Part shown: positions 1 through 64,000 of the stretch, piece after piece
Layout: each line of letters begins with the position of its first letter
Numbering within the stretch: position 1 is the stretch's first letter
Assembly: GCF_000739635.1 (NCBI RefSeq)
Contig: NZ_BATQ01000125.1
Location: 1-64,000 of the forward strand
DNA length: 64,000 nucleotides
From: Verrucomicrobium sp. BvORR034
GTDB taxonomy: Bacteria; Verrucomicrobiota; Verrucomicrobiia; Verrucomicrobiales; Verrucomicrobiaceae
Direction of reading: 5' to 3'
Translations under genes and position numbers: made by a program
The notes under the pieces: model-generated
What the model was told of the DNA's origin: nothing
The model's input: the letters and a program-made list of their open reading frames with translations, nothing else
The model's database searches: none

Positions 1-92
1 AACTCATCAGATATTTCCTCCACCCTCAGAGGGCGGTTGAAACTGCGTTCAGAATACAAGGCATCAAATTGATCCAAAGACAAGTCTGTCAT
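1..92 (-). CDS. 5' end of an unrecognised protein (partial, runs off left edge)
   Basis: An ATG at 90-92 on the minus strand opens a frame that stays open for 30 codons to the window edge. The peptide begins MTDLSLDQFDALYSERSF and continues with a charged stretch ending EEISDE. It starts 23 bases after the stop of the 254-residue gene, so it looks like the next gene of the same transcript. An acidic N terminus of this kind is common in immunity proteins of the SMI1/KNR4 type, but 30 residues cannot establish a family. No clear Shine-Dalgarno sequence is visible. Confidence 0.45.
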   Translation of the reverse strand, partial: MTDLSLDQFDALYSERSFNRPLRVEEISDE

Positions 93-115
93 ACTCAATA
101 TATTGGATAGTTACT

Positions 116-880
116 CTAATCGATTCGCCATATCCCTCCATCAGCCCAGTATGAGCCTTTCCCATACCGTTGCGCAACCATTTCTTGCCTCAGTTCAGAG
201 TGCAAGTCCCTTAAGGCCTCCTCTCGTTCGGAGGTATAGCATGGGCTAAAGGTACCAAACAAGTTATGTGCAACCCTCCCAAAATATCCCGGATTCTTAT
301 CCGGTGGAAGTAAATCGCCCGCCAATTGAGCAGCCACAAGATCAATCTGTCCCGCAGGCGACTCGAAGTAGACTTGTTTGGCCATTGCATTCACGTCCAG
401 TATAGGAGCTAACACAGCAATACATGCTGTTGCACCTCTCATTCCTACACGAGTCGATGCGCGGATGCGCTTGGTCAAACTTTTTGAGAATGGTTGCCCT
501 TTCGAGATGCGGTTGCTGGCTTCAGCAAATGGCGACGCCTTTGCAATCGTCGCTTGCGACTCAGTCCGACTGACCGAATCAAACCACTTGATGTACGCAT
601 CGTTCGAATTGGTGACTGCACGCTTTATCAGCTCCGAGGCTCGCAATTCTGCCTCTGCAGCAGTTAGGCTTTGGCCTCGCGTGGGATCTAGCCCATCCTT
701 TTTCATGCTAGCGATGACACCAGGCAGAGCTTCGTCCACGAGCTCGGTGTAGTATGGATGACCTGCATTACCATGAGGATGAGCGCTCTTCAACCTCATC
801 AAGTCAACTTGCTTTGCAACAGCACCGTTAATTCCCGCTTTCTCCATCGAACTTACCGGGATTTGACGGTAGTCCCTCAT
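116..880 (-). CDS. unrecognised protein with a faint HNH-toxin-like N-terminal segment
   Basis: 254 residues, no signal peptide. Residues 6-55 read IPVSSMEKAGINGAVAKQ, then AHPHGNAGHPYYTELVDEAL. The H-x(3)-HP-x-Y-x(3)-V spacing recalls the second half of AHH-type HNH/Endonuclease VII toxin domains, but the paired histidines that precede the IPVS-like segment there are missing. The frame is closed only about 17 codons above this ATG, so the gene is not simply the end of a longer Rhs-like ORF. The C-terminal half (one hydrophobic segment near residue 155, then a charged tail) is unrecognised. It lies third in a minus-strand run with a further small gene directly downstream, a layout compatible with toxin/immunity pairs. 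Function is not established. Confidence 0.6.
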   Translation of the reverse strand: MRDYRQIPVSSMEKAGINGAVAKQVDLMRLKSAHPHGNAGHPYYTELVDEALPGVIASMKKDGLDPTRGQSLTAAEAELRASELIKRAVTNSNDAYIKWFDSVSRTESQATIAKASPFAEASNRISKGQPFSKSLTKRIRASTRVGMRGATACIAVLAPILDVNAMAKQVYFESPAGQIDLVAAQLAGDLLPPDKNPGYFGRVAHNLFGTFSPCYTSEREEALRDLHSELRQEMVAQRYGKGSYWADGGIWRID

Positions 881-938
881 AGCCTGTCTTGTGGCATTTT
901 GCCCAATGGTGGCTGTTGGCTCGGCCTGTTATGGGGTG

Positions 939-1364
939 TCACTTTTCTTCTTTGGGGTAGATTTGGACCCTTGGCTGAGAGCCCGACCGAAGGACGCCCT
1001 GCAACCACAACGTACCGTCTGGCTGGCACCCAAGCGTCAGAGTTCCACCGCCACCGCCACCTTTTGTAAAACTGACCATCAAACTATCATCAACCATATA
1101 GAGCATCTTGGGATCCAAGAATCTCGAACGAGGCGACAAGCCTGCGAGCCAGTCGTTTGACAGAATCAGGTTGTCGCGAGCTTCAGCTTCCAAGATTGCC
1201 TTAAGATCCTTGGAAAGCCACTCCAAGTCAGACTCCGTGGTTAGGTAATCCCGCAATCGATAGAGCCGCTCATCCGGCCGCGTCGCTCGATCCACATAGC
1301 CCACGAAAAGAGCGCATGCACTTCCAAGCACAAACAATAGTATCGCATTCACCGTCCTCATCAT
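939..1364 (-). CDS. small membrane-anchored hypothetical protein
   Basis: 141 residues. Residues 4-23 (VNAILLFVLGSACALFVGYV) form a single N-terminal membrane segment or uncleaved signal. The remainder is soluble, charged in the middle, with a run of six glycines (about residues 102-107) followed by a short beta-rich end. The start lies 3 bases after the stop of the upstream 211-residue gene, so the two are almost certainly cotranscribed. I recognise no family. The glycine run and lower G+C set it apart from the core genes to the right. Confidence 0.6.
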   Translation of the reverse strand: MMRTVNAILLFVLGSACALFVGYVDRATRPDERLYRLRDYLTTESDLEWLSKDLKAILEAEARDNLILSNDWLAGLSPRSRFLDPKMLYMVDDSLMVSFTKGGGGGGTLTLGCQPDGTLWLQGVLRSGSQPRVQIYPKEEK

Positions 1365-1367
1365 TGT

Positions 1368-2003
1368 CTATTCACCTGCCTGCGCCTCCAACTTCTTGAT
1401 CAGTTCGAACAACTCCACAAAAGTGCTGCCATCAGGATTCACACCGGGTATCGATCTCAGTTTCTCGGCATATTTCCTCAAAGGCCCCACCGAGCGAACC
1501 GTGCCGACTCTTCTCAAACCCATAGCGGCTACTGCAGAGTATCCAAACTCGTTGTCCCCTTCCTTCTTGTCGCTGAGGAACTCAATGAGGATCGTCTCGT
1601 TCTCCTCGCAGGGGTACTTTGAAAGGATCGACAAACACCTGTCCTTCACGACATCTCCCAACGGGCCATCGTTCCTTCCCAGCAGCGGTCTTAGCCTGAA
1701 TCGGACCCACTTCAACTCGTCATTCCCCAAATCACCACGCGCCCGAAGCGCATCGAGAACAAAGTACACATGTTCGAAATCCGCCCTCCCGCTGATCAAC
1801 TTCTCCGAGAGAGCCACAAGCGCCGGTGCAAGCCCTTCAATGTGCGCAGACCTTTCAATCTCCCAGCCTTCAAGCGTGCCTGTAGCCAATCTCTCGCATA
1901 AGTAACGCCCCGAGGAAGGCTCACCGACTTCATCCAAAGACGAACTCCCCGCTGCATGCAAGGCGACGATAGCAGCAATGATCTGAAGACTTTGAAGGAT
2001 CAT
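1368..2003 (-). CDS. secreted hypothetical protein with HEAT-like helices
   Basis: 211 residues. The first 20 residues (MILQSLQIIAAIVALHAAGS) resemble a signal peptide or short membrane anchor. The rest is rich in amphipathic helices; the stretch ending SAVAAMGLRRVGTVRSVGPL is typical of HEAT-type repeats, in which AVAALGxIG units alternate with helices. This is the first gene of the minus-strand cluster reaching the left edge, and it starts just beyond the gap terminator. A scaffold or inhibitor role would be usual for HEAT-like proteins, but nothing here shows a partner. Confidence 0.6.
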   Translation of the reverse strand: MILQSLQIIAAIVALHAAGSSSLDEVGEPSSGRYLCERLATGTLEGWEIERSAHIEGLAPALVALSEKLISGRADFEHVYFVLDALRARGDLGNDELKWVRFRLRPLLGRNDGPLGDVVKDRCLSILSKYPCEENETILIEFLSDKKEGDNEFGYSAVAAMGLRRVGTVRSVGPLRKYAEKLRSIPGVNPDGSTFVELFELIKKLEAQAGE

Positions 2004-2032
2004 CTGGGGACCGTTTCCACCACTTCACAACA

Positions 2033-2066
2033 AAAAAGCCGACGAGGCAATCCTCGTCGGCTTTTT
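2033..2066 (-). terminator. intrinsic terminator, possibly bidirectional
   Basis: A perfect 15-base inverted repeat (aaaaagccgacgagg / cctcgtcggcttttt, loop caat) gives a strong G+C stem flanked by A and T runs on both sides. It lies 55 bases downstream of the gap stop and just upstream of the next minus-strand gene, so it most likely ends gap transcription. Confidence 0.85.
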
Positions 2067-2120
2067 AAATGATGCGACATACTAGATGCTACTTCTTGGA
2101 AGCAGCACCCGCAGGCCTGC

Positions 2121-3252
<1,132 letters not shown>

Positions 3253-3312
3253 CTTGCGAATGATTCACCCAGAAGCAGGAAAAGTGCCGCACTGATGGAG
3301 AAACCCGCCCCA

Positions 3313-4218
3313 TCATGCCGACCGTACTGGCCCAATGATGGCCTCTGTCATACGCATGGCCTGCGCGTTCGGCTTCACATCATGCACCCTGATGATTTCC
3401 CCGCCCGATTCACGCATCCACGAGGTAAGAGCCACCGTGGGCCACGCGCGATGCTCCAGCCGGGAGTCGCCCAGCAACATGCCCAGCATCGACTTGCGGG
3501 AGACACCCAGGACGAACGGCCGATCCTCCATCCGCAATTGGTCGAACCCGTTCAGCAGTTCCAGATTGTGGGCCAGGGTTTTTCCGAAGCCGAAGCCGGG
3601 ATCCAGAGCCACGCGCAGGGGATCAATGCCCGCCCGGGCCAGCGTGTCCAGCCGCTCGACAAAGAAGTCTCTCACGTCCTGCACAACATCCCGGTAGTAA
3701 GGTTGTGCCTGCATGGTGCGTGGGGTGCCCTGCATGTGCATGACGATCACCCCTGCTGAGGTGCCAGCCACCGCCTCCAGCATGCCGGGCTCACGGAGAC
3801 CGTTCACGTCATTCACAATATCTGCCCCCGCAGCCACGGCCTCCCGGGCCACCTCAGGCTTCATGGTATCAATAGAGATGAGCGCCCGCGTCCGCCCACG
3901 CAGCTCGCTGATGACGGGGACCACCCGTTTGATTTCATCCGCCACGTTCACCGGCTCGGCACCGGGGCGGGTGGACTCACCACCTATGTCCAGCACATCG
4001 GCCCCATCTTCCGCCATCTCCATCCCCCGCTCCACCGCGAGCGCAGTGCCAAAGAACCTGCCGCCGTCCGAAAAGGAATCGGGCGTCACATTGAGCACGC
4101 CCATGACCCAGCCGCGGGTAGTGAACTCATGGTTCTGATGATGGATGCGCCAGAGAGTGCCCATGGGAGGAAATGAAAAGCGCATGGTGGACAGTCCCTT
4201 CCTCCCTTCAAGCGCCAT
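3313..4218 (-). CDS. folP: dihydropteroate synthase
   Basis: 301 residues. It condenses 6-hydroxymethyl-dihydropterin diphosphate with p-aminobenzoate to give dihydropteroate in folate synthesis, the step blocked by sulfonamides. Signatures are GVLNVTPDSFSDGG near residues 40-53, DIGGESTRPGA (about 97-107), ISIDTMKPEVA, DVNGL, DPGFGFGKT and the late GVSRKS block, all in family order. There are about 35 residues before the first beta strand, longer than usual; an internal ATG at 4183-4185 would shorten this to about 24. It points away from the 4345 gene, leaving a 126-base divergent spacer. Confidence 0.95.
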   Translation of the reverse strand: MALEGRKGLSTMRFSFPPMGTLWRIHHQNHEFTTRGWVMGVLNVTPDSFSDGGRFFGTALAVERGMEMAEDGADVLDIGGESTRPGAEPVNVADEIKRVVPVISELRGRTRALISIDTMKPEVAREAVAAGADIVNDVNGLREPGMLEAVAGTSAGVIVMHMQGTPRTMQAQPYYRDVVQDVRDFFVERLDTLARAGIDPLRVALDPGFGFGKTLAHNLELLNGFDQLRMEDRPFVLGVSRKSMLGMLLGDSRLEHRAWPTVALTSWMRESGGEIIRVHDVKPNAQAMRMTEAIIGPVRSA

Positions 4219-4344
4219 TCCGCAGATTCGACAAAATCTGTTTCAAAATACGAGATTCATTGTCCAACAACCTTCCGCTGAAAGTGTCTCAGGCTGCGCG
4301 AGATTCCTCAATCGACAATCCCCCCAACTGATCTACGATTTCCC

Positions 4345-5940
4345 ATGGCCCGGCCTTTTATTCTTCTAACAGTGCTGGTGGCGTCGGGTGTGGGTGCAGG
4401 TCTGCTGATGCAGCAGCTACAAAAGCCCTCCTCCCCATCGTCCCGCCCCGCCCCTTCCTCCTCCCCCTCGTCTGGCCAGACGTCCTCCAGTAATCAATCG
4501 CCAGAGCCAGGGGCGGAACTCGGCTCCATACCCCCACCCCGCCTGCCCGGGTTGGATCCCTCCGTGGACATGGAGGCTCCTCCGCTACCGGGGACTTCTG
4601 GTTCAGCCGAGGAGGTCAAAACGCTGCAATCGCAGGTGACCTACCTGCAGGAACAGGTGGACATCCTGCGCAATGAGAACTCCACCCTGCTGGACAAGCT
4701 GGCCTCTCTGACCGGGAAAAACCCGATTCTCACGCCTCCCTGCAGCCCGGGCATGAAGTCCCCCTCCAACGAGGAGGCACCTGACTTCGTAGGCATCGGG
4801 ATCGAGCTGGTGAAAACGCGCGAGATCCAGGACATCCCCCTGCCCACCCTCTCAGTGGACCGCGCGGAGGTGGAGAATCGAATCGCTGCCTGGCTCGCCA
4901 AGCAGTTTCCGCCCACCTATGGCAAGCAATTCGGCAGGGCGCTCGCCGCGGTCGGCGCGATACCGGAGCCCGTCGATGCCATCGCGCTGAAGGCCGCCTT
5001 CCTCTCCCACCAGATCGGGGGCTGGTTTGATCAGGAGAGCCAGACCCTCCTCATGGCGGAGCATGGGAGCGAGCGGGAGAACGCCCTGGCCCTGGCCTAC
5101 GGCTATCTCTTCAAGCACTACGGCAAAGCCGTCTTTCCCGCCGAGACCAAGCCTCTGACGCTGGATCAGCGCCTCGCCCGGGAGTCCCTACTGGCAGGCG
5201 ACGCCTCCCTGACGCGCTTCCTCCACGCACTCCGCCACCCTGACAAAGGGGGCGGCGGCGGCGTCGGCGAGGATCCGGACGACCCCTCCCGGGCGGTCCC
5301 TATTCCCAATTTCCTGCGCGAACTGGAGTTGCTCCCCTTTGGGATGGGGTTCGACTTCATGCAGTCCATGCACAGCATCGGCAGCTGGGAGCAGGTGAAT
5401 GCCACCTACGACCGCCTCCCCACAGCGTCCGCCGAGATCCTGGATCCCCAGCTGTACCTGGCTGAGGAGCCCTTCCGCCCCCTCACCCTTCACCTTCCCG
5501 AAAAGAAGATCGCTGGTGCTGCCCCCGTCTGGGAGGATACCATGGGACCGCTGGGCATGGTGCTGCTGCTGAAGCAGCACGTGGCCGAGCCCATCGCCGC
5601 TGGCACCGCTCCCGGTTGGGCGAATGACACCTGGCTCACCTACTCAGCGGGAGAAGGGACCCAGCGCGACCACGCTGTCTGGCAGACCCTGTGGAAGGAC
5701 AGCAATGCGGCGGACGCCTTTTTCTCCGCCATGCGCACCGGGCTCCTCAGCCGGTACAAAGGAGCCACCCCCTCAGCCAAGGCTGCCAAGGGAGTCTTTC
5801 AGCTCGATGGCCCGGAGCGTTTCGTGGTCATGGAGCGCACCCACAACGGTCAGGGCGTGCTGTTCATCGATGCCGCCACGGAGGCGTTTGCCAGGGCTGC
5901 GGAGAAAACCCTCCTGACACCGTCAAACTCGGGCAAATAG
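4345..5940 (+). CDS. membrane-anchored, degenerate metallopeptidase-like protein
   Basis: 531 residues. Residues 4-23 are hydrophobic (signal or anchor), followed by a Pro/Ser-rich spacer (25-60) and a coiled-coil-like stretch (about 90-120). The region from about 200 onward follows a family of bacterial zinc-peptidase-like proteins: an ALAYGYLFKHYGK segment, ARESLLAGDAS, LPFGMGFDFMQSMHSIGSW then VNATYDRLPTASAEILDPQLY, and a late W-x(4)-GPLGM block. In active members the first of these segments carries HExxH; here no HExxH or equivalent is visible, so the protein is probably catalytically dead. A GGGGG loop interrupts the middle. The partner or role is unknown; an envelope-located scaffold is my inference. 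Confidence 0.7.
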   Translation: MARPFILLTVLVASGVGAGLLMQQLQKPSSPSSRPAPSSSPSSGQTSSSNQSPEPGAELGSIPPPRLPGLDPSVDMEAPPLPGTSGSAEEVKTLQSQVTYLQEQVDILRNENSTLLDKLASLTGKNPILTPPCSPGMKSPSNEEAPDFVGIGIELVKTREIQDIPLPTLSVDRAEVENRIAAWLAKQFPPTYGKQFGRALAAVGAIPEPVDAIALKAAFLSHQIGGWFDQESQTLLMAEHGSERENALALAYGYLFKHYGKAVFPAETKPLTLDQRLARESLLAGDASLTRFLHALRHPDKGGGGGVGEDPDDPSRAVPIPNFLRELELLPFGMGFDFMQSMHSIGSWEQVNATYDRLPTASAEILDPQLYLAEEPFRPLTLHLPEKKIAGAAPVWEDTMGPLGMVLLLKQHVAEPIAAGTAPGWANDTWLTYSAGEGTQRDHAVWQTLWKDSNAADAFFSAMRTGLLSRYKGATPSAKAAKGVFQLDGPERFVVMERTHNGQGVLFIDAATEAFARAAEKTLLTPSNSGK

Positions 5941-6035
5941 CCGCCCCTCCCGCCCCCTCGATCGCTGGCTCTCATGTTGCCTTCCCAACGGGAACGTGGC
6001 ATGAAATAGCATCGCTTCTTTTTTCAATCGCACCC

Positions 6036-6311
6036 ATGACCTCAAAGCAAGTATTTTACTCTGGCCGAGTCCAGGGCGTAGGATTTCGATACACCGTCAA
6101 GCGCCTTGCCTCTGGCTTCGAGGTCACAGGCTGGGTGAAGAACCTGCCCGACGGCCGGGTGGAGCTACAGGCCAACTCGTATGATGAGGAGGAGCTTGAT
6201 GCCTTTCTGGAGGACATTCAGAACAGCTCACTGGGCGGGAACATCAAGGAAGTGGAAGTGAACAACATCGCCCCTCTGACCGGTGTCAGAGGCTTTACCA
6301 TCGTTTCCTGA
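6036..6311 (+). CDS. acyP: acylphosphatase
   Basis: 91 residues, the normal family length. It hydrolyses carboxyl-phosphate bonds such as acetyl phosphate. The signature GRVQGVGFRYTVKRLA carries the phosphate-binding arginine (R18), and GWVKNLPDGRVEL carries the catalytic asparagine (N36). The ATG at 6036 gives the canonical N terminus; longer frames upstream overlap the end of the preceding gene. An ABC transporter operon starts 10 bases later, so cotranscription is likely. Confidence 0.95.
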   Translation: MTSKQVFYSGRVQGVGFRYTVKRLASGFEVTGWVKNLPDGRVELQANSYDEEELDAFLEDIQNSSLGGNIKEVEVNNIAPLTGVRGFTIVS

Positions 6312-6321
6312 ATACGCGGCC

Positions 6322-7209
6322 ATGGATGCCCCCTCTCCCTCTGCCTCCCCGACACCCGCCGTGACGGTTGAAAACCTCACCAAGGTGTTCAAGTCGGGTT
6401 TTACCAAGAAACCGCTTCTGGCCGTCAAACAGCTCAGCTTCGAAGTGAAGGCAGGAGAAGTGTATGGCCTGATCGGCCCCAACGGCTGCGGCAAGTCCAC
6501 CACCATGAAGGTGATGCTGGGTCTCCTCAAAGCCACGCAAGGCAGAGCCACCATCTTTGGCCGGGACAGCGAGGAGGTGGCCAGCCGGCAGGACGTGGGC
6601 TTCCTGCCAGAGAATCCCTATTTCTACAAGCACCTGAGCGGCCGGGAGACGCTCAACTTCTACGGCAGACTCTGCGGCCTGCGGGGTGCCGAGCTCAAGG
6701 ACCGCACAGAGGCCATGCTGGAACTCACGGGCCTGACTCACGCCGCCGAGCGCCGGGTGGGAGGCTACTCCAAGGGCATGCTGCAACGTGTGGGCCTGGG
6801 CCAGGCCCTCATCCATGAGCCCCGCCTTCTCATCCTGGACGAACCCACTGCCGGGGTGGACCCCGTGGGCTCCCGCCGCATTCGCGATCTCATTCTGGAA
6901 CTCAAACAACGGGGCATCACCATCGTGGTCACCTCCCACCTGCTCGAGCAGATGCAGGAGGTGTGCGATCGCGTGGGCATCATGTCCAACGGCCGGATGG
7001 TGAGCGAAGGCAAACTGGAGGAGCTGATCTCCGTGGAGAACCAGACGGAACTCATCCTGCAGGATGCACCGCCGGAACTGCTCGCAAAGATTCGCGCCCT
7101 CGTGCAGGAGGCGGGCGGCAAAAGCCAGGTGGTCTCGGAGGGCAAACCTCGCACCACGCTTGAAAAACTCTTCCTCCAGTCCACCACCCAGACGGGTGAT
7201 GGCGAATGA
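6322..7209 (+). CDS. ABC transporter ATP-binding protein (ABC-2 type exporter)
   Basis: 295 residues from the ATG at 6322. A GTG at 6283 would add 13 residues but overlaps acyP, so the ATG is preferred. Walker A is GPNGCGKS (52-59), the signature is YSKGMLQRVGLGQAL, Walker B is LLILDEPTAGVDP, and the switch histidine lies in VVTSHLLEQM. The C-terminal 60 residues are the accessory domain usual in CcmA/NatA-type ATPases. The membrane subunit follows with an ATGA stop/start overlap. Substrate cannot be read from sequence. Confidence 0.93.
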   Translation: MDAPSPSASPTPAVTVENLTKVFKSGFTKKPLLAVKQLSFEVKAGEVYGLIGPNGCGKSTTMKVMLGLLKATQGRATIFGRDSEEVASRQDVGFLPENPYFYKHLSGRETLNFYGRLCGLRGAELKDRTEAMLELTGLTHAAERRVGGYSKGMLQRVGLGQALIHEPRLLILDEPTAGVDPVGSRRIRDLILELKQRGITIVVTSHLLEQMQEVCDRVGIMSNGRMVSEGKLEELISVENQTELILQDAPPELLAKIRALVQEAGGKSQVVSEGKPRTTLEKLFLQSTTQTGDGE

Positions 7210-8138
7210 TCTCGATCTGCCCTCAGCCTCCCATGTCCTCAGCCTCCACCCGCTCTGCCTACACGTCCTTTTCGCCAGGTCGCATCTGGACCATGGCCAC
7301 GCATACCGTCACGCAGCTGATCCGGATGCGTATCCTCGTCTTCATGGGGATCATCAGCATGGTCATCGTGATCGCCGCCTTTGCCTTCCCGGCGGTGAGC
7401 CCTGAGCAGCAGTTGAAGCTGCTCAAGGACTGGACCTTTGGCGCGCTTCAGGTGTTCTTCGTCATCATCGCCATCGCGGCCACCGGGCTGTTGATCCCCC
7501 GCGATCTGGAGGATCGCACGCTCTACACCACGCTGAGCAAGCCGGTGCCCCGCTATGAGTACCTGATCGGCAAGTTGCTTGGCGTCATGCTGCTGCTGGG
7601 GAGCGGCTTGTTGCTGATGGATCTGGTCTTCAGCCTCATGTTGTACGTCAAGCAGTCCCTCATCATCTCCAGCCAGATCGCAGCTCTGGAGAAGGAGCAG
7701 GCGGCGACCCCGGAAAACATCGCCTTCATCAAGGATCTCAACTCGCGCTTCGGCCTTACTTATAGTCTGCATGGTGCGGTCTGGGCCATCTTCCTGAAGG
7801 CCTCCGTCGTAGCGGCGGTGTCGCTGCTCATCTCCTGCTTTGCCAGCTCCACCCTCTTCACCATTTTGGTGGGCATCGCCTTCGTGATTGCTGGTCAGGG
7901 TCAGGCGCTGCTGCGGGAGTGGTTCCTGGACAAGATGTCCGGCTTTTGGCAAAAGTTCTTGAGCGGAGCCATCGCGGTCTTTTGCCCGGATCTCACGCTC
8001 TTTGACATCGCTGAGCCCGCCATCCGCGGCGAGATCATACCACTAGGAGTGCTCACAGAGGTAACCGGCATCGCGCTGCTTTACATCGTGGGATACACCA
8101 GCGTGGCATACCTGTTTTTTGTGGAGAAGGAACTCTAG
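7206..8138 (+). CDS. ABC-2 type transporter permease
   Basis: 310 residues with about six hydrophobic segments (roughly 40-65, 75-100, 125-150, 195-235, 255-275, 285-305). The first cytoplasmic loop after segment two has RDLEDRTLYTTLSKPVPR then YLIGKLLG, typical of ABC-2 permeases and NosY-like subunits. The start overlaps the ATPase stop in an ATGA; a later ATG at 7233 would remove nine residues with little predicted consequence. It works with the ATPase just upstream as an inner-membrane exporter. Confidence 0.88.
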   Translation: MISICPQPPMSSASTRSAYTSFSPGRIWTMATHTVTQLIRMRILVFMGIISMVIVIAAFAFPAVSPEQQLKLLKDWTFGALQVFFVIIAIAATGLLIPRDLEDRTLYTTLSKPVPRYEYLIGKLLGVMLLLGSGLLLMDLVFSLMLYVKQSLIISSQIAALEKEQAATPENIAFIKDLNSRFGLTYSLHGAVWAIFLKASVVAAVSLLISCFASSTLFTILVGIAFVIAGQGQALLREWFLDKMSGFWQKFLSGAIAVFCPDLTLFDIAEPAIRGEIIPLGVLTEVTGIALLYIVGYTSVAYLFFVEKEL

Positions 8139-8154
8139 TCCGACCACCCATCCC

Positions 8155-8931
8155 ATGAAGAACAAGATCCTTGGAGTGTTGCTGCTGGTCGCCATGGGAG
8201 TGGCCAAGGTCCCGCTGGAAGATCGTGTCGCAGCCACGCTGAAGGCGGCCGATTTGAGGGACGCCCCCATTCCGCTGAGCCTACAGGAGGCGATGGGACA
8301 GATGGCCTTCACCGCCGCGCTGGGTGGCCTCCGCTCTCTGGTGGCCAGCATCACCTATCTGCGGGCCTATGTGGCCTTTGAGGACCGCGACTGGGGACGA
8401 GTGGACAGCCTCATGACCCTGACCACCCGCATGCAGCCCCGGGAAGCAATGTACTGGGATGAAGCCGCCTGGCACATGGCCTACAACGCCGCCACCAGCA
8501 CCCAGCAGCGCGAGGATCTGCGGGCGGCCATCCGGAACAAAGACTTCCGCGACTACGTCCTGCGAGGGCTCAAGATTGTGCAGGAGGGGCTCGTGTACAA
8601 TCCGAACAACCCCAAGCTGCTCGTGCGGGAGGCGGAGATCTACCGTGACCGGCTGAAGGATCCCCGCCCCGCGGCGGAAGCGTTCCTGCTGGCCGCCAAA
8701 AATGGTGCCAAGCCTTTCTACGAGCGCATGGGGGCCTATGAGCTGGTGAAACTGGGCGAGCCCCCGGACTTGCAGCAGGCGTACGAGATTCTGAAACGAC
8801 ACTATGACAAGGGCTTCCGCTACCCCTCCGTGCTCAGGGATCTCGACATTCTGGAACGGAAACTCAACATCCCCGTCGGTCAGCGAGTGGGGCAGCCTTT
8901 GCCCCCCTCCCCGCAGCCTCGCCGGAAATAG
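8155..8931 (+). CDS. secreted or membrane-anchored repeat (TPR-like) protein linked to the ABC exporter
   Basis: 258 residues from the ATG at 8155, which gives a short hydrophobic N terminus (KILGVLLLVAMGVAKV). The body is helical with TPR-like spacing (LRAYVAFEDRDW; YNPNNPKLLVREAEIYRDRL; RPAAEAFLLAAKNGAKPFYE). The C terminus is proline-rich. It begins 16 bases after the permease stop, so it is the last gene of the acyP-ABC unit. No catalytic motif is seen; an envelope-side adaptor for the exporter is an inference from position only. Confidence 0.75.
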   Translation: MKNKILGVLLLVAMGVAKVPLEDRVAATLKAADLRDAPIPLSLQEAMGQMAFTAALGGLRSLVASITYLRAYVAFEDRDWGRVDSLMTLTTRMQPREAMYWDEAAWHMAYNAATSTQQREDLRAAIRNKDFRDYVLRGLKIVQEGLVYNPNNPKLLVREAEIYRDRLKDPRPAAEAFLLAAKNGAKPFYERMGAYELVKLGEPPDLQQAYEILKRHYDKGFRYPSVLRDLDILERKLNIPVGQRVGQPLPPSPQPRRK

Positions 8932-9020
8932 TCCCTCTGGAGAGCATTTTTCCTCCACAGACTGCTACGAGTGCTTGACCTGAACCCGGTCCGCGCCACG
9001 TTTAGACTTCGCCATCTTCC

Positions 9021-9743
9021 ATGCGTTACGCCATCTTCGGAGACATTCATGCCAACTGGGAAGCCCTGATGACCGTCATGGGTGACGCTCAGGAGCAGGA
9101 GTGCACCCACTATGTTTGCGTCGGGGACATTGTCGGCTACAACGCCAATCCGAGCGAATGCCTGGAGTACGTCAAGGCGCTCAATTGCCCTGTAGTCAAA
9201 GGCAACCACGACGAAGAAGCCACTCAGGACCGCACGCTCGACGAGCTCAATCCCCTCGCGGAAAGCGCCCTGCTGTGGACCCGACAGAAACTCACCCCTG
9301 ACCAGAAGCAATGGTTGCGGGATCTGAAGCTGGTGCGCCAGGTGCGGGACTTCACCATCGTCCACGCCACCCTCGATTCCCCCGGCAGCTGGGCTTATGT
9401 GACCAATCGCTTCGATGCGATGGCAAGCTTCAGCTACCAGTTCACGCAGCTCTGCTTCTATGGGCACACCCACGCACCTCGGGTGTACGAGAAGGACGAC
9501 ACCGTCCGTTGCCTGCGGGAGACAGATGCGACCCTGCGCCGCGGCGTGAAGTATTTTATCAATGTGGGTTCTGTGGGCCAGCCTCGCGACGGTGACTGGC
9601 GGTCCTCCTACGCCGTGTACGATGTCGAAAAGCAGACGGTCAACATCCGCCGTCTGGAATACGACTTGCGCACCGCGCAGCAGAAGATTTGCGACGCCGG
9701 ACTGCCCCCTATACTGGCGGAACGCCTTGCCCTCGGAAGATGA
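9021..9743 (+). CDS. calcineurin-like metallophosphoesterase
   Basis: 240 residues. All five metal-binding blocks are present: GDIHAN (D8, H10), GDIVGYN (D36), GNHDEE (N62, H63), VHATLDSP (about 115) and GHTHAPR (about 150). The fold matches the YfcE/diadenosine-tetraphosphatase-like branch acting on phosphodiesters or nucleotides; substrate is not predictable. The stop overlaps the next start (ATGA), so it is translationally coupled to a GT9 heptosyltransferase and may have a role in envelope sugar metabolism. Confidence 0.9.
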   Translation: MRYAIFGDIHANWEALMTVMGDAQEQECTHYVCVGDIVGYNANPSECLEYVKALNCPVVKGNHDEEATQDRTLDELNPLAESALLWTRQKLTPDQKQWLRDLKLVRQVRDFTIVHATLDSPGSWAYVTNRFDAMASFSYQFTQLCFYGHTHAPRVYEKDDTVRCLRETDATLRRGVKYFINVGSVGQPRDGDWRSSYAVYDVEKQTVNIRRLEYDLRTAQQKICDAGLPPILAERLALGR

Positions 9744-10750
9744 TGGTTGAGCCGTTGCCGGATCTCGCGCAGTACAAGTCGGTCTTTCTGGTCAAACCCA
9801 GCTCGCTGGGGGACATTGTGCACACCCTGCCCGCGGCACGGTTCCTTAAGAAAGCCCATCCCGAACTCCTCATCCGCTGGGTGTGCAATCCCGAGTGGAT
9901 GCCCCTGCTGGAAGGCAATCCGGACATCTCAGAGATCATCCCCTTCCCCCGCAGCCAGTTTGGCCGGATCAGTACCTTCCCCAAGCTCTTTGGCTGGGCG
10001 AGAAGCCTGCATACCAGCGCTCGCGAAAAACCCGAGATCGCGCTCGACTTTCAAGGCCTGCTACGGAGCGCCCTCATCTGCCAGGTGCGGGGAGTGAAGC
10101 CCATCGTCGGCCTTTCGGACGCCCGTGAAGGAGCCACCTTCTTCTACAAGCATGTGGTGGACGTCGATCCCAAGGCTCACGCAGTCGACCGTTATCTGAC
10201 GCTGGTGAGCGCCCTGGGCATCCCGCCCCCTGCGGAGGACATCAGCTTCACCCTGCCGATCGGCACCGCTCCGGCAAATGCCCCCAAGGAGGGCAAATTC
10301 CTCGTGCTGCACCCCTATTCCCGTGGCGATGGCAAGTCCCTCACCACAGAGGCCATCCAGGCCCTATGCGATTGCCTGGCACCTCACCCGGTGGTGCTGG
10401 CTGGCAAGTACGCCAACCCGCCCCAGATTCACGGAAATCACGTCACCTCCCTGCTCAACCAGACCACACTGGAGGAGCTCATCTGGCTGCTGCGCCATTC
10501 CCACGCCTGTGTCAGCGTGGACAGCGGCCCCATGCACATGGCCGCCGCCCTCCAGCCGCGGACGCTGGCCATCCACACCTGGAGCAATCCTCGCCAAGTC
10601 GGGCCCTACAATGCGAATGCCCGCGTGTGGAAAGGTGGCCGCATCGCCCCGCGTCTCGATTTCTCCGAGGAAGAAGGCGAGGCGGATCAGGCCGTGGCCA
10701 TTCGGGACATCCGGCGCATTTCAGATTTCATCCTTGGCGAGTGGTATTGA
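9740..10750 (+). CDS. glycosyltransferase family 9 (heptosyltransferase-like)
   Basis: 336 residues from the ATG at 9740, which overlaps the phosphoesterase stop. The N-terminal LVKPSSLGDIVHTLPA block (about 18-33) and the C-terminal acceptor/donor block HACVSVDSGPMHMAAAL (about 257-273) are GT9 hallmarks. Members transfer ADP-heptose or related sugars to the LPS inner core at the cytoplasmic face. The region between carries the LDFQGLLRSAL motif of WaaC/WaaF relatives. Which core residue is built cannot be told. Confidence 0.92.
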   Translation: MMVEPLPDLAQYKSVFLVKPSSLGDIVHTLPAARFLKKAHPELLIRWVCNPEWMPLLEGNPDISEIIPFPRSQFGRISTFPKLFGWARSLHTSAREKPEIALDFQGLLRSALICQVRGVKPIVGLSDAREGATFFYKHVVDVDPKAHAVDRYLTLVSALGIPPPAEDISFTLPIGTAPANAPKEGKFLVLHPYSRGDGKSLTTEAIQALCDCLAPHPVVLAGKYANPPQIHGNHVTSLLNQTTLEELIWLLRHSHACVSVDSGPMHMAAALQPRTLAIHTWSNPRQVGPYNANARVWKGGRIAPRLDFSEEEGEADQAVAIRDIRRISDFILGEWY

Positions 10751-10861
10751 TGCCGCGGGCTGCCCGTTTACGGGGACCGGACGCAGACCACCGCGCGATC
10801 AAGATGTCTCCCTGTTGAGGAAAAGCGAATGACATCCGCCGGGCTCAGGCTTTCATGAGCC

Positions 10862-12511
10862 ATGCCCCTCCCTGACAACAACTCCCGACCCTGGCGGGCT
10901 CGTGCCTTTTTTCTCACCCGCAACAAGCGCTTTCTGGTTCAAGGGGTGCTCCTCATCCTCGGCTTTTTCGGCGTACTGGCAGCACTGACCCACGTCATTC
11001 TCCAGTTGGACGCAAAACCGGTCAAAGCTGCCACAGCCGAGGAGGACGAACAAATCGTCGAAGAGTTCCACCGGCTGGAACAGATCCCCAACGCCCAGCC
11101 CAGCCGCTTCTCCGCCTGGGTCCGCAGCACGGCCATTCTTCTGATCGGCTTCGAACCCGCGGATCGACCGCCCTTCGATCCCGTCGCACTCACTTTTGGT
11201 GACCTCCACCTGGAACCTGTGGTGCGAAAGCATGCCTCCTCGGCAGATGCGTACCCACTCTTCAGTGCCTATGTACGCTGCCTTTTTGCGGCACCCGGCA
11301 CCGACTTCCGCGCTGACCGAAACCTGCTGGTGGCAGCAGCACAACAACGCCCCGCACTGCGTCACGCTGGCGAATTCCTGGGAGATTTTTACTACTACGG
11401 TGACTCCGATCCTGCCAAAGCCCTTCCCTGCTACATGCAGGAAGTGCCGTATGCCGATGCTCAGTATGCCCGTCGCATGGCATTGCATGTGGCCCTCCAG
11501 TTGGATGACGTGGACGCATTGCGACAACTTGCCTCGAACCCGGTGGTCCTCAGTGATGCCAGCCCGACGCAACTCAAGAATCTGGCATACAAGCTCAAAG
11601 ATCCAAAGATCGCCCTGCGAGCCACCGCCGCACTACAAGTGTCTCGCTGGTCCTACTGGCCGATGGTGTGTCTTGCGCTGTTCGCAGCCGCCATCTGGTA
11701 TCTTATTCTCATACAGTCTGGCCAACTTCGACCGCACCGCTGGGCGCGCTACCTCCCTGCCGTGCTGGCCGGAGTTCTGAGCGTGGTCCTTCTGAACTGG
11801 CTGCAAATATACAATGACTACCAGCCAAAGCCAAACCCTGAAGACAACCCCACCAAGCAGCTGATCCACTGGATCCTCTATGTCGGCATTCCTGAGGAGG
11901 GCTTCAAAATCGCCTTCTTTGCGTTGTTCCTGCCTATTCTGCTAAGACAACGGTCTCGCAAGGAAGCCGCCCTCACGGCTGGATGTGTAGGGCTGGGGTT
12001 CGCCTTCAACGAGAACATAGCCTATTTCGTCGACCCCGGTCCACATACCGCAGCCACGCGCCTGCTCACCGCCAATGTGCTTCACTTCACTCTCACCGGA
12101 ATCCTGGGCTTGCACCTGTATGAACTTTTCCGGAGCCGCTTCCATTCCGCCACCAACTTCATTATCGCCTTCCTGGCCGTCAGCGCCGCTCACGGCATGT
12201 ACAATTTCAGTGGCAGCTCAGTCGGGCTGAACTGGGAGATAGACATCGCCCACATCATCATCGTTGCCGTCGCGACCAAGCTGTATTTGCAGATCCTGCA
12301 TGAAGATCACGAGCCCGCAGGCTCTGGCAGCCCCATCTCACGCACCAGCGTGTTCTGGTTTGGCACCTCCTTCATTGTCGGCATCCTGATGATCGTCGCG
12401 GTCGTGCTGAGCGGGAGCCTGGAGGGCATCTCTGCCACCCTTGCTCAAGCCATCGCCATGGTCCCCGTAGCGTTGATCTACCAGCATGAGTTCAATGAAA
12501 TGAGAAGGTAG
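10862..12511 (+). CDS. PrsW-family intramembrane glutamic protease with long N-terminal domain
   Basis: 549 residues. The C-terminal half holds about eight membrane segments with the PrsW motifs in order: PEEGFK (E345, E346, K349), FNEN (E384, N385), H408 and AAHGMYN (H444). Family members cleave membrane-anchored substrates such as anti-sigma factors. Residues 25-45 are an extra membrane segment and 55-260 a soluble domain with a TPR/Sel1-like patch (GDFYYYGDSDPAKALPCYMQ), which is not part of the minimal family. This extra domain may present substrates; that is inference. It starts 111 bases after the GT9 gene. Confidence 0.88.
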   Translation: MPLPDNNSRPWRARAFFLTRNKRFLVQGVLLILGFFGVLAALTHVILQLDAKPVKAATAEEDEQIVEEFHRLEQIPNAQPSRFSAWVRSTAILLIGFEPADRPPFDPVALTFGDLHLEPVVRKHASSADAYPLFSAYVRCLFAAPGTDFRADRNLLVAAAQQRPALRHAGEFLGDFYYYGDSDPAKALPCYMQEVPYADAQYARRMALHVALQLDDVDALRQLASNPVVLSDASPTQLKNLAYKLKDPKIALRATAALQVSRWSYWPMVCLALFAAAIWYLILIQSGQLRPHRWARYLPAVLAGVLSVVLLNWLQIYNDYQPKPNPEDNPTKQLIHWILYVGIPEEGFKIAFFALFLPILLRQRSRKEAALTAGCVGLGFAFNENIAYFVDPGPHTAATRLLTANVLHFTLTGILGLHLYELFRSRFHSATNFIIAFLAVSAAHGMYNFSGSSVGLNWEIDIAHIIIVAVATKLYLQILHEDHEPAGSGSPISRTSVFWFGTSFIVGILMIVAVVLSGSLEGISATLAQAIAMVPVALIYQHEFNEMRR

Positions 12512-12605
12512 GCGGGTGGGACACGTCGCCAGATTGCAAACCGGGCGCAGCCGTCCGGCAATCTCGCACGTGCAACCGGAATTACCCGGCACCGTCTGAC
12601 CACGC

Positions 12606-14348
12606 TTACGGATCAATCACATTGTCCCGCAACACCGCTCCGCCATGAGGCACGGAGATCGGCTTTTGCTCCCCCAAGCCGTAGTCGGCGGCCATTTTCG
12701 GACTGTCCACCAGGTTCACCTTCCGGATCGTGTTGCCCGTGATCTCCACTTCTCTGGCGGCACTGACGGAGATGCCATTGACAGGGCAGCCTTGAATCAC
12801 ATTGCCAGCAACAAGGATTCGGGCGTTCCCCTGAAAGTGCGATTTGTCATCCTTCAAAGGATCCCTCCTGCCCATGATGGTGATGGCTCCGGTGGTGTAG
12901 TTGTCCGCCTGCCTGAGATTGGCCCCCAGCCCCACGTCAGTGATGTGATTTCCGCGAATCACAAGATCGCTGCACCATCCCGCTTCGCGCCAGAAGGCAT
13001 ACTCAGGACCGACGCTGATGGCCACTCCCTTCAGACGTTCAAACCGGCAGTTCTCAACCACACCGTCATTGCTCATCAACCGCAGTCCGCGCGCCCGGTG
13101 ATCATGAAAGGCGCTGTCTCGAATCTCAAACCCAGGGGCACTGGTGGCGGGAATGTCGCAGAAGTCCCCGGGCTCCACGCCTGCCACCTGTTCCTTCAGC
13201 TTGATGACATAGAAGACGCCCTCCCCCTCCCCTTTGGAAGTCGGCCAGATCTTCTTGATATCAGCCAGCACGCCGGCGTCTGGCTTGTCCCACAATGAGG
13301 CTGCCTCGACCCTGCCAGTCGCCGCAATCGCATAGGTCGGTGGTTTCAGGAAACGAACTTCGTCTCCCGGGCGGATCAGAAGATCAAACCTCTCGCTCTT
13401 GTGCGCTCGCATGGAGACGAAGGAACGGTCGTCCAGCCACTTGACCACCGGCAGCATCACGCCATGCAAGTTCACGGCATCATCACCCATGAAGGAGAAG
13501 TCACAGCCCTTGAGCACCGGGCCCTTGCGCGCATAGGCGGCGTTGAATGCGTCCGCGGAGGTGGAGAAAAGACGATCCTCCCCAGCTCCCTCAGGTCGTG
13601 GGCCAGGAACCACCCTGACGTTCTCGTACACTCCGGCGTCCTCCGCAAAACGGACCAGAATGCCGATGCCCGGAGCAGAGTGGATCGTGGTGTTGATGAA
13701 TCGAACCTTTGCACAACCGCTTCCCACCAGGACCCCAGGCTTCTTCCGGACGTTGAGCACGACGCGGTCGCCCACAGTGAGGTGATCCATTCCCGCAGCA
13801 TGTTCGCTGAAGACCAGCCGGCCTTTGTCCGGAGCCAGCCTTTCGATCTTCCTAGGGTAGTAGTCGGGCGCCCCCTCCTTCCATCGGGGCGAGTCTTTCT
13901 CGAACAGATGCACATTCTTCCCCTCCAGATAGACAGGTCCGAGCTCTGGATATCCAGGGCTCACCTGAAAGTCCGCCGTTCTTCCCGTGCGATCCACCGC
14001 GGTCAGTCGCCCCTGGGTGAACGGTAGCGGATCGTAATCCAGCGTCAGACCATCCACTGTGACGTCGACGCACTCTTGAAACTGCAGCGCCGTGGCATCA
14101 AGATCCGTGCCCACCAGTGTCACCCCTCTGGCGATGATAGAGCGGCCCTTCAGCTTACGCAGGACAAGGCCCTCCTTGGGCAGGACATATCGACCGGGCG
14201 GAAGGACCAGCGTGGTATCCGCGCCCGCTGCAAACTCTTTCACTTTTGCCTGAAGATCCCATGTCGACTGGGCAGCAACCAGCCCACCATTGAAGACCGA
14301 GATGAGGCAAAGGCACATGCCCAACGCCATTGGGTTCCGTTTTTTCAT
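12606..14348 (-). CDS. secreted right-handed beta-helix protein, GH110-like
   Basis: 580 residues from the ATG at 14348, giving a signal peptide (MKKRNPMALGMCLCLISVFN and on to an AAQS cleavage site). Upstream starts at 14372 and 14381 are possible but spoil it. Short beta-helix turns recur (VTVDGLTLDY, VRFINTTIHSAPG, FEIRDSAFHDHRARGLRLMS, SDLVIRGNHITDVG). The block FSTSADAFNAAYARKGPVL then MGDDAVNLHG resembles the active region of GH110 alpha-1,3-galactosidases. The enzyme class is therefore a guess; a pectate-lyase-fold glycan hydrolase or lyase is safe. It is convergent with the PrsW gene, leaving 94 bases between their stops. Confidence 0.8.
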   Translation of the reverse strand: MKKRNPMALGMCLCLISVFNGGLVAAQSTWDLQAKVKEFAAGADTTLVLPPGRYVLPKEGLVLRKLKGRSIIARGVTLVGTDLDATALQFQECVDVTVDGLTLDYDPLPFTQGRLTAVDRTGRTADFQVSPGYPELGPVYLEGKNVHLFEKDSPRWKEGAPDYYPRKIERLAPDKGRLVFSEHAAGMDHLTVGDRVVLNVRKKPGVLVGSGCAKVRFINTTIHSAPGIGILVRFAEDAGVYENVRVVPGPRPEGAGEDRLFSTSADAFNAAYARKGPVLKGCDFSFMGDDAVNLHGVMLPVVKWLDDRSFVSMRAHKSERFDLLIRPGDEVRFLKPPTYAIAATGRVEAASLWDKPDAGVLADIKKIWPTSKGEGEGVFYVIKLKEQVAGVEPGDFCDIPATSAPGFEIRDSAFHDHRARGLRLMSNDGVVENCRFERLKGVAISVGPEYAFWREAGWCSDLVIRGNHITDVGLGANLRQADNYTTGAITIMGRRDPLKDDKSHFQGNARILVAGNVIQGCPVNGISVSAAREVEITGNTIRKVNLVDSPKMAADYGLGEQKPISVPHGGAVLRDNVIDP

Positions 14349-14430
14349 TTCCGTGAGTGTTTTCGCATTCATCCCGTACACCGTCGGTTTTTAGAAACAA
14401 CTGATACCGGACGTCGCAATCTCAGTTCCC

Positions 14431-14464
14431 AAAAAACAGGAACGGCGGCCCGCAGGCCGCCGTT
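14431..14464 (-). terminator. intrinsic terminator of the lpt-hpf operon
   Basis: A perfect 10-base stem (aacggcggcc / ggccgccgtt, loop cgca) followed on the minus strand by CCTG and six T residues, 33 bases downstream of the hpf stop. Confidence 0.85.
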
Positions 14465-14496
14465 CAATTGCTTGATCAGGTTGCCACAAGGGCGGC

Positions 14497-15096
14497 CTAT
14501 GCCGCCTGGCTGGTGGCGTCAGGTTCGATCATGCCGTACTCACCGTCCTTGCGACGGAAGAGAATGGCGAGACGGTTGCTGTTGGCGTTCTGGAAGACGA
14601 CGAACGGGCGCTCACTGAGCTCCAGATCCATGATGGCCTCATCCGGAAAGAGAGGCTTCATACGGAAGTTCTCGCGATGGATGATGACCGGCTCGATGTG
14701 ATCGTCCTCGGTCTTGTGAAGGTCAACTTCGTGGAAAACATGCTCCGCCAGATGCTTGATGGATCCGTTGCGCGGGCGGTGGTGGGTCTTGAGGAGACGG
14801 GTCTTGTACTTCCGCATCCTGCGCGCCAGCTTGGAGATGCTTTCATCAATGCTGGCGTAGATGTCGGTGCTGACGCTGTCCACCTCAATGGTGATGTGGT
14901 TCGCGCAGTGGAGGATGATCTCGGCTTTTTGTCGCTCTTTCTTCTCGACGTCGAGAATCACCTTGGCGTCGATGATTCGCGGGTAGTCGAGGTGGAGGTT
15001 CTCGATCTTCTTCTGGGCATAGTCACGCATGGACTCAGTCACACTGACGTGGCGTCCCGTTACGGTGATTGGCAGGTTTACGTTATGCACTTGCAT
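14497..15096 (-). CDS. hpf: ribosome hibernation-promoting factor, long form
   Basis: 199 residues. Residues 1-100 are the HPF/YfiA fold (VTGRHVSVTESMRDYAQKKI, DAKVILDVEKK, TDIYASIDESISKLARRM); about 135-190 are the C-terminal dimerisation domain (FRMKPLFPDEAIMDLELSER). Long HPF alone forms 100S ribosome dimers in stationary phase. The start at 15096 is fixed by AAGGAGG seven bases upstream; a longer frame to 15129 adds 11 implausible residues. It is the last gene of the kdsA-lptCAB operon, 48 bases after lptB, as in proteobacteria where hpf follows lptB-rpoN; rpoN is absent here. Confidence 0.95.
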   Translation of the reverse strand: MQVHNVNLPITVTGRHVSVTESMRDYAQKKIENLHLDYPRIIDAKVILDVEKKERQKAEIILHCANHITIEVDSVSTDIYASIDESISKLARRMRKYKTRLLKTHHRPRNGSIKHLAEHVFHEVDLHKTEDDHIEPVIIHRENFRMKPLFPDEAIMDLELSERPFVVFQNANSNRLAILFRRKDGEYGMIEPDATSQAA

Positions 15097-15103
15097 GGTT
15101 GTT

Positions 15104-15110
15104 CCTCCTT
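15104..15110 (-). promoter_or_regulatory. Shine-Dalgarno sequence of hpf
   Basis: AAGGAGG on the minus strand, seven bases before the ATG at 15094-15096. It is one of the few perfect Shine-Dalgarno sequences in the window and decides the hpf start. Confidence 0.85.
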
Positions 15111-15144
15111 GTGGGTTTCCACCATCCACTTGATGGGTGGTGGT

Positions 15145-16017
15145 TTACATACTGAAGTTTTCGCCAAGGTATCGCTCCCTTGCCAGGGGATTGTTGACGA
15201 TCTCATCCCGGGTGCCGTGAAGCAGCACGCGTCCCTCATGAATGAGGTAGGCGCGATCCACGATCCCGAGAGTTTCACGGACGTTGTGATCCGTAATGAG
15301 AATGGCCAGCCCGACGCTTTTAAGCATGAGGATGATTTTCTGAATATCCTCAACCGCCAGAGGGTCAACCCCTGAGAACGGTTCGTCGAGCATGATGAGT
15401 TTAGGCTCGGTCACGAGGGACCGGGCAATGGTGAGCCGGCGCTTCTCACCACCGGAGAGGGTGAGCGCCAGGTTGTCCGCCACGTGGTCAATGCCAAACT
15501 TCTCCATGAGTTGCTGGCACTGCATTTCCCGTTCCTCGGGCGTATAATTTTGCGTCTCCATGACGGCGAGGATGTTGTCTCTCACCGAAAGCTTGCGGAA
15601 AATGGACTCTTCCTGCGGCAGGTAACCCATCCCCAGACGCGCCCGCTTGAACATGGGCTCGTTGGTGGTGTCCAGGCCTTCGAAGAAGACCTTGCCGTCG
15701 TTGGGCTGCACCAGGCCAACGATCATATAGAATGAGGTGGTTTTGCCCGCGCCGTTGGGACCAAGGAGGCCCACAATTTCGCCGCGACGGACTTCAATAT
15801 CCACGCCATTTACCACAGTACGGCCATCATAGACCTTTTTCAGACCGCGAGTAAAGAGGAGAACTTCACCGTTTGCAGAGGTGTCAAAATTCTCCTGCTG
15901 ACGGGCGAAAAAGTCCTCTTCCTGATCGGAGGTTTCATTCTCCCCGAGGTCGAGTTCATCAACGGCCTGGCCGGAGTTTCTGGGCTCTGGCAGCTTTGTC
16001 TTCCCTTTTTTCCTCAC
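15145..16017 (-). CDS. lptB: LPS export ABC transporter ATP-binding protein LptB
   Basis: 290 residues. Walker A GPNGAGKT (86-93), signature LSGGEKRRLTIARSL (187-201), Walker B LIMLDEPFSGVDP (207-219), and the LptB-specific ILITDHNVRETLGIVDRAYL block. It powers extraction of LPS from the inner membrane with LptFG. About 50 acidic, low-complexity residues precede the ATPase core (ELDLGENETSDQEEDFF); the family normally starts at the EVLL strand. The start overlaps the lptA-like stop by four bases, giving translational coupling. Confidence 0.95.
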   Translation of the reverse strand: MRKKGKTKLPEPRNSGQAVDELDLGENETSDQEEDFFARQQENFDTSANGEVLLFTRGLKKVYDGRTVVNGVDIEVRRGEIVGLLGPNGAGKTTSFYMIVGLVQPNDGKVFFEGLDTTNEPMFKRARLGMGYLPQEESIFRKLSVRDNILAVMETQNYTPEEREMQCQQLMEKFGIDHVADNLALTLSGGEKRRLTIARSLVTEPKLIMLDEPFSGVDPLAVEDIQKIILMLKSVGLAILITDHNVRETLGIVDRAYLIHEGRVLLHGTRDEIVNNPLARERYLGENFSM

Positions 16018-17123
16018 TGTGGTGCTCCTTGGGGCTTGCTGAGAGTGGGTGTGACGGCACCGGGAACCGCAGCAGCGGCAGCCGGTTTCTTCTTCTCCTC
16101 TTGCTGAATGATCTTGGTGGTTGCAGGACCGTTTACCTTGAGCTGTCCATTGTTGAGGATGGTGATCGTCGTAGAAGGATCGGTTGCCAGGATCAGGTTG
16201 GTGCCCTTTTGAACCTGCGGATAATCACGCATGATCATGTCACCCGTGGAGCCGACAAAGGTGGCGTGGCGGCACGTGCCAATCTGCATCTCCCCAGTGT
16301 CGCTGAGTTTGTTGATGACGACCTTTCGGCCCTTGGCAATCGCCTGCTTGATATTGCTGTTGTCAGTGGACTCACTGACGGCGCCTGACTTGCCAGCGGC
16401 ACCTTCCTTGGCCAACTGCCCCGCCGTGGCACCCGTCGCAGCGGGCTTCACCTCTTTTTTGTCAGCGTCCTTCACCATGTAAACCTCAAGGGTGTCGCAG
16501 GTCAGATGGAACTGCGGGTGTGTCACTTCTACATCGCCTGTGAACACGCCCATGGACTGGCTTCCATCGAAGAAGCTGGCAGAATCCGGGCCGGTGGCCG
16601 TGATGGTGGTCTGCTCCGGGGCTTTTTTCGCCACTGGCGTCAAAGGAGTAGCTTTGAGCGGCTGCGGCTTGGGTCCGGGACCGTCTGCGGTCAGCACGGA
16701 AGGCTTCGTGGCGACGGCACGCGGCGGCGCGGGGTCCGGCACCCGCAGAGTGGGGATGACCGTCTCATTCTGCGCCAGCAGGGCCTTGCCTTCGGGAGAG
16801 ATGGTGGAGATCGCCTGGCTCAACCGCGCATCTGACTGGGCCACACGGGCTTTTTCAGGCGCTTGGTTCGAGGGAGCAACATTCGACTTGGCGTCCGCCA
16901 TGAGTTTTTCCATGCGTCCGGTGTCGGAAGCCTGCTCTCGGGTCCGGCGTTGGAGTTCAGTCTGACCGCTGGCGCGGGCTCGCTCCAGCACCCGGGTGGC
17001 CTCGGCCAGAGCCTTGGCGGCCTCATCCCGGCTCTGCGAGGCGGAACCAGGCGTCCGGTTGGTCTGGGCCAGCAACCCTTGTGAAAGGGCGGCGAGGCCG
17101 ATCATCGTCCAAAGTGTCTTCAT
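16014..17123 (-). CDS. LptA-like periplasmic LPS transport protein with long N-terminal extension
   Basis: 369 residues from the ATG at 17123, which begins a signal peptide (MKTLWTMIGLAALSQGLLAQ). A frame extending to 17210 overlaps the lptC-like stop in ATGA fashion but has no signal at its front. Residues about 25-180 are Ala/Pro-rich and coiled-coil-like; the OstA/LptA fold is later: ASFFDGSQSMGVFTGDVEVTHP, LTCDTLEVYMV, AKGRKVVINKL and TFVGSTGDMIMRDYPQVQ. LptA normally has about 185 residues, so this one is twice as long. It bridges LPS from LptC to LptD. Confidence 0.82.
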   Translation of the reverse strand: MKTLWTMIGLAALSQGLLAQTNRTPGSASQSRDEAAKALAEATRVLERARASGQTELQRRTREQASDTGRMEKLMADAKSNVAPSNQAPEKARVAQSDARLSQAISTISPEGKALLAQNETVIPTLRVPDPAPPRAVATKPSVLTADGPGPKPQPLKATPLTPVAKKAPEQTTITATGPDSASFFDGSQSMGVFTGDVEVTHPQFHLTCDTLEVYMVKDADKKEVKPAATGATAGQLAKEGAAGKSGAVSESTDNSNIKQAIAKGRKVVINKLSDTGEMQIGTCRHATFVGSTGDMIMRDYPQVQKGTNLILATDPSTTITILNNGQLKVNGPATTKIIQQEEKKKPAAAAAVPGAVTPTLSKPQGAPQ

Positions 17124-17206
17124 GGGGGGCTTGCGGAGTGGGATCATTCGCGGGGAGAAAGAGTAATCATCAGTCAGGGGCCTTTGTGCAGAGGGAGGCA
17201 GGCCCA

Positions 17207-18043
17207 TCATTTCGCACGTACAGCGGGAGGAGTCGCCGGAACAGCTTCAGCCTTCGGCACAGGCGCAGCGACTGCAGGTTCACGCAGGGCCGGAGCAGTC
17301 GCCGGCGCGCCACCTGCCGGTGCGGAAGCAGCAGGTCGCTCCACAGCCTTGGCATTGATGTCCAAGGTGGAAACCTTCGGAGCCGGGTCGCTAGCGGCCC
17401 CTTCGGTCGAATCTTCGTCCAAATTCATTTCCAAGGGCTGCCCATTCGGTGCTGGAGCGGTATTGCTCATCGCATCGCCATTGGTAAAACCTTCCGTGTC
17501 GAAGATGACCATGCGCACATTACCGGTCATCTTGCCCTGCTGGGTCTTGGTGTCGAAGACCATGCTGTCCCCTTCCATCTGGAAGTCCTCACGGCTGATG
17601 CGGCTGCGCTGCTCGCTGCTCAGCGTAGCGCTCGGCATATGATAGGTGGCGGTCTTCAACTGCACACGCACATCCCGGTCCTTGGTCGGGCCGAACATCC
17701 GGATGTCCATCTTCTCGATGGCCATGTTATCCTCGTCCAGGCGGGTCATGCTGCCAGCACGCATGAGCGAGTTGGGCCGGCCATCACGAAACGAGGGAAT
17801 CTTGACGTCCAGATTGCGCTGTCCCACCGGAAGCATGCGGCCAAACGGACCCAGCCCCTGGGAACTCGTCACCGCAGCCACACCTGTCGCTCCATCGGGA
17901 GCGCCAGTCAGAGACTTCTCCCCGCCCTTCTGGGCTTGGGCGAGCATCGGCATGGTGGCCAGAAGGAGCAACTGCCATGCCACGCGAGGCAGCAAGGAAC
18001 GGCGCCAGGAGGCACGGGGGCCATTATTCACGGGCGATATCAT
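17207..18043 (-). CDS. LptC/OstA-like protein
   Basis: 278 residues with an N-terminal signal or anchor (LLPRVAWQLLLLATMPMLAQ, about 17-36). The core (about 75-185) has LptC-like features: PSFRDGRPNSLMRAGSMTRL, then MAIEKMDIRMFG, ATYHMPSATLSS and MTGNVRMVIFD. The C-terminal 90 residues are Ala/Pro-rich and low in complexity. Position between kdsA and the lptA-like gene is that of lptC in Enterobacteria. It overlaps the kdsA end by 20 bases. LptC is called from motif pattern and position; homology is weak by eye. Confidence 0.72.
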   Translation of the reverse strand: MISPVNNGPRASWRRSLLPRVAWQLLLLATMPMLAQAQKGGEKSLTGAPDGATGVAAVTSSQGLGPFGRMLPVGQRNLDVKIPSFRDGRPNSLMRAGSMTRLDEDNMAIEKMDIRMFGPTKDRDVRVQLKTATYHMPSATLSSEQRSRISREDFQMEGDSMVFDTKTQQGKMTGNVRMVIFDTEGFTNGDAMSNTAPAPNGQPLEMNLDEDSTEGAASDPAPKVSTLDINAKAVERPAASAPAGGAPATAPALREPAVAAPVPKAEAVPATPPAVRAK

Positions 18044-18923
18044 GGATTCGCAACAGTTGTTGAATCAACGCCGGGAGATCCGCCAGGGGAATCTGGTTGG
18101 GCCCATCCGAAAGAGCTTCGGCGGGATTGATGTGGGTTTCAAGGAAAACCCCATCGCAACCCGCAGCCACGGCAGCACGGGCCAGCACCGGTGCCAGCTT
18201 GCCATCACCTCCCGTAGCAGTACCCAGTCCACCGGGTCGCTGAACGGAGTGAGTGGCATCCATCACAACTCTGTAGCCAAGTTCTCTCATCCAGTAAAGC
18301 GACCTCATATCGGCGACGAGGTTCTGATACCCAAAGGTGGTTCCGCGTTCAGTAAACGTAAAATTTTCACAGCCAACCCTTAAGAGCTTGTCCGCCACGT
18401 TCTTTACATCCCATGGGGCCATGAACTGCCCCTTTTTCACGTTCACCGCCCGGCCTGTCCGGCCTGCGGCGAGGATGAGGTCCGTCTGGCGGCTCAGGAA
18501 AGCTGGGATCTGCAGGAAGTCGATCCACTCGGCCGCTTTCGTCGCCTCCTCCGGGCTGTGCACGTCGGTGGTCACCGGCACTCCAAGTTCTTTGCCAATG
18601 GCACCGAGGATGCCACACCCCGCCTCAAGACCCAGTCCGCGATAGCTGTTGCCTGCGCTGCGGTTGGCCTTGTCATAGCTGGCCTTGAAGACCCACTGAA
18701 TGCCCAGGCCATCGGCGATGCCCTTGAGTTTCCGGGCCATGTCCCAGACAAAGGCCTCACTTTCGATCACACAAGGACCAAGGATAAAAACAGGGCGCAC
18801 GCCGTCAAAGCGCACACCTTGGCCAATTTCAACGACGGGGAGGGAGGAAATGAAGTCAGCAGGCAAGGGAAGAAGGGAGCGATAGTGTGAGAACGATTGT
18901 ACGAAGGACCCGGAAAAAGGCAA
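18024..18923 (-). CDS. kdsA: 3-deoxy-8-phosphooctulonate synthase
   Basis: 299 residues at the longest. It condenses arabinose 5-phosphate with phosphoenolpyruvate to Kdo-8-phosphate for lipid A-core synthesis. Clear blocks are VFILGPCVIESE, FKASYDKANRS with SYRGLGLE, PVTTDVHSPEEA, QIPAFLSRQTDL, NVKKGQFMAPWDV, TERGTTFGY and VMDATHSVQRPGG. No ATG lies before the first conserved strand; the longest frame begins with TTG at 18923 and another TTG lies at 18866, so the start is uncertain. It is the first gene of the lpt operon and overlaps the next. Confidence 0.95.
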   Translation of the reverse strand: MPFSGSFVQSFSHYRSLLPLPADFISSLPVVEIGQGVRFDGVRPVFILGPCVIESEAFVWDMARKLKGIADGLGIQWVFKASYDKANRSAGNSYRGLGLEAGCGILGAIGKELGVPVTTDVHSPEEATKAAEWIDFLQIPAFLSRQTDLILAAGRTGRAVNVKKGQFMAPWDVKNVADKLLRVGCENFTFTERGTTFGYQNLVADMRSLYWMRELGYRVVMDATHSVQRPGGLGTATGGDGKLAPVLARAAVAAGCDGVFLETHINPAEALSDGPNQIPLADLPALIQQLLRIHDIARE

Positions 18924-18955
18924 TGAGGCTTTAGCCCCGCCTTGCCACTCCGTCC

Positions 18956-19489
18956 TCAGGAAAACTTGCCCGTTTTAACAAATTCCAAAATGCGGGCAGT
19001 ATCGCCTTTTGCAGCCCATACGACGCGCAGGAAGTCAGCGGGATGCAGGTGATGCCGGCTCAAGAATGCGCGATCACCACCGCAGAAAAACATGGTGTCC
19101 GGATCCATCTCCCCCCGCAGCTTGGCCTCTGCCTTGGCAATGATGCGGGGCAGCCAGGGAATGCCGTCCAATTCCGCCGTCTTGGCCGGGAGTTCTGAGG
19201 GCGGTACCACGTGAGTGCTGGGCTGCCCCTTCTGCTCGATCAGGAAGTAGTCGCGACGGGCAGCAGTAATAAGCAGCGCTGACTCCGGTGTGGGCTCCAG
19301 CCCCTCTGCGGCACAGCAATCCTCCACAAAGTCAAAGAACTCACGGGGCTTGCAGCCGATGGCCTTCAAATTAGCGAGATCCTCCTCGTCGAACCACGCC
19401 TCATAGTCGGTGTTACCCTCTTCGTATTCGTCGCAGCAGCTCACGAACATTTCGCCAAATCGGGCGGCCCACTCGTACGCGTCACTCAT
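18956..19489 (-). CDS. DUF5069-type hypothetical protein
   Basis: 177 residues from the ATG at 19489; a longer frame to 19546 adds a basic, unlikely N terminus. Two parts are visible: an acidic helical region (about 1-80) and a second part with PWLPRIIAKAEAKLRGEMDP, FFCGGDRAFLSRHHLHPADF, resembling DUF5069 (LPRxIxKAxA and a late cysteine/aspartate block). No function is known for that family. It lies 32 bases upstream of kdsA on the same strand, and so may share its transcript. Confidence 0.75.
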   Translation of the reverse strand: MSDAYEWAARFGEMFVSCCDEYEEGNTDYEAWFDEEDLANLKAIGCKPREFFDFVEDCCAAEGLEPTPESALLITAARRDYFLIEQKGQPSTHVVPPSELPAKTAELDGIPWLPRIIAKAEAKLRGEMDPDTMFFCGGDRAFLSRHHLHPADFLRVVWAAKGDTARILEFVKTGKFS

Positions 19490-19605
19490 GTTGGATGGGG
19501 ATCTTTCTGGGGTTTGCAGTTTTGAATGCGGAAACACGTTGCGCATAAGGCGCCTGCGGCATCATAGGGATAACCGCCCGACCGTCAAACGCCCTTCTGC
19601 ACCAC

Positions 19606-21495
19606 ATGAGTTTGTCCGCCCCTCTCACCCACATCCGCCAGCAATGGCAGCGTCTCACCACGCAACATGGACGGGCGGGAGCCGTGCTGCTGCTGGTGTT
19701 GGCAGCTCTGCTGGTGGGCAGTGTGGTGTACACTTTGGAAGCAGAAACCCCATGGGGCAAGACGGTGCAAAAGCGTCTGGCAAAAGGACGCGAGCTGGAC
19801 GTGCCGGAGTACCGCATCATGGGTCTCTGGTGGGCCAGCATCGCCAGCGCCGCGGGAGCTGCCCTGCTGCTCGCCACCTATCGTGCCTGGTTGCCCAAAA
19901 AGACGGACAAGCTGCCTTCTCAAAGCCGCGGTGCGCCAGCATGGTTCTGGGCGGCAGTGCTGGCTATCACGCTGGTGGGCACTTGGGAACGCGCGCCTCG
20001 GCTGCATCACAGCCTCTGGAATGACGAGGAATATTCTCTGCGCGTCTACTCCCACGGGGAATGGGTGCACAAGGACGGTACCACTATTTTCAAACCGGCA
20101 ACCTGGGAGAAGACCCTCTTCGACAACGGACATGGAAACAACCACGTCTTCACCGCCGCCGCCGCACGCGTTTCGCTCCACATCTGGCGGGCCTTCACTG
20201 GGGCCCCTGCGGGAGCGTTCGACGAGGCCGCGCTGCGCATGCCTTCGTTTCTGTCATCGTTGGTGACGATCATCATCGTGGGCTGGTTGGGCTTCCAGAT
20301 GGGCGGCCCCGCGGTGGGCTTGACCGCCGCAGCCATGCTGGCCATCTCCCCCTGGCACATACGTTATTCAGCAGAGTCCAAAGGCTACTCCACCATGCTG
20401 GCCTTCATGACGGTGAATCTGGCCGCAGCTCTGCTGGCCTCCCGGGATGGCCGCCTGCGCTGGTGGCTCATCTTTGCCGTGGCGGAGGCCGGTTACCTGC
20501 TCTGCTTTGCGGGATCTCTGTATGTGGCGGTAGCGGTGAATCTCTTCCTTGCGGCAGAGTTCTTGATCTCCGGACGTCGCCGGGAAATTCTGAAGCTCAT
20601 TGGCTTCAATCTGCTGGGAGCCCTGCCGGTGATCTGGTGGATGGGACCCAGCGTCCCGCAGATCGTGGCGTATCTGAACAACCCCGACTCACCGCGCCTC
20701 GACATGGGCTGGCCCTGGGTGCGGGATTTGCTGTCAGGATGGGCCGTTGGCTGGGGGCACACCAATCCCCTCCCCGAGCTCCACACTGGCTCCAGTTGGG
20801 AGCTGGAGATGGCGCATGCTGGATGGCCCTTCAAGATCCTCATGCTGGGTGTGCTGCCCTTGCTGGCGCTTCTGGGTTTCGTCGCTGCCTGCCGCAAGCC
20901 AGCATCCCAGTATCTCGGAGTGACGGCTGTGACTCTGGCTGCCGCGCTGGCCTATGCTCATACCGCCCTGAAGCACCAGCCCATGTGGGTGTGGTACTTG
21001 ATCTACACCGTGATCCCCATGGTGCTCGTCCTGCCTCTGGGCGTCCAACTTTTGACCCACCGCAAACCTCGACTGGAAGCCGGATTGCTGACGCTCCTCG
21101 TGGGCGCATTTGCGTGGGCCACTTGGGACTCCACCGGCAAGATCCGTGAACACGACCGCCAGCCCATCCGTGAAACCGTGGAGTACGTTCGTTCGCAAGC
21201 CCCCAATGCCCTCACCGGCACCTTCGGCGTGAGCGATCGCCAGGCCGAAAGTTACGACCACGATGTGCAGGTGCTGAAAACCCCCGCTGATCTCGACGCC
21301 CTCATCAAAGACGCCCAGACCCGCTCTCTGCCGCTCTACATCTACCTCTGCGGAGAGTCCGTCACCGGCCCCCGCCACCCAGAGATGTTCCAGCGGGTGA
21401 AGCAATCAGGAGAGTTCGAGATGCTAACCCATCTCCCGGGGACGGAAGAGATGTTTGGGTACCACGTTTATCGGTGGAGAGGAAGTCAGGGGTAG
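19606..21495 (+). CDS. multi-pass membrane glycosyltransferase (GT39/ArnT-like)
   Basis: 629 residues with about 12 hydrophobic segments. A first extracytoplasmic loop carries the acidic LWNDEEYSLR motif (about 139-148), the DE pair typical of GT-C enzymes of the PMT/ArnT superfamily, followed later by AISPWHIRYSAESKGYS. Such enzymes use a polyprenyl-phosphate sugar to glycosylate lipids or proteins on the periplasmic side. The last 130 residues form a soluble domain. It is divergent from the DUF5069 gene. Donor and acceptor are unknown. Confidence 0.85.
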   Translation: MSLSAPLTHIRQQWQRLTTQHGRAGAVLLLVLAALLVGSVVYTLEAETPWGKTVQKRLAKGRELDVPEYRIMGLWWASIASAAGAALLLATYRAWLPKKTDKLPSQSRGAPAWFWAAVLAITLVGTWERAPRLHHSLWNDEEYSLRVYSHGEWVHKDGTTIFKPATWEKTLFDNGHGNNHVFTAAAARVSLHIWRAFTGAPAGAFDEAALRMPSFLSSLVTIIIVGWLGFQMGGPAVGLTAAAMLAISPWHIRYSAESKGYSTMLAFMTVNLAAALLASRDGRLRWWLIFAVAEAGYLLCFAGSLYVAVAVNLFLAAEFLISGRRREILKLIGFNLLGALPVIWWMGPSVPQIVAYLNNPDSPRLDMGWPWVRDLLSGWAVGWGHTNPLPELHTGSSWELEMAHAGWPFKILMLGVLPLLALLGFVAACRKPASQYLGVTAVTLAAALAYAHTALKHQPMWVWYLIYTVIPMVLVLPLGVQLLTHRKPRLEAGLLTLLVGAFAWATWDSTGKIREHDRQPIRETVEYVRSQAPNALTGTFGVSDRQAESYDHDVQVLKTPADLDALIKDAQTRSLPLYIYLCGESVTGPRHPEMFQRVKQSGEFEMLTHLPGTEEMFGYHVYRWRGSQG

Positions 21496-21513
21496 GATGG
21501 TGATGCAGATCAA

Positions 21514-21640
21514 ACCACAGAGACACAGAGGAATGACTTTTTAGACAGAATTTACAAAATTAACAGAATGGGATTGGGGTTCGAGAAACACGCTGCTCAA
21601 AACCTGAACCCTAATTTTGTGAATTCTGTCTGAACCTCAG
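21514..21640. repeat. intergenic palindromic repeat element
   Basis: Contains ACCACAGAGACACAGAG followed by an imperfect inverted repeat: 21541-21563 (ttagacagaatttacaaaat + taa) and 21611-21633, which match when one is reverse-complemented with three differences over 23 bases. A diverged copy lies at 45027-45082 in opposite orientation. It fills the gap between convergent genes and looks like a dispersed non-coding element. Confidence 0.65.
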
Positions 21641-21678
21641 TTTCGTTTCTCCATGCTCGCTGCGCCTCACGGCTTATT

Positions 21679-22554
21679 TCAACGAACTTCCGCCACCTCC
21701 ACCGTCTCCGCGCCTTTCCCCAAGGTCGGCAGGATATCCGCGATGAGCAGTTCCTCGCGCTTGCGGCATCGGAAGATGCTGACACGATCATAACCCGCAT
21801 CCTGCACGGTGCGCAGGGCGTTGACGAAACTTTCCGCCACCCGGCTGGGCTTGTGGGAGTCGGATCCCAGCACCACAGGAATGCCGCGCTCTTGCATGAG
21901 CTTGAGCATGGGCAGACTCGGGTTCATCTCTGAGTAGCTTTTGTGCACGCCGGAGGTGTTGAGCTCCATGGCCACGCCGGTTTTGGCAATGCGATCGAGC
22001 GCCTGCACCGCCTCGTCTTCCCAGTCCTCAAACTTCCAGTCATCAGCATGGTAGTTCTTGATCAGGTCCGGGTGAGCCAGGCTGTCGAACAGGCCCGTCT
22101 CGGCGGAGGCGGCGAGGTTGTCAAAGTAGCTGCGGCGGAACTCGTCTGGGCCCTGCTGCTCGAACCGGGCCCGGTACTCTGGTCCCTGCCAGTGCACGGA
22201 GCCAAGGATGTAGTGAAAGTCCGCCCGCTGGTGCAGCCCCCTCGCCCAGTCTTCAAAGCCCGGGAAATAGTCGCTCTCCAGCCCCAGCCGCACCTCCAGC
22301 TGACCGGCAAACTTTTCACGACACTTCTCCACGAGCCCGACATACTCGTCGAACTGCGAGTCTGCCATGCGGACGCCCGGCCAGAAGCCGCGGGGCATTG
22401 GGCTGTGACAGGTGATGATGATGCCTTTGAGCCCCTGCTCCAGTGCGCGACGGGCGTATTCCTCGGGTTCTCCCCACGCATGTTTGCACAAGGTGGTGTG
22501 CATGTGGGAGTCGAAATAGATCGGAGCGGAACGGGGCATTTTCTCAACTAGCAT
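21679..22554 (-). CDS. PHP-domain phosphatase (histidinol-phosphatase-like)
   Basis: 291 residues from the ATG at 22554; an ATG at 22539 just before the conserved DSHMHTTLCKH is equally possible. The metal ligands of the PHP fold are visible: DSHMHTTLCKH, ITCHSPMP, LGLESDYFP, GSVHWQ, LAHPDL, ELNTSG and LGSDSHKPSRV. The nearest known role is HisJ-type hydrolysis of histidinol phosphate, but PHP phosphatases vary in substrate and no his genes are nearby. It stands alone, 53 bases downstream of the cbpM-like gene and facing the GT39-like gene. Confidence 0.88.
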   Translation of the reverse strand: MLVEKMPRSAPIYFDSHMHTTLCKHAWGEPEEYARRALEQGLKGIIITCHSPMPRGFWPGVRMADSQFDEYVGLVEKCREKFAGQLEVRLGLESDYFPGFEDWARGLHQRADFHYILGSVHWQGPEYRARFEQQGPDEFRRSYFDNLAASAETGLFDSLAHPDLIKNYHADDWKFEDWEDEAVQALDRIAKTGVAMELNTSGVHKSYSEMNPSLPMLKLMQERGIPVVLGSDSHKPSRVAESFVNALRTVQDAGYDRVSIFRCRKREELLIADILPTLGKGAETVEVAEVR

Positions 22555-22607
22555 CAATCACGGTACGCGCAAGGTGGCGTCCCAGATGATGCGGGCGGCA
22601 GCCGGGA

Positions 22608-22919
22608 TCATCGCACCCGCCCGCGGAGGAAGCGCACCTCCTCCCGCAGGGTCTCCAGTTCCTGCTGAAGTTCCTCAATCAGATGGAGTCCTGCCAGATT
22701 GATGCCAAAGGCGGATCGCATGGACTCCATGCGGCGGAGTTTCCGGACCGCCTCATCGTCAAAGGTCCAGCCTCCATGCACCTCCTCACTCAGGGGGGCA
22801 ATAAAGCCGTGCCGACAGTACACTGCGACAAGGTGACGCGAAGTGTGAGTCAACTCCACCACCACTTCCAGAGAATGTACCGTCTGGGTTTCAGAATCAG
22901 CAGGATCAGTCGGATTCAT
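22608..22919 (-). CDS. cbpM: CbpM-like chaperone modulator (MerR-type fold)
   Basis: 103 residues. The N-terminal part forms a MerR-like helix-turn-helix followed by the pattern FIAPLSEEVHGGWTFDDEAVRKLRRM; the C-terminal third (ELQQELETLREEVRFLRG) is a coiled coil. CbpM binds the J-domain of CbpA and restrains its DnaK co-chaperone activity. It lies six bases downstream of cbpA, as in E. coli, supporting the assignment over a free MerR regulator. Confidence 0.88.
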   Translation of the reverse strand: MNPTDPADSETQTVHSLEVVVELTHTSRHLVAVYCRHGFIAPLSEEVHGGWTFDDEAVRKLRRMESMRSAFGINLAGLHLIEELQQELETLREEVRFLRGRVR

Positions 22920-22925
22920 GGTTGC

Positions 22926-23942
22926 TCAGGATCGGGGGTTAAAGTGAGACTCGGACGCGAGCTTCTGCCAGAGTGCGAGTTCTTGATCGCTCAATTGAGT
23001 GGGCACCTGAATGTGGGCGATCACGTAGAGATCGCCTCGCTCGCCCGATTTGCCTTGGGGCAAACCCTGCCCTTTCAGGCGAAGCTGACCATCCTGGGTG
23101 GTTCCAGCGGGGATACGCACCTTGATGCCGCCCTGAAGACCACGCACGACCACCTCCGTGCCCAGCACAGCCTCCCAAGGGGCTAGATCGAGGTCGTAGT
23201 AGAGATCCCCTCCCCGGGCGCGAAAATCAGGATGCGCGGCGTAGCGCACCTTCAGGTACAAATCCCCTGCTCCGCCGCCCCCTGTCCCCTCTCCGCCATG
23301 GCCCGCCACACGAATGCGCTTGCCCTCCGGTGCCCCTGGGGGAATGCGCACCGTGAAGGACTTTGTGTCCTGCTTTCCAGTGCGAGGATCGGTGGTGGCC
23401 AGGGAAATCGGACGCTCCGTTCCATGCAACACCTCATTAAGCGTGACCAGGATGTCCCCCTCCACATCGTGCCCGCGTCGCGGTCGGTTCGCCTGTCGGT
23501 GCATTTCTTCGGCAAACCCTTCCTCATCGCCAAATCCGTGGAACTGGCCGCTGCGACCGCCGCCGCCAAAATACTGCTCAAAGAAGTCACTGAAACCCGT
23601 GCCATCGAAATGGAACTCCTGGGCAGAACCTTGGCCCTGCGCTCCCGTAGCGCTTGCGTAGCGTCGTCCTCCACTCCATTGCGGCGGCGCCTGCCCCTGA
23701 TACTGCTCCGCTTCGCGCCAGTTCGACCCAAGAGTATCGTACTTCTGACGCTTCACGGGATCACCCAGCACCTCATAGGCCTCGTTGATCTCCTTGAACT
23801 TCTCCTCCGCCGCCTTCTTGTCCTCAGCCACATCCGGATGGTGTTTCCGGGCTAGCTTGCGGAAGGCCTTCTTGATGTCTTCCTCCTTGGCGTCCCGGGC
23901 GACACCAAGAGTTGCGTAGTAGTCCTTGAATTCCACAGACAT
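22926..23942 (-). CDS. cbpA: CbpA-type DnaJ co-chaperone
   Basis: 338 residues. The N-terminal J-domain (5-70) has HPD at 35-37, then a Gly/Gln/Ser-rich linker (about 75-150), and a DnaJ C-terminal domain from about 155 without the CxxCxGxG zinc finger, which fits CbpA rather than DnaJ. The end has [12 protein letters not shown]. It recruits and stimulates DnaK. It is coupled to the CbpM-like gene six bases downstream. Confidence 0.95.
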
Positions 23943-24145
23943 GATACGGTTGGAAGCACAGGTCTGAAGCTGTCACGGACAAAAAATCTTCGCTTCCCCG
24001 CCCGCCTCGCAACACAATTGTAATTGACCGGTATCCACTGTGAAAGACAATGGCAAAAACCGCTTGGCGTCAACCTTCCCTCATTGCTGGGCCTGCCTCG
24101 AAGACCAACGAGGGAACTCGCACCAAGTATAGCCGCCCGCCTCCG

Positions 24146-24472
24146 ATGAACTCCCCCTCTCTGCAACAATCTGACAACTCCGACCCAACGGCAAAGCTCC
24201 TGGCCCAGAAGGATGCTGTCCTGCTCAGCACCAAGAATTACCTTCGAGCAAAGCTGACGCGCTGGATCATACGCACCGCTATAGGCGCAATCCTGTGCAC
24301 CTTCCTCGCAACCCAGTTCACTTGGGGCAAATGGGTGCTCATCGTCTGGCTCCCCTTGGCCATCTTGTCTTTGACCACCCTCCTCTTGGGCAACCGTAAG
24401 ATGCAACGCATGGCGGCAAAAATCGAAGACACCGTTGCCGCCATTCAATCAAACAACTCGCCGGAACGCTGA
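24146..24472 (+). CDS. small two-helix membrane protein
   Basis: 108 residues from the ATG at 24146; a frame back to 24050 adds 32 basic, disordered residues and is unlikely. Two hydrophobic segments are seen (WIIRTAIGAILCTFLATQF and WVLIVWLPLAILSLTTLLLG) separated by a short loop, then a charged helix. Nothing links it to a known family. It is divergent from cbpA. Confidence 0.6.
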   Translation: MNSPSLQQSDNSDPTAKLLAQKDAVLLSTKNYLRAKLTRWIIRTAIGAILCTFLATQFTWGKWVLIVWLPLAILSLTTLLLGNRKMQRMAAKIEDTVAAIQSNNSPER

Positions 24473-24527
24473 CTGGCGCACCATTGTAAGAAGCGAAACA
24501 CCCCCACCTCTCCTTGTCCTACCCTCC

Positions 24528-25145
24528 ATGAAGCAACTTCTGGCTCTGTGCATGATGGCTGTCGCTGGACTGCCAGCCTCAGCGGCCGAATCCTGGTTTA
24601 CCTGCACGATCGCCGCCGAGAGCGTCACCATTCGCGAGGGAGAGGTGCCCTGGATCAAGGTCAGAATCGGCAACCATCTTGGTAGAGATGTGGTCTTGGT
24701 AGGCAGCCTGGATGGCTCAAGCTATGGGATGCGCTATCCGAAGTGTGGCTTTGAACTCAAGGATCCCGTCGGAAAGCCGCTCAAGCTCTCTCCCGACTCC
24801 CGGTGCGGCAACATGAACGAGCTTCGGGCCGAGGACTTCGTTACGGTGCCCACCGGAAGAGATTTTGATCCGTACGGACCCGGCTTCTTTGGCGCGTGGC
24901 AGATCCATCAGTTTTCCCAGCTTCCGCCGGGAACGTACATCGTCAGATTTTACTATCAGACCTCCACGAAAGGGATGCAACAGTACTTCGGCGACGAACA
25001 GATGTCGGCAGAACCAAAGGTCTCACCGGCGATCCAACAGCTGTACGAAAAGGTACCCGGCCTCAATTTGAGGAGCAATGAACTCAAGATCACCGTCACG
25101 GCCAAAAATTCCGGGTCAGTCCAGCCCGCAACCCGTGCGAAATAA
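24528..25145 (+). CDS. secreted hypothetical protein
   Basis: 205 residues from the ATG at 24528, which starts a signal peptide (MKQLLALCMMAVAGLPASAA). The mature part is a single beta-rich domain with phrases such as VRIGNHLGRDVVLVGSLDGS, and LPPGTYIVRFYYQT, typical of immunoglobulin- or transthyretin-like envelope domains. No catalytic motif is visible. It is convergent with the RAYT gene, 12 bases between stops. Confidence 0.65.
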   Translation: MKQLLALCMMAVAGLPASAAESWFTCTIAAESVTIREGEVPWIKVRIGNHLGRDVVLVGSLDGSSYGMRYPKCGFELKDPVGKPLKLSPDSRCGNMNELRAEDFVTVPTGRDFDPYGPGFFGAWQIHQFSQLPPGTYIVRFYYQTSTKGMQQYFGDEQMSAEPKVSPAIQQLYEKVPGLNLRSNELKITVTAKNSGSVQPATRAK

Positions 25146-25157
25146 GCTCAAAGCACC

Positions 25158-26228
25158 TCATACCACCCCCGTCCGTGGAGCACGGAAGGTGAACAGACCC
25201 GCGAACGCCCCGCCCTTCATGGGCCTCGCCCCCTGCTTTCGTCGGGCATCAAATTGTTCACGACGGGCTTCGAAGAACCCATCCACAAACGTCCTTCGCC
25301 CCAGGGCCACGCCTTCGGTGAAATACGTCACCCGATGCCGCAACGTCTCTGCCAGTGTGAGTGTGCCGCCTTGGGCGTGCACCTGCTCTACGACCTCGCG
25401 CTTGATCCCCTTGCGCAGCACCTGGCTGTCGGAACCGTGACCACCTCGAACCTCCTCCCCTTGACCAAAGAGCCACACCCGATAGCCAGAAAGCACTCGG
25501 TCCGCACTGGGCAGCCGCTGCGCGGCACCAGACAGATTCCGCTCGTGCGCACGATGCTCGTTGGTGATGGTGTAAAGGGCTGACAAAGCCTTGCGCCCAC
25601 CCGCCACCGCCTCGGCATAGCTACACCAGCGGTAGTCCTTGGGATCATCCACGAGTCCCGCGCGCAGCGGGTTGAGATCAATATACGCACTCATGATGGA
25701 GAGAGTGGCCAACTCACCTTCCAACAGCACGCTGGTGAACCGCTCCTCCCAGAGCGTGCCCTTGCGGCTCTCCCGCTTATTGAACCAGAGACTGAAACGC
25801 TGCTTCAGTTCTTTCATGAACTGGCTCACATCCCACATTCGGCCCAGGTACCTCTCTTTGATTTCATCGGCCGCGCCGTTATGCCCTTGGCTGCGAAATG
25901 TCTCCAGCGTCTCTTTGAGCATCCGCACTGCCGGCTTGGAATAGATCAGTGCGGCCTGCTTGAGCAACCAATCATCAGAGAACCCCTCCCCCTCCGGCCG
26001 CTTCCTGACCTCCACCAGGATGTGGAAGTGATTGGACATCACGCAGTAAGACAACACACGCACCTGGCAAAAGCCCTCATAGGCCCGCATGAGCCGGACA
26101 AACTGCTCCTTCTCCTCCGGCCCAAACGCCAACCGCCGCTCCACCACCCTGGAAATACAGTGATAGTAGGCAACCGGAACCATCGGATCGGCAAAGTAGC
26201 GGGGCGAGGCCATGCTCGCCCATCGCAC
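25158..26228 (-). CDS. REP-associated tyrosine transposase (RAYT, IS200-like Y1 HUH family)
   Basis: 356 residues. The HUH metal site is SNHFHILVEV (H67, H69), preceded by YYHCISRVVERR, and the conserved block AYIDLNPLRAGLV carries the presumed nucleophilic tyrosine. RAYTs are domesticated single-copy relatives of IS200/IS605 that nick REP hairpins. The C-terminal 120 residues are longer than the minimal family and unrecognised. Two copies of aaatagcctgtct lie just upstream (26261-26326), and small hairpin repeats occur elsewhere in the window, so its substrates may be among them. Confidence 0.9.
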   Translation of the reverse strand: MRWASMASPRYFADPMVPVAYYHCISRVVERRLAFGPEEKEQFVRLMRAYEGFCQVRVLSYCVMSNHFHILVEVRKRPEGEGFSDDWLLKQAALIYSKPAVRMLKETLETFRSQGHNGAADEIKERYLGRMWDVSQFMKELKQRFSLWFNKRESRKGTLWEERFTSVLLEGELATLSIMSAYIDLNPLRAGLVDDPKDYRWCSYAEAVAGGRKALSALYTITNEHRAHERNLSGAAQRLPSADRVLSGYRVWLFGQGEEVRGGHGSDSQVLRKGIKREVVEQVHAQGGTLTLAETLRHRVTYFTEGVALGRRTFVDGFFEARREQFDARRKQGARPMKGGAFAGLFTFRAPRTGVV

Positions 26229-26260
26229 ACTAGATATTTGTAGTCAATCGATTCCCCTAC

Positions 26261-26326
26261 AAATAGCCTGTCTTTTAGTGAGTGAGAGTAAGAGTGATCG
26301 CCTTGATCCCCATAAATAGCCTGTCT
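26261..26326. repeat. two direct repeats upstream of the RAYT gene
   Basis: The 13-base word aaatagcctgtct occurs at 26261-26273 and again at 26314-26326, 53 bases apart, between the starts/ends of the RAYT and LtaS-like genes. An 11-base part (tagcctgtctt) also appears at 879-889. No hairpin is formed by the word itself. They may be terminal or flanking sequences of a RAYT unit. Confidence 0.5.
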
Positions 26327-26378
26327 AATTGGAGGAGAGATGGCCAAATAGACCGACTCCAGTTTCAGGCCTGCGCAC

Positions 26379-28562
26379 TCATCGAACTGCGCTCGCCTTG
26401 GCCACTCGGGCCTGCCCCGCCTCCACCCCACCCGCGGACGATTCCACTCCATCGATTCGGTAACGCCTGTTCATGTAGAGATCATCGGCCACCTGAAACA
26501 ACGCCGTGGCGTCATCGACTATCGGGGCGCTGCGGGGGTCCACGCCGGGCAGTGGCGCCATCTTCCCACTTTTGGGATTCCCTCCAAAGAACTCCATGCT
26601 CTGGTTCAACCCAAACACGACCATCCGTTCATCCCGATAGGACGCGACTTCCCGATTGTGGTGCATCAGCACCTTGGCAAAGGGAGTCTCAGGGGTGTGC
26701 AGAAGATCCCTGCCGAAGAAGAGAGATTCGTAGGGCTGCCCGGTGAGTCCCAAAATGGTCGGCGCCACGTCCAACTGGCAGGCCAGCATGGACTGACGTT
26801 GCGGCTGCTTCACTACAGCGGGGCCAAGTACGAGCATGGGGATCTCATAGCTCTTGATCGGGACCGCCTGGCTTCCGTAGACCCGCGCCCCATGGTCTGC
26901 CACCACGACAAACAGCGTGTCCTGCCAGAAGGGTTCCTTCTTCACCTCCTGGAAGAAGCGTCCCAGACACCAGTCCACATAGCGCACAGCGAATTCTCTC
27001 CGATGCTCATCTGGGCTCTGCGAAATCCGCCCTTGAGGATAGTCTGGCGCCACTTTCCCATCTTCGGGATGCAGCGCATCCAAAGGCGACGGCCCACTTG
27101 CGGGATAGGTAAAAGGCACGTGGTTTGAGACAGACAGCATCGTCAGGAGGAATGGTTTCCCCGTCTCATGCATTGACCTCATTTCCAGGATGGCCCGGGC
27201 ATAGAGGTCCTCATTGCTGACGCCCCAAGCATTCGTGAAGACAGGCTTTTCGAAGTTCCCCTGATGCAGAAAGCGCTTCCACCCATTTTTGATCGCAAAG
27301 GGACCCATGCCGTCGAACAGGCTGCGTCCGGCATACATGAAGAGTGTCTCATACCCCTGACGGGTCATCACCCGGCCCAAGGTCTCGACGTTCTCCGTCC
27401 GGTCGCGCGCGACAATACTGTCACCTGGGAGCGGCGGAAAGCTTGCCAGAATACCCTCGAACCCGCGAATGGTCCGGTTGCCGTCGGCCCAAAGGTTGTC
27501 AAACAGCCAGCCTTCCTCGTTTGCCAGCCGGTCCAGGTGCGGAGTGAGGGTATGAGGAGTGCCGTCTTTCTTGGTGCGGCCCAGACTCCCCCAGAACTCG
27601 CTGCCCAGACTCTCTTCCATGAGCAGACACACGTTGAGAGGCCGGGAGCCCGGCCGTCCATGAATCTGACGGCGGAGATTGTAGACATCGTGCGGGTCCA
27701 CGTAGGTCGAGTCCGGCGTGGCCAGCAGCGCCTTCACCCGGCGGTAGGCTGCCTCACGGTCCATGTGGGGATAGAAGGCAGTGTAGTCAAGATTTCGCGT
27801 CACGGCCGCCGTCACACCAGCGACCAGCCCGTTGTTCCCCAGCTCGTTCATCACCCGGTCATGACTCTGCTGCCACGGGACCAGAGGCAGAGTCGCCGTA
27901 AGCAGGACCACGGGCAACACCCAGCTCAACGCAGATCCAGCGCGCCGCGGTGAAGAGGCGGAAGAACTCCGGGCCGTCTGACGGGCCGGGCCTGCCAGCT
28001 TCAGCAGCAGCCAGGTGATCACTGAGCCCCCTGCCATCACGCCTCCTAGGATCCAGCCCAGCGGAAACGACTGGTACATGTTGGCAAACACCTCATGCGG
28101 ATAGATCAAGTAGTCGATTGCCACCGTGTTGAACCGAGAATTGAACTCGGCAAAGAAATTGAACTCCGCCACCAGCAGGAACACCTGGAGCAGCCAGGAA
28201 AACGCCAAGAAAACGGGGAGTAGCGCACGGGACCATCTCCCGGGAGTCTTTGGTCCGCGGCTCGACGTCATGGCACACCACAACCCAAGCGGTGTACTCA
28301 GCAGCAGAGACACCACCAGATCCCGGTGCAAGCCCACCAAAAAAAGGCGCGCGTAGGAGCCCAGAGGCTGCGGCTCCACTGGGTGGAATCTCGCTACGAG
28401 CAACACCCGCACCAGCTGAAATCCTACGAAGAGGAACAGCGCATTCCACAAAGGCAGCCGGAACCGGCTCACTACCTCCATCAGACGGACGCGGGCCGAC
28501 CGCGGAGGAGCGGAAGGCGTAGAACTAGAGGAAGAAGGAGCAACATCAGAAGGGCGCGACAT
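26379..28562 (-). CDS. LtaS-like phosphoglycerol transferase / sulfatase-family membrane protein
   Basis: 727 residues. Five membrane segments occupy about 36-230, then an extracytoplasmic alkaline-phosphatase-fold domain: VCLLMEESLGSEFW with metal ligand E317, GNRTIRGFEG with nucleophile T364, VVVADHGARVYG and the C-terminal LDVAPTILGL. LtaS, MdoB and EptA relatives transfer phosphoglycerol or phosphoethanolamine to glycans or lipids. In a diderm the likely acceptors are periplasmic glucans or LPS. It is a single minus-strand gene; a weak TTACAG-N17-TAGATC promoter-like pair lies about 40-60 bases upstream. Confidence 0.9.
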   Translation of the reverse strand: MSRPSDVAPSSSSSTPSAPPRSARVRLMEVVSRFRLPLWNALFLFVGFQLVRVLLVARFHPVEPQPLGSYARLFLVGLHRDLVVSLLLSTPLGLWCAMTSSRGPKTPGRWSRALLPVFLAFSWLLQVFLLVAEFNFFAEFNSRFNTVAIDYLIYPHEVFANMYQSFPLGWILGGVMAGGSVITWLLLKLAGPARQTARSSSASSPRRAGSALSWVLPVVLLTATLPLVPWQQSHDRVMNELGNNGLVAGVTAAVTRNLDYTAFYPHMDREAAYRRVKALLATPDSTYVDPHDVYNLRRQIHGRPGSRPLNVCLLMEESLGSEFWGSLGRTKKDGTPHTLTPHLDRLANEEGWLFDNLWADGNRTIRGFEGILASFPPLPGDSIVARDRTENVETLGRVMTRQGYETLFMYAGRSLFDGMGPFAIKNGWKRFLHQGNFEKPVFTNAWGVSNEDLYARAILEMRSMHETGKPFLLTMLSVSNHVPFTYPASGPSPLDALHPEDGKVAPDYPQGRISQSPDEHRREFAVRYVDWCLGRFFQEVKKEPFWQDTLFVVVADHGARVYGSQAVPIKSYEIPMLVLGPAVVKQPQRQSMLACQLDVAPTILGLTGQPYESLFFGRDLLHTPETPFAKVLMHHNREVASYRDERMVVFGLNQSMEFFGGNPKSGKMAPLPGVDPRSAPIVDDATALFQVADDLYMNRRYRIDGVESSAGGVEAGQARVAKASAVR

Positions 28563-28686
28563 GAGGATTCTGTCACGCTATCGGCCCGATCTAACGGTGC
28601 GGTGACAATCCTGTAACATTTGAGTTAGACTCTCGGAAAGATCCGCATTGGCAATGCCTGAGTCGCTCGCGCGAACTCCCCCAAAC

Positions 28687-28715
28687 AAAAAAGCGGGACC
28701 CCTCGGGCCCCGCTT
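28687..28715 (-). terminator. intrinsic terminator of the HTTM-type gene pair
   Basis: Ten base pairs with one mismatch (aagcggg-a-ccc / ggg-c-cccgctt, loop ctc), followed on the minus strand by T residues, 23 bases after the stop at 28739. Confidence 0.75.
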
Positions 28716-28738
28716 CAAACTTGTCTGGAAATGGACCC

Positions 28739-29686
28739 CTACAGCGTCAGCCGGTCAGGCTTGCCGACGAAAGTCCTCTTCAAGCCTGGCAGATTCACGA
28801 GGAAGACCAGAGCAGCCCCCATGTGATACCAGAAGTCGAGCTGCATCAGACGGCTCACACTCAGGTGGAACAGGATGATGATCACCCCGTAGAAGAAGGC
28901 CCAGCGCCGCCCCATCAATGCCAGGAAGGCAAAGAGCTCGATCAGCAGGCCGCTGCCGAACAACACCCGGGCAAAGTTGGGATGCTCGTTCATCATCGTC
29001 ACCACCGACTGCAGGGAGTCTGGCACCGGAGTGAGAGTGTCGTAATACTCGCTCCAGTTGCTCTTTTGGAGCTCAACCGAAAGATTGGGGACATTTTGAA
29101 TCCACTTCCAGTCCGAGTTGTCCAGCTTCACCCAGCCGCAGACCACGTAGCTGGCGGCAAAGATCACCATCGAGACATAGATCACCTTCTGGTGCACGGC
29201 CAGATCGGGGAACGCCCAAGTGGACGGCGGACCGCCCAGTTCCTGCCTCCGGGGCCAGATGTAGGCGATGAACTGCCCCAGCACGATCATGGAAATCAGC
29301 TGCGTGCTGTGGTTCGCAGCCCCCTGAGAGTTGGCCAGAGTGCCAATCCCGATGCTGAAGAACAAGGCCGGGAACAACGCCAAAGCCGGGGCAACGCCCG
29401 CCACATAGGACAAGAGGCCCAAGATGGTGACGGTCTGCCAGAGCCAGATGGGGCTGAGGGAACGCAGCCAGTCCAGATTGACCAGATGAGTCAGGCCAGT
29501 GAGCTTTTTGGGATCGGCAGCGCCCAGGCTGGACACCTCCCACTTGATGGCAAAAAACACGAGGAGCGCGAAGCCAAGGCGCATGAGAAGGAGTTCCACG
29601 GAGCCAAGGTGGAAATCGCCCGCGTCGAACCGCGAGCGGCGATGGGAAGCTGCTGACATTGCGTTGGAGGCAGAAAGATATTTCAT
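28739..29686 (-). CDS. multi-pass membrane protein, HTTM-like
   Basis: 315 residues with about seven hydrophobic segments beginning at LLLMRLGFALLVFFAIKW. The pattern (LGLLSYVAGVAPALALFPAL, YVVCGWVKL followed by a DW, later LFHLSVSRLMQLDFWYHM) resembles HTTM/vitamin-K-dependent-carboxylase-like membrane proteins of bacteria. Catalysis in the bacterial members is mostly unproven. Its start overlaps the stop of the 159-residue gene upstream (ATGA), a pairing often seen for HTTM proteins. Confidence 0.72.
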   Translation of the reverse strand: MKYLSASNAMSAASHRRSRFDAGDFHLGSVELLLMRLGFALLVFFAIKWEVSSLGAADPKKLTGLTHLVNLDWLRSLSPIWLWQTVTILGLLSYVAGVAPALALFPALFFSIGIGTLANSQGAANHSTQLISMIVLGQFIAYIWPRRQELGGPPSTWAFPDLAVHQKVIYVSMVIFAASYVVCGWVKLDNSDWKWIQNVPNLSVELQKSNWSEYYDTLTPVPDSLQSVVTMMNEHPNFARVLFGSGLLIELFAFLALMGRRWAFFYGVIIILFHLSVSRLMQLDFWYHMGAALVFLVNLPGLKRTFVGKPDRLTL

Positions 29687-30162
29687 AGGGCTTTTTCAGC
29701 CACGAGTTGAGGGGCTCCGGTGGCGATTGTCCCCGATTCCACAGTGAAGACCTTGTAGTAGAGGCGCAGGCCCTTCACTTCCCCGCCCACCTGGGCCAGG
29801 TTGTGGGGCTTCAGCTTGGGAAAAAGCTTTTCTCCCAGCTTGGCACCTGCCGCACTACGCTCTTCCGGCAGGGCATCCCGGGTATCCCGGCCCTTCGGAT
29901 TGCAGATCTCCTTCAGTTCTGTGATGAAAACCTTCTTCTGGGTACTGGAGCTGGTTCCGAAGAGCTTTTCCATGGGCAGCACCCGATCCGTCTGGTCGGT
30001 CACATAGAGAACATCCGCCTCCTTATCGAGGTGCGAATACATCGGAAAATTCGAAAACGGATACTGTTCCCCGACGACCGCAAGAAAGACGGTCGCCGCC
30101 AGGACGTGTCGAAATGGAACTTTGCGCCACAGTCGCTGCAGCATTCGGACAAATTCAGGCAT
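29683..30162 (-). CDS. membrane-anchored partner of the HTTM-like protein
   Basis: 159 residues. A hydrophobic segment (HVLAATVFLAVVGEQYPFS) near residues 19-37 ends in YPFSNFPMYSHL, a phrase I know from short proteins adjacent to HTTM genes. The rest is a soluble, charged domain. It overlaps the HTTM-like start by four bases, so both are made together and probably form a complex. Function is unknown. Confidence 0.7.
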   Translation of the reverse strand: MPEFVRMLQRLWRKVPFRHVLAATVFLAVVGEQYPFSNFPMYSHLDKEADVLYVTDQTDRVLPMEKLFGTSSSTQKKVFITELKEICNPKGRDTRDALPEERSAAGAKLGEKLFPKLKPHNLAQVGGEVKGLRLYYKVFTVESGTIATGAPQLVAEKAL

Positions 30163-30248
30163 GCGGCATGAAACCGAGATTGCGGGTGGAGGCTAGCAGG
30201 ATTTTGGCAATTCCCTCAGAGATTTTGATCATCAATAAAAGAAACTGG

Positions 30249-30276
30249 GTGACAAAACGGAAAAGCTTCCTATACA
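30249..30276 (+). promoter_or_regulatory. promoter of the tRNA-Thr gene
   Basis: GTGACA (30249-30254) and TATACA (30271-30276) separated by 16 bases, ending 15 bases before the mature tRNA 5' end. The spacing and position fit a sigma70-type tRNA promoter. Confidence 0.6.
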
Positions 30277-30291
30277 TTGCCAGCCCGGAAC

Positions 30292-30366
30292 GCCGAAGTA
30301 GCTCAGAGGTAGAGCAGCGCATTCGTAATGCGCGGGTCGCGGGTTCAATTCCCGCCTTCGGCTCCA
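30292..30366 (+). tRNA. tRNA-Thr (anticodon CGT)
   Basis: 75 bases including an encoded CCA end. The acceptor stem GCCGAAG (30292-30298) pairs with CTTCGGC (30356-30362). The D arm contains GTAGCTCAG...AGAGC; the anticodon stem GCGCA/TGCGC encloses TTCGTAA, giving anticodon CGT for ACG codons; the T arm has GGGTTCAATTCCC. All arms are intact. It stands alone, divergent from the HTTM pair. Confidence 0.97.
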
Positions 30367-30839
30367 TCTTTTCGTTGAAAATCAACGTGCTGCAAAAGGG
30401 GTTCCAAAAACTTCCGACTCATGGTTGCCTCACCGAGTGCCCCCTCAACCAGGGAAGTAAATCTGAAAGGGAAGTCCGCTACGACTCTCCACCCCTTCCC
30501 GCCTCTGCCATGCGGCGGAAAGCGCCGGATGAAGTGACCGACGGACAGGAGCCTCCAGATCTACGGCAGAGAGCCTTCGGGCTCTTTCCTCACTCACACA
30601 CACTCTCCCGTTTGATCTAGATCATTACAGAGACTTTTTTCTTACGAGCCTTTCTCATTGGAGGACTTTCTCCTTAATATTGCGGGGGCACTTGAGGCAG
30701 ACTTGAGGATTCATCTGTCGGTGATTTGCCGGTGGTATGCGGGTAGGTTGAGAGTCTCTTGCCTGTAGCTTGACGCTCCCTTGCGGGCGACTTGGGGCTG
30801 CTTTCTAGAAAGTATTGGAAATGGGCACTCGGAATGCCG
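30367..30839. other. intergenic region with no gene found
   Basis: 473 bases between tRNA-Thr and the end of the response-regulator gene. Open frames through it are artefacts of the tRNA or have no credible start. The right half (about 30690-30800) is G/T-rich with loosely repeated tg-rich words. No terminator with a T tract and no recognised RNA was found. Confidence 0.5.
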
Positions 30840-31241
30840 TCAGTTCCTGAAAATCGTTCCGTGGGCCAGCGCGTTCCTTACCACCTTGTCCAACTGGCCG
30901 ATGGCGAAGGGCTTGGCCATGTATTCGATATAGCCGGCGGCGGCGGCCATCGTCACATCCTGTTTGGTGGCACCCGCGCTCATCGCGACGGCGTAAATCG
31001 AGCCCTGACGCAAGTCAGTCTCCTTTAACAACGTCCACCCATCTCCATCGGGGAGGTGTTTGTCACAGAGCAGGAGGTCGTGTTCGCTTTCCTGAAGCTG
31101 CTTGCGGGCGCTGCCCATGTCGCTCGCCTCAGTGACGAAGTGACCATGCAACCTGAGATACCGGGAGAGAGCCTTGAGCGTATCGGCATGATCCTCCACC
31201 ACCAGGATTCGGAGCTGCCTTTGGGATGGAATGTCTGCCAT
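30840..31241 (-). CDS. single-domain response regulator (CheY-like receiver)
   Basis: 133 residues from the ATG at 31241; a frame to 31277 adds 12 residues. A lone receiver domain: acidic pair in LVVEDH (E16, D17), phosphoacceptor D60 in LLLCDKHLPDGDG, T/S switch in AMSAGA, and lysine in YMAKPF. There is no output domain, so it acts by protein contact. The next histidine kinase lies 0.8 kb away on the same strand (32049-33242) and may be its partner, but the gene at 31567 lies between them on the opposite strand. Confidence 0.93.
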   Translation of the reverse strand: MADIPSQRQLRILVVEDHADTLKALSRYLRLHGHFVTEASDMGSARKQLQESEHDLLLCDKHLPDGDGWTLLKETDLRQGSIYAVAMSAGATKQDVTMAAAAGYIEYMAKPFAIGQLDKVVRNALAHGTIFRN

Positions 31242-31408
31242 GCGCATCAAGGCTACCGGGACGGTTGATGGACTCAACCGCCGGCTCCCCCCTCAATTGC
31301 GGGGTATACTCTCAAAGGTGATTTTTGTAGTATGAGCTCACGAAAGGTTCAAGGCCGCTAATCCGCGAAAGCGCCTTTGAGTTTTTCAAGCTGCCCCCGT
31401 AGCTAATG

Positions 31409-31441
31409 CGCCTTGGGAGAGTTGGAGTCTCTCCCAAGGCG
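31409..31441. repeat. perfect 13-bp hairpin, possibly tRNA-like fragment
   Basis: cgccttgggagag and ctctcccaaggcg (31409-31421, 31429-31441) pair perfectly around a 7-base loop, ttggagt. About 95 bases downstream a T-arm-like sequence (gcgggattcaaatccccgc, from 31529) occurs, and GTAGCTAATGC just before the stem recalls a D arm. The parts are too far apart for a normal tRNA. No T tract follows, so it is not a plain terminator. Confidence 0.45.
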
Positions 31442-31566
31442 TACTGCGTCCATCACCTCGTTACCGGCTTGGACCACCGCCTGCACCTCATCATCTTGTA
31501 AGTTGAAATCGGGACGACTCGGGTTAAGGCGGGATTCAAATCCCCGCATCCTGCCCCCTCCCGATC

Positions 31567-31992
31567 ATGCTCTACGGCCTTCTCACCGGACGAACGTCAG
31601 TTGTCGCCGCACTCTTGCTCGCTGGCGCAATCATTGGCAAAAAACTGAACTTCAAATCCATGGAGGACAGGGCGAAGCAAGATCAACTGACGCAAAAGTT
31701 TGCCCCTGCCCTGAACCAAATGTCGGCCGAGGCGCTCTCTGATTCCACCTGGCATTACGATGGCCCGCTGGGGAAGCTTGAACTGCGCTTTCTCGCTGAC
31801 GGAAAACTGGAGTGCACCAGAGGCGCCTCTACGGAGTCCGGATCCTGGCGTATCAATGACGTGATGTTGTTCGCGTCCATCCCAGGCGAGACCTCCGAGC
31901 ATGGCGGGATCTTCCGTGAATCGACCGCCAAGATTGAGGGAGCAACCCCCAAACGATGGTCAGCCGTGCGAAAGACCGCAGCCGACGAGTGA
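31567..31992 (+). CDS. membrane-anchored hypothetical protein
   Basis: 141 residues. The N terminus has one hydrophobic stretch (VVAALLLAGAIIG). The rest, after a charged helix, is beta-rich with WHYDGPLGKLELRFLADGKL and ESGSWRINDVML, resembling the strands of lipocalin-like or META-type domains in which a 'W-x-Y/F ... D-G-K ... G-x-W' pattern is common. No family is firm. It is convergent with the histidine kinase, 56 bases between stops. Confidence 0.6.
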   Translation: MLYGLLTGRTSVVAALLLAGAIIGKKLNFKSMEDRAKQDQLTQKFAPALNQMSAEALSDSTWHYDGPLGKLELRFLADGKLECTRGASTESGSWRINDVMLFASIPGETSEHGGIFRESTAKIEGATPKRWSAVRKTAADE

Positions 31993-32048
31993 GCGACCGA
32001 GAGGTTGCACCATCGAACCTGAACGAGTTACCCCGGTCCAGACGCGAG

Positions 32049-33242
32049 TCAGGCCGCCTGCCGCACGGGCATGGTGAAGGTAAAGCACATCTCACCTTCT
32101 TCTGACACCGCCTCAATTTTTCCACCGTGAGAGGCGGCAATTTCTGAGGCGATGTAAAGTCCCAATCCCAGCCCCTTCTCCTCCTTAGCACCGGGTCCGC
32201 GCATAAACGGGAGGAACAGTTTTTTCAACTCCTCCTGGGAGATCGGGTGGGTGCCGTTGCGCACTGAGAGAGTGAACTTTTCCTGATCTGCAGACGCCCG
32301 GACCGCCACGGGCACACCCGGGAGGCCGTATTTCATCGCGTTGGAGAGGAGGTTGGAGAACAACTGCCCCATCCGGTTGCGGTCATAGGAAACACGCTGG
32401 TTGATGGAAAATTCGCATTCGATCACCGGCTGCTGCTTGATGGTCTGCTCCTGCTCGACGATCTGGCGGAGCATAGGCTCCAGGGGAGCATCGGTGAGGT
32501 CCTTCAGGGAAATCCCGCCCCCCAATCGGCCGCGCGTGAGATCCATGACATCGTCCACGAGATCAGAGATCTTCGCCACGTTGCGCTCCATCATGGCGAC
32601 GGTGGCTTCCTGATCCTCGTTCAGCCCTCCCTCCTTCAACATCAGGGCTCCCATGGAGATGGCTCCCAGAGGACTGCGCAGATCATGCCCCAACACGCCA
32701 ATGAACTGCTCCCGGCGCTGGGAGACCTGACGCTCAGCATTGACCTGCTGTTCGCTATCCGCGATCCGCTCCAGCGCTCCCAGGTGGCTGGAGATAAGTT
32801 CGGCAAAGAGCCGGAACATGCCCAGGACCTCCGGCGTATTCAATCGGTGTGGCCGGGGGTCAAGGGCGCAAAGCGTCCCAAAGAACTCTCCCCCTGGGAG
32901 AAAGATGGGCATGGAAATGTAGCTCTGGAATCCATACATCTTGGGCGTGTGGTGATCCCGGTACAGGGGATCCTCGCTCACCTCATCGATCACCACCGGC
33001 AGCCTCACACACCTGACCTCATTGCAAATGGTCGTCTCCAACTTGAGCTCCCCACCCGGTTTCAGGCCAAACTCAAGGTAGTCCAACACGCTGCAAACCA
33101 TCCACCGCTCTTCCGTCACACGGGCGACGGCGGCAAATTTCATCCCAGTCGTGCGGCACACGACATCCAGGATGGTCGGTACCGCCGAGATGCTGTTGAT
33201 CGCAGCAACATCGCGTTGCAGGAGGTCTTCTGGCTCTGGCAT
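32049..33242 (-). CDS. GAF-domain sensor histidine kinase
   Basis: 397 residues, no membrane segment. A GAF domain (about 10-160) precedes a short coiled coil and HisKA with the phosphorylated histidine H186 in GVLGHDLRSPLG. HATPase boxes follow: N box QLFSNLLSNAMKYG, and G2 KGLGLGLYIASEIAASHGG. The G1 DxG position reads GTHPISQEELKKLF, somewhat degenerate. A soluble GAF kinase senses a small cytosolic ligand or light/redox cue. The 8-bp palindrome at 33281-33301 lies 39 bases upstream of the start. Confidence 0.93.
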   Translation of the reverse strand: MPEPEDLLQRDVAAINSISAVPTILDVVCRTTGMKFAAVARVTEERWMVCSVLDYLEFGLKPGGELKLETTICNEVRCVRLPVVIDEVSEDPLYRDHHTPKMYGFQSYISMPIFLPGGEFFGTLCALDPRPHRLNTPEVLGMFRLFAELISSHLGALERIADSEQQVNAERQVSQRREQFIGVLGHDLRSPLGAISMGALMLKEGGLNEDQEATVAMMERNVAKISDLVDDVMDLTRGRLGGGISLKDLTDAPLEPMLRQIVEQEQTIKQQPVIECEFSINQRVSYDRNRMGQLFSNLLSNAMKYGLPGVPVAVRASADQEKFTLSVRNGTHPISQEELKKLFLPFMRGPGAKEEKGLGLGLYIASEIAASHGGKIEAVSEEGEMCFTFTMPVRQAA

Positions 33243-33280
33243 GGGTCGGAGGTTTGGGAGAACCGCAAAATCTAACCCGC

Positions 33281-33301
33281 TTATTTCCTATTGGGAAATA
33301 A
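33281..33301. promoter_or_regulatory. palindrome upstream of the histidine kinase (possible operator)
   Basis: ttatttcc and ggaaataa around a 5-base centre (tattg), a perfect 8-base inverted repeat without a G+C stem. It sits where an operator would lie for the kinase gene. No consensus I know fits. Confidence 0.35.
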
Positions 33302-33329
33302 ATATCTAGCACTCCCGGCTCTGCGAAGA

Positions 33330-33713
33330 TCAGGGGTCCACTCTGAACTTTTGCACCTTCACCCTTGGCGACTGGTCCAGCCGCCAGGGATGCGGCCAGG
33401 GAGATTTCCCTCCAGCATCCTTGTCAGGTCGAACTGGCATTCCAGATTCTGAGGCTTCAGGCACAATGAGAGCAGCACTGATCGTTGCACGCGTCTGTTC
33501 ACTGATTTCAGGCCGGGGAAGGACAAACTCCACGAGGGGCTTTAGCTTGAGGACTCCACCGTCTTCTCCCCCTTCCATCAAAGGCCACTGCGGTACAACA
33601 GGAGCCAACAGATCAGGCATTCGGAACTCCGCAGGTGACTGCCCCAAGAGGAAGGGCACCCAGGCAAAAGTTCCCAGTAAGATGGCAAACGTGATGGACG
33701 GAGCTTTCATCAT
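33330..33713 (-). CDS. secreted hypothetical protein, proline-rich
   Basis: 127 residues from the ATG at 33713 (or 33710), which starts a signal peptide (MMKAPSITFAILLGTFAWVP then a cleavage site at LGQS). The mature part has conserved-looking proline segments (PVVPQWPLMEGGED; PLVEFVLPRPEIS) and a basic end. No domain is recognised. It is a lone small gene. Confidence 0.5.
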   Translation of the reverse strand: MMKAPSITFAILLGTFAWVPFLLGQSPAEFRMPDLLAPVVPQWPLMEGGEDGGVLKLKPLVEFVLPRPEISEQTRATISAALIVPEASESGMPVRPDKDAGGKSPWPHPWRLDQSPRVKVQKFRVDP

Positions 33714-33760
33714 GGATAGGTAGGGCCTTTGAACCTCCACAAGCCCATCGGTTCAAAAAG

Positions 33761-34174
33761 CTATTTCGCGATCTCCTTCTTCTCAGGCTCGCCGCCCTTC
33801 ACCACCACCTGATCCTTCTTGTTGTACACGATTTCCGGCTTTCCTTTGTAGATCTTGATCTTGCCCGTAACAGCAATGTCCTTGCCCCGGAGGCTTTCCA
33901 GATACTCCTTGCCGAAGATCGGCACGATGACCGCGGGCACGTAAGCCGTAAAGGTGTGGTTGGGATAGACGCCCCCCATGTTGATGAAGGCGTGACCGCG
34001 CTCGGTGATGTTCACGTCACTCACGATCCCCTCTATGGTGCCGTTCTTGCCATCGAGTTGCAGAGCCTCCTCAGGCGTAACAGCTTGAACCCTCCCCGGC
34101 AGGCCTGCAAGCCAGAGGCAGAGCACCATGGCAAAAGTACTGAAAGCAAGCGATCCACGTGAAGTCAGGCGCAT
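33761..34174 (-). CDS. secreted OB-fold-like protein
   Basis: 137 residues with a signal peptide (about 1-32, ending VQA). The mature domain, NGTIEGIVSDVNITERGHAF then LRGKDIAVTGKIKIYKGKPE and IVYNKKDQV, has the strand order of the small OB-fold found in secreted tRNA_anti-like proteins. In that fold, G-x-V-T-G-K and K-G-x-P-x-I are typical. Some family members bind nucleic acid, but that is not shown here. It follows the TPR-gene on the same strand, with 51 bases between them. Confidence 0.72.
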   Translation of the reverse strand: MRLTSRGSLAFSTFAMVLCLWLAGLPGRVQAVTPEEALQLDGKNGTIEGIVSDVNITERGHAFINMGGVYPNHTFTAYVPAVIVPIFGKEYLESLRGKDIAVTGKIKIYKGKPEIVYNKKDQVVVKGGEPEKKEIAK

Positions 34175-34225
34175 GGCGGCATTATCTCCAATCTGTGGGG
34201 TGACGTCAAGACTCGCGCTCCCCTG

Positions 34226-36190
34226 TCACCGCCCCACCCTGCCTTTGGCACTCATGTAGAGCGGCTTCCCTTTGGCGTACTGCAGCCTCATGTTTTGCAA
34301 CTGGTTGGCTGCCGACTCCGGGAGATCCTTGAGCGCCAGTGCCCGCTGCAGCACCTTGTCTGCCGCTTGGAACTCCCCGCTCTCCGCATGAGCCGAGGCG
34401 AGGTGGGACATGTTTTGCCAGTCCTGCCACTGGGTCAGTTCACAGGCCCGCGTTCCCTTGGCCACCGCCCGTTTCCCATCCCGAATGGTGGGATCGGGCG
34501 CCATGGCGAGCACCAGGGCCTGCATGCTGAGCGCCTCGGACATGTCCGGTTTCAGTTCCAGCATTCGATCCCCGTCGCGCAGGCATTCGATCCAGCGCCC
34601 TTCATTCAGATAGAGCAGCGCCCTCAGTGTCCAGCCTTCCAGGCTTTTGGGCGAACGTTCGACCACGGCGGTAAAGTCTTTCTCAGCGAGATCGGGCTTG
34701 CCCAGCATCTTGTACAGCCTCCCTCGCTCACATTGCACCTTCGAATCACTGGGGGTGATGCGGAGCACCTCACTGTAGTCAGCGACAGCCTTCTCCTTCT
34801 CCCCTTTTTCCTGCCAGGCCTTGCCCCGCAACTGGTAGAACGTCTCCTCTTTGGCTGAAATCCCGATCGCCTCCGTGGCAGTTTGCACCGCCTGATCCCA
34901 CTGCCCACGCTGCACATGGATGAGAGCCTGCCCTCCCAGGGCTGTCGCCCGATCCTTGGGCTCAGGGTTCAGTGCTAGAACCTTGGAGAGGAGGTCAAAT
35001 GCCTTGTCATAGTCCTTTTGCAGCAGGGCGATGTTTCCCGCCGCCAGCCAGCCTTCCACCGTATCGGCCTCCTTCGCGGCGGCGACCGAGCCCCAATTCT
35101 TCCCTGTCTGCCTGAAGGCTTCTTTTTTCACATAGAGCGCACGGTGCTCTTCTATCCCCTCCCGCTCAGGCGCTGAAGCCTCCAGCAGAGCCAGCGCTTT
35201 GTCGGCGGCTTCGACCGCTTTGTCGAACTCACCCGCCTGGGCATGCGCGATGCCCAGGACATCCAGTGACTTCGACGACTTCCATTGCAACAGTTCCCCC
35301 GCCTTCTTCGCGGCCTCGACCGCCAGCTTGCCATCACGAAGGTGCTCGTCGGGACAGGAACCGTAGAGAATCGCCAACCCCGTCCAGCTGGTTTCGTCAT
35401 TGGGAAAGAGCTTCACGGCATTTTGATAGTCCCTCTTCGCTTGCGCCCAATCGCCCATGCCCGCATAAACTTGGGCACGATTGCACCAGGCACTGTCGTG
35501 CCCCGGAGCCAGCTTCAGCGCGAGGCTCAGATCAGCGATGGCCTTGTCCCACTGCTGGGTGTGCAGGTAAAGCACTCCGCGATTGTTCAGAGCGGAGACA
35601 TTGACCGGATCCAGACGGATGGCCTCCGTGTAGTTCCGTTCCGCAGCAGGGATGTTGCTCTGTGCATAGTAAACAGCCGCCCGTTTGTCATAGTGCAGGG
35701 CTGTTTTGGGCTCGAACCTCACCGCCTCGTCACAATCCTCCAGGGCCAGATCATACTTGCCCATCTTCATATGCAGACTGGCCCGGCCGCTGTAGAATGC
35801 CGCCTCTTTGGGCAAAAGCTTGATGGCTTGAGTATAGGCCGCCAGTGACTCCTCCAGGCGGTTCAGGCCAAAAAGCGATTCCCCCATGAAGTACCACGAA
35901 GCGGGCTGCTCCGGCCGCAACTTCTGCGCCTGCTCAAAGCACGATACCGCCTTTTCCCGCTGGCGTGTCCCGTTGTAGGCAGCACCGAGATTGATCAACA
36001 CCACGGTCTTCGTAGTGGTACTCAGGTCCGCCTTGAGCGCACGTTCATAGGCATTGATCGCCTCATCGAAGTTCCGGTTCCTCTGGGCCGACTGAGCCTT
36101 TGCCAGGAGTTTGGCCAAGTCTTCCTGCTCCGCAGCAGGAGCATTCAGGGCGAGCACGAAGAGCAGGCACGCAAGGCTGAGCGCTTTCAT
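34226..36190 (-). CDS. secreted TPR-repeat protein
   Basis: 654 residues from the ATG at 36190, giving a signal peptide (MKALSLACLLFVLALNAPAA). At least 14 TPR units are recognisable by the W/Y-G/A-x(3)-Y spacing, for example AINAYERALKADL, AYTQAIKLLPKEAAFYSGRA, ALEDCDEAVRFEPKTALHY and AVADYSEVLRITPSDSKV. It is a pure helical scaffold in the periplasm. Two tracts with LAxxYGSCPDEHLRDGKLAV and PDPTIRDGKRAV are TPR variants seen in planctomycete-type proteins. Partners unknown. Confidence 0.88.
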   Translation of the reverse strand: MKALSLACLLFVLALNAPAAEQEDLAKLLAKAQSAQRNRNFDEAINAYERALKADLSTTTKTVVLINLGAAYNGTRQREKAVSCFEQAQKLRPEQPASWYFMGESLFGLNRLEESLAAYTQAIKLLPKEAAFYSGRASLHMKMGKYDLALEDCDEAVRFEPKTALHYDKRAAVYYAQSNIPAAERNYTEAIRLDPVNVSALNNRGVLYLHTQQWDKAIADLSLALKLAPGHDSAWCNRAQVYAGMGDWAQAKRDYQNAVKLFPNDETSWTGLAILYGSCPDEHLRDGKLAVEAAKKAGELLQWKSSKSLDVLGIAHAQAGEFDKAVEAADKALALLEASAPEREGIEEHRALYVKKEAFRQTGKNWGSVAAAKEADTVEGWLAAGNIALLQKDYDKAFDLLSKVLALNPEPKDRATALGGQALIHVQRGQWDQAVQTATEAIGISAKEETFYQLRGKAWQEKGEKEKAVADYSEVLRITPSDSKVQCERGRLYKMLGKPDLAEKDFTAVVERSPKSLEGWTLRALLYLNEGRWIECLRDGDRMLELKPDMSEALSMQALVLAMAPDPTIRDGKRAVAKGTRACELTQWQDWQNMSHLASAHAESGEFQAADKVLQRALALKDLPESAANQLQNMRLQYAKGKPLYMSAKGRVGR

Positions 36191-36284
36191 GGCGGCCATG
36201 CTTTCAGGCCGTCAAAAAACCGTCAATGCCAGAATTGTAAGCAGTCTGCGACGAAGCTTGAGACGGCACCCCCACGCCTTGACC

Positions 36285-37817
36285 CTATTTTCCAAAAAGC
36301 GGCACCACACCTTTCAGCAAATCAGCACCGCTTTCCATGACTTTGCCTGCGGCGTCCTCCGTGGTCTTGAGCACTTCCTTGCCCACCTCCGCGGCGCCTT
36401 TGCCGGGCTCACCTCCTGCCGTTCCCAGCACCTCGATCCCCTGTTCCGCGAGGCCCAACGGCGCGGCGATCAATTCCTTCCCCATGGCGGCCAGAAGGCG
36501 GTTACTCAGGTCTTCTCTCGGTGCGTCCACCGTGCCCGTGAGGCGGACCTCCGTCCAGGCAAAGCCGGGCGGGCCACTGGGGCGGCTCTCCGTGAAGACC
36601 TGCGTCTGTGCTCCGGGCATCCAACGCAGGGCATCTGTGGACACCCCCACCTGGAGGGTGCCGTTCAGGTCCTTGCCTTTGATGTCGAGGTCCCCTTCAA
36701 TGCGAAGCAGGCCGCTGGACTGTAGGACCAGCTTTCTGATCTCCAGGTCGGCTCCACGTCGGGTCACATCTCCTTTGGCCTGCTCAAGCGCCACCCGGCG
36801 AAAACGATCGGTGCGGGTGAAGTCGGCAATGCGGGTCAGCAGAGGCAGATTCTCCACCACCCCGTTCTTCACCGTCACGCTGGCAGAGAGGACGCCAGGC
36901 TCGACAGCATAGTCCGCCTCCAAGACCCCGTGCAGTTTATTCTGCCAGGCTGGCGGCAAGACATGCCGAAGTTCAAGATGCGTGACTGCGCCGGAGAACT
37001 TCCACGAACGACCGCCCTCGAAAGGCAGCTCGCCCCGTGCCGTGATTTCGCTGTCGCCCAGCCAACGGGCCGCGCCGTGATTGATGGTGAGAGCCCGGGA
37101 GTCCAGACGGGCGTTGACCACCTGCAGTTTGAGTTCGTCTTTCCAGCCAGGTAGCAGCAGCTTGCCGCCGCGCCCTTCCAGCGCCCAAGCTCCGGCATCG
37201 ACTGCCGGTTTGCCGGTCACCTGGACTTCACGCAACCGTGTGCCCACAGCTCCCTTCGAAGGGCCGACCTCCAAGGAAGCGACTTCAACTTTCTGAATAT
37301 CCGTCCGCTGCGGGATCCAGCCTTGCAACCAGGCAGGTGCTGAAGGTGGAGCCACGGGCGTTGGCGGATCAACCACGACCAACACGGGAGCCTTCTCACC
37401 GACAGATATTGCCCCTGGAACCGCTGGCGACGGAGGAGGAGTGAGTTCGAGCTTCAACCAGTCCATGGCCACGACCGGGACGCGCCACACCCCTTCGCGA
37501 ATCCCGCTCCAGTCCACTTGGGACTGCACCCCTTCAGCCTCCACCTTCCGCCAGCCCGTAGGTTGCCCTGGCGTCAGCGAGGCGGTGGAAATGTAGGCGG
37601 CGGGGCCGGACCACTCCAGGGTTGTCAGCTTGGCCTCCCCCTGCGCCAGCTGTCCAAGCCGGGCCTCCAGCATCACTCGGATGGCATCGCTGCGCAGGTA
37701 GTTTTGCACCCAGAAGTAGCCGTAGAGGCCGAGGGAGGTGACGATGAGGACGCACGCGAGCAAGCTCCACAGAATGAATTGCTTGATCGGACTGGGGCGA
37801 TGGGAACGACGGCTCAT
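36285..37817 (-). CDS. AsmA-like membrane-anchored protein
   Basis: 510 residues. A basic N terminus and one membrane segment (FILWSLLACVLIVTSLGLYGYF, about 14-35) lead into a beta-rich periplasmic domain with repeated strands such as LEIRKLVLQSSGLLRIEGDLDIKGKDLNGTL (positions about 370-400), the pattern of AsmA/TamB/DUF748-type lipid-transfer grooves. The C terminus contains amphipathic helices (AAEVGKEVLKTTEDAAGKVM). Such proteins carry phospholipids between membranes; this is inferred from shape only. It is divergent from the ABC gene, 108 bases apart. Confidence 0.65.
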   Translation of the reverse strand: MSRRSHRPSPIKQFILWSLLACVLIVTSLGLYGYFWVQNYLRSDAIRVMLEARLGQLAQGEAKLTTLEWSGPAAYISTASLTPGQPTGWRKVEAEGVQSQVDWSGIREGVWRVPVVAMDWLKLELTPPPSPAVPGAISVGEKAPVLVVVDPPTPVAPPSAPAWLQGWIPQRTDIQKVEVASLEVGPSKGAVGTRLREVQVTGKPAVDAGAWALEGRGGKLLLPGWKDELKLQVVNARLDSRALTINHGAARWLGDSEITARGELPFEGGRSWKFSGAVTHLELRHVLPPAWQNKLHGVLEADYAVEPGVLSASVTVKNGVVENLPLLTRIADFTRTDRFRRVALEQAKGDVTRRGADLEIRKLVLQSSGLLRIEGDLDIKGKDLNGTLQVGVSTDALRWMPGAQTQVFTESRPSGPPGFAWTEVRLTGTVDAPREDLSNRLLAAMGKELIAAPLGLAEQGIEVLGTAGGEPGKGAAEVGKEVLKTTEDAAGKVMESGADLLKGVVPLFGK

Positions 37818-37925
37818 GAGTTTGCCAACGATGGAGAAAACGGCGCGCAGGCACGTTAGACAAGTTTTTCTCGCCAGCCCATCAAATTCCGCTTTAATCC
37901 CCCGGCAGCCTGAAACGCTCTTCTC

Positions 37926-39869
37926 ATGCTCGAACTCCGCAATATTTCCCTGACGTTGGAACGCGACGGAGAGTCGCAGGCCCTATTGGACGACGTGACC
38001 TTCTCGGTGCCCACCGGGCATCTGCTGGCCATCGTCGGCCCCTCCGGGTGTGGCAAGACCACGCTGCTGAAGACCATTGCCGGCCTCAAGGAGGAGGACA
38101 ATGGCGAGATCCGCTGGCAGGGGCGCAACCTTGCTGAGGATGGAGATCTGCACCCCTCTGAGCTCGGCTACGTGCCGCAGTTCAGCATCGCGCATGACCT
38201 GCTGACGGTGGAGGAGTGCGTGGCCAGCGCCGTGGCCCTGCGCACCCGCCAGGCCGACCACGAGTCTGCATGGGCGGTGGTGGAGCAGGTGATGAAGCAG
38301 ACCGGACTCACCAACCTGAGCGACCGCCAGGTGAAGGTGCTCTCTGGTGGCCAGAAGCGCCGTCTGGGGCTGGCTCTGGAACTCGTTACCAACCCGAACC
38401 TGCTGCTCTGCGACGAGGTCACGAGCGGTCTGGACCCGAAATCGGAACGGGAGATCACCCAGCTCCTGCATGATCTGGCCCGTCAGAATGACAAGCGGAT
38501 CGTCATCAACGTGACCCACAGCCTCACGAACCTGTCGCTCTTCGACACCGTGCTGGTACTGCATGAGGGCCGGGTGGTGTACCACGGCCCTCCCCGGGCG
38601 CTGAACCACTACTTCAGCGTGGAGCAGGCGGAGGACATCTACCCGAAGCTCGCCCGCCGCAGTGCCGAGCGCTGGGGTGACTCCTGGGCGCGACACCGCG
38701 ACTCCTACTACAAGGCCTACAAGCTGGCCCCCGCAGAGGAGGTACCGTTTGCCGATGCAAAAATCGTGGAGAACCGCGAGCCGGACCGCATCAAGCTCCC
38801 CAGCGCCAAAGCCCTGACGGATGAGGATGAGTCTGACCTGAAGCAGCCGAAGGATAGCGACAAAGACTCCGCCAGCAAAGAGCCGGAGGAGGAGGATTCC
38901 TGGGCCAAGCACAAGAAGAATCGCGACAAAAAGAAGGCAGCCGAGGAAGAAGAGCACAAGAAGCATCACAAGCGCCATGAGCACGATGTGGAGGTGGATG
39001 CGCCGCATCGACTACCAGGCGTCTTCGCTCAAACGCGTGAACTCCTGCGCCGCCGCTGGACCATCTTCAGGCGTGATCGATCCCAGATGTGGCTTCACGC
39101 CGCCATGCTCTTTGGTTTCCCCCTGCTGGTGGTGATCTTCGGCTTCGAAGGCGTGCCCCAGGTGCGCCAGATGTCCATTCGGCAGGATGCAAACGTGCTG
39201 CTGGACATCAAAGAACAGATCGCTCACACGGGGAGCCTACAGAGGGCGGGAGGCCTCGTATCCGGTCTGGTGCTCATGCAGGTGGTGCTGGTCACCCTGA
39301 TGGCATCCAACAACGCCGCCCGTGAGATCGCGGGCGAGCGTGACATTCTGGAGCGCGAACGCCTGGGAGGTCTGCGCGCCATCAGCTACTTGTTGAGCAA
39401 GATCCTTTTCCTGGGGACCTTCGTGCTCGCGCAGGCTCTATGGATGGGACTCTTTGTGGAGATGTTATGCAACGGCATCCCGGGGGATCTGGTGGTGAAG
39501 TTGGTGCTGCTGGTGATGGCCTCGGGTTCAATGACGGCCGTGTGCCTGGGCATCTCAGGACTCATGCGCTCTCCAGAGAAGGCCACCATCCTCAGCATCT
39601 ATCTGGTCGGCTTCCAGCTCCCGTTGAGCGGTGCCGTGCTCACCTTGCCCAAGGCGATCGAGCCCTTCATCCAGCCATTCATCGTCGCCTATTGGAGCTG
39701 GTCCGGCAGCCTCAGCACGATGAAGAGCACCTCCTTCTACGATGCCGTGAAGGCAGTGACCAACACCAGCCTGGAACCTGCCAATCTGGCCATGTTCGTG
39801 CTAAGCATCCACCTCGTCGTCGGACTCACGCTGGCCTACGCCGGGATCAAGAAATCGCAATGGGATTGA
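37926..39869 (+). CDS. ABCG-type fused ATPase-permease with long charged linker
   Basis: 647 residues. Residues 1-235 are the ATPase: Walker A GPSGCGKT (38-45), signature LSGGQKRRLGLAL (140-152), Walker B LLLCDE (160-165), D-loop SGLD. Then comes a linker of about 130 residues, of which about 300-365 is almost purely Lys/Glu/Asp/His (DKDSASKEPEEEDSWAKHKK and on to HKKHHKRHEHDVEVD). After this come the ABC-2 permease helices (about 395-645). Domain order matches ABCG half-transporters, which dimerise. The substrate is unknown. The charged linker is unusual. Its start is the only ATG that gives the first beta strand. Confidence 0.9.
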   Translation: MLELRNISLTLERDGESQALLDDVTFSVPTGHLLAIVGPSGCGKTTLLKTIAGLKEEDNGEIRWQGRNLAEDGDLHPSELGYVPQFSIAHDLLTVEECVASAVALRTRQADHESAWAVVEQVMKQTGLTNLSDRQVKVLSGGQKRRLGLALELVTNPNLLLCDEVTSGLDPKSEREITQLLHDLARQNDKRIVINVTHSLTNLSLFDTVLVLHEGRVVYHGPPRALNHYFSVEQAEDIYPKLARRSAERWGDSWARHRDSYYKAYKLAPAEEVPFADAKIVENREPDRIKLPSAKALTDEDESDLKQPKDSDKDSASKEPEEEDSWAKHKKNRDKKKAAEEEEHKKHHKRHEHDVEVDAPHRLPGVFAQTRELLRRRWTIFRRDRSQMWLHAAMLFGFPLLVVIFGFEGVPQVRQMSIRQDANVLLDIKEQIAHTGSLQRAGGLVSGLVLMQVVLVTLMASNNAAREIAGERDILERERLGGLRAISYLLSKILFLGTFVLAQALWMGLFVEMLCNGIPGDLVVKLVLLVMASGSMTAVCLGISGLMRSPEKATILSIYLVGFQLPLSGAVLTLPKAIEPFIQPFIVAYWSWSGSLSTMKSTSFYDAVKAVTNTSLEPANLAMFVLSIHLVVGLTLAYAGIKKSQWD

Positions 39870-40013
39870 CCCCCACCCTCCCGCAGGCAAGATTCACAGA
39901 ATTCACCGCACAAAAGACTGGAGTTTGCCACTCTCACCTGCACAGAATCTGTGGGATTAATCCGCCCTGCTGAATTCTCCTTTCACGCCGTCACCGCACC
40001 CCATTGCCGCCCC

Positions 40014-40427
40014 ATGGCCCGCCGAGCCAAATCTTCCCTCAGTCCCGTACACATCGTCATCATTGTCGCCGCCGTCGCGGTCTTCATCTGGGGGGGCTAC
40101 ACCCTCATGCACCGCACCTCGGGGGCCAGCTTCAACGGCACCGCCCAGCTGAGCGTGCGGGAGTACCTGGAGAACTCCAATGCGCTGAGCGGCAACACCT
40201 ACCAGATCGAAGGCACCATCGAAGAGCGCCTGGACAACTGGCGCTCGGCGGAAGGGCGGCTTTTCAGCGTGTTGGTGGAGGACAATTCCGACGCCTCTCC
40301 CCTACCCGTGCTGGTGCCCCAGAAGCTGAACAGCACCAACATTCAACGCGGACAGCGCTTCAAGTTCAAAGTCACGGTGCAGGCTGAATCCGGCGTGTTG
40401 GAGGTGGTGGAACTCACCAAGTCCTGA
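40014..40427 (+). CDS. small membrane-anchored protein with OB-fold-like domain
   Basis: 137 residues from the ATG at 40014. A hydrophobic segment (PVHIVIIVAAVAVFIWGGYT) anchors a beta domain: NTYQIEGTIEERLDNWRSAE, RLFSVLVED, then PVLVPQKLNSTNIQRGQRF and KFKVTVQAESGVLEV. The G-x-I-x-E and G-Q-R-F-x-F-x-V strands resemble an OB-fold. It lies between the ABCG-type gene and a large secreted protein on the same strand. Confidence 0.65.
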   Translation: MARRAKSSLSPVHIVIIVAAVAVFIWGGYTLMHRTSGASFNGTAQLSVREYLENSNALSGNTYQIEGTIEERLDNWRSAEGRLFSVLVEDNSDASPLPVLVPQKLNSTNIQRGQRFKFKVTVQAESGVLEVVELTKS

Positions 40428-40525
40428 CCCGCTCTCCAACCTGCCTTCCGGCTCGTGCCGGACCGACGCTACCGTTTCTCTTTTTTCCTCTCAGTTCACC
40501 ACCACCCTCAGGTCCCTCAACTCTT

Positions 40526-42409
40526 ATGTCGCTCCGTACCCGCCTGCTTCTGACGTCCGGCGCTCTGCTGCCTACCCTGTTGAGCGCCCAAGTCCTGCCG
40601 TCGAATCCCCAACCTGCGCCCTCTCAAACTGCGCCCGCATCCTCCTCTGGTGGCGGAGGTCAGCAGCAGAAGAAAAGCAGCCTGCTGGGCGATGCCCTGC
40701 CCTTCATGGATCTGGGCGGCGAGAATGTAGCCTGGGACGGCAAGGTGTGGAACGTGACGAACAATCGCATGTTCCAGGCCCGGCTGGAGAAGTACCTGGC
40801 CTCGCCTGAGGCCAACACGCCGGAGGATCAGGCGTATCGCGATGTGCTGGAGCAGATCTCCAAGCTGCTCTCCCCCGGTCACAACGGGGGTAATCCCAGC
40901 CTCCCTCAGGCCGTGGCCCTGCTGCCCGAGGCGGCGCAGTACAGGATCGATGCCAAACTGTGTGACTCCCTCGCCAATGCCATCTACGGCGTGTGGCTGG
41001 CCCAGAAGAACGTGACGAGCCTGCGCCAGACCAACAGCGCCATGTCAGAACGGGTGCGTGGAGAGACCTTCCAGGCCCGGCATTCCACAGCCACGGGATC
41101 AGCCTCCGGAAGCGCCCCCCGGCCCGCAGGAGGAGGAAACAACCAGCAGGCGGCCCAGTCCCAGACGCTGCAAACCTTCGCCACCGCCAAGTACATTGCC
41201 TCCATCGCGGAGCTGGAGGCCCGCATGAAGGCCAATGAACTGGCCATGGGCACCTCCCAGCTTACGGCCAAAGCCGAGTTCCAGGCACTCATCATCCAGT
41301 TCGCCCTTCAGCGCCGGTTTGAGCACGTCGTCCTGGCCTGCCGCTTCTACCGTCACATTTTCTCTGATCCGAGCGGGATCCTCTCCCTGAAGGAAGGGTC
41401 CGATGCGGAAAAAATGTTTGCCTCCACTCTGGGCACCTCACCGACGATCAGTGGGCTGGACGCCTTTGCCAACGAGGCCATCCGCGATGTGGATGAGGCC
41501 GTGCAGGCGTTTGACAACCTGCTGGAACGCGGAGACCTGGCAAGCGGCTCCAAGCGCATCAGCGAGGCGTTCATGGTGGGCGAATACCTGCCCCGCGTGC
41601 GCCGCGTGCCCATGCAGAAGAAGCTGATGGTCCTGGATTTCACGCGGGACTACAACCAGCTCATTTCCGCCATGGAGATGAAGGACTACACCCTGGCAGA
41701 GCAGCTCGTGACCAAGCTCATGAAGCTGGCCAAGGACTTCGACTACAGCAAGCCCAAGGCAATGATCGAGACCGCCCGCACGGTGAGTGACATGCACCTG
41801 AACAAGGCCAAAGTATCCGCCATGCAGGGCGACCAGAAGGGCAGCGCTGAAGCTCTTACAGAGGCCACCATGATCTGGCCGACCAATCCGAAGCTTCGGG
41901 AATTCACCAACATGATCGGCAGCAACGCGGACGTGAAGACCCAGGCCGCTCTGGATCTGGACCGCCTCATCAGTCAGCGGAACTTCCGCCAGATTTACAA
42001 CGACCAAGGGCGTTATCTCGCCGCGGTGATGGACGATCCGCAGCGCCAGGAGTCGTTGAAGAAGGTGCTCACCGACATGGGCCGGGTGAACTTCTCCATC
42101 GCCGCCGCCACGAACCTTGCCCAGTCCAGCAACCTCGCCGGTGCTTGGGAGACCATGGAAAGGACCTACTCCGAGTTCCCCGATGATCCGGAGGTCTCCC
42201 GCCTGCGCTCTGACTTCAGCATCAAGGCCACGGAATTTGTCGGGGCCCTGCAAAAAGCCAAACAGCACGAGGACCGCCGTCAGACCGGCTCCGCCCTCGC
42301 CTGGTACCTGAAGGCCAAAACGCAGTATCCGCCGAGCGAGTTCGCCCGGGAAGGCATCAATCGCCAGGTGGGCAAGCTGAACGCAACAGATCTCGGGGCC
42401 AATCCCTGA
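40526..42409 (+). CDS. large secreted helical protein, unrecognised
   Basis: 627 residues with a signal peptide (LLLTSGALLPTLLSAQ). A Pro/Ser/Gln-rich stretch (about 22-52) precedes a mainly helical body with VDEAVQAFDNLLERGDL, DYTLAEQLVTKLMKLAK, NKAKVSAMQGDQKGSAEALT and LAGAWETMERTYSEFPDD, that is, TPR-like periodicity in the C-terminal half. The middle (about 190-220) is a Gly/Asn/Gln-rich loop. No enzyme motif. It may be a periplasmic scaffold linked to the ABCG-type transporter, inferred from position. Confidence 0.75.
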   Translation: MSLRTRLLLTSGALLPTLLSAQVLPSNPQPAPSQTAPASSSGGGGQQQKKSSLLGDALPFMDLGGENVAWDGKVWNVTNNRMFQARLEKYLASPEANTPEDQAYRDVLEQISKLLSPGHNGGNPSLPQAVALLPEAAQYRIDAKLCDSLANAIYGVWLAQKNVTSLRQTNSAMSERVRGETFQARHSTATGSASGSAPRPAGGGNNQQAAQSQTLQTFATAKYIASIAELEARMKANELAMGTSQLTAKAEFQALIIQFALQRRFEHVVLACRFYRHIFSDPSGILSLKEGSDAEKMFASTLGTSPTISGLDAFANEAIRDVDEAVQAFDNLLERGDLASGSKRISEAFMVGEYLPRVRRVPMQKKLMVLDFTRDYNQLISAMEMKDYTLAEQLVTKLMKLAKDFDYSKPKAMIETARTVSDMHLNKAKVSAMQGDQKGSAEALTEATMIWPTNPKLREFTNMIGSNADVKTQAALDLDRLISQRNFRQIYNDQGRYLAAVMDDPQRQESLKKVLTDMGRVNFSIAAATNLAQSSNLAGAWETMERTYSEFPDDPEVSRLRSDFSIKATEFVGALQKAKQHEDRRQTGSALAWYLKAKTQYPPSEFAREGINRQVGKLNATDLGANP

Positions 42410-42485
42410 CCTGAGCGCGGACCCGCCGCAGGAGTGCAGTGCACCCTTAGAACCCAAATCGTTCATCCCCGGGCTGGGTTGCATC

Positions 42486-42977
42486 TTGTTTGGGAGCATC
42501 CATCGTTCCGCTTTGCATCCCTCTGCCACAGAGATCGTCACGCCCCCATCCCGGCACACCCTCACCGGACGTTTTGAATTCGCCCCGGCGCTGGACCGCA
42601 AGGGCACCCGCGTGCGCCGGGACGGGTTCACCACCGAGTGGTGGCTCATCATCCGTTGCGCCCCGGATGCCGGACGTTATTTTCGCGAACTGTTTGCCGC
42701 GGAGCACCACCGCGTGCGCACCTTGCAGGAGCCCCTGTGGGGCACACATGTTTCCGTGATCCGGGGCGAGAAACCGCCCATGATGGAGCATTGGGCCACG
42801 CTCGCCGGACAAGAGGTCACACTGGAGTACTCCCATGCACCGGAGGAAACCAGCGGCTACGTCTGGCTGCCTGTCCATTGTCCGGCAGCCCTGGACTACC
42901 GCGAAAGCCTGGGCCTGGAACGGGAACCCGCGCTCCCCCTGCACTTGACGATTGGGAATTGCAAACACGCGGATTGA
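42486..42977 (+). CDS. hypothetical protein with HLTIG motif
   Basis: 163 residues; the only plausible start is TTG at 42486. Motifs: TEWWLIIRCAPDAGRYFREL, RTLQEPLWGTHVSVIRGEKPP, SGYVWLPVHCPAALDYRESLGL and the C-terminal PLHLTIGNCK. The two H-x-[ST] segments (THVSV and LHLTI) at this spacing recall the paired H-x-T/S motifs of the 2H phosphoesterase fold, and similar sequences occur in phages. The nucleic-acid or cyclic-phosphate role is inference. It follows the large secreted protein by 76 bases. Confidence 0.6.
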   Translation: MFGSIHRSALHPSATEIVTPPSRHTLTGRFEFAPALDRKGTRVRRDGFTTEWWLIIRCAPDAGRYFRELFAAEHHRVRTLQEPLWGTHVSVIRGEKPPMMEHWATLAGQEVTLEYSHAPEETSGYVWLPVHCPAALDYRESLGLEREPALPLHLTIGNCKHAD

Positions 42978-43153
42978 GGTGTGACAAGGATGCGGATGGA
43001 AGAGCGAGGCATCTCAAAAGGAAAGTGTGACATCTCAACCTCACTTCACATCCCGCCCCCAAACAAGCTGGGTTGTAGGGTGACCGCTCCGGCTGCCTCA
43101 TTGAGGGATATCGCTGCAACGCAACAGCACCCAAAGCTCAACGGTCCAAGGAG

Positions 43154-43464
43154 CGGCGGTTTGTGCTTGCACAACCGCCGTTCGTGAACGGAGCGGATGT
43201 GATGGCCCGATCAATACGCGCCCTTTGCGCCCACGTACTGAGAACATTTCAGCCATGAACCGCTTCCGATTCCAGTGCAATCCAGACGCCACGATACGAG
43301 CTCCAACGTCCAAAACGAACCAAGCACCAGAACCCGGAGGGTTCATGACACAACGCAAAAACTTGCCAACGTCACCCCGCATTTCGCAAACACTCTGCCT
43401 TGCACAACGGATCAATTCACCCGCCCCCACGACAACACCTCCCCCGAACCCGAAGGGTTCATGA
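43154..43464. repeat. hairpin repeats in a 513-base non-coding stretch
   Basis: Between 42978 and 43490 no gene is seen. It holds a hairpin at 43154-43180 (cggcggtttgtgc / gcacaaccgccg, one bulged T, 2-base loop) and two near-identical small hairpins, gaacccggagggttcatga (43330-43348) and gaacccgaagggttcatga (43446-43464), each a 6-bp stem with a 3-base loop. They recur at a 116-base spacing in an otherwise C/A-rich spacer. They could be REP-like substrates of the RAYT. Confidence 0.6.
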
Positions 43465-43490
43465 TTTATCTCACTCAAGAGAACCAAGCA

Positions 43491-44972
43491 CTAAGCCCTA
43501 AGCACCTGCTTCACCACATTCCCATGCACATCCGTCAGACGGAAATCCCGTCCCTGGAACCGGAAGGTCAGGCGGGTATGATCCACCCCCAGTAGATGCA
43601 TGATGGTCGCATTGAGATCATGCACGTGCACGGGGTCGGAGATGATGTTGTAGCTGTAGTCGTCTGTGGCACCCAAGCTCATGCCACCCTTGATGCCGGC
43701 CCCAGCCATGAAGATCGTGAAGCATCGCGGATGGTGGTCACGACCATAGTTGGTCTCGGTGAGCGCCCCTTGTGAATAGATGGTGCGGCCGAACTCCCCA
43801 CCCCAGACAATGAGCGTGTCCTCCAGCAGACCGCGGGCCTTCAGGTCCTTGATCAGGGCCGCGGTGGGCTGGTCGGTGTCACTGCACTGCCCTTTGATGG
43901 CCTTGGGAAGACCGCCATGGTGATCCCAGCCCATGTGAAAAAGCTGAACACAGCGCACGTCCCGTTCCGCCAGACGGCGCGCCAGCAGGCAATTCGCCGC
44001 ATAGGTCCCCGGCGTGGTCACGTCCGGACCATAAGCCTCGAGCACATGCTTGGGCTCCTTTGAAACGTCCAGCAGATCCGGCACGCTGGTCTGCATGCGA
44101 AACGCCATCTCGTACTGTGAGATCCGCGTCTGCGTCTCCGGGTCGCCAAACTGGGCATAGTCCTGGCGGTTGAGTTCGGCGAGCTCATCCAGCTGCTGGC
44201 GTCGCAACGTGCGCCCCACCCCTGACGGGTTCGAGAGGTACAACACGGCGTCCCCCTTGTTGCGGAACTTCACGCCCTGATGCTGGGTAGGCAGGAACCC
44301 ACTGCCCCACAGGCGGTCATACAACGGCTGGTCATCCCGCCGACCGGTGCCGAACGACGTCAGCACCACATACGCCGGGAGATCCTGGTTGTTGCTGCCC
44401 AGCCCATAGCTCAGCCAGGAGCCAATGCTCGGTCGCCCGGCCAGCTGCGAGCCTGTCTGGCAGAAAGTGATCGCAGGATCGTGATTGATCGCCTCCGTAT
44501 GCATGGACTTGATGAAACAAAGATCATCCGCAATCCCGGAGAGGTGTGGCATGAGCTCACTGATCCACGCCCCACTCTGACCATGCTGGGCAAAATTGAA
44601 AATGGAAGGCGCTACGGGGAACGACTTCTGCCCCGACGTCATCGTCGTGAGCCGCTGCCCCTGCCGGATAGACTCCGGCAGATTCTCGCTGCGCCGCTTT
44701 TCCATCTGGGGCTTCGGATCAAACAAATCCATCTGCGATGGCGCGCCGGACTGGAAGAGATAAATAACCCGTTTGGCCTTGGCCGCGTAGTTGGGGAAAC
44801 CGGGCAGTCCTCCACCTGCAGGTGCAACCGTGCCCCCGCCCGTCGAGGCACTGGCGGCCCGTCCATCCTGCGCCAACAGGGAAGCCAGCGCTGCCCCGCC
44901 CAACGCCGTGGCGCTGCGCCCCAGAAAGATCCGGCGGTTCAAATGATCCTGATAGTGAAAAGCGGCATTCAT
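43491..44972 (-). CDS. DUF1501 family protein
   Basis: 493 residues from the ATG at 44972; a frame to 45002 adds ten residues. The N-terminal [20 protein letters not shown] is a Tat-type signal. The alkaline-phosphatase/sulfatase-like core has [57 protein letters not shown] and [22 protein letters not shown]1501 proteins are abundant in planctomycetes and Verrucomicrobia, of unknown substrate. The PSD1 gene lies just upstream on the same strand, the usual partner. Confidence 0.93.
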
Positions 44973-45026
44973 GGTTCGATGAAAAAGTTTCCCCACTTTC
45001 ATCCTTCAGGCTCCAGCAAAGAGCCC

Positions 45027-45082
45027 GAATTCTGTAAATCTGTTAATTATTTCTAAAAGCTCAGTCTCTGCGTCGCTGTGGT
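45027..45082. repeat. diverged copy of the intergenic repeat at 21514
   Basis: Reverse-complemented, it reads accacagcgacgcagagact, then gagcttttagaaataattaacagatttacagaattc, parallel to accacagagacacagaggaa...ctttttagacagaatttac at 21514. It lies between the DUF1501 and PSD1 stops/starts. Confidence 0.6.
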
Positions 45083-45101
45083 CAATCCAAGGAGGCTCTC
45101 C

Positions 45102-48100
45102 TCAATCCCTCGTCACCACGCGGTCCAGGTTCAGCAGCACGGTGGCGGTGGTGGTGTAGGCGGCCAGCTCGGCAGCATCCAGCGCGGCATCAGGTTTCGA
45201 GGCGCCCTGACTCAACAAGCCAGCCGCGTCTTCCGGATGCGCTTTGAAGTACGCCAAACGGTCACGCCACCCCTTTAGCAACGTCTGCAACGCCGGCGCA
45301 TCGATCTCCCGCGCCGTGGCACGCTCATACCCGTAGCGGATATGCTCCTCAGGCGTGGTGCCCTGCTTCATCATCTGCGTGGCCAGGCCTCGCGAAGCTT
45401 CCACATAGGTCACCTCATTGAGCAGCGCCAGCGCCTGTAGCGGGGTGTTTGTACGACTGCGTTTCACGGAGCAGATCTCCCGTGAGGGTGCATCAAAGAG
45501 CAGCATGGAAGGCGGAGCCGCCGTGCGTTTCCAGATCGTGTAGAGACTGCGGCGGTAGAGCCCGTCGCCCGTGTCCTCCTTGTAGCCCCGGAGGTCCCCA
45601 TACTTGCTTGTTTCATCCCACACGCCCTCAGGCATGTAGGGCTTCACACTGGGACCACCCACCTTCGGCACCAGCAGCCCCGCCACCGCCAGCGCCTGGT
45701 CGCGGATAACTTCCCCACCAAGACGGAAGCGCGGCCCGCGGGCCAGCAGACGGTTGTCGGGATCTTTCTCGATCAGCTCCCGCGTCTGTTTGGAGGACTG
45801 CCGGTAGGTCGAGCTCATCACCATCACTTTCTGCATTGCCTTCATGTCCCACTTCAGGCGCATGAACTCCGTCGCCAGCCAGTCCAGAAGCTCCGGATTG
45901 GAGGGCCACTCTGACTGCGAGCCGAGATCCTCCGTGGTCTTGCACAGGCCGTAGCCAAAGAACTTTTCCCAGGACCGGTTCACCCACACCCGCGAGGTGA
46001 GCGGGTTCGATGGATCAACAATCCACCGGGCCAGCCCCAGACGGTTCAGCGGAGCGCCTGCCGGCAGAGGAGGCAGGAAGCCGGGCGTGGCCATGCCCAC
46101 CTTGGCCCGGGGCTTGTCATACTCCCCGCGCTCCAGAACGAAGGCGTCCCGCGGCTGCGGCATTTCCTGCATGACCATCACATTGGGCAGCTGCTTCTCG
46201 AACTCAGCCAGTTCCTTTTGCGCGGCAGCCAGCGCACGATCTGCCTGACGCAAGGGATGGTCCACCGAGGTGCGCACGTACTTCTCCAGCGTCGCCTTCT
46301 GTTCCGGGGTCCGCTTGGCTGCGGGTGTCTCCAGCACCAGCTTCACGCTGGCCATCTCAGAGGTCCCACCTACGTTCAAGGCGGTAGCGGGCAGCGTTGA
46401 GGCCGAAATCCGGAACCGTCCGATGTTGTGGGAGTTGAGGGCATTGTGTGAAAGGGTAATCGTCACCTTCGCACCCGCTGCGATGGGCTGCTCGATGACA
46501 AACATCGCTTTTCGCGGCTCCTTCTTCTTATGCCCTTCCACCGCCCAGCCCTTGCCGAGCTGGCGCTTCTTCTTCGCCATGGCGAGCTGGCCGATGTCCC
46601 AGTCTTTCTGCGAGAAATCGGCGACCGCCTTGACCAGCTTGGCCTGGACGGGGTTACCGCCGGTCTCCGCACTGGTCACGTCCACGTCAAAACCACCGAG
46701 CACAAAGTTCCCGTTGGGAGCCCGCCCCAGGCTCTGGTTGGGCAGGCTGACATCCGGAAAACACTCCAGAAGAAACCCCGTGACAGGAGCGTCACCCGTT
46801 TTGAGCGAGATCACATAGACGTCCTTGGCGGGATTCGTGCCACTGGCGAGATAGCTGCCATCCGGCTGGCGGGTCAAGGTTGCTCCACCTTGGGACTGCA
46901 CTGTTTCAGGCTCGAGCGGATGCCACATGGAAGCGGCCGCCGTCGATTCGTCCATCGCCTTTGCCTCCCATTGGGCCACCAGTTGCGGCAGAGACATTGC
47001 AGCGACCGCCACCTGATCCGAAGTGGCCGTCACAGTGGCCTTCAACTGCGCCAGCCGGATCTCCTGCTCCGGAGTGGGCACGTCCACGATGGGCGGCGCA
47101 TTGCCCCCGCTGCGATTGGACGCCCCCTGGATGGTGCCCCGCTCCGGCACGTTGTTGAAGAAGGCAAACATGGAATAGAAGTCCTTCTGCGTTATGGGAT
47201 CGAACTTGTGATCATGGCACCGGCAGCAGTTGAAGGTCAGCGCGAGCCAGGTTGAGCCCGTCGTCTCCACGCGGTCGATGTTGTTCTCAATCCGCCACTC
47301 CTCATCAATGATGCCGCCCTCCCCGTTGAGCCGGTGGTTCCGGTTGAAACCTGTGGCCACCAGCTGGTCCCGGGTGGGATTGGGCAGCAGGTCGCCGGCG
47401 ATCTGCTGCACGGTGAACTGGTCGAACGGCAGGTTCGAGTTGAAGGCCCGGATCACCCAGTCCCGCCACGGCCACATCTGCCGGCTGCTGTCGGTCTGGA
47501 AGCCGTGGCTGTCAGCATAGCGGGCAAAGTCCAGCCACTGCCGGGCCATCTGCTCCCCATACTGCTCGGACTTCAACAGCCGGTCCACCACCCGCTCGTA
47601 CGCCTGGGGTTCGGTGTCTTTCAAAAATGCGTCCACCTCCGCGACCGTGGGCGGCAGGCCGGTGAGATCAAGGGTCACCCGCCGGATCAGTGTGGCCTTG
47701 TCAGCTCCGGGAGACGGCTGCAGCTTCTCCTTTTCCAGCTTGGCCAGTACAAAGGCATCAATCGGATTCACCACACGAGCAGCATGAGCAGGGTCTTCCA
47801 GCTTCGGCACCGGGGGCGTGGTGGGCGCTATGAAAGCCCAGTGGCCCTGATACTCCGCCCCCTCGGCAATCCACTGCCGCAGCGTTTCCTGCTGCGCTTT
47901 GCTCAGGGGCTTGTGCAGCTTGGTCGGCGGCATGAGGTCGTCGTCATCCGTTGTGAAGACGCGGGTGATCAATTCACTCTCCTCTGGCTTGCCCGGCACG
48001 ATGGCGAGCGAACCCGACTTGGCAGGCTTGAGCGCCTCCTCCCGGATATCCAGCCTCAGCTTGCCCTTGCGCTCGGCCAAATCAGGCCCATGGCAATGGA

Positions 48101-48215
48101 AGCAGGTGTCCGAAAGGATCGGCCGCACGTCCCGGTTGAACTCGATCTTCGCCTGGGCGGCTGGGACGAGCGCCACCAGGGAGCAAGACAGGAAAATGGG
48201 AGTCAAACGAATCAT
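45102..48215 (-). CDS. PSD1/DUF1549/DUF1553 c-type cytochrome protein
   Basis: 1037 residues from the ATG at 48215, starting a signal peptide (MIRLTPIFLSCSLVALVPAA). A PSCyt1-type heme-binding site CFHCH (38-42) lies in DVRPILSDTCFHCHGPDLAE. It is followed by DUF1549 (PIDAFVLAKLEKEKLQPSPG; EQMARQWLDFARYADSHGFQ; DQFTVQQIAGDLLPNPT; CCRCHDHKFDPI), a middle region of beta-sandwich/carbohydrate-binding character (about 400-620) and DUF1553 (LARWIVDPSNPLTSRVWVNR; FDAPSREICSVKRSRTNTPL). Such genes sit in polysaccharide-use loci of PVC bacteria; the redox role is unknown. It is paired with DUF1501. Confidence 0.95.
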   Translation of the reverse strand: MIRLTPIFLSCSLVALVPAAQAKIEFNRDVRPILSDTCFHCHGPDLAERKGKLRLDIREEALKPAKSGSLAIVPGKPEESELITRVFTTDDDDLMPPTKLHKPLSKAQQETLRQWIAEGAEYQGHWAFIAPTTPPVPKLEDPAHAARVVNPIDAFVLAKLEKEKLQPSPGADKATLIRRVTLDLTGLPPTVAEVDAFLKDTEPQAYERVVDRLLKSEQYGEQMARQWLDFARYADSHGFQTDSSRQMWPWRDWVIRAFNSNLPFDQFTVQQIAGDLLPNPTRDQLVATGFNRNHRLNGEGGIIDEEWRIENNIDRVETTGSTWLALTFNCCRCHDHKFDPITQKDFYSMFAFFNNVPERGTIQGASNRSGGNAPPIVDVPTPEQEIRLAQLKATVTATSDQVAVAAMSLPQLVAQWEAKAMDESTAAASMWHPLEPETVQSQGGATLTRQPDGSYLASGTNPAKDVYVISLKTGDAPVTGFLLECFPDVSLPNQSLGRAPNGNFVLGGFDVDVTSAETGGNPVQAKLVKAVADFSQKDWDIGQLAMAKKKRQLGKGWAVEGHKKKEPRKAMFVIEQPIAAGAKVTITLSHNALNSHNIGRFRISASTLPATALNVGGTSEMASVKLVLETPAAKRTPEQKATLEKYVRTSVDHPLRQADRALAAAQKELAEFEKQLPNVMVMQEMPQPRDAFVLERGEYDKPRAKVGMATPGFLPPLPAGAPLNRLGLARWIVDPSNPLTSRVWVNRSWEKFFGYGLCKTTEDLGSQSEWPSNPELLDWLATEFMRLKWDMKAMQKVMVMSSTYRQSSKQTRELIEKDPDNRLLARGPRFRLGGEVIRDQALAVAGLLVPKVGGPSVKPYMPEGVWDETSKYGDLRGYKEDTGDGLYRRSLYTIWKRTAAPPSMLLFDAPSREICSVKRSRTNTPLQALALLNEVTYVEASRGLATQMMKQGTTPEEHIRYGYERATAREIDAPALQTLLKGWRDRLAYFKAHPEDAAGLLSQGASKPDAALDAAELAAYTTTATVLLNLDRVVTRD

Positions 48216-48485
48216 GAAATGGTGGCGATGAGCAAGTTCCTTGAATGCTGTCAATTGCCGGAATGACGGGATAGTGAAACGAATGTCCGTGATGGACGAA
48301 GCGTTGCTAGATTTGTCTTAAATGCGCAGGGAAACTGATCCGGCTCCACGCTGGCAAATGCCACCCAACAATGAGACAGGCAGCCCCATGGAAAACGCCA
48401 ATCTTTCCTGCCTTCTTAGAGTCGGACATGAGGCAGATTCCCCGTTTGCACTTGCCTTGGGCGGTCTTTCGTCCTTTTTTACATC

Positions 48486-49046
48486 ATGTCTCAGCCGAGT
48501 CAGGTGATCATTCCGCCCCAAAGCAAAAGGTGGCATCGTATTCCGAGCTGGATTCTAGTCGCCGTTCTGGCGATCGTCACCTTCGGAATGCTCTACATGG
48601 GCATAGTGGGTTATCTTCGGCATCGCAGTATCTGGGACTGCTCCCCCGTTCTGTTCTCACTCTACCTTTGCATCAGCGCGTTGCGGTCTCAGTGGATCAA
48701 TCTCTTTCCCAGAGTTCTCACAGCAACCGCAGAGGGGCTGCAACTTCAGGCAGGCGCCTTCCCCTTCCGAAAACGGTGGCTTGCCCCCTGGAAAGACGCA
48801 GCCCTGCTCCGCTATGACGAGAAGTTGGTCCTTGCGGGAGTCGGGGCCAGGTTCTTCCGCACCGCCACCATTGAGTCCCACCTCTCAGACCCCTCACGGG
48901 ACATGTTGATCGCACGCCTCAACACCCTCTGTCAGGAACAGGGTATCACATTGCCTTCTGAAGATATCAAACTCAGCCTGTATGAGGCCGAGGACTCTCA
49001 GCAGACGGCGGGCGGCACGGATCGCACCAAGTTCTGGAAGGGTTAG
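48486..49046 (+). CDS. two-helix membrane protein with PH-like domain
   Basis: 186 residues. Two membrane segments (WILVAVLAIVTFGMLYMGIV and a second near 55-70) precede a soluble part, VLTATAEGLQLQAGAFPFRK then RWLAPWKDAALLRYDEK, which has the strand pattern of bacterial PH-like domains (DUF304-type 'GL-x-G...W-x-D-I'). It ends four bases before the PP2C-like frame opens, so the two are likely cotranscribed. Confidence 0.65.
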   Translation: MSQPSQVIIPPQSKRWHRIPSWILVAVLAIVTFGMLYMGIVGYLRHRSIWDCSPVLFSLYLCISALRSQWINLFPRVLTATAEGLQLQAGAFPFRKRWLAPWKDAALLRYDEKLVLAGVGARFFRTATIESHLSDPSRDMLIARLNTLCQEQGITLPSEDIKLSLYEAEDSQQTAGGTDRTKFWKG

Positions 49047-49057
49047 TGACTCCCACC

Positions 49058-49699
49058 ATGCGTTTTCATGTCCACAGCGAACCTGGCGGCAAACCGGACA
49101 ATGAAGATCACGTCCTGGTGCGGCACCATCCCATGGCGCACGACTTGCTCCTATGTTTCCTGGCGGATGGTCAGGGGGGCCGGGCTCATGGTGCAGAGGC
49201 ATCTCAGAAGGCCTGTAAAGCCGCGTGGCAACTGGCGTGGCAGTCTACTCCTTCTGACCTGCTCGATGTCAGCCACTGGGAGGATCTGCTTGATGAGGTA
49301 GACATCGCTGTCAGCGAGACTGGCGGTTACACCACGCTCGTAGGTGCGGCATTTAGCATGGAAGAAATGGCAGGAGGGTCCTGCGGCGATTCCAAGCTGT
49401 ACCGACACTGTCACGAAACAAAGTCCATTGAAGAATGGACCACTCTCCAACCCCGCAATCCTCCCGTCGGCAGCGGTGAGTGCCAGTTCTTGACCTTTCA
49501 CCGCGAAGTGATCGAAGGAGACCGATTCCTCATTCTGTCCGATGGCGTTTGGAAGTACTGCGGCTACGAGCCGCTGAAATCCGCGTTCAATTTGCCAGAT
49601 CTTGTCGTCGCCCCCCTTCATCTTCGCACCGCCACTCTTGAGAGGGCGGGCCGAATCCTGCCTGACGACTTCAGTCTCATCGCCCTTGATTTTAGCTGA
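49058..49699 (+). CDS. PP2C-like protein phosphatase
   Basis: 213 residues from the ATG at 49058; GTG at 49046 would overlap the previous stop. All core PP2C blocks are visible: GGKPDNEDH (metal D in NED), LADGQGGRAHG, GGYTTLVGAAF, GSCGDSKLY, FLILSDGVWKY and the C-terminal DDFSLIAL. The catalytic metal ligands look intact. It is shorter than usual (about 240). PP2C enzymes dephosphorylate Ser/Thr on proteins; no partner kinase is in the window. Confidence 0.9.
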   Translation: MRFHVHSEPGGKPDNEDHVLVRHHPMAHDLLLCFLADGQGGRAHGAEASQKACKAAWQLAWQSTPSDLLDVSHWEDLLDEVDIAVSETGGYTTLVGAAFSMEEMAGGSCGDSKLYRHCHETKSIEEWTTLQPRNPPVGSGECQFLTFHREVIEGDRFLILSDGVWKYCGYEPLKSAFNLPDLVVAPLHLRTATLERAGRILPDDFSLIALDFS

Positions 49700-49721
49700 A
49701 CCAGCATCAAATGCTGACAAC

Positions 49722-50258
49722 ATGGGCTTCTTCACCTTTTTCAATCGTCGCCCGGCACCCGATGAGGTGTTCGTCAAGAAAAGCACCGAGCCCATCGATC
49801 TCGAGATCGACTTGGGATGGTTCCGACTCAACGGGGTCTCACTCGGTGAAGTTCCGACATCGATTGTCTCTGAAGAGGTGATCAACTCCGCCAGCGGAGT
49901 GTTTGAACTCGTTGGCCAGGGCATCGAGATTGGGACGGAGCATGGAGTCTTTGACCATGCCTTCATCACCGTGGCTGATTTCACGGGCACCTTGTCCTTA
50001 AAAGACAGCCCGCTCACCTTATCGCCCCACATGACTGAGAGGGACATCTTGGCCATCTTCGGTGAGCCCTACTGGACAGATCGGACTGAGGGCGAGACGC
50101 TGTTGTTCTATGAATACCTGCTGGGCCAGGTGGAACTGCAGTTTGAGTTTCCTGATGCGCAGGGCCTGACCTTCGTGACTTTCATGCGCAATGGCGTGCT
50201 TTCCGTCGCTGAGCAGAGAGCGGCCTACGGCGTGACCAAGCCGTGGCCGCCCGCCTGA
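49722..50258 (+). CDS. hypothetical protein downstream of PP2C
   Basis: 178 residues from the ATG at 49722; a frame back to 49602 overlaps the PP2C-like gene. It is soluble, with motifs LGWFRLNGVSLGEVPTSI, LSPHMTERDILAIFGEPYW and LFYEYLLGQVELQFEFPD, that recall single-domain 'outer-membrane-assembly SmpA/BLG-like' or DUF4274-like proteins (G-E-P-Y-W). The family is not firm. It begins 22 bases after the PP2C stop. Confidence 0.6.
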   Translation: MGFFTFFNRRPAPDEVFVKKSTEPIDLEIDLGWFRLNGVSLGEVPTSIVSEEVINSASGVFELVGQGIEIGTEHGVFDHAFITVADFTGTLSLKDSPLTLSPHMTERDILAIFGEPYWTDRTEGETLLFYEYLLGQVELQFEFPDAQGLTFVTFMRNGVLSVAEQRAAYGVTKPWPPA

Positions 50259-50277
50259 AGACTTCTACCGTACTTTC

Positions 50278-50787
50278 ATGAACCGCCGTCACCTTTTGGG
50301 AGTTGTCTTCATCACCAGCAGCATGGGTTGCCAGTCCCGGCCGCATGCTGCTGCCGATTCCCAATCCGCGTCTCTGTCGCTGTCACCCGCGACCATCACC
50401 CGACTGGCAAAGGCGGGGATTCCCAACTGCACACGCGTCGCGGCTTATGCCATCAATCGCCGCGTGAAGCTGCCCAGCCCCAACGCGACCCTGGTGATCG
50501 ACGGGACGCTCAACCCTGATCGTCATCCCCTGGAAGGTCGCGCTTTGACCGACCGACAGGTGAATGCCTTTCTGGATGCAACCACAGGGAACGAGCATAC
50601 GGGAACTCCCTCTTATTGCTTTTATCCGCATCACTCGATTGCGTTCTACAAAGCAGACGGCACCCTCTCGTCGCACTACACCATCTGCTTTAGCTGCCAG
50701 ACCCATTCGGCGTCAGCAGGCAAGTTTGTCGATCAGCCCGATTTCAAGGCCCTAGGTCGTCTGTTTGAAGAGGTGAAGTTGCGGTAA
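50278..50787 (+). CDS. lipoprotein of the CFSC family (paralogue 1)
   Basis: 169 residues. A lipoprotein signal (MNRRHLLGVVFITSSMGCQS) puts the lipidated cysteine at 18. The mature part has VAAYAINRRV, LVIDGTLNPDRHPLEGRALT, LDATTGNEHTGTPSYCFYPH, and HYTICFSCQTHSASAGKFVD. The block C-F-x-P-x-H-x-I-A-F-Y-x(2)-D-G and I-C-F-S-C is shared with the gene at 51444. A conserved CFxC of this sort suggests a disulfide or metal site. Function unknown. Confidence 0.75.
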   Translation: MNRRHLLGVVFITSSMGCQSRPHAAADSQSASLSLSPATITRLAKAGIPNCTRVAAYAINRRVKLPSPNATLVIDGTLNPDRHPLEGRALTDRQVNAFLDATTGNEHTGTPSYCFYPHHSIAFYKADGTLSSHYTICFSCQTHSASAGKFVDQPDFKALGRLFEEVKLR

Positions 50788-50824
50788 TGTTAGAGAACAG
50801 CCCAAGCCTTGCCCCCCTGGACAG

Positions 50825-51400
50825 ATGAAACAACTTCTGCACACACGTTGCCTTGTTGTTGTCGCCGCATTGCTGTGCTTCAACTGTTCTCAGCAAAATG
50901 ATTCCCAGGCAGACTCCACCCAAGCACAAGAAGCCACCCAGGCATTGAAATCTTTTCTGGACCCGGCGATTCACGAATCAGTCAATGAGGGCGGTTCAAC
51001 AGAGAATCGATGGGAAGCCCCGCACGTGACCAAGGAGCTTTTTGTCATGACGGAGATGGAGTTTGCCAGGATGCGAGCCTTCGCAGATGGAACCAAGTAT
51101 GATGGCACGGACATTTCCCCGATCAGACTGCCCATACCACGTAGTTTCTGGCTTCCCATCGCAGCAGAGGGAAGCTACACCTACGATGTGGAGTCGGTTG
51201 CCCCACATGCCGACCAGATGCTCATTACCATCCGCTTTCATTGCCATATCGGCAAGCAGGTGTATTCCGACCAGACGGCCACCTATTACATGGCGCAAGA
51301 GGCCGGCGGCTGGAAGCTCTCCGAGATCACAACACTCGGTGGGCACAGTCTTCAGGAGTTTCTGATACGTCGAAGCCTTCTCGACTACTCCGACAAATGA
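50825..51400 (+). CDS. lipoprotein of unknown function
   Basis: 191 residues with a lipobox (LLCFNC, cysteine 21). The mature region is acidic and soluble with AYxx-type aromatic strands: VTKELFVMTEMEFARMRAFA, SFWLPIAAEGSYTYDVESV, TIRFHCHIGKQVYSDQTATY. It lies between the two CFSC paralogues, spaced by 37 and 43 bases, so all three are likely one transcript. No family is recognised. Confidence 0.65.
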   Translation: MKQLLHTRCLVVVAALLCFNCSQQNDSQADSTQAQEATQALKSFLDPAIHESVNEGGSTENRWEAPHVTKELFVMTEMEFARMRAFADGTKYDGTDISPIRLPIPRSFWLPIAAEGSYTYDVESVAPHADQMLITIRFHCHIGKQVYSDQTATYYMAQEAGGWKLSEITTLGGHSLQEFLIRRSLLDYSDK

Positions 51401-51443
51401 CGGAGTCCTTCCGCCAGCACCACGCCACCCCCTCCTCCACCTT

Positions 51444-51929
51444 ATGATCAGGCGTCGCCATTTCTGCACCCTTCTGGCCGCGAGCACTGCCGGATGCCAG
51501 CACCAGCCAGTGCCCTCCAGCCCCTCTCCGAGTCTTGCCATGACAGAGGCCACGAAGGCGCGTCTGGCAAAGGCGGGAGTCAAGCATTGTGAACGGGTGG
51601 CGGCGTATGTCCTCAATCAGAGCGTTCCTTCCCCCTCACCAAGCCTGACCCTGTTGATCGACGGAAAGCTGAACCCCGATCGTTCACCTCTCGAGGGGCG
51701 GACACTGGATGACAGGGAGGTAAACACTCTGCTGGATGCAACCACGGGCAAGAACCACCCAAGTGCCCATGCCCGGTGCTTCCATCCCCGCCACGCGATT
51801 GCCTTTTACAGACACGACGGCGAAATGGTAGCCCACATGAACATTTGCTTCTCCTGTCGCGGATACCGTGCCCAGGGCATCAAGGTGGTGAGGGAGCCCG
51901 ACTACGATGCACTGAGACGCCTCTTCTGA
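51444..51929 (+). CDS. lipoprotein of the CFSC family (paralogue 2)
   Basis: 161 residues with a lipoprotein signal (MIRRRHFCTLLAASTAGCQH; cysteine 18). It matches the gene at 50278 closely in VAAYVLNQSV, LTLLIDGKLNPDRSPLEGRT, LDATTGKNHPSAHARCFHPR, and NICFSCRGYRAQGIK, so the two are tandem paralogues split by the 50825 gene. The C-terminal block REPDYDALRRLF parallels VDQPDFKALGRLF. Function unknown. Confidence 0.78.
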   Translation: MIRRRHFCTLLAASTAGCQHQPVPSSPSPSLAMTEATKARLAKAGVKHCERVAAYVLNQSVPSPSPSLTLLIDGKLNPDRSPLEGRTLDDREVNTLLDATTGKNHPSAHARCFHPRHAIAFYRHDGEMVAHMNICFSCRGYRAQGIKVVREPDYDALRRLF

Positions 51930-51994
51930 TTCAGAGGCACCGTAGGAAATCGTGACCCAGCAAGAGGGGAAGAATTCTATGCCGAAATCTCTTA

Positions 51995-52044
51995 TTGCGA
52001 GTTAGTCGCAAATACTTATTGCAACCGCGTCTCTCTCGCAATAA
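51995..52044 (+). promoter_or_regulatory. tandem Fur-like palindromes
   Basis: ttgcga-gttag-tcgcaa (51995-52011) is a perfect 6+6 palindrome with a 5-base centre. It is the same layout as TTGCGA-ATGAT-TCGCAA iron-box variants of other bacteria. A second pair of half-sites, ttattgc (52016-52022) and gcaataa (52038-52044), follows. They lie just before the decayed TonB-receptor fragment. A related site occurs at 61047-61068. Confidence 0.5.
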
Positions 52045-52051
52045 TGACTCG

Positions 52052-52360
52052 ATGACAGGTGCCAACGGCATCGCAGCGACTCCACCTCGCAGCAGGTCCA
52101 ATAGGGCCTTCAGCGCCGTCTGCGGGATGACGACTCCTGTTCTTGCACCTCAACCTTCCTGAATCCCTTTGAAGACACCTCAACGCCCATTCTCTATCGG
52201 CTCGGGTCGTGGTGACGGCTCCTTCCCCGAAGACTTCCGCGTGCAGATAAACTTCAACAACCTCACCGACAAGCGGCACTTCGTTGGCTCCTATGACAAA
52301 CTCTACGTCATGCTTGGTGCGCCGTGCGATGTGAACTCCTGGGTGAACTGGAAGTTCTAG
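52052..52360 (+). pseudogene. remnant of a TonB-dependent receptor gene
   Basis: An ATG at 52052 opens MTGANGIAATPPRSRSNRAF (signal-peptide-like) and closes at TGA 52160-52162; the same frame then continues and encodes FRVQINFNNLTDKRHFVGSY, KLYVMLGAP and a final WVNWKF. The second part is the C-terminal strands of siderophore receptors (VNNLxDKxY...PGAPR...YxF), here about 40 residues. The plug and most of the barrel are missing. It is followed by a strong terminator and preceded by Fur-like palindromes, so promoter, leader, tail and terminator survive around a large deletion. The N-terminal call is weaker than the C-terminal one. Confidence 0.65.
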
Positions 52361-52387
52361 CCGCCAACATTCCCCTCCCCCCAGATC

Positions 52388-52430
52388 AGAAGGCGCGGGG
52401 CTGTCACAGCTCCCCGCGCCTTCTGCTTTT
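52388..52430 (+). terminator. strong intrinsic terminator
   Basis: agaaggcgcgggg (52388-52400) and ccccgcgccttct (52412-52424) pair perfectly, with ctg/cag extending the stem, followed by gctttt. It ends transcription of the receptor remnant. Confidence 0.85.
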
Positions 52431-52445
52431 CAAAATCCTCCCTTC

Positions 52446-54626
52446 TTGAAAAACCTCGTGCTCCGCCAGCCGCTTCCCCTCCTCCTGTCTCTCACAGCCC
52501 AGTTCTCCGTCACCTTGCCAGGCTCCGCCGAACCACCCAGGGTGCCAGCCCTGGTCCTGGACGGACAGACCCACCAGGCCCCTGAGCTGGATGGCGTACT
52601 GGACGATGCCTGCTGGCAGGCGGCCACCCCGGCCAGCGACCTCCGCCAGGTGTTTCCCCGGGAGGGAGCCACGCCCGGAGACGTCACCGAGGTGCGCTTC
52701 GCCCACGATCACAAGCACCTCTATGTCGCCATTCGTTGTGATGACCGTGATGCAAGTCAAATCACAGCGCGCGAGCTGCAGCGCGACTCATTCAGCGGAG
52801 AGTCCTTTCCCGCCGACGACTTTGTCCAGATCGTGATTGATCCGTTCGGGCGGCAGCGGGACGGCTTCCTCTTTGCCGTGAATCCACTGGGAGCCATGAC
52901 GGACGGCCGCATTGAAAACAGCACGACCACCGTGGTGGAGTGGGACGGCATCTGGGATGCACGTGCGAAGCGCGATGCCCGCGGATGGACTGCGGAGATG
53001 AAGATCCCCTTCAGCACGTTAAGCTTTGACCCCGCCCGCGACTCCTGGGGGGTAAACATCCAGCGGCTCATCCGCCGCCGTGAAGAGATGATCCGCTGGG
53101 CACAGCCGACCCAGTCCCGCGACGGTGACTGGCTCACAGACATCGGCCGCCTGGATGGCATGACCCAGCTCGACCAGGGCCTGGGGCTGGAACTCAAGCC
53201 CTACACCGTCCTTCGCCATATGGATAGCAAGGCGGATGGCAGTACCACAGAACTCCGCGGCGGTTTCGACGCCAGCTGGCTCATCACTCCGGCGCTGACA
53301 GCCACCATTACGGTAAACACTGACTTCGCCGAGGCCGAGGCCGATGTCCGTCAGGTCAACCTGAGCCGTTTCCCCCTCTTCTTCCCGGAGAAGCGCGACT
53401 TCTTCCTGCGAGACGCCCCCTACTTCAGCTTTCCCACCAACACCAGCCTGCTTACCCCATTCTTCTCCCGGAACATCGGCCGTAGTGCTGCCGGGGCTCC
53501 TGTGGACATTCTGGCAGGGGCAAAGTTCACCGGTCGGGCCGGACCCTACACGCTCGGCATTCTGGATGTACAGCAGGATGGCCACGATGGCCTGCCAGAC
53601 AAGAACCTCCTTGTGGCCCGGGTAACGCGCGAGCTATCTGAGGAAACAACTCTGGGCATGCTGCTCACCCATGGGGACCCGTATCAGGGGGGCGACAACA
53701 CGCTTTTCGGCGGAGATCTCACCTGGCGCACTGCTCGATTCTTCGGCAACAAGAACCTCTACACCACCCTATGGGGACTGGGCAGCGACGATGACCAGTC
53801 CGGCCGGGATGCCGCCTTTGGCTGGAGCGCAGGCTACAGCAACGCCCCCTGGGACATCTTTGCCACCGTCAGTCAGATCGGCGATGACTTTGACCCGGCA
53901 CTCGGTTTTCTGGAACGCCAGGGCGTACGGGAATACTTGCTCGATGCTGTGTATCGATACGAAATCAACAACTCCTGGTTGCGCAGCTTCAACATACGGG
54001 TGGCGCCGTATCTGATCACCGATCTGGATGACCGGCTGGAATCCGCCAAACACGTCCTGCCCGGCCTACGCTGGGAGCTGGAGAGCGGGGATGAAATCGC
54101 CTTCTGGCTCAATCACAAAGAGGAGCAGCTCTTTGAGCCCTTTGACATCCGTCCCGGCAATCTCATCGAACCCGGCGACTACAAGTTCAACAGCGTCGAG
54201 GGCGAGTTTGTTGGAGCTCCCTCCCGCATGCTGGCCCCCTCCGCCGGCTTTGAGATCGGCGACTTCTACAACGGTCAGCTGCGCTCCTTCTGGACCCAGA
54301 TCGACTTCCGCCCCTCACCGCATGTATTCGCCAGCATTGGTTATGAGCAATACGGGGTGGAACTCCCTGGCGGTGATTTCACCAGCCGGTTCCTGACCGC
54401 ACGATTGAACCTGGCCCTTTCTCCAAGGCTGTCCTGGAACACCCTGGCGCAGTATGACAATGAGTCCGACACCTTTGGGGTGAACAGCCGCATCCGCTGG
54501 ACCGTGCGTCCCGGCACGGACATCTACTTCATTGTGAACCAGGGCTATGCCGTGCAGGACAAGCGGCGGTTGAAGTACGTGCAGTCTGAAGCAGCGCTCA
54601 AGGCGGGCGTGACGTGGAGATTCTAA
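52446..54626 (+). CDS. DUF5916 / CBM9-like outer-membrane protein
   Basis: 726 residues. The start is TTG at 52446; no ATG is close. A signal peptide (VLRQPLPLLLSLTAQFSV) precedes a CBM9/DOMON-like domain (about 35-210; LDGVLDDACWQAATPASDLR, VAIRCDDRD, FVQIVIDPFGRQRDGFLFAV, GWTAEMKIPFSTLSF), then a long region of alternating strands with VNLSRFPLFFPEKRDFFL, and a C-terminal GVTWRF ending in phenylalanine, which fits an outer-membrane barrel. The DUF5916 family has no known function. It follows the terminator by 15 bases. Confidence 0.9.
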   Translation: MKNLVLRQPLPLLLSLTAQFSVTLPGSAEPPRVPALVLDGQTHQAPELDGVLDDACWQAATPASDLRQVFPREGATPGDVTEVRFAHDHKHLYVAIRCDDRDASQITARELQRDSFSGESFPADDFVQIVIDPFGRQRDGFLFAVNPLGAMTDGRIENSTTTVVEWDGIWDARAKRDARGWTAEMKIPFSTLSFDPARDSWGVNIQRLIRRREEMIRWAQPTQSRDGDWLTDIGRLDGMTQLDQGLGLELKPYTVLRHMDSKADGSTTELRGGFDASWLITPALTATITVNTDFAEAEADVRQVNLSRFPLFFPEKRDFFLRDAPYFSFPTNTSLLTPFFSRNIGRSAAGAPVDILAGAKFTGRAGPYTLGILDVQQDGHDGLPDKNLLVARVTRELSEETTLGMLLTHGDPYQGGDNTLFGGDLTWRTARFFGNKNLYTTLWGLGSDDDQSGRDAAFGWSAGYSNAPWDIFATVSQIGDDFDPALGFLERQGVREYLLDAVYRYEINNSWLRSFNIRVAPYLITDLDDRLESAKHVLPGLRWELESGDEIAFWLNHKEEQLFEPFDIRPGNLIEPGDYKFNSVEGEFVGAPSRMLAPSAGFEIGDFYNGQLRSFWTQIDFRPSPHVFASIGYEQYGVELPGGDFTSRFLTARLNLALSPRLSWNTLAQYDNESDTFGVNSRIRWTVRPGTDIYFIVNQGYAVQDKRRLKYVQSEAALKAGVTWRF

Positions 54627-54742
54627 GACAGGAGAAATAAAAGCCCTTCGGCACTTCACTCAAATTTGCACAAGCCGAGTCGCGGCAGCAGGGCGAAACC
54701 TCCGCTCACGACCCCCAGTCTTCGACTCCCCACAGTGCCCCC

Positions 54743-54960
54743 AAAGCGGCGGTTCCCGCACGCACTCCTAAAACGCTTCGCGTTCAGGTGGTGGAAGTGC
54801 TTGGGATGAAGCGGATCTGGGAGCTTACGATGTCGGAGGGAGAGAGAGACGCAAGCCATCCAGGATGTCCTCCACCTGGCGGCGTAGCCGCTGTGGAGTG
54901 CGTGCGGGAACCGCCGCTTTCGCACCCCCTTGTGATCTCCTAAAACCCAAGCACTTCCAC
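54743..54960. repeat. interleaved inverted and direct repeats
   Basis: Four elements: A (54743-54768) is matched exactly over 26 bases by its reverse complement A' (54895-54920); B, gtggaagtgcttggg (54791-54805), is matched over 15 bases by B' (54946-54960); the 10-base word ctcctaaaac occurs directly at 54765-54774 and 54937-54946. The order A-B-A'-B' is interleaved, not nested. No frame reads through as a recognisable protein. The stretch is near the DUF5916 gene end and the siderophore operon end. Confidence 0.85.
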
Positions 54961-55079
54961 AGAGCCCATCAGACGGCTCACTGGAAACCGTTCGTAGTTC
55001 AATCTTTAGATTGCTTCATTGGGAACGCCACCGCCCGCCTCCGCTCCAACGACCGCTCCACCTTGTCCACATCGGTTGG

Positions 55080-55212
55080 AAAACGGTGTCAAGCCACCGT
55101 ACTCCAAGACGCTTCGCGATATTCGGACCTGTTGGAGTCAGCAATGTCATTTCGCAGGCAGCATACCGATGCCCGATCTCCATCACTCCATCACTCCATC
55201 ACTCCATCACCC
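55080..55212. repeat. second diverged repeat copy and an octamer tandem repeat
   Basis: 55081-55120 (aaacggtgtcaagccaccgt then actccaagacgcttcgcga) resembles the A-element plus actcctaaaacgcttcgcg at 54743-54781, so it is a second, diverged copy. At 55181-55212 the octamer catcactc is repeated four times (last unit catcaccc). From 54627 to 55214 no gene is supported. Confidence 0.6.
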
Positions 55213-55214
55213 CT

Positions 55215-55541
55215 CTACCCCCACCACGCAAGGGCCGGGGCCAGGCTCAGGGCTACCAGCCCCACCGCTGGCAGCACACGGGGCGCATAAGTCAGCAGGA
55301 AGGTGACCGCCAGTCCAGCTACTGCCAGCATGACCGTCCAGGCGACAAGATCCGCCGTCCACTGCCGGGATGTCAGCGCCAGTCCCAATGCCGCCAACAA
55401 GCCTCCCGCGCCCAAGAGTCGCCAGACCGCCCTGCCCGCTGGAGCAAGCTCCCGGCCAAACACCCTCCGGTGATGCAGCGGCATGGCCACGGCCAGACAG
55501 GCCAGGGAGGGAAAGATCAGGGTCAACAATACGCCACTCAT
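55215..55541 (-). CDS. DUF3325-type small membrane protein
   Basis: 108 residues from the ATG at 55541; longer frames overlap the PepSY gene. Three or four hydrophobic segments (VLLTLIFPSLACLAVAMPLH; LLGAGGLLAALGLAL; LVAWTVMLAVAGLAVTFLLT; AVGLVALSLAPALAWW). In siderophore-receptor operons such a protein follows PepSY genes as DUF3325. It is the last gene of this operon, 25 bases after PepSY. Confidence 0.78.
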   Translation of the reverse strand: MSGVLLTLIFPSLACLAVAMPLHHRRVFGRELAPAGRAVWRLLGAGGLLAALGLALTSRQWTADLVAWTVMLAVAGLAVTFLLTYAPRVLPAVGLVALSLAPALAWWG

Positions 55542-55566
55542 GATTCGATCAGATTCGAGCCTCCTC

Positions 55567-57156
55567 TCAAGCAACCTCAGATGCCGGTTCATCCTGCGGA
55601 GCAGACGGTCGCGTCAGGCTCTTTTCCGGCTGCTTCACCTTCTGCCTCGTCAGCCGCACGGCCGCCATCCACGCTACCAAGCCCAGCAGCAGAACGGCCA
55701 CATCAAACGCCGCATGGGCCCACTGCCCCGCCTGCATAGAGCCGCGCAGATAAGAACCCGCTGTGAATGCGTCCAGCAGCGGCAGCCCCGAAAACAGGAA
55801 TGCCACCAGGATCAACTGCTCCCGCCAGGCTCTCATCACGGGCCGGACGCAGACATGCAACAAGGCCGCCCCCCAGGCATACAGGAAACAATCCACCTCC
55901 CAGTCACCGCGCCCAACCAGCGACGCGGGAAGCAGCCGGTTGGCCCAAAACAAGGCGCCAATGGCAATGAACAGGCCCGCGATGGTGGCGAGGTTCAACC
56001 TCTCCACCAGCCAATGACCGAAGGGCACCCTTCCGGCACTGAGATGCCGGTTGCGACGTTTCAAAGTCCAGAGCACCAGACCGGTGGCCACAAGCACCGA
56101 TCCCATGAGCCCCATGACGAAGAACCCCCAGCGCAGCCCGCTCCCCGCGAAACGCGCCAGATGCAGACCATAGATGACACTGTGAATGGCGGTGACGATC
56201 CCCTTGGGCTCCGTTTTCTGCTCTACAGCCTCGCCGGTCAATCCATTGAACTCGAGCCTCGCTGGTCGCTGCATACCGACCCCGCCTGTATCAAAACGGG
56301 AAAAAGCCACCGAGGCCTCCGGCGTGTTCCGCGAGGACACCTCCAGCCTACGCACGCCTGGTCCCTCTCCCGCTGTCCAACTTGACTGCGCTTCGTCGTA
56401 CAGGCGCAGGATCATGGCCAGATCCGGACTGCCGATTGGGTTTTCGCCCGCCATCTTGACCGCAGGAGGCGGCGTGCCAGCCTCCTTCTCCTCAGGCAAC
56501 ACCTTCTCCGCCCATGGCAGATACATGTGCATGAAGATGACCAGGGCCGAGTAACTGATGAGCAGGTAGAAGGGCAGCGCCAGCACCGCAGTGACGTTGT
56601 GCAAGTCCAGCGTGGTACGCGGGCCGTTCCTTCCGGATCGGAAGGTGAAGAAGTCTTTGAAGAACTGGCGATGCGTGACGATGCCGCTAATCAAAGCGAG
56701 GAACATGAACATGGCCGCGGCCCCCGCCAGATAGCGCCCCCACGGGTGTGGCAACTGCAGCTGAAAGTGAAAGCGGTAGAAGAACTCGCCTCCCCGCGTG
56801 TCCCGCACTTGTGGAGCCGGGCCGGACTGATGCAGAGCAGGCAGCACCTCCCGCTTGAACCCCTGCCGCCCCGGTCCCTCCTGCCACCAGACGGAGGCTG
56901 CACCGGAACGCGCATCGGGCAGCTCAACGCCCCAGCGTCCGGCCTTGGGGGCAATTTCCTGCAACCGCGCAAGTCCGGCATGCATCGTTTGGCGTTCTGC
57001 AGAATGAGCCGGCATCTCCGGCTGCATCCACCGGGTGATTTCATGGCGGAAGTAGGTGGCGGTGCCGGTCACCATGATGGCAAACAGCACCCAGCCGAGC
57101 AGCAGACCTGTCCACGTATGGAGCCAGGTCATGGATTGGCGGAAAGTTTTCTTCAT
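55567..57156 (-). CDS. PepSY-associated membrane protein (siderophore-iron reductase type)
   Basis: 529 residues. PepSY_TM layout: TM1 WLHTWTGLLLGWVLFAIMVT (about 10-30), a large periplasmic loop, TM2 and TM3 (about 150-220 with SYSALVIFMHMYLPW), a cytosolic loop, and further segments to the C terminus. His residues in TM1 (H13) and around the second segment (H186, H209) are heme-binding candidates. Proteins of this kind (PiuB/FoxB type) reduce ferric siderophores at the inner membrane. It overlaps the frame of the DUF3649 gene only marginally. Confidence 0.88.
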   Translation of the reverse strand: MKKTFRQSMTWLHTWTGLLLGWVLFAIMVTGTATYFRHEITRWMQPEMPAHSAERQTMHAGLARLQEIAPKAGRWGVELPDARSGAASVWWQEGPGRQGFKREVLPALHQSGPAPQVRDTRGGEFFYRFHFQLQLPHPWGRYLAGAAAMFMFLALISGIVTHRQFFKDFFTFRSGRNGPRTTLDLHNVTAVLALPFYLLISYSALVIFMHMYLPWAEKVLPEEKEAGTPPPAVKMAGENPIGSPDLAMILRLYDEAQSSWTAGEGPGVRRLEVSSRNTPEASVAFSRFDTGGVGMQRPARLEFNGLTGEAVEQKTEPKGIVTAIHSVIYGLHLARFAGSGLRWGFFVMGLMGSVLVATGLVLWTLKRRNRHLSAGRVPFGHWLVERLNLATIAGLFIAIGALFWANRLLPASLVGRGDWEVDCFLYAWGAALLHVCVRPVMRAWREQLILVAFLFSGLPLLDAFTAGSYLRGSMQAGQWAHAAFDVAVLLLGLVAWMAAVRLTRQKVKQPEKSLTRPSAPQDEPASEVA

Positions 57157-57157
57157 C

Positions 57158-57469
57158 TTAAACAGCAGCTGCGATCACGACAGGTTTCAGCCACCACACG
57201 GCGGCTGCGAGGATCAGGACAGGTCCGCCGATGCCCGCCCAGGCCAGCCAGGCCGTCCGTGCGCAGAACGCCCAGACTACTGCCGCCGCAAAGATCAGGA
57301 ACGCCGGCATGGAAGCTGCCATCACCGCCTCCTCGCGGGGCAGGGTCAATGTCAACGCCAGAACCACGCTGCTCAAGGCCGCCAGGGCATACCCGCCCCC
57401 GATCGCGGCCGCCCAGCGGGACGCCACACCCAGCTTTGCCAGCATTGAACTTCCTGATCTCTTTTTCAT
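57158..57469 (-). CDS. DUF3649-type iron-uptake membrane protein
   Basis: 103 residues from the ATG at 57469 (57475 and 57481 are alternatives). Three hydrophobic segments with LGVASRWAAAIGGGYALAAL, SVVLALTLTLPREEAVMAAS and FLIFAAAVVWAFCARTAWLA follow the DUF3649 pattern (P-R-E-E-A-V, then W-A-F-x-A-R). Such genes sit between a TonB receptor and a PepSY gene, exactly as here. Exact role unknown. Confidence 0.82.
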   Translation of the reverse strand: MKKRSGSSMLAKLGVASRWAAAIGGGYALAALSSVVLALTLTLPREEAVMAASMPAFLIFAAAVVWAFCARTAWLAWAGIGGPVLILAAAVWWLKPVVIAAAV

Positions 57470-57569
57470 AACCATTCTCACTAAAAAACTGCCTGAGGCC
57501 AGCGCTCACAAACGCCAGCCTCAGGACTTGGGGTTTTTTGGCTTCCAGCCCAGCTTCCCGCGAAGCGGA

Positions 57570-59810
57570 CTAGAATTTATACCGCAGGGAGAACTGGACG
57601 TTCCGGGGTTCTCCAAAGTACACACCGTCGTAGAAGCCGACGTTGCGGTAGTAAGTCTTGTCGAAGAGGTTCTTCACGGTGACTGCGGCGGAGAGATTCT
57701 CCGTGAGGCGGTACTGCGCATTCACGTCGAACAGGAAATAACCGTTCTGCCGGATCTCCCCTGCGGTGCTGCCCCAGTACTCGTTGTTGGTGTCGCTCTG
57801 CCAGCTCATGCCCGCACCGACCGAAAGCTTGCTGAGCTTTCCGGGAAGACGGTAGTTCGTGGAGAGACGCACGAGGTCCTCAGGCAGGTTGGACTGCGCA
57901 TTGAGACCGTCGTCGGTTTCCGTGTTCACGTGGGTGTAGCCTGCGTGGACCGACCAGTCCTGTGTGATGTAGCCATTCAGCTCCAGCTCAAACCCGCGGC
58001 TCGTGATGGGGCCGGTGGGGATGGAGGGGAAGGTTCCGTCCGGAAAGGGCGGCGAGCTCCAGTCTGTGAGATAGGAGTTGTCCTGCTCAGCCTGAAAGAC
58101 GCTGAATGTGGCCAGGAGACGGTGGTTGAAGAACTCCCCTTTGATGCCCGCCTCAATGTTGGAGCCGCGGATGGGTTCGAGGATATTCCCCTCGACATCC
58201 CGGCCCATCTGGGGATCGAAGATGTCCGTATAGCTCGTGTAGAGGGAGAGGTTCTCCGTCACGTCAAACACCAGGCCGGCGTAGGGCGTGAACTCGCTGG
58301 TAACGCGGAAGCTGTTGTCGGAGCCCGTGTACCTGCCACTGGTGTCGTAGTTGTCGCGGTAGGTTTCCCAGTTGCTCAACCTGGCACCGACGATCAATGA
58401 GAGCGGATCGGCAAGCTTCAACCGCAGAGCGAGGTAGCCACCGTATTGCTCAGTGGTGGTGACGTCATAGGCACCGGTGACGCGAGACTGCGGGTAAGGC
58501 AGCGCAGGATTCCACGTGAAGATGTTCGGGATGACCGTGTCGAACGCGTAAGTGGTATCCAGGTAAGTGGTCTCCGACTCATAGATCGAGTAGTTGAAAC
58601 CCATGACAATGTCGTGCTTCTGTCCAAAAAGCTCGAACTTGCCATTGCTATAGAGGTCGAAGCTGTCGCGGGTCTCGTCCACCAGACTGGTGGAGCGCCA
58701 GAGGTTCATGCCCGCGCCCGTCTTGGGATCAGGGAAGCCACTGCCAGCGTAGGCCACCGCCCAGTCCAGGTCGCTCTCTGTATGGGCATAGGTGCCCTTG
58801 ATGGTCCAGTCGTCCCCGATCTTCTGCTCCAACGTGATGAAGGCGGTTCCCGCGGTGCGATCCCACTTGCTCCAGAGAGCTGACCAGTTGGTGGAGCGTG
58901 GCAGGTCAATGTGAGTGCCGTCTGCGGCGAAGTAGGGCACCGCACCCCAGGTGGCGGCGCGCGGCTTGCTCTCCTGCCACTGGTAACCCAGGCTCAGAAG
59001 CGTGCTGTCCGTGAGATCGGCTTCGATGATGCCGTAGAGCACGTTCTTGTCCTCGCTGTAGTTGTCCATGTAGGACTCGCGCTCCTGATACACCCCCACA
59101 AAGCGGGAGCGGACACGGCCATCCTTGGTAATCGGCACCGTCACATCGCCCTCGAAACGATAGTAGTCCCAGCGCCCGATTGAGCTCGAGATATAGCCAC
59201 CGAACTCCTTGCCCGGGCGCTTGCGCTGCAGGTTCACCGTGGCCGAGGGATAGCCCGGACCACTTAGCAAACCATTGGCCCCGCGCAGGATCTCCACCTG
59301 CTCATAGAGGGCGGTGTCATAGATCGGAGTGGCACCGTAGGCGTCATTTGCACCGGTGGCATAGGGCACTCCATCAATCTGAAATTCGGAGACCTCAAAA
59401 CCGCGGGCGTAGTAGAGCGTCCGCTCGCTGTCCAGCTCATACACGCTCACGCCGGGAGTATCTGCCAGCACCTCGGCCACGGTATTAAGGGAGCGCTCTT
59501 CCATCCGTTCCCGGTTCACAATGGTGACGGATTGGGGAGTCTCGCGCATCGTCAGCGGCAGTCGCGTGGGCGTGCTGGTCGGCACCTCCACCACATTGTT
59601 TTCCGCGGCCGCTTCCACGACCACAGTGTCCAGTTCCGTGGTGCCGCCTTCTGCTGGGGCGGGCTTGGCTGTCTGCGTCGGGGCAGGGCTTGGGATGGGA
59701 GCTGCCTCCTGGGCGTGCAGCCCGTTGGAGGTGGGGGCCAGCGCCAGGGAGAGGGCGCTGACGAGGGGTGCCGCCCAGGGGCAGCGTTGGGTTGATTGGC
59801 CTTTCTTCAT
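57570..59810 (-). CDS. TonB-dependent siderophore receptor
   Basis: 746 residues from the ATG at 59810, which gives the signal peptide (PWAAPLVSALSLALAPTSNG, ending LHAQ). A Pro/Ala/Thr-rich spacer is followed by a TonB-box-like LDTVVVEAA and the plug domain (TRLPLTMRETPQSVTIVNRE; LADTPGVSVYELDSERTLYY; RGFEVSEFQIDGVP). The 22-strand barrel ends FSLRYKF. It imports a ferric siderophore using TonB-ExbBD. The operon DUF3649-PepSY-DUF3325 follows, and an AraC regulator precedes it on the same strand with 115 bases between. Confidence 0.95.
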   Translation of the reverse strand: MKKGQSTQRCPWAAPLVSALSLALAPTSNGLHAQEAAPIPSPAPTQTAKPAPAEGGTTELDTVVVEAAAENNVVEVPTSTPTRLPLTMRETPQSVTIVNRERMEERSLNTVAEVLADTPGVSVYELDSERTLYYARGFEVSEFQIDGVPYATGANDAYGATPIYDTALYEQVEILRGANGLLSGPGYPSATVNLQRKRPGKEFGGYISSSIGRWDYYRFEGDVTVPITKDGRVRSRFVGVYQERESYMDNYSEDKNVLYGIIEADLTDSTLLSLGYQWQESKPRAATWGAVPYFAADGTHIDLPRSTNWSALWSKWDRTAGTAFITLEQKIGDDWTIKGTYAHTESDLDWAVAYAGSGFPDPKTGAGMNLWRSTSLVDETRDSFDLYSNGKFELFGQKHDIVMGFNYSIYESETTYLDTTYAFDTVIPNIFTWNPALPYPQSRVTGAYDVTTTEQYGGYLALRLKLADPLSLIVGARLSNWETYRDNYDTSGRYTGSDNSFRVTSEFTPYAGLVFDVTENLSLYTSYTDIFDPQMGRDVEGNILEPIRGSNIEAGIKGEFFNHRLLATFSVFQAEQDNSYLTDWSSPPFPDGTFPSIPTGPITSRGFELELNGYITQDWSVHAGYTHVNTETDDGLNAQSNLPEDLVRLSTNYRLPGKLSKLSVGAGMSWQSDTNNEYWGSTAGEIRQNGYFLFDVNAQYRLTENLSAAVTVKNLFDKTYYRNVGFYDGVYFGEPRNVQFSLRYKF

Positions 59811-59925
59811 TGGGATATCTTGTCCAGATGCACGGCGTGGGAGTTGGGCCGTTCTGGCGGCCTTCACCGGTGCCTCATCCCTGCCACAATCCACCCCTGC
59901 AAATCCACCTGCTGGCGGCCCATTA

Positions 59926-60972
59926 TCACCTGCCTGCGGCCAGCTGAAAGGTCTTGGGGTTTACCCCAAACTGCCGACGGAAGGCCGTGGCAAAGTTGCT
60001 CGGGTTACAATAACCCACATAGGACGCCGCCTCCAGCACCGTGGTGCGGCCGGATTCGAGGAGACTACGCGCATGCTCCATGCGACAGCTCCGCAGGTAG
60101 CCAAAAGGGGTGTTCTGATACACCTGCTGAAAGCCCCGCTTCAGTGTGGTCTCGCTCAGGCCTACTTTCCGCGCCAGTTCCAGCAGTGAGGGCGGCATTT
60201 CCAGATGCTCGCGGAGAATGGTCGCAGCCTGCTCAATCTGCTCCGTCACCCCGGCGGCGAGCCCTCGCACTGGAGCAGACACTCCCGCGTACTGGGTCAA
60301 TGCCACCATCATCTCCGCCATCAATTCACTGCAGCGGGCCTCCAGAATCATGGTGCGGGCCGCCCCCTGATAAGGGCAACATTGCAACGTCTGCGCCGCC
60401 ATCCGCACGCTGGAAGTCATCGGCAAGGTGATGTCAGAGGCACCACTACCAGCAGCGACCTGGCGCAAACGCCGCGCTCCCGCAGAACCGTCTCCCTCCA
60501 GCAATGAGCCAAGCGCCTCTTCCGACACACAGATGGTGACGTGAAAGGACTTCTGACTGGGAAGGATGCTGCATGACTTGATGGAGGGACCATGAATCAC
60601 CGCCATCTTTCCTGACTCGCGACGGAATGTCCCCTTCCCAGCTTGGTGCTCCTCCTCCCACCCGCCGTCCACAGCGAAAGTGAAGAGCAATGGAGAGCGA
60701 ATCTCAGAGTGCCGGATGGTGGTGTGCCCGGTCACATACTCACTGCCCCAGTGCATCCAGACGCCTGGACGAATGCAGCGTTCCCGGACCTCCCCCGTGC
60801 ACCAGGGAACCTCGGGACGGATCTCAAATTCAGGAATCCCATTTGGCGGTAGAGGTCCCACCGGGATGGGATGGGCCTGAAACACCTCGTCAGCATCCCC
60901 CGCCGCCAAGGTCACCTTGGAAAGGCGACTGAGACGGTCGAATCGAGTGACGGCGGCGGCCAGAGAGGGCAT
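59926..60972 (-). CDS. AraC-family regulator of siderophore uptake (PchR-like)
   Basis: 348 residues. A variable N-terminal domain (about 1-235, with TFAVDGGWEEEHQAGKG) and two C-terminal helix-turn-helix units (LLELARKVGLSETTLKRGFQ and EAASYVGYCNPSNFATAFRR, ending FGVNPKTF). AraC proteins of the PchR/AlcR group activate receptor genes when they bind the ferric siderophore. It sits directly before the receptor. Its own promoter at 61028-61068 overlaps a Fur-like palindrome, so iron repression is likely. Confidence 0.9.
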   Translation of the reverse strand: MPSLAAAVTRFDRLSRLSKVTLAAGDADEVFQAHPIPVGPLPPNGIPEFEIRPEVPWCTGEVRERCIRPGVWMHWGSEYVTGHTTIRHSEIRSPLLFTFAVDGGWEEEHQAGKGTFRRESGKMAVIHGPSIKSCSILPSQKSFHVTICVSEEALGSLLEGDGSAGARRLRQVAAGSGASDITLPMTSSVRMAAQTLQCCPYQGAARTMILEARCSELMAEMMVALTQYAGVSAPVRGLAAGVTEQIEQAATILREHLEMPPSLLELARKVGLSETTLKRGFQQVYQNTPFGYLRSCRMEHARSLLESGRTTVLEAASYVGYCNPSNFATAFRRQFGVNPKTFQLAAGR

Positions 60973-61027
60973 CGTTTACGGGGATGTTTCGCGGCGCAGC
61001 TCCTAATTCGCTGACAGTGAACAAAAT

Positions 61028-61068
61028 ATTGTATCAATTCCGGACATTTGCGACAAAGTCTCAGCAAA
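61028..61068 (-). promoter_or_regulatory. promoter and overlapping Fur-like site of the AraC gene
   Basis: Minus strand: TTGTCG (61051-61056) and TACAAT (61028-61033) with a 17-base spacer. The palindrome tttgcgacaaagtctcagcaaa (61047-61068) covers the -35. It shares gtcgcaaat in one orientation with the palindrome at 51995-52011. Binding there would block the promoter. Confidence 0.5.
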
Positions 61069-61634
61069 TGGACAGGCGTCAAGGTCTTTGAGACGCAATT
61101 GCATCTAATGAAAATTGGTAGCGACCGCGTTGTGATCACCTCTTGTCCACCTTTGCAATGAGCGTGTACAATTCTGGCTCTTCTGCTCATTGATTTGCGG
61201 CCTCAAAAGCCGAGATGGAGGCTTGGGAATCCTACCACAAGGGGCAAGAATGCAGGCGTTTCAGCCAACGCCCGCCAAGGAACATTGGGGCCGCTAGCCA
61301 GACCGCCAAAGCTCCTTCGGAATAACTCTATACCCTCAACCACCCAGCGTAGACCCGCTGGAAGCGCGTCAACGTGGGGTACGGTCAAAGAGGCTCTCAA
61401 CGCTGAAAGTGTGGTGTAGATGCTCCGTCTCTGAAGGTGGCTCCTTGGCAGGGCGCTGATTTCCCCGGAGGCGAAGTCATTGACGAGCTTCCTGCGAATC
61501 GACATCGGGTAATCGCGAGACGAAGCTTTACTCCGAAGCAGTTGCGGTCTGGTCCAGTCCTCCTTGAAATCCTCTGGCAGGTTTTGTCTTCCAATTCTCA
61601 AGACCACCCCTCGCTCCCTACCCGATCCCCGGGC
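61069..61634. other. intergenic region with no supported gene
   Basis: 566 bases between the AraC regulator promoter and the next plus-strand gene. Frames are open on both strands from about 61200 to 61670 but have no family signature, no ribosome-binding site and biased Arg/Ser/Pro content. The segment 61240-61440 reads like a decayed repeat or lost coding sequence; I cannot say which. Confidence 0.4.
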
Positions 61635-62123
61635 ATGGACAAAGACGGCCTCGCCCTCTACTTGAGGGATCATTGCTCAGCTTCGGTGGGAGCTTTGGAA
61701 CTCATCGCCCACCTGCAAAAATCTGACCCTCCGCCTCCGGAAGCCCAGCTCCTGGACCGCCTTGAACACGAAATCACCAGTGAGCAATCCGTCCTCGCGG
61801 ATCTCATCACCGCGCTCGACTCAAGTCGCAACCAGTGGACGGATGCCGGGGCCTGGCTGGCAGAGAAAGCTGGCTTCCTGAAACTGTGGATGGCCAAGTG
61901 CGAAACGCCGCCGGTCTTCTGGCTCCAGGCCTTTGAAACGCTGGCTCTGGGGATCCGCGGCAAGTCTGCCCTATGGACGCTGCTAAAAGAGGCTGGCAAC
62001 CTTCCCACGGGATCAGAGAGCGGCCAGTATCAAGCCCTGCTCGAGCAGTCCCAGGTTCAGGAAAGTCTGGTGGAAGAAGCGAGGCTTCGCGCGGGCTTGC
62101 GATTACTGCATACCACAGCGTAG
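61635..62123 (+). CDS. cytosolic helical hypothetical protein
   Basis: 162 residues from the ATG at 61635; the frame stays open upstream, but that part is basic and dissimilar. Helix-rich, acidic: LELIAHLQKSDPPPPEAQLL, SEQSVLADLITALDSSRNQW, AWLAEKAGFLKLWMAKCETP, FETLALGIRGKSALWTLLKE. This pattern, with a helix bundle and no membrane segment, is seen in small PVC proteins of unknown role (DUF892/ferritin-like by shape only). Confidence 0.6.
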   Translation: MDKDGLALYLRDHCSASVGALELIAHLQKSDPPPPEAQLLDRLEHEITSEQSVLADLITALDSSRNQWTDAGAWLAEKAGFLKLWMAKCETPPVFWLQAFETLALGIRGKSALWTLLKEAGNLPTGSESGQYQALLEQSQVQESLVEEARLRAGLRLLHTTA

Positions 62124-62188
62124 GGTGAGCAGGCGGTTGACTTGAGGAAACTTGCGAGCCAAAGATTTTTCTCCATGTTTGGCGCAGC

Positions 62189-62596
62189 ATGGAAAGCTCC
62201 TCACCGCCCCAGCCTCCTGTCATTCAACCCTTTGGCAGTGGCGTTTTCTTTGCCGTCCCTGGCGCAGTCTTTCTACTCTACATCCTGATCGATGCCGGGT
62301 GGGCGGGGGCACGCATTCTACGGCAACTGGCTCAGCAAGGCACTGCGAATGCCCAGCTTATGGGACAGACCGTTGGCGAGCTCATTGTCACGCTGGCCGC
62401 GCGTGGTTTTGTCGCTCTGCCAGTGGTGGCGGTGCTGGTTCTGGCCTTGTTAGCCTGCCGCTACCGGGCAGTGTGGTTCTACCGCTATCTCCTGGTCGCC
62501 AGTCCACTGCTCATGCTGCTGGCCCCCTTTGGCACACTCTTCGGTGCCTGGTTTCTGATGTATCTCTGGAAACACCACCGCGAGTTTGTCGCCTGA
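62189..62596 (+). CDS. small multi-pass membrane protein
   Basis: 135 residues with three hydrophobic segments (VFFAVPGAVFLLYILIDAGW; VGELIVTLAARGFVALPVVAV and the following ALLACR; YLLVASPLLMLLAPFGTLFG) and a short C-terminal tail HHREFVA. It is not recognised. It starts 65 bases after the preceding gene. Confidence 0.6.
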   Translation: MESSSPPQPPVIQPFGSGVFFAVPGAVFLLYILIDAGWAGARILRQLAQQGTANAQLMGQTVGELIVTLAARGFVALPVVAVLVLALLACRYRAVWFYRYLLVASPLLMLLAPFGTLFGAWFLMYLWKHHREFVA

Positions 62597-62662
62597 TTTG
62601 CGAGAAACCCTCTGCCCCGGCGCGTTTAGGAAGCGGTCCTTCCACCTCTGTTTCCCTGCTCC

Positions 62663-64000
62663 ATGCACCGCACCGCGCACCAGGTTCTCACCCTCTTCAC
62701 CGCCATCGCCAGCATGGTTCCCTCCCTGCTGATCCAGGCCGCGGAGACCAAGGACTTCCTCAAGAAACCTCCCGCATGGTTTGCCACGGATGAAGCCAAA
62801 ACCGTAGCGGCCAACATCCTTTCGTATCAGTCCGACTTCGGCGGCTGGCCCAAGAACCTGGACCTCACTGCCAAGCCTTTCGCAGGGCGTCGCGATGAGC
62901 TGGTGGGTGAGTTGAAGCCCATCTTCGACAATAGCGCCACGACCGACGAGATCCGCTATCTGGCCCGCATGCACAAGGCCACAGGTGACATCCGCTACCT
63001 GCGTGCCGTGCAGGACGGGCTCGACTACATTCTCATCGCCCAGTATCCCACCGGCGGCTGGCCGCAGTCCTACCCATTGGACGCGGAGTATCACCGTCAC
63101 ATCACGTTCAACGACAATTCCATGGTGCGCATCCTGCAGCTCCTCCAGGAGATGGGCAGGCCGGGCGTGTTCGATGCACTGGACGCCGACCGACGTAGCG
63201 CCGCGCAGATTGCCTTTCACCGCGGGATCGAGTGCATCCTGAAATGCCAGATCAAGGTGGATGGCCGCCTCACTGCATGGTGCGCCCAGCACGACGAGCT
63301 CGACTACAGCCCGCGCCCCGCGCGGAAGTTTGAGCTGGTATCCCTCAGCGGTGCGGAATCCGTGGCCCTCGTCAAGCTCCTCATGAGCCTCCCCCGCCCC
63401 GCTCCGGAGATCGTCGCGTCCATCGAGGCCGCCGTGGCCTGGCTGCAGACTGCCCGCATTGATGGCTGGAGGATCGAGGAACTCACCACGGATGACATTC
63501 AGGGGCACAACTTCTCCGCCACCCCCGATCCTGCCGCGAAGCCCTTCTGGGCCAGGTTCTATGACATCACCACCAGCCAGCCCCTCTGGTCCAACCGGGA
63601 TGGGGTGCGCAAGCTGGGCATGGCGGAGATCGGCTGGGCCCGTCACGGTTACGCCTGGACCGGCAACTGGGCACAATCTCTCTTGAACAAGGATTACCCA
63701 GCCTGGAAAAAGCGACTGGCCAAGGAAGGCCCAGGACCTGCCCTCACGCCCTGGCAACCAGCCGTGCGCATCGCCTTGGCGGGAGATTCCACCGTGACAG
63801 ACACAGCGGGCTGGGGCTTTGGATTCAAGAAAGCGATCACCGGCAAGGTGCTTTGCCAGAACTTCGCCGGTGGCGGGCAGAGCTCGAAGAGTTTCAGCGA
63901 CACCGGCGTCTGGCAGAAGGTGCTGGCCAGCAAGCCGGACTACGTGCTCATCCAGTTTGGCCACAATGACATGCCAGGCAAAGGCCCCAAACGCGAAACG
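62663..64000 (+). CDS. PL10 pectate lyase fused to an SGNH acetylesterase (partial, runs off right edge)
   Basis: 446 residues to the edge, from the ATG at 62663, with a signal peptide (MHRTAHQVLTLFTAIASMVP, ending IQAAE). Residues about 25-350 are a PL10-type pectate lyase: LSYQSDFGGWPKNLDLT, FDNSATTDEIRYLARM, IAQYPTGGWPQSYPL, HITFNDNSMVRILQLL and WRIEELTTDDIQGHNFSAT. From about 368 comes a second domain with IALAGDSTVTD (block I serine), GGGQSSKSF and IQFGHNDMPGKG (block III), the signature of SGNH rhamnogalacturonan acetylesterases. One chain would thus cleave and deacetylate pectin. The end is beyond the window. Confidence 0.9.
   Translation, partial: MHRTAHQVLTLFTAIASMVPSLLIQAAETKDFLKKPPAWFATDEAKTVAANILSYQSDFGGWPKNLDLTAKPFAGRRDELVGELKPIFDNSATTDEIRYLARMHKATGDIRYLRAVQDGLDYILIAQYPTGGWPQSYPLDAEYHRHITFNDNSMVRILQLLQEMGRPGVFDALDADRRSAAQIAFHRGIECILKCQIKVDGRLTAWCAQHDELDYSPRPARKFELVSLSGAESVALVKLLMSLPRPAPEIVASIEAAVAWLQTARIDGWRIEELTTDDIQGHNFSATPDPAAKPFWARFYDITTSQPLWSNRDGVRKLGMAEIGWARHGYAWTGNWAQSLLNKDYPAWKKRLAKEGPGPALTPWQPAVRIALAGDSTVTDTAGWGFGFKKAITGKVLCQNFAGGGQSSKSFSDTGVWQKVLASKPDYVLIQFGHNDMPGKGPKRET

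Follow-up and report, generated by a model that had tools for sequence, protein, structure and literature searches.

REPs are common among bacterial repeats. REPINs are inverted REP doublets able to form one large hairpin, and MITEs consist of inverted-repeat ends around a short non-coding core. Y1 transposases are known as associates of REPs (PMC2817692), and in the large survey of PMC3733652 most REPs fall into the GTAG and CGTC tag classes, of which, according to its Table 1, the GTAG class alone is associated with transposase genes. The same survey presents Opitutus terrae, a member of the Verrucomicrobia, as rich in GTAG repeats, and its main text holds no word starting with GGAG. The repeat described here is a GGAGT-tagged, two-hairpin, REP-like repeat, with REP-array-like layout and constraint, that lies outside the GTAG and CGTC families as defined; among the literature matches listed, no title deals with such repeats in Verrucomicrobium.

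The locus belongs to a 64-kb stretch of DNA (hereafter the window, always meaning the whole stretch) from the home genome (G000, 8.58 Mb in 200 contigs). A 588-bp intergenic island at 54627-55214 is bounded there by the ORFs 52446-54626 (+) and 55215-55592 (-), which converge on it according to the ORF list of the window, and it contains two copies, placed back to back, of a two-hairpin DNA repeat that is dispersed in many copies in Verrucomicrobium (Table 1). A coordinate check bears out the layout reported in the original prediction, namely a 26-nt arm A with its exact reverse complement A', a 15-nt arm B with its exact reverse complement B', their interleaved order A-B-A'-B', and a 10-nt direct repeat, ACGCTTCGCG, at 54773-54782 and 55109-55118. 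When the island was shuffled 60 times with dinucleotides preserved, the longest exact inverted repeat reached at most 14 nt (mean 8.6), so the 26-nt A/A' is not a product of chance; extended, its arms reach 53 nt at 81%. The diverged A-like copy announced near 55081 also exists (55080-55105), with the layout AAA, hairpin, ACTCC found in A, and its hairpin, unlike that of A, places it in a second subfamily. Units 1 and 2 form an outward doublet spaced by 64 bp (54800 and 54864), and unit 2 and the second-subfamily unit to the right of the doublet face each other. Folded as single-stranded DNA, the doublet is predicted to be more stable than 200 shuffles (z -7.4), and nested folds, obtained with programs that predict no pseudoknots, pair A with A' and carry side hairpins. 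At 55178-55209 the island also holds a tandem of the octamer CTCCATCA, a stretch that matches many closely spaced places in G003. Elsewhere in the window, the adjacent ORFs 50278-50787 and 51444-51929 are similar to each other (repeat of 71% over 105 nt), probably as a tandem gene duplication.

Table 1. Repeat features of the island, in window coordinates (units 1 and 2 belong to the R1 training set, so their R1 matches hold by construction)
Feature	Position	Strand	Basis or remark
Unit 1 (half-unit)	54715-54802	-	R1 81 bits; nhmmer 56 bits; hairpin-1 end towards gene 52446-54626
A: GGAGT tag, hairpin 1 and CTTT of unit 1	54743-54768	-	Sequence; strict genome pattern
Hairpin 2 of unit 1, AACGC-TTC-GCGTT	54772-54784		Sequence; helix covariation over 72 units
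B: 15-nt word in variable spacer of unit 1	54791-54805	-	Two exact genome copies only, both in the island
Palindrome hp0 at the centre of the outward doublet, CCTCCGACATCGTAAGC on the - strand	54823-54839		Counts of hp0-like words
Unit 2 (half-unit)	54861-54949	+	R1 91 bits; nhmmer 68 bits
Hairpin 2 of unit 2, GCGGC-GTA-GCCGC	54879-54891		Sequence; covariation
A': GGAGT tag, hairpin 1 and CTTT of unit 2	54895-54920	+	G002 homology begins at 54894
B': same word as B, adjoining the core of unit 2	54946-54960	+	Exact-copy search; altered in G002
Unit 3, second subfamily, AAA-ACGGTG..CACCGT-ACTCC-AAGACGCTTCGCG	55080-55119	-	Without HMM match; kept in G002

The interleaved order had been taken to imply either pseudoknot capability or a rearranged pair of mobile units, and the genome-wide searches bear on both. 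A is repeated across the home genome, and the motif ACTCCN{0,2}AARACGCTTCGCG occurs at 29 places as against 0 in the control. B has no exact copy beyond the two in the island, and it is not a dispersed word, because its near-copies with up to 2 mismatches (48 places) are outnumbered by those of the reversed control (64). Thus, of the three words whose joint absence elsewhere was to count against the prediction, this holds for B alone and not for A or the motif. With up to 3 mismatches allowed, B finds no match in the 6-kb stretch of G002 that contains the orthologous site and one in the stretch of G003; B/B' is a local accident. The uniqueness of B, together with its missing counterpart in the orthologous stretch, favors a rearranged pair of repeat units over a pseudoknot. 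Although the A, B, A', B' order is genuine, a structured RNA in which A/A' and B/B' form a pseudoknot is extremely improbable and was rejected, given that B is confined to this locus, B' is altered in G002 and the pairing is unconserved. A search of 54300-55600 against Rfam gave no family at E up to 1. As to the rearranged pair, A/A' does represent two outward units of a dispersed repeat family; that these units were mobile is something that we infer.

The history of the site points the same way. In G002, identified as Verrucomicrobium sp. BvORR106 by thousands of exact shared 100-mers, homology to the window stops at the end of the first gene, is followed by 645 bp unmatched by the window that include an open frame of ~190 codons, and restarts at 54894, at T|GGAGT of unit 2, from where it runs at 80.7% over 819 bp and on as far as the second gene (query 2449-4711 matched in G002). 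The hairpin 1 stem of this ortholog is different, and no left unit is detected in it by HMM. In an 8.5-kb stretch of G003, the queried part is matched only over the first gene and ~14 bp beyond. Among G000, G002 and G003, the A/A' doublet is present at this site in the home genome only, and the A-B-A'-B' pattern is therefore best read as a product of rearrangement.

The building block of the repeat is a half-unit of ~85 nt composed of CACCTG, hairpin 2, the tag GGAGT, hairpin 1 and CTTT. Placed side by side, the copies read CACCTGG, hairpin 2, TGT or TTT, GGAGT, hairpin 1, CTTT and then often CCTTGTGA..GAACC, whereas a variable spacer precedes the half-unit on its 5' side, often with a palindrome resembling CCTCCGACATCGGAGG. 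An hp0-like word (at most 5 mismatches of 16) is located 5' of 66 of 105 half-units, compared with 5 when a stretch 700 bp upstream is scored as the control. The tag, when read from 72 aligned units with a simple regular expression, is GGAGT in 50 and GGGACT or similar in 9, with 13 unread. The units are high-copy and mainly extragenic. The strict pattern occurs at 62 places in the home genome (28 forward, 34 reverse) against 0 for its reversed control, and the 588-bp island used as a query yields 96 matches there. Across the window plus 60 fetched loci, the nhmmer HMM detects 107 half-units, which is no genome count, as these loci were picked for repeat hits. When 400-kb samples drawn without bias were scanned with R1, G000 gave 3 half-units, of which two scored weakly (27 and 20 bits), and G003 gave 8, confined to 2 of its 20 stretches. 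By heuristic ORF calls, 20 of the 107 half-units lie mostly inside ORFs of at least 200 aa, compared with 1969 of 2750 random 80-mers, and the corresponding figures are 33 versus 2149 for ORFs of at least 150 aa and 70 versus 2354 for those of at least 100 aa.

Both hairpins covary and are under constraint. Over 12 pairs in 72 units, 93.5% of cells are paired versus 76.3% after shuffling, and changes on both sides affect 152 cells versus 49 (sd 4.9), values that none of 500 shuffles reached in either case. Three of five measures of a palindrome kept by compensatory change lie beyond all 500 shuffles; the two unremarkable ones are the number of pairs with change on both sides (6, a value reached by 119 of 500 shuffles) and the number of further pair types (15, reached by 435 of 500). 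Shifting the partner by one column leaves 27-34% pairing, by two 33-43% and by three 51-71%, the highest value belonging to the shift of +3. It should be noted that related rows can inflate the covariation test, and that the pairing percentage may be flattered by the route from 107 half-units to 91 listed (16 dropped for low score or for being cut by an end) and on to the 72 aligned rows (19 left out, several with a longer hairpin 2 or low scores). Covariation and intergenic bias, along with the position of the island between converging genes, would suit sites that selection maintains for a function in DNA or RNA, for instance as bidirectional terminators or as nucleoid or gyrase sites. This explanation is nonetheless very unlikely in view of the high turnover of the units, the lack of an Rfam match and the orientation of the neighboring genes, which for 56 clusters is codirectional in 32, convergent in 15 and divergent in 9, against a background of 106, 37 and 32, by a heuristic that double-counted some gaps and, misled by a spurious ORF, placed the window among the codirectional cases. 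With a gene-orientation context so close to background, a terminator role was rejected.

The units alternate in the manner of BIMEs. Within the loci selected for repeat hits, there are 27 inward pairs of neighbors closer than 330 bp, 23 of them at 200-229 bp (extremes 159 and 316), and 11 outward pairs closer than 400 bp, all at 63-77 bp, as against a single same-orientation pair closer than 400 bp; alternation and regular spacing, by which BIMEs are recognized, are thus both present. Some inward pairs enclose partly conserved asymmetric cores, with CCTTGTGA..GAACC and GACACAGGACTC. The narrow spacing of the inward pairs and these cores could mean that the ~210-bp inward pair was the mobile entity, a MITE whose tag-hairpin halves would be the terminal inverted repeats of a lost transposon, but single halves and outward doublets exist as well, and no autonomous parent was found in a search that covered Y1 genes.

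Turnover at other sites was followed with coding flanks at 19 further loci, mostly chosen because no element-bearing counterpart had turned up among the BvORR106 loci compared, a choice that biases the outcome towards absence; among 20 syntenic stretches recovered from 15 of these loci, a half-unit is present in 12 and absent in 8. Five junction sets read by eye have the appearance of short-homology deletions or of recombination between repeats, so insertion draws no support from the absent sites. The two flank alignments share 9 bp in L165/L233, within a TTGGAGT repeat, and 7 bp in L119/L238, and these overlaps could be target duplications or mere homology. As target duplications they would suit a MITE, but several junctions fall within or adjoin the halves, and together with the single halves and outward doublets this makes a MITE decidedly unlikely. 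At L163 (2589-3018), ~430 bp near the unit are present in G000 and missing from BvORR106 (L193, 4619-4624), and this segment holds another dispersed repeat (GTCGACGTNAGGAGGCACTA..), which occurs in 17 distinct contexts among the fetched loci of several genomes.

Orthologous copies also differ in their hairpin arms. Of 64 flank-matched half-unit pairs across genomes, 7 were flagged as identical in tag and hairpins, although in many of the remaining pairs one or both members could not be parsed, and some matches are paralogous. Nine differing pairs were picked and aligned, with overall identities, among those counted, from 222/321 (L144/L178) to 293/320 (L161/L243). In L149/L171, L121/L196 and L110/L211, both complementary arms of hairpin 2 have been replaced and the adjoining bases are the same; CGA-CGAAG-TCG versus ATG-CGAAG-CAT, for example, is seen in two separate loci. 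The two units of L116/L167 each have one pair with both of its bases changed, and a different loop, and in L161/L243, L144/L178 and L163/L193, one member has a TCCCGA..TCGGGA block replacing the right arm. This block is found in hairpin 2 of 12 of the 107 half-units, on at least 6 different left arms, and immediately 5' of TGGAGT in 8 of the 12. The ninth pair, L164/L201, is a poor alignment (151/299 identical) and was not counted as an arm exchange. The arm changes could be ordinary gene conversion.

In the search for a partner enzyme, Pfam profiles gave 15 Y1 matches in G000 and 87 in four relatives, and 45 match loci from these five genomes were examined (the 15 of the home genome and 30 of the 87, some genes giving two matches), each reaching ~1.5 kb to either side and scanned within about 1 kb for hairpins with perfect stems of at least 6. 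An inverted GGAGT pair surrounds the Y1 gene at none of the 45, and the HMM, which needs no perfect stems, adds only one half-unit each in L296 and L298. GTAG hairpins, by comparison, stand inverted on both sides at nine loci (L062, L064, L069, L072, L306, L307, L311, L314 and L318), some of which may be chance at stems of at least 6. The first four of these belong to the home genome, where Y1/RAYT-like genes are located between GTAG-tagged hairpins. Canonical REP/RAYT systems with the GTAG tag thus seem to coexist with the GGAGT repeats, and among the loci examined the latter lack a known partner enzyme. The window itself encodes a 361-aa Y1 (HUH) transposase at 25161-26243 (-), with many family copies in G003 and a few in G000 and G002. 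No flanking GGAGT pair accompanies this family in 20 fetched regions and window 23501-28600, and half-units in two of the regions (L322 and L324) lie on one side of the gene only. Classical RAYT-mobilized REPs, whose units would be moved by some Y1 transposase of these genomes despite the odd tag, would explain the REP-like layout and covariation, and Y1 genes are indeed present, some beside GTAG-tagged hairpins. This explanation is unlikely in light of the tags around those genes, and a RAYT as the partner was rejected on the missing inverted GGAGT pair at the 45 home and relatives' loci examined.

Relatives carry the repeat to different degrees. At E up to 0.001, R1 has matches in 19 of 57 genomes, the home genome counted: at least 77 in each of G000 (its own training units included), G002, G003 and G004, 33 in G014, 22 in G037, 16 in G029, 10 in G042 and at most 9 in each remaining genome. 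The strict pattern is found at 95 places in G002, 46 in G003, one in G004 and none in G014, and its near absence from the last two indicates that the sister-genus matches are of a diverged kind. Against a genome collection of 84,980 species, from which the home genome or near ones were perhaps excluded, an exact pattern retrieves 46 stretches, from BvORR106, Haloferula sp. BvORR071 and one Verrucomicrobiota MAG. A wider GGAGT class is a lead. TTGGAGT ahead of varied hairpins recurs in random samples; in that of G003, 6 of the 9 12-mers above the dispersal threshold carry TTGGAGT or its complement, whole or in part, and the G000 sample has no GGAGT-bearing 12-mer at the threshold. GGAGT with perfect stems of at least 7 is not enriched in either 400-kb sample, which counts against a wide superfamily as defined, in a test that misses the bulged hairpin 1; GTAG with perfect stems is enriched in the G000 sample. 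At four G003 loci (L273, L276, L287 and L289), GGGTTGGAGTACCG or similar is followed by different hairpins (CTTTTAAGCGG, ACTTCAGTCGG and TCCCGCATGCGGGA). We regard as possible, and only tentatively, that the repeats constitute a third, GGAGT-tagged REP superfamily of Verrucomicrobium and some related lineages, spread by a non-RAYT enzyme, in which hairpins would be renewed by arm exchange, with complementary arms replaced at one fixed position between the hairpin 2 loop and the tag as the flanks stay orthologous.

The explanation that we prefer, which takes in the observed copy number, covariation, intergenic bias, alternating layout, syntenic presence and absence, and replaced arms, is that the island is probably part of a BIME-like mosaic of REP-like repeats, once dispersed in trans as folded single strands and later reshuffled and lost. 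The units would have been dispersed by an enzyme acting in trans that would recognize tag and hairpin in the way that RAYT transposases recognize GTAG REPs. Afterwards, copies may have been reshuffled and lost as units recombined or templates were switched between them, the breakpoints falling at GGAGT, within hairpin 2 and on the CTTT side of hairpin 1, and one such event would have put unit 1 next to unit 2, giving rise to the A-B-A'-B' pattern. Recombinational reshuffling and loss at the units are better supported than the mode of dispersal.

A further tag class with two hairpins would give another case in which to ask how REPs lacking a known transposase originate, and the arms replaced between orthologous copies record, in nature, recombination linked to hairpins, readable across related genomes. 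With MITEs the repeats share inverted-repeat ends and a short non-coding core, but any target duplication is ambiguous, and a parent element was not seen among the Y1 genes searched. Like REPINs, the window doublet is predicted to fold as one large hairpin; it departs from REPINs in its central palindrome and side hairpins and in a partner transposase not having been found. As described in PMC3733652, CGTC REPs are likewise tagged palindromes that occur as dimers and have no transposase association, but their stems are 8-9 bp and mainly one dimer type is seen, whereas the GGAGT repeats have another tag, two hairpins, and both inward and outward pairs. From GTAG REPs, whose tag is GTAG or GTGG, the GGAGT repeats differ in the tag itself, in a second covarying hairpin ahead of it, and in the missing inverted pair around the Y1 genes of the 45 loci examined. 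In the features that PMC2817692 and PMC3733652 describe for GTAG REPs and BIMEs, the resemblance is nevertheless close: the GGAGT repeats, too, are short tagged hairpins, mainly extragenic and high in copy, arranged in alternating pairs whose stems vary with the pairing kept.
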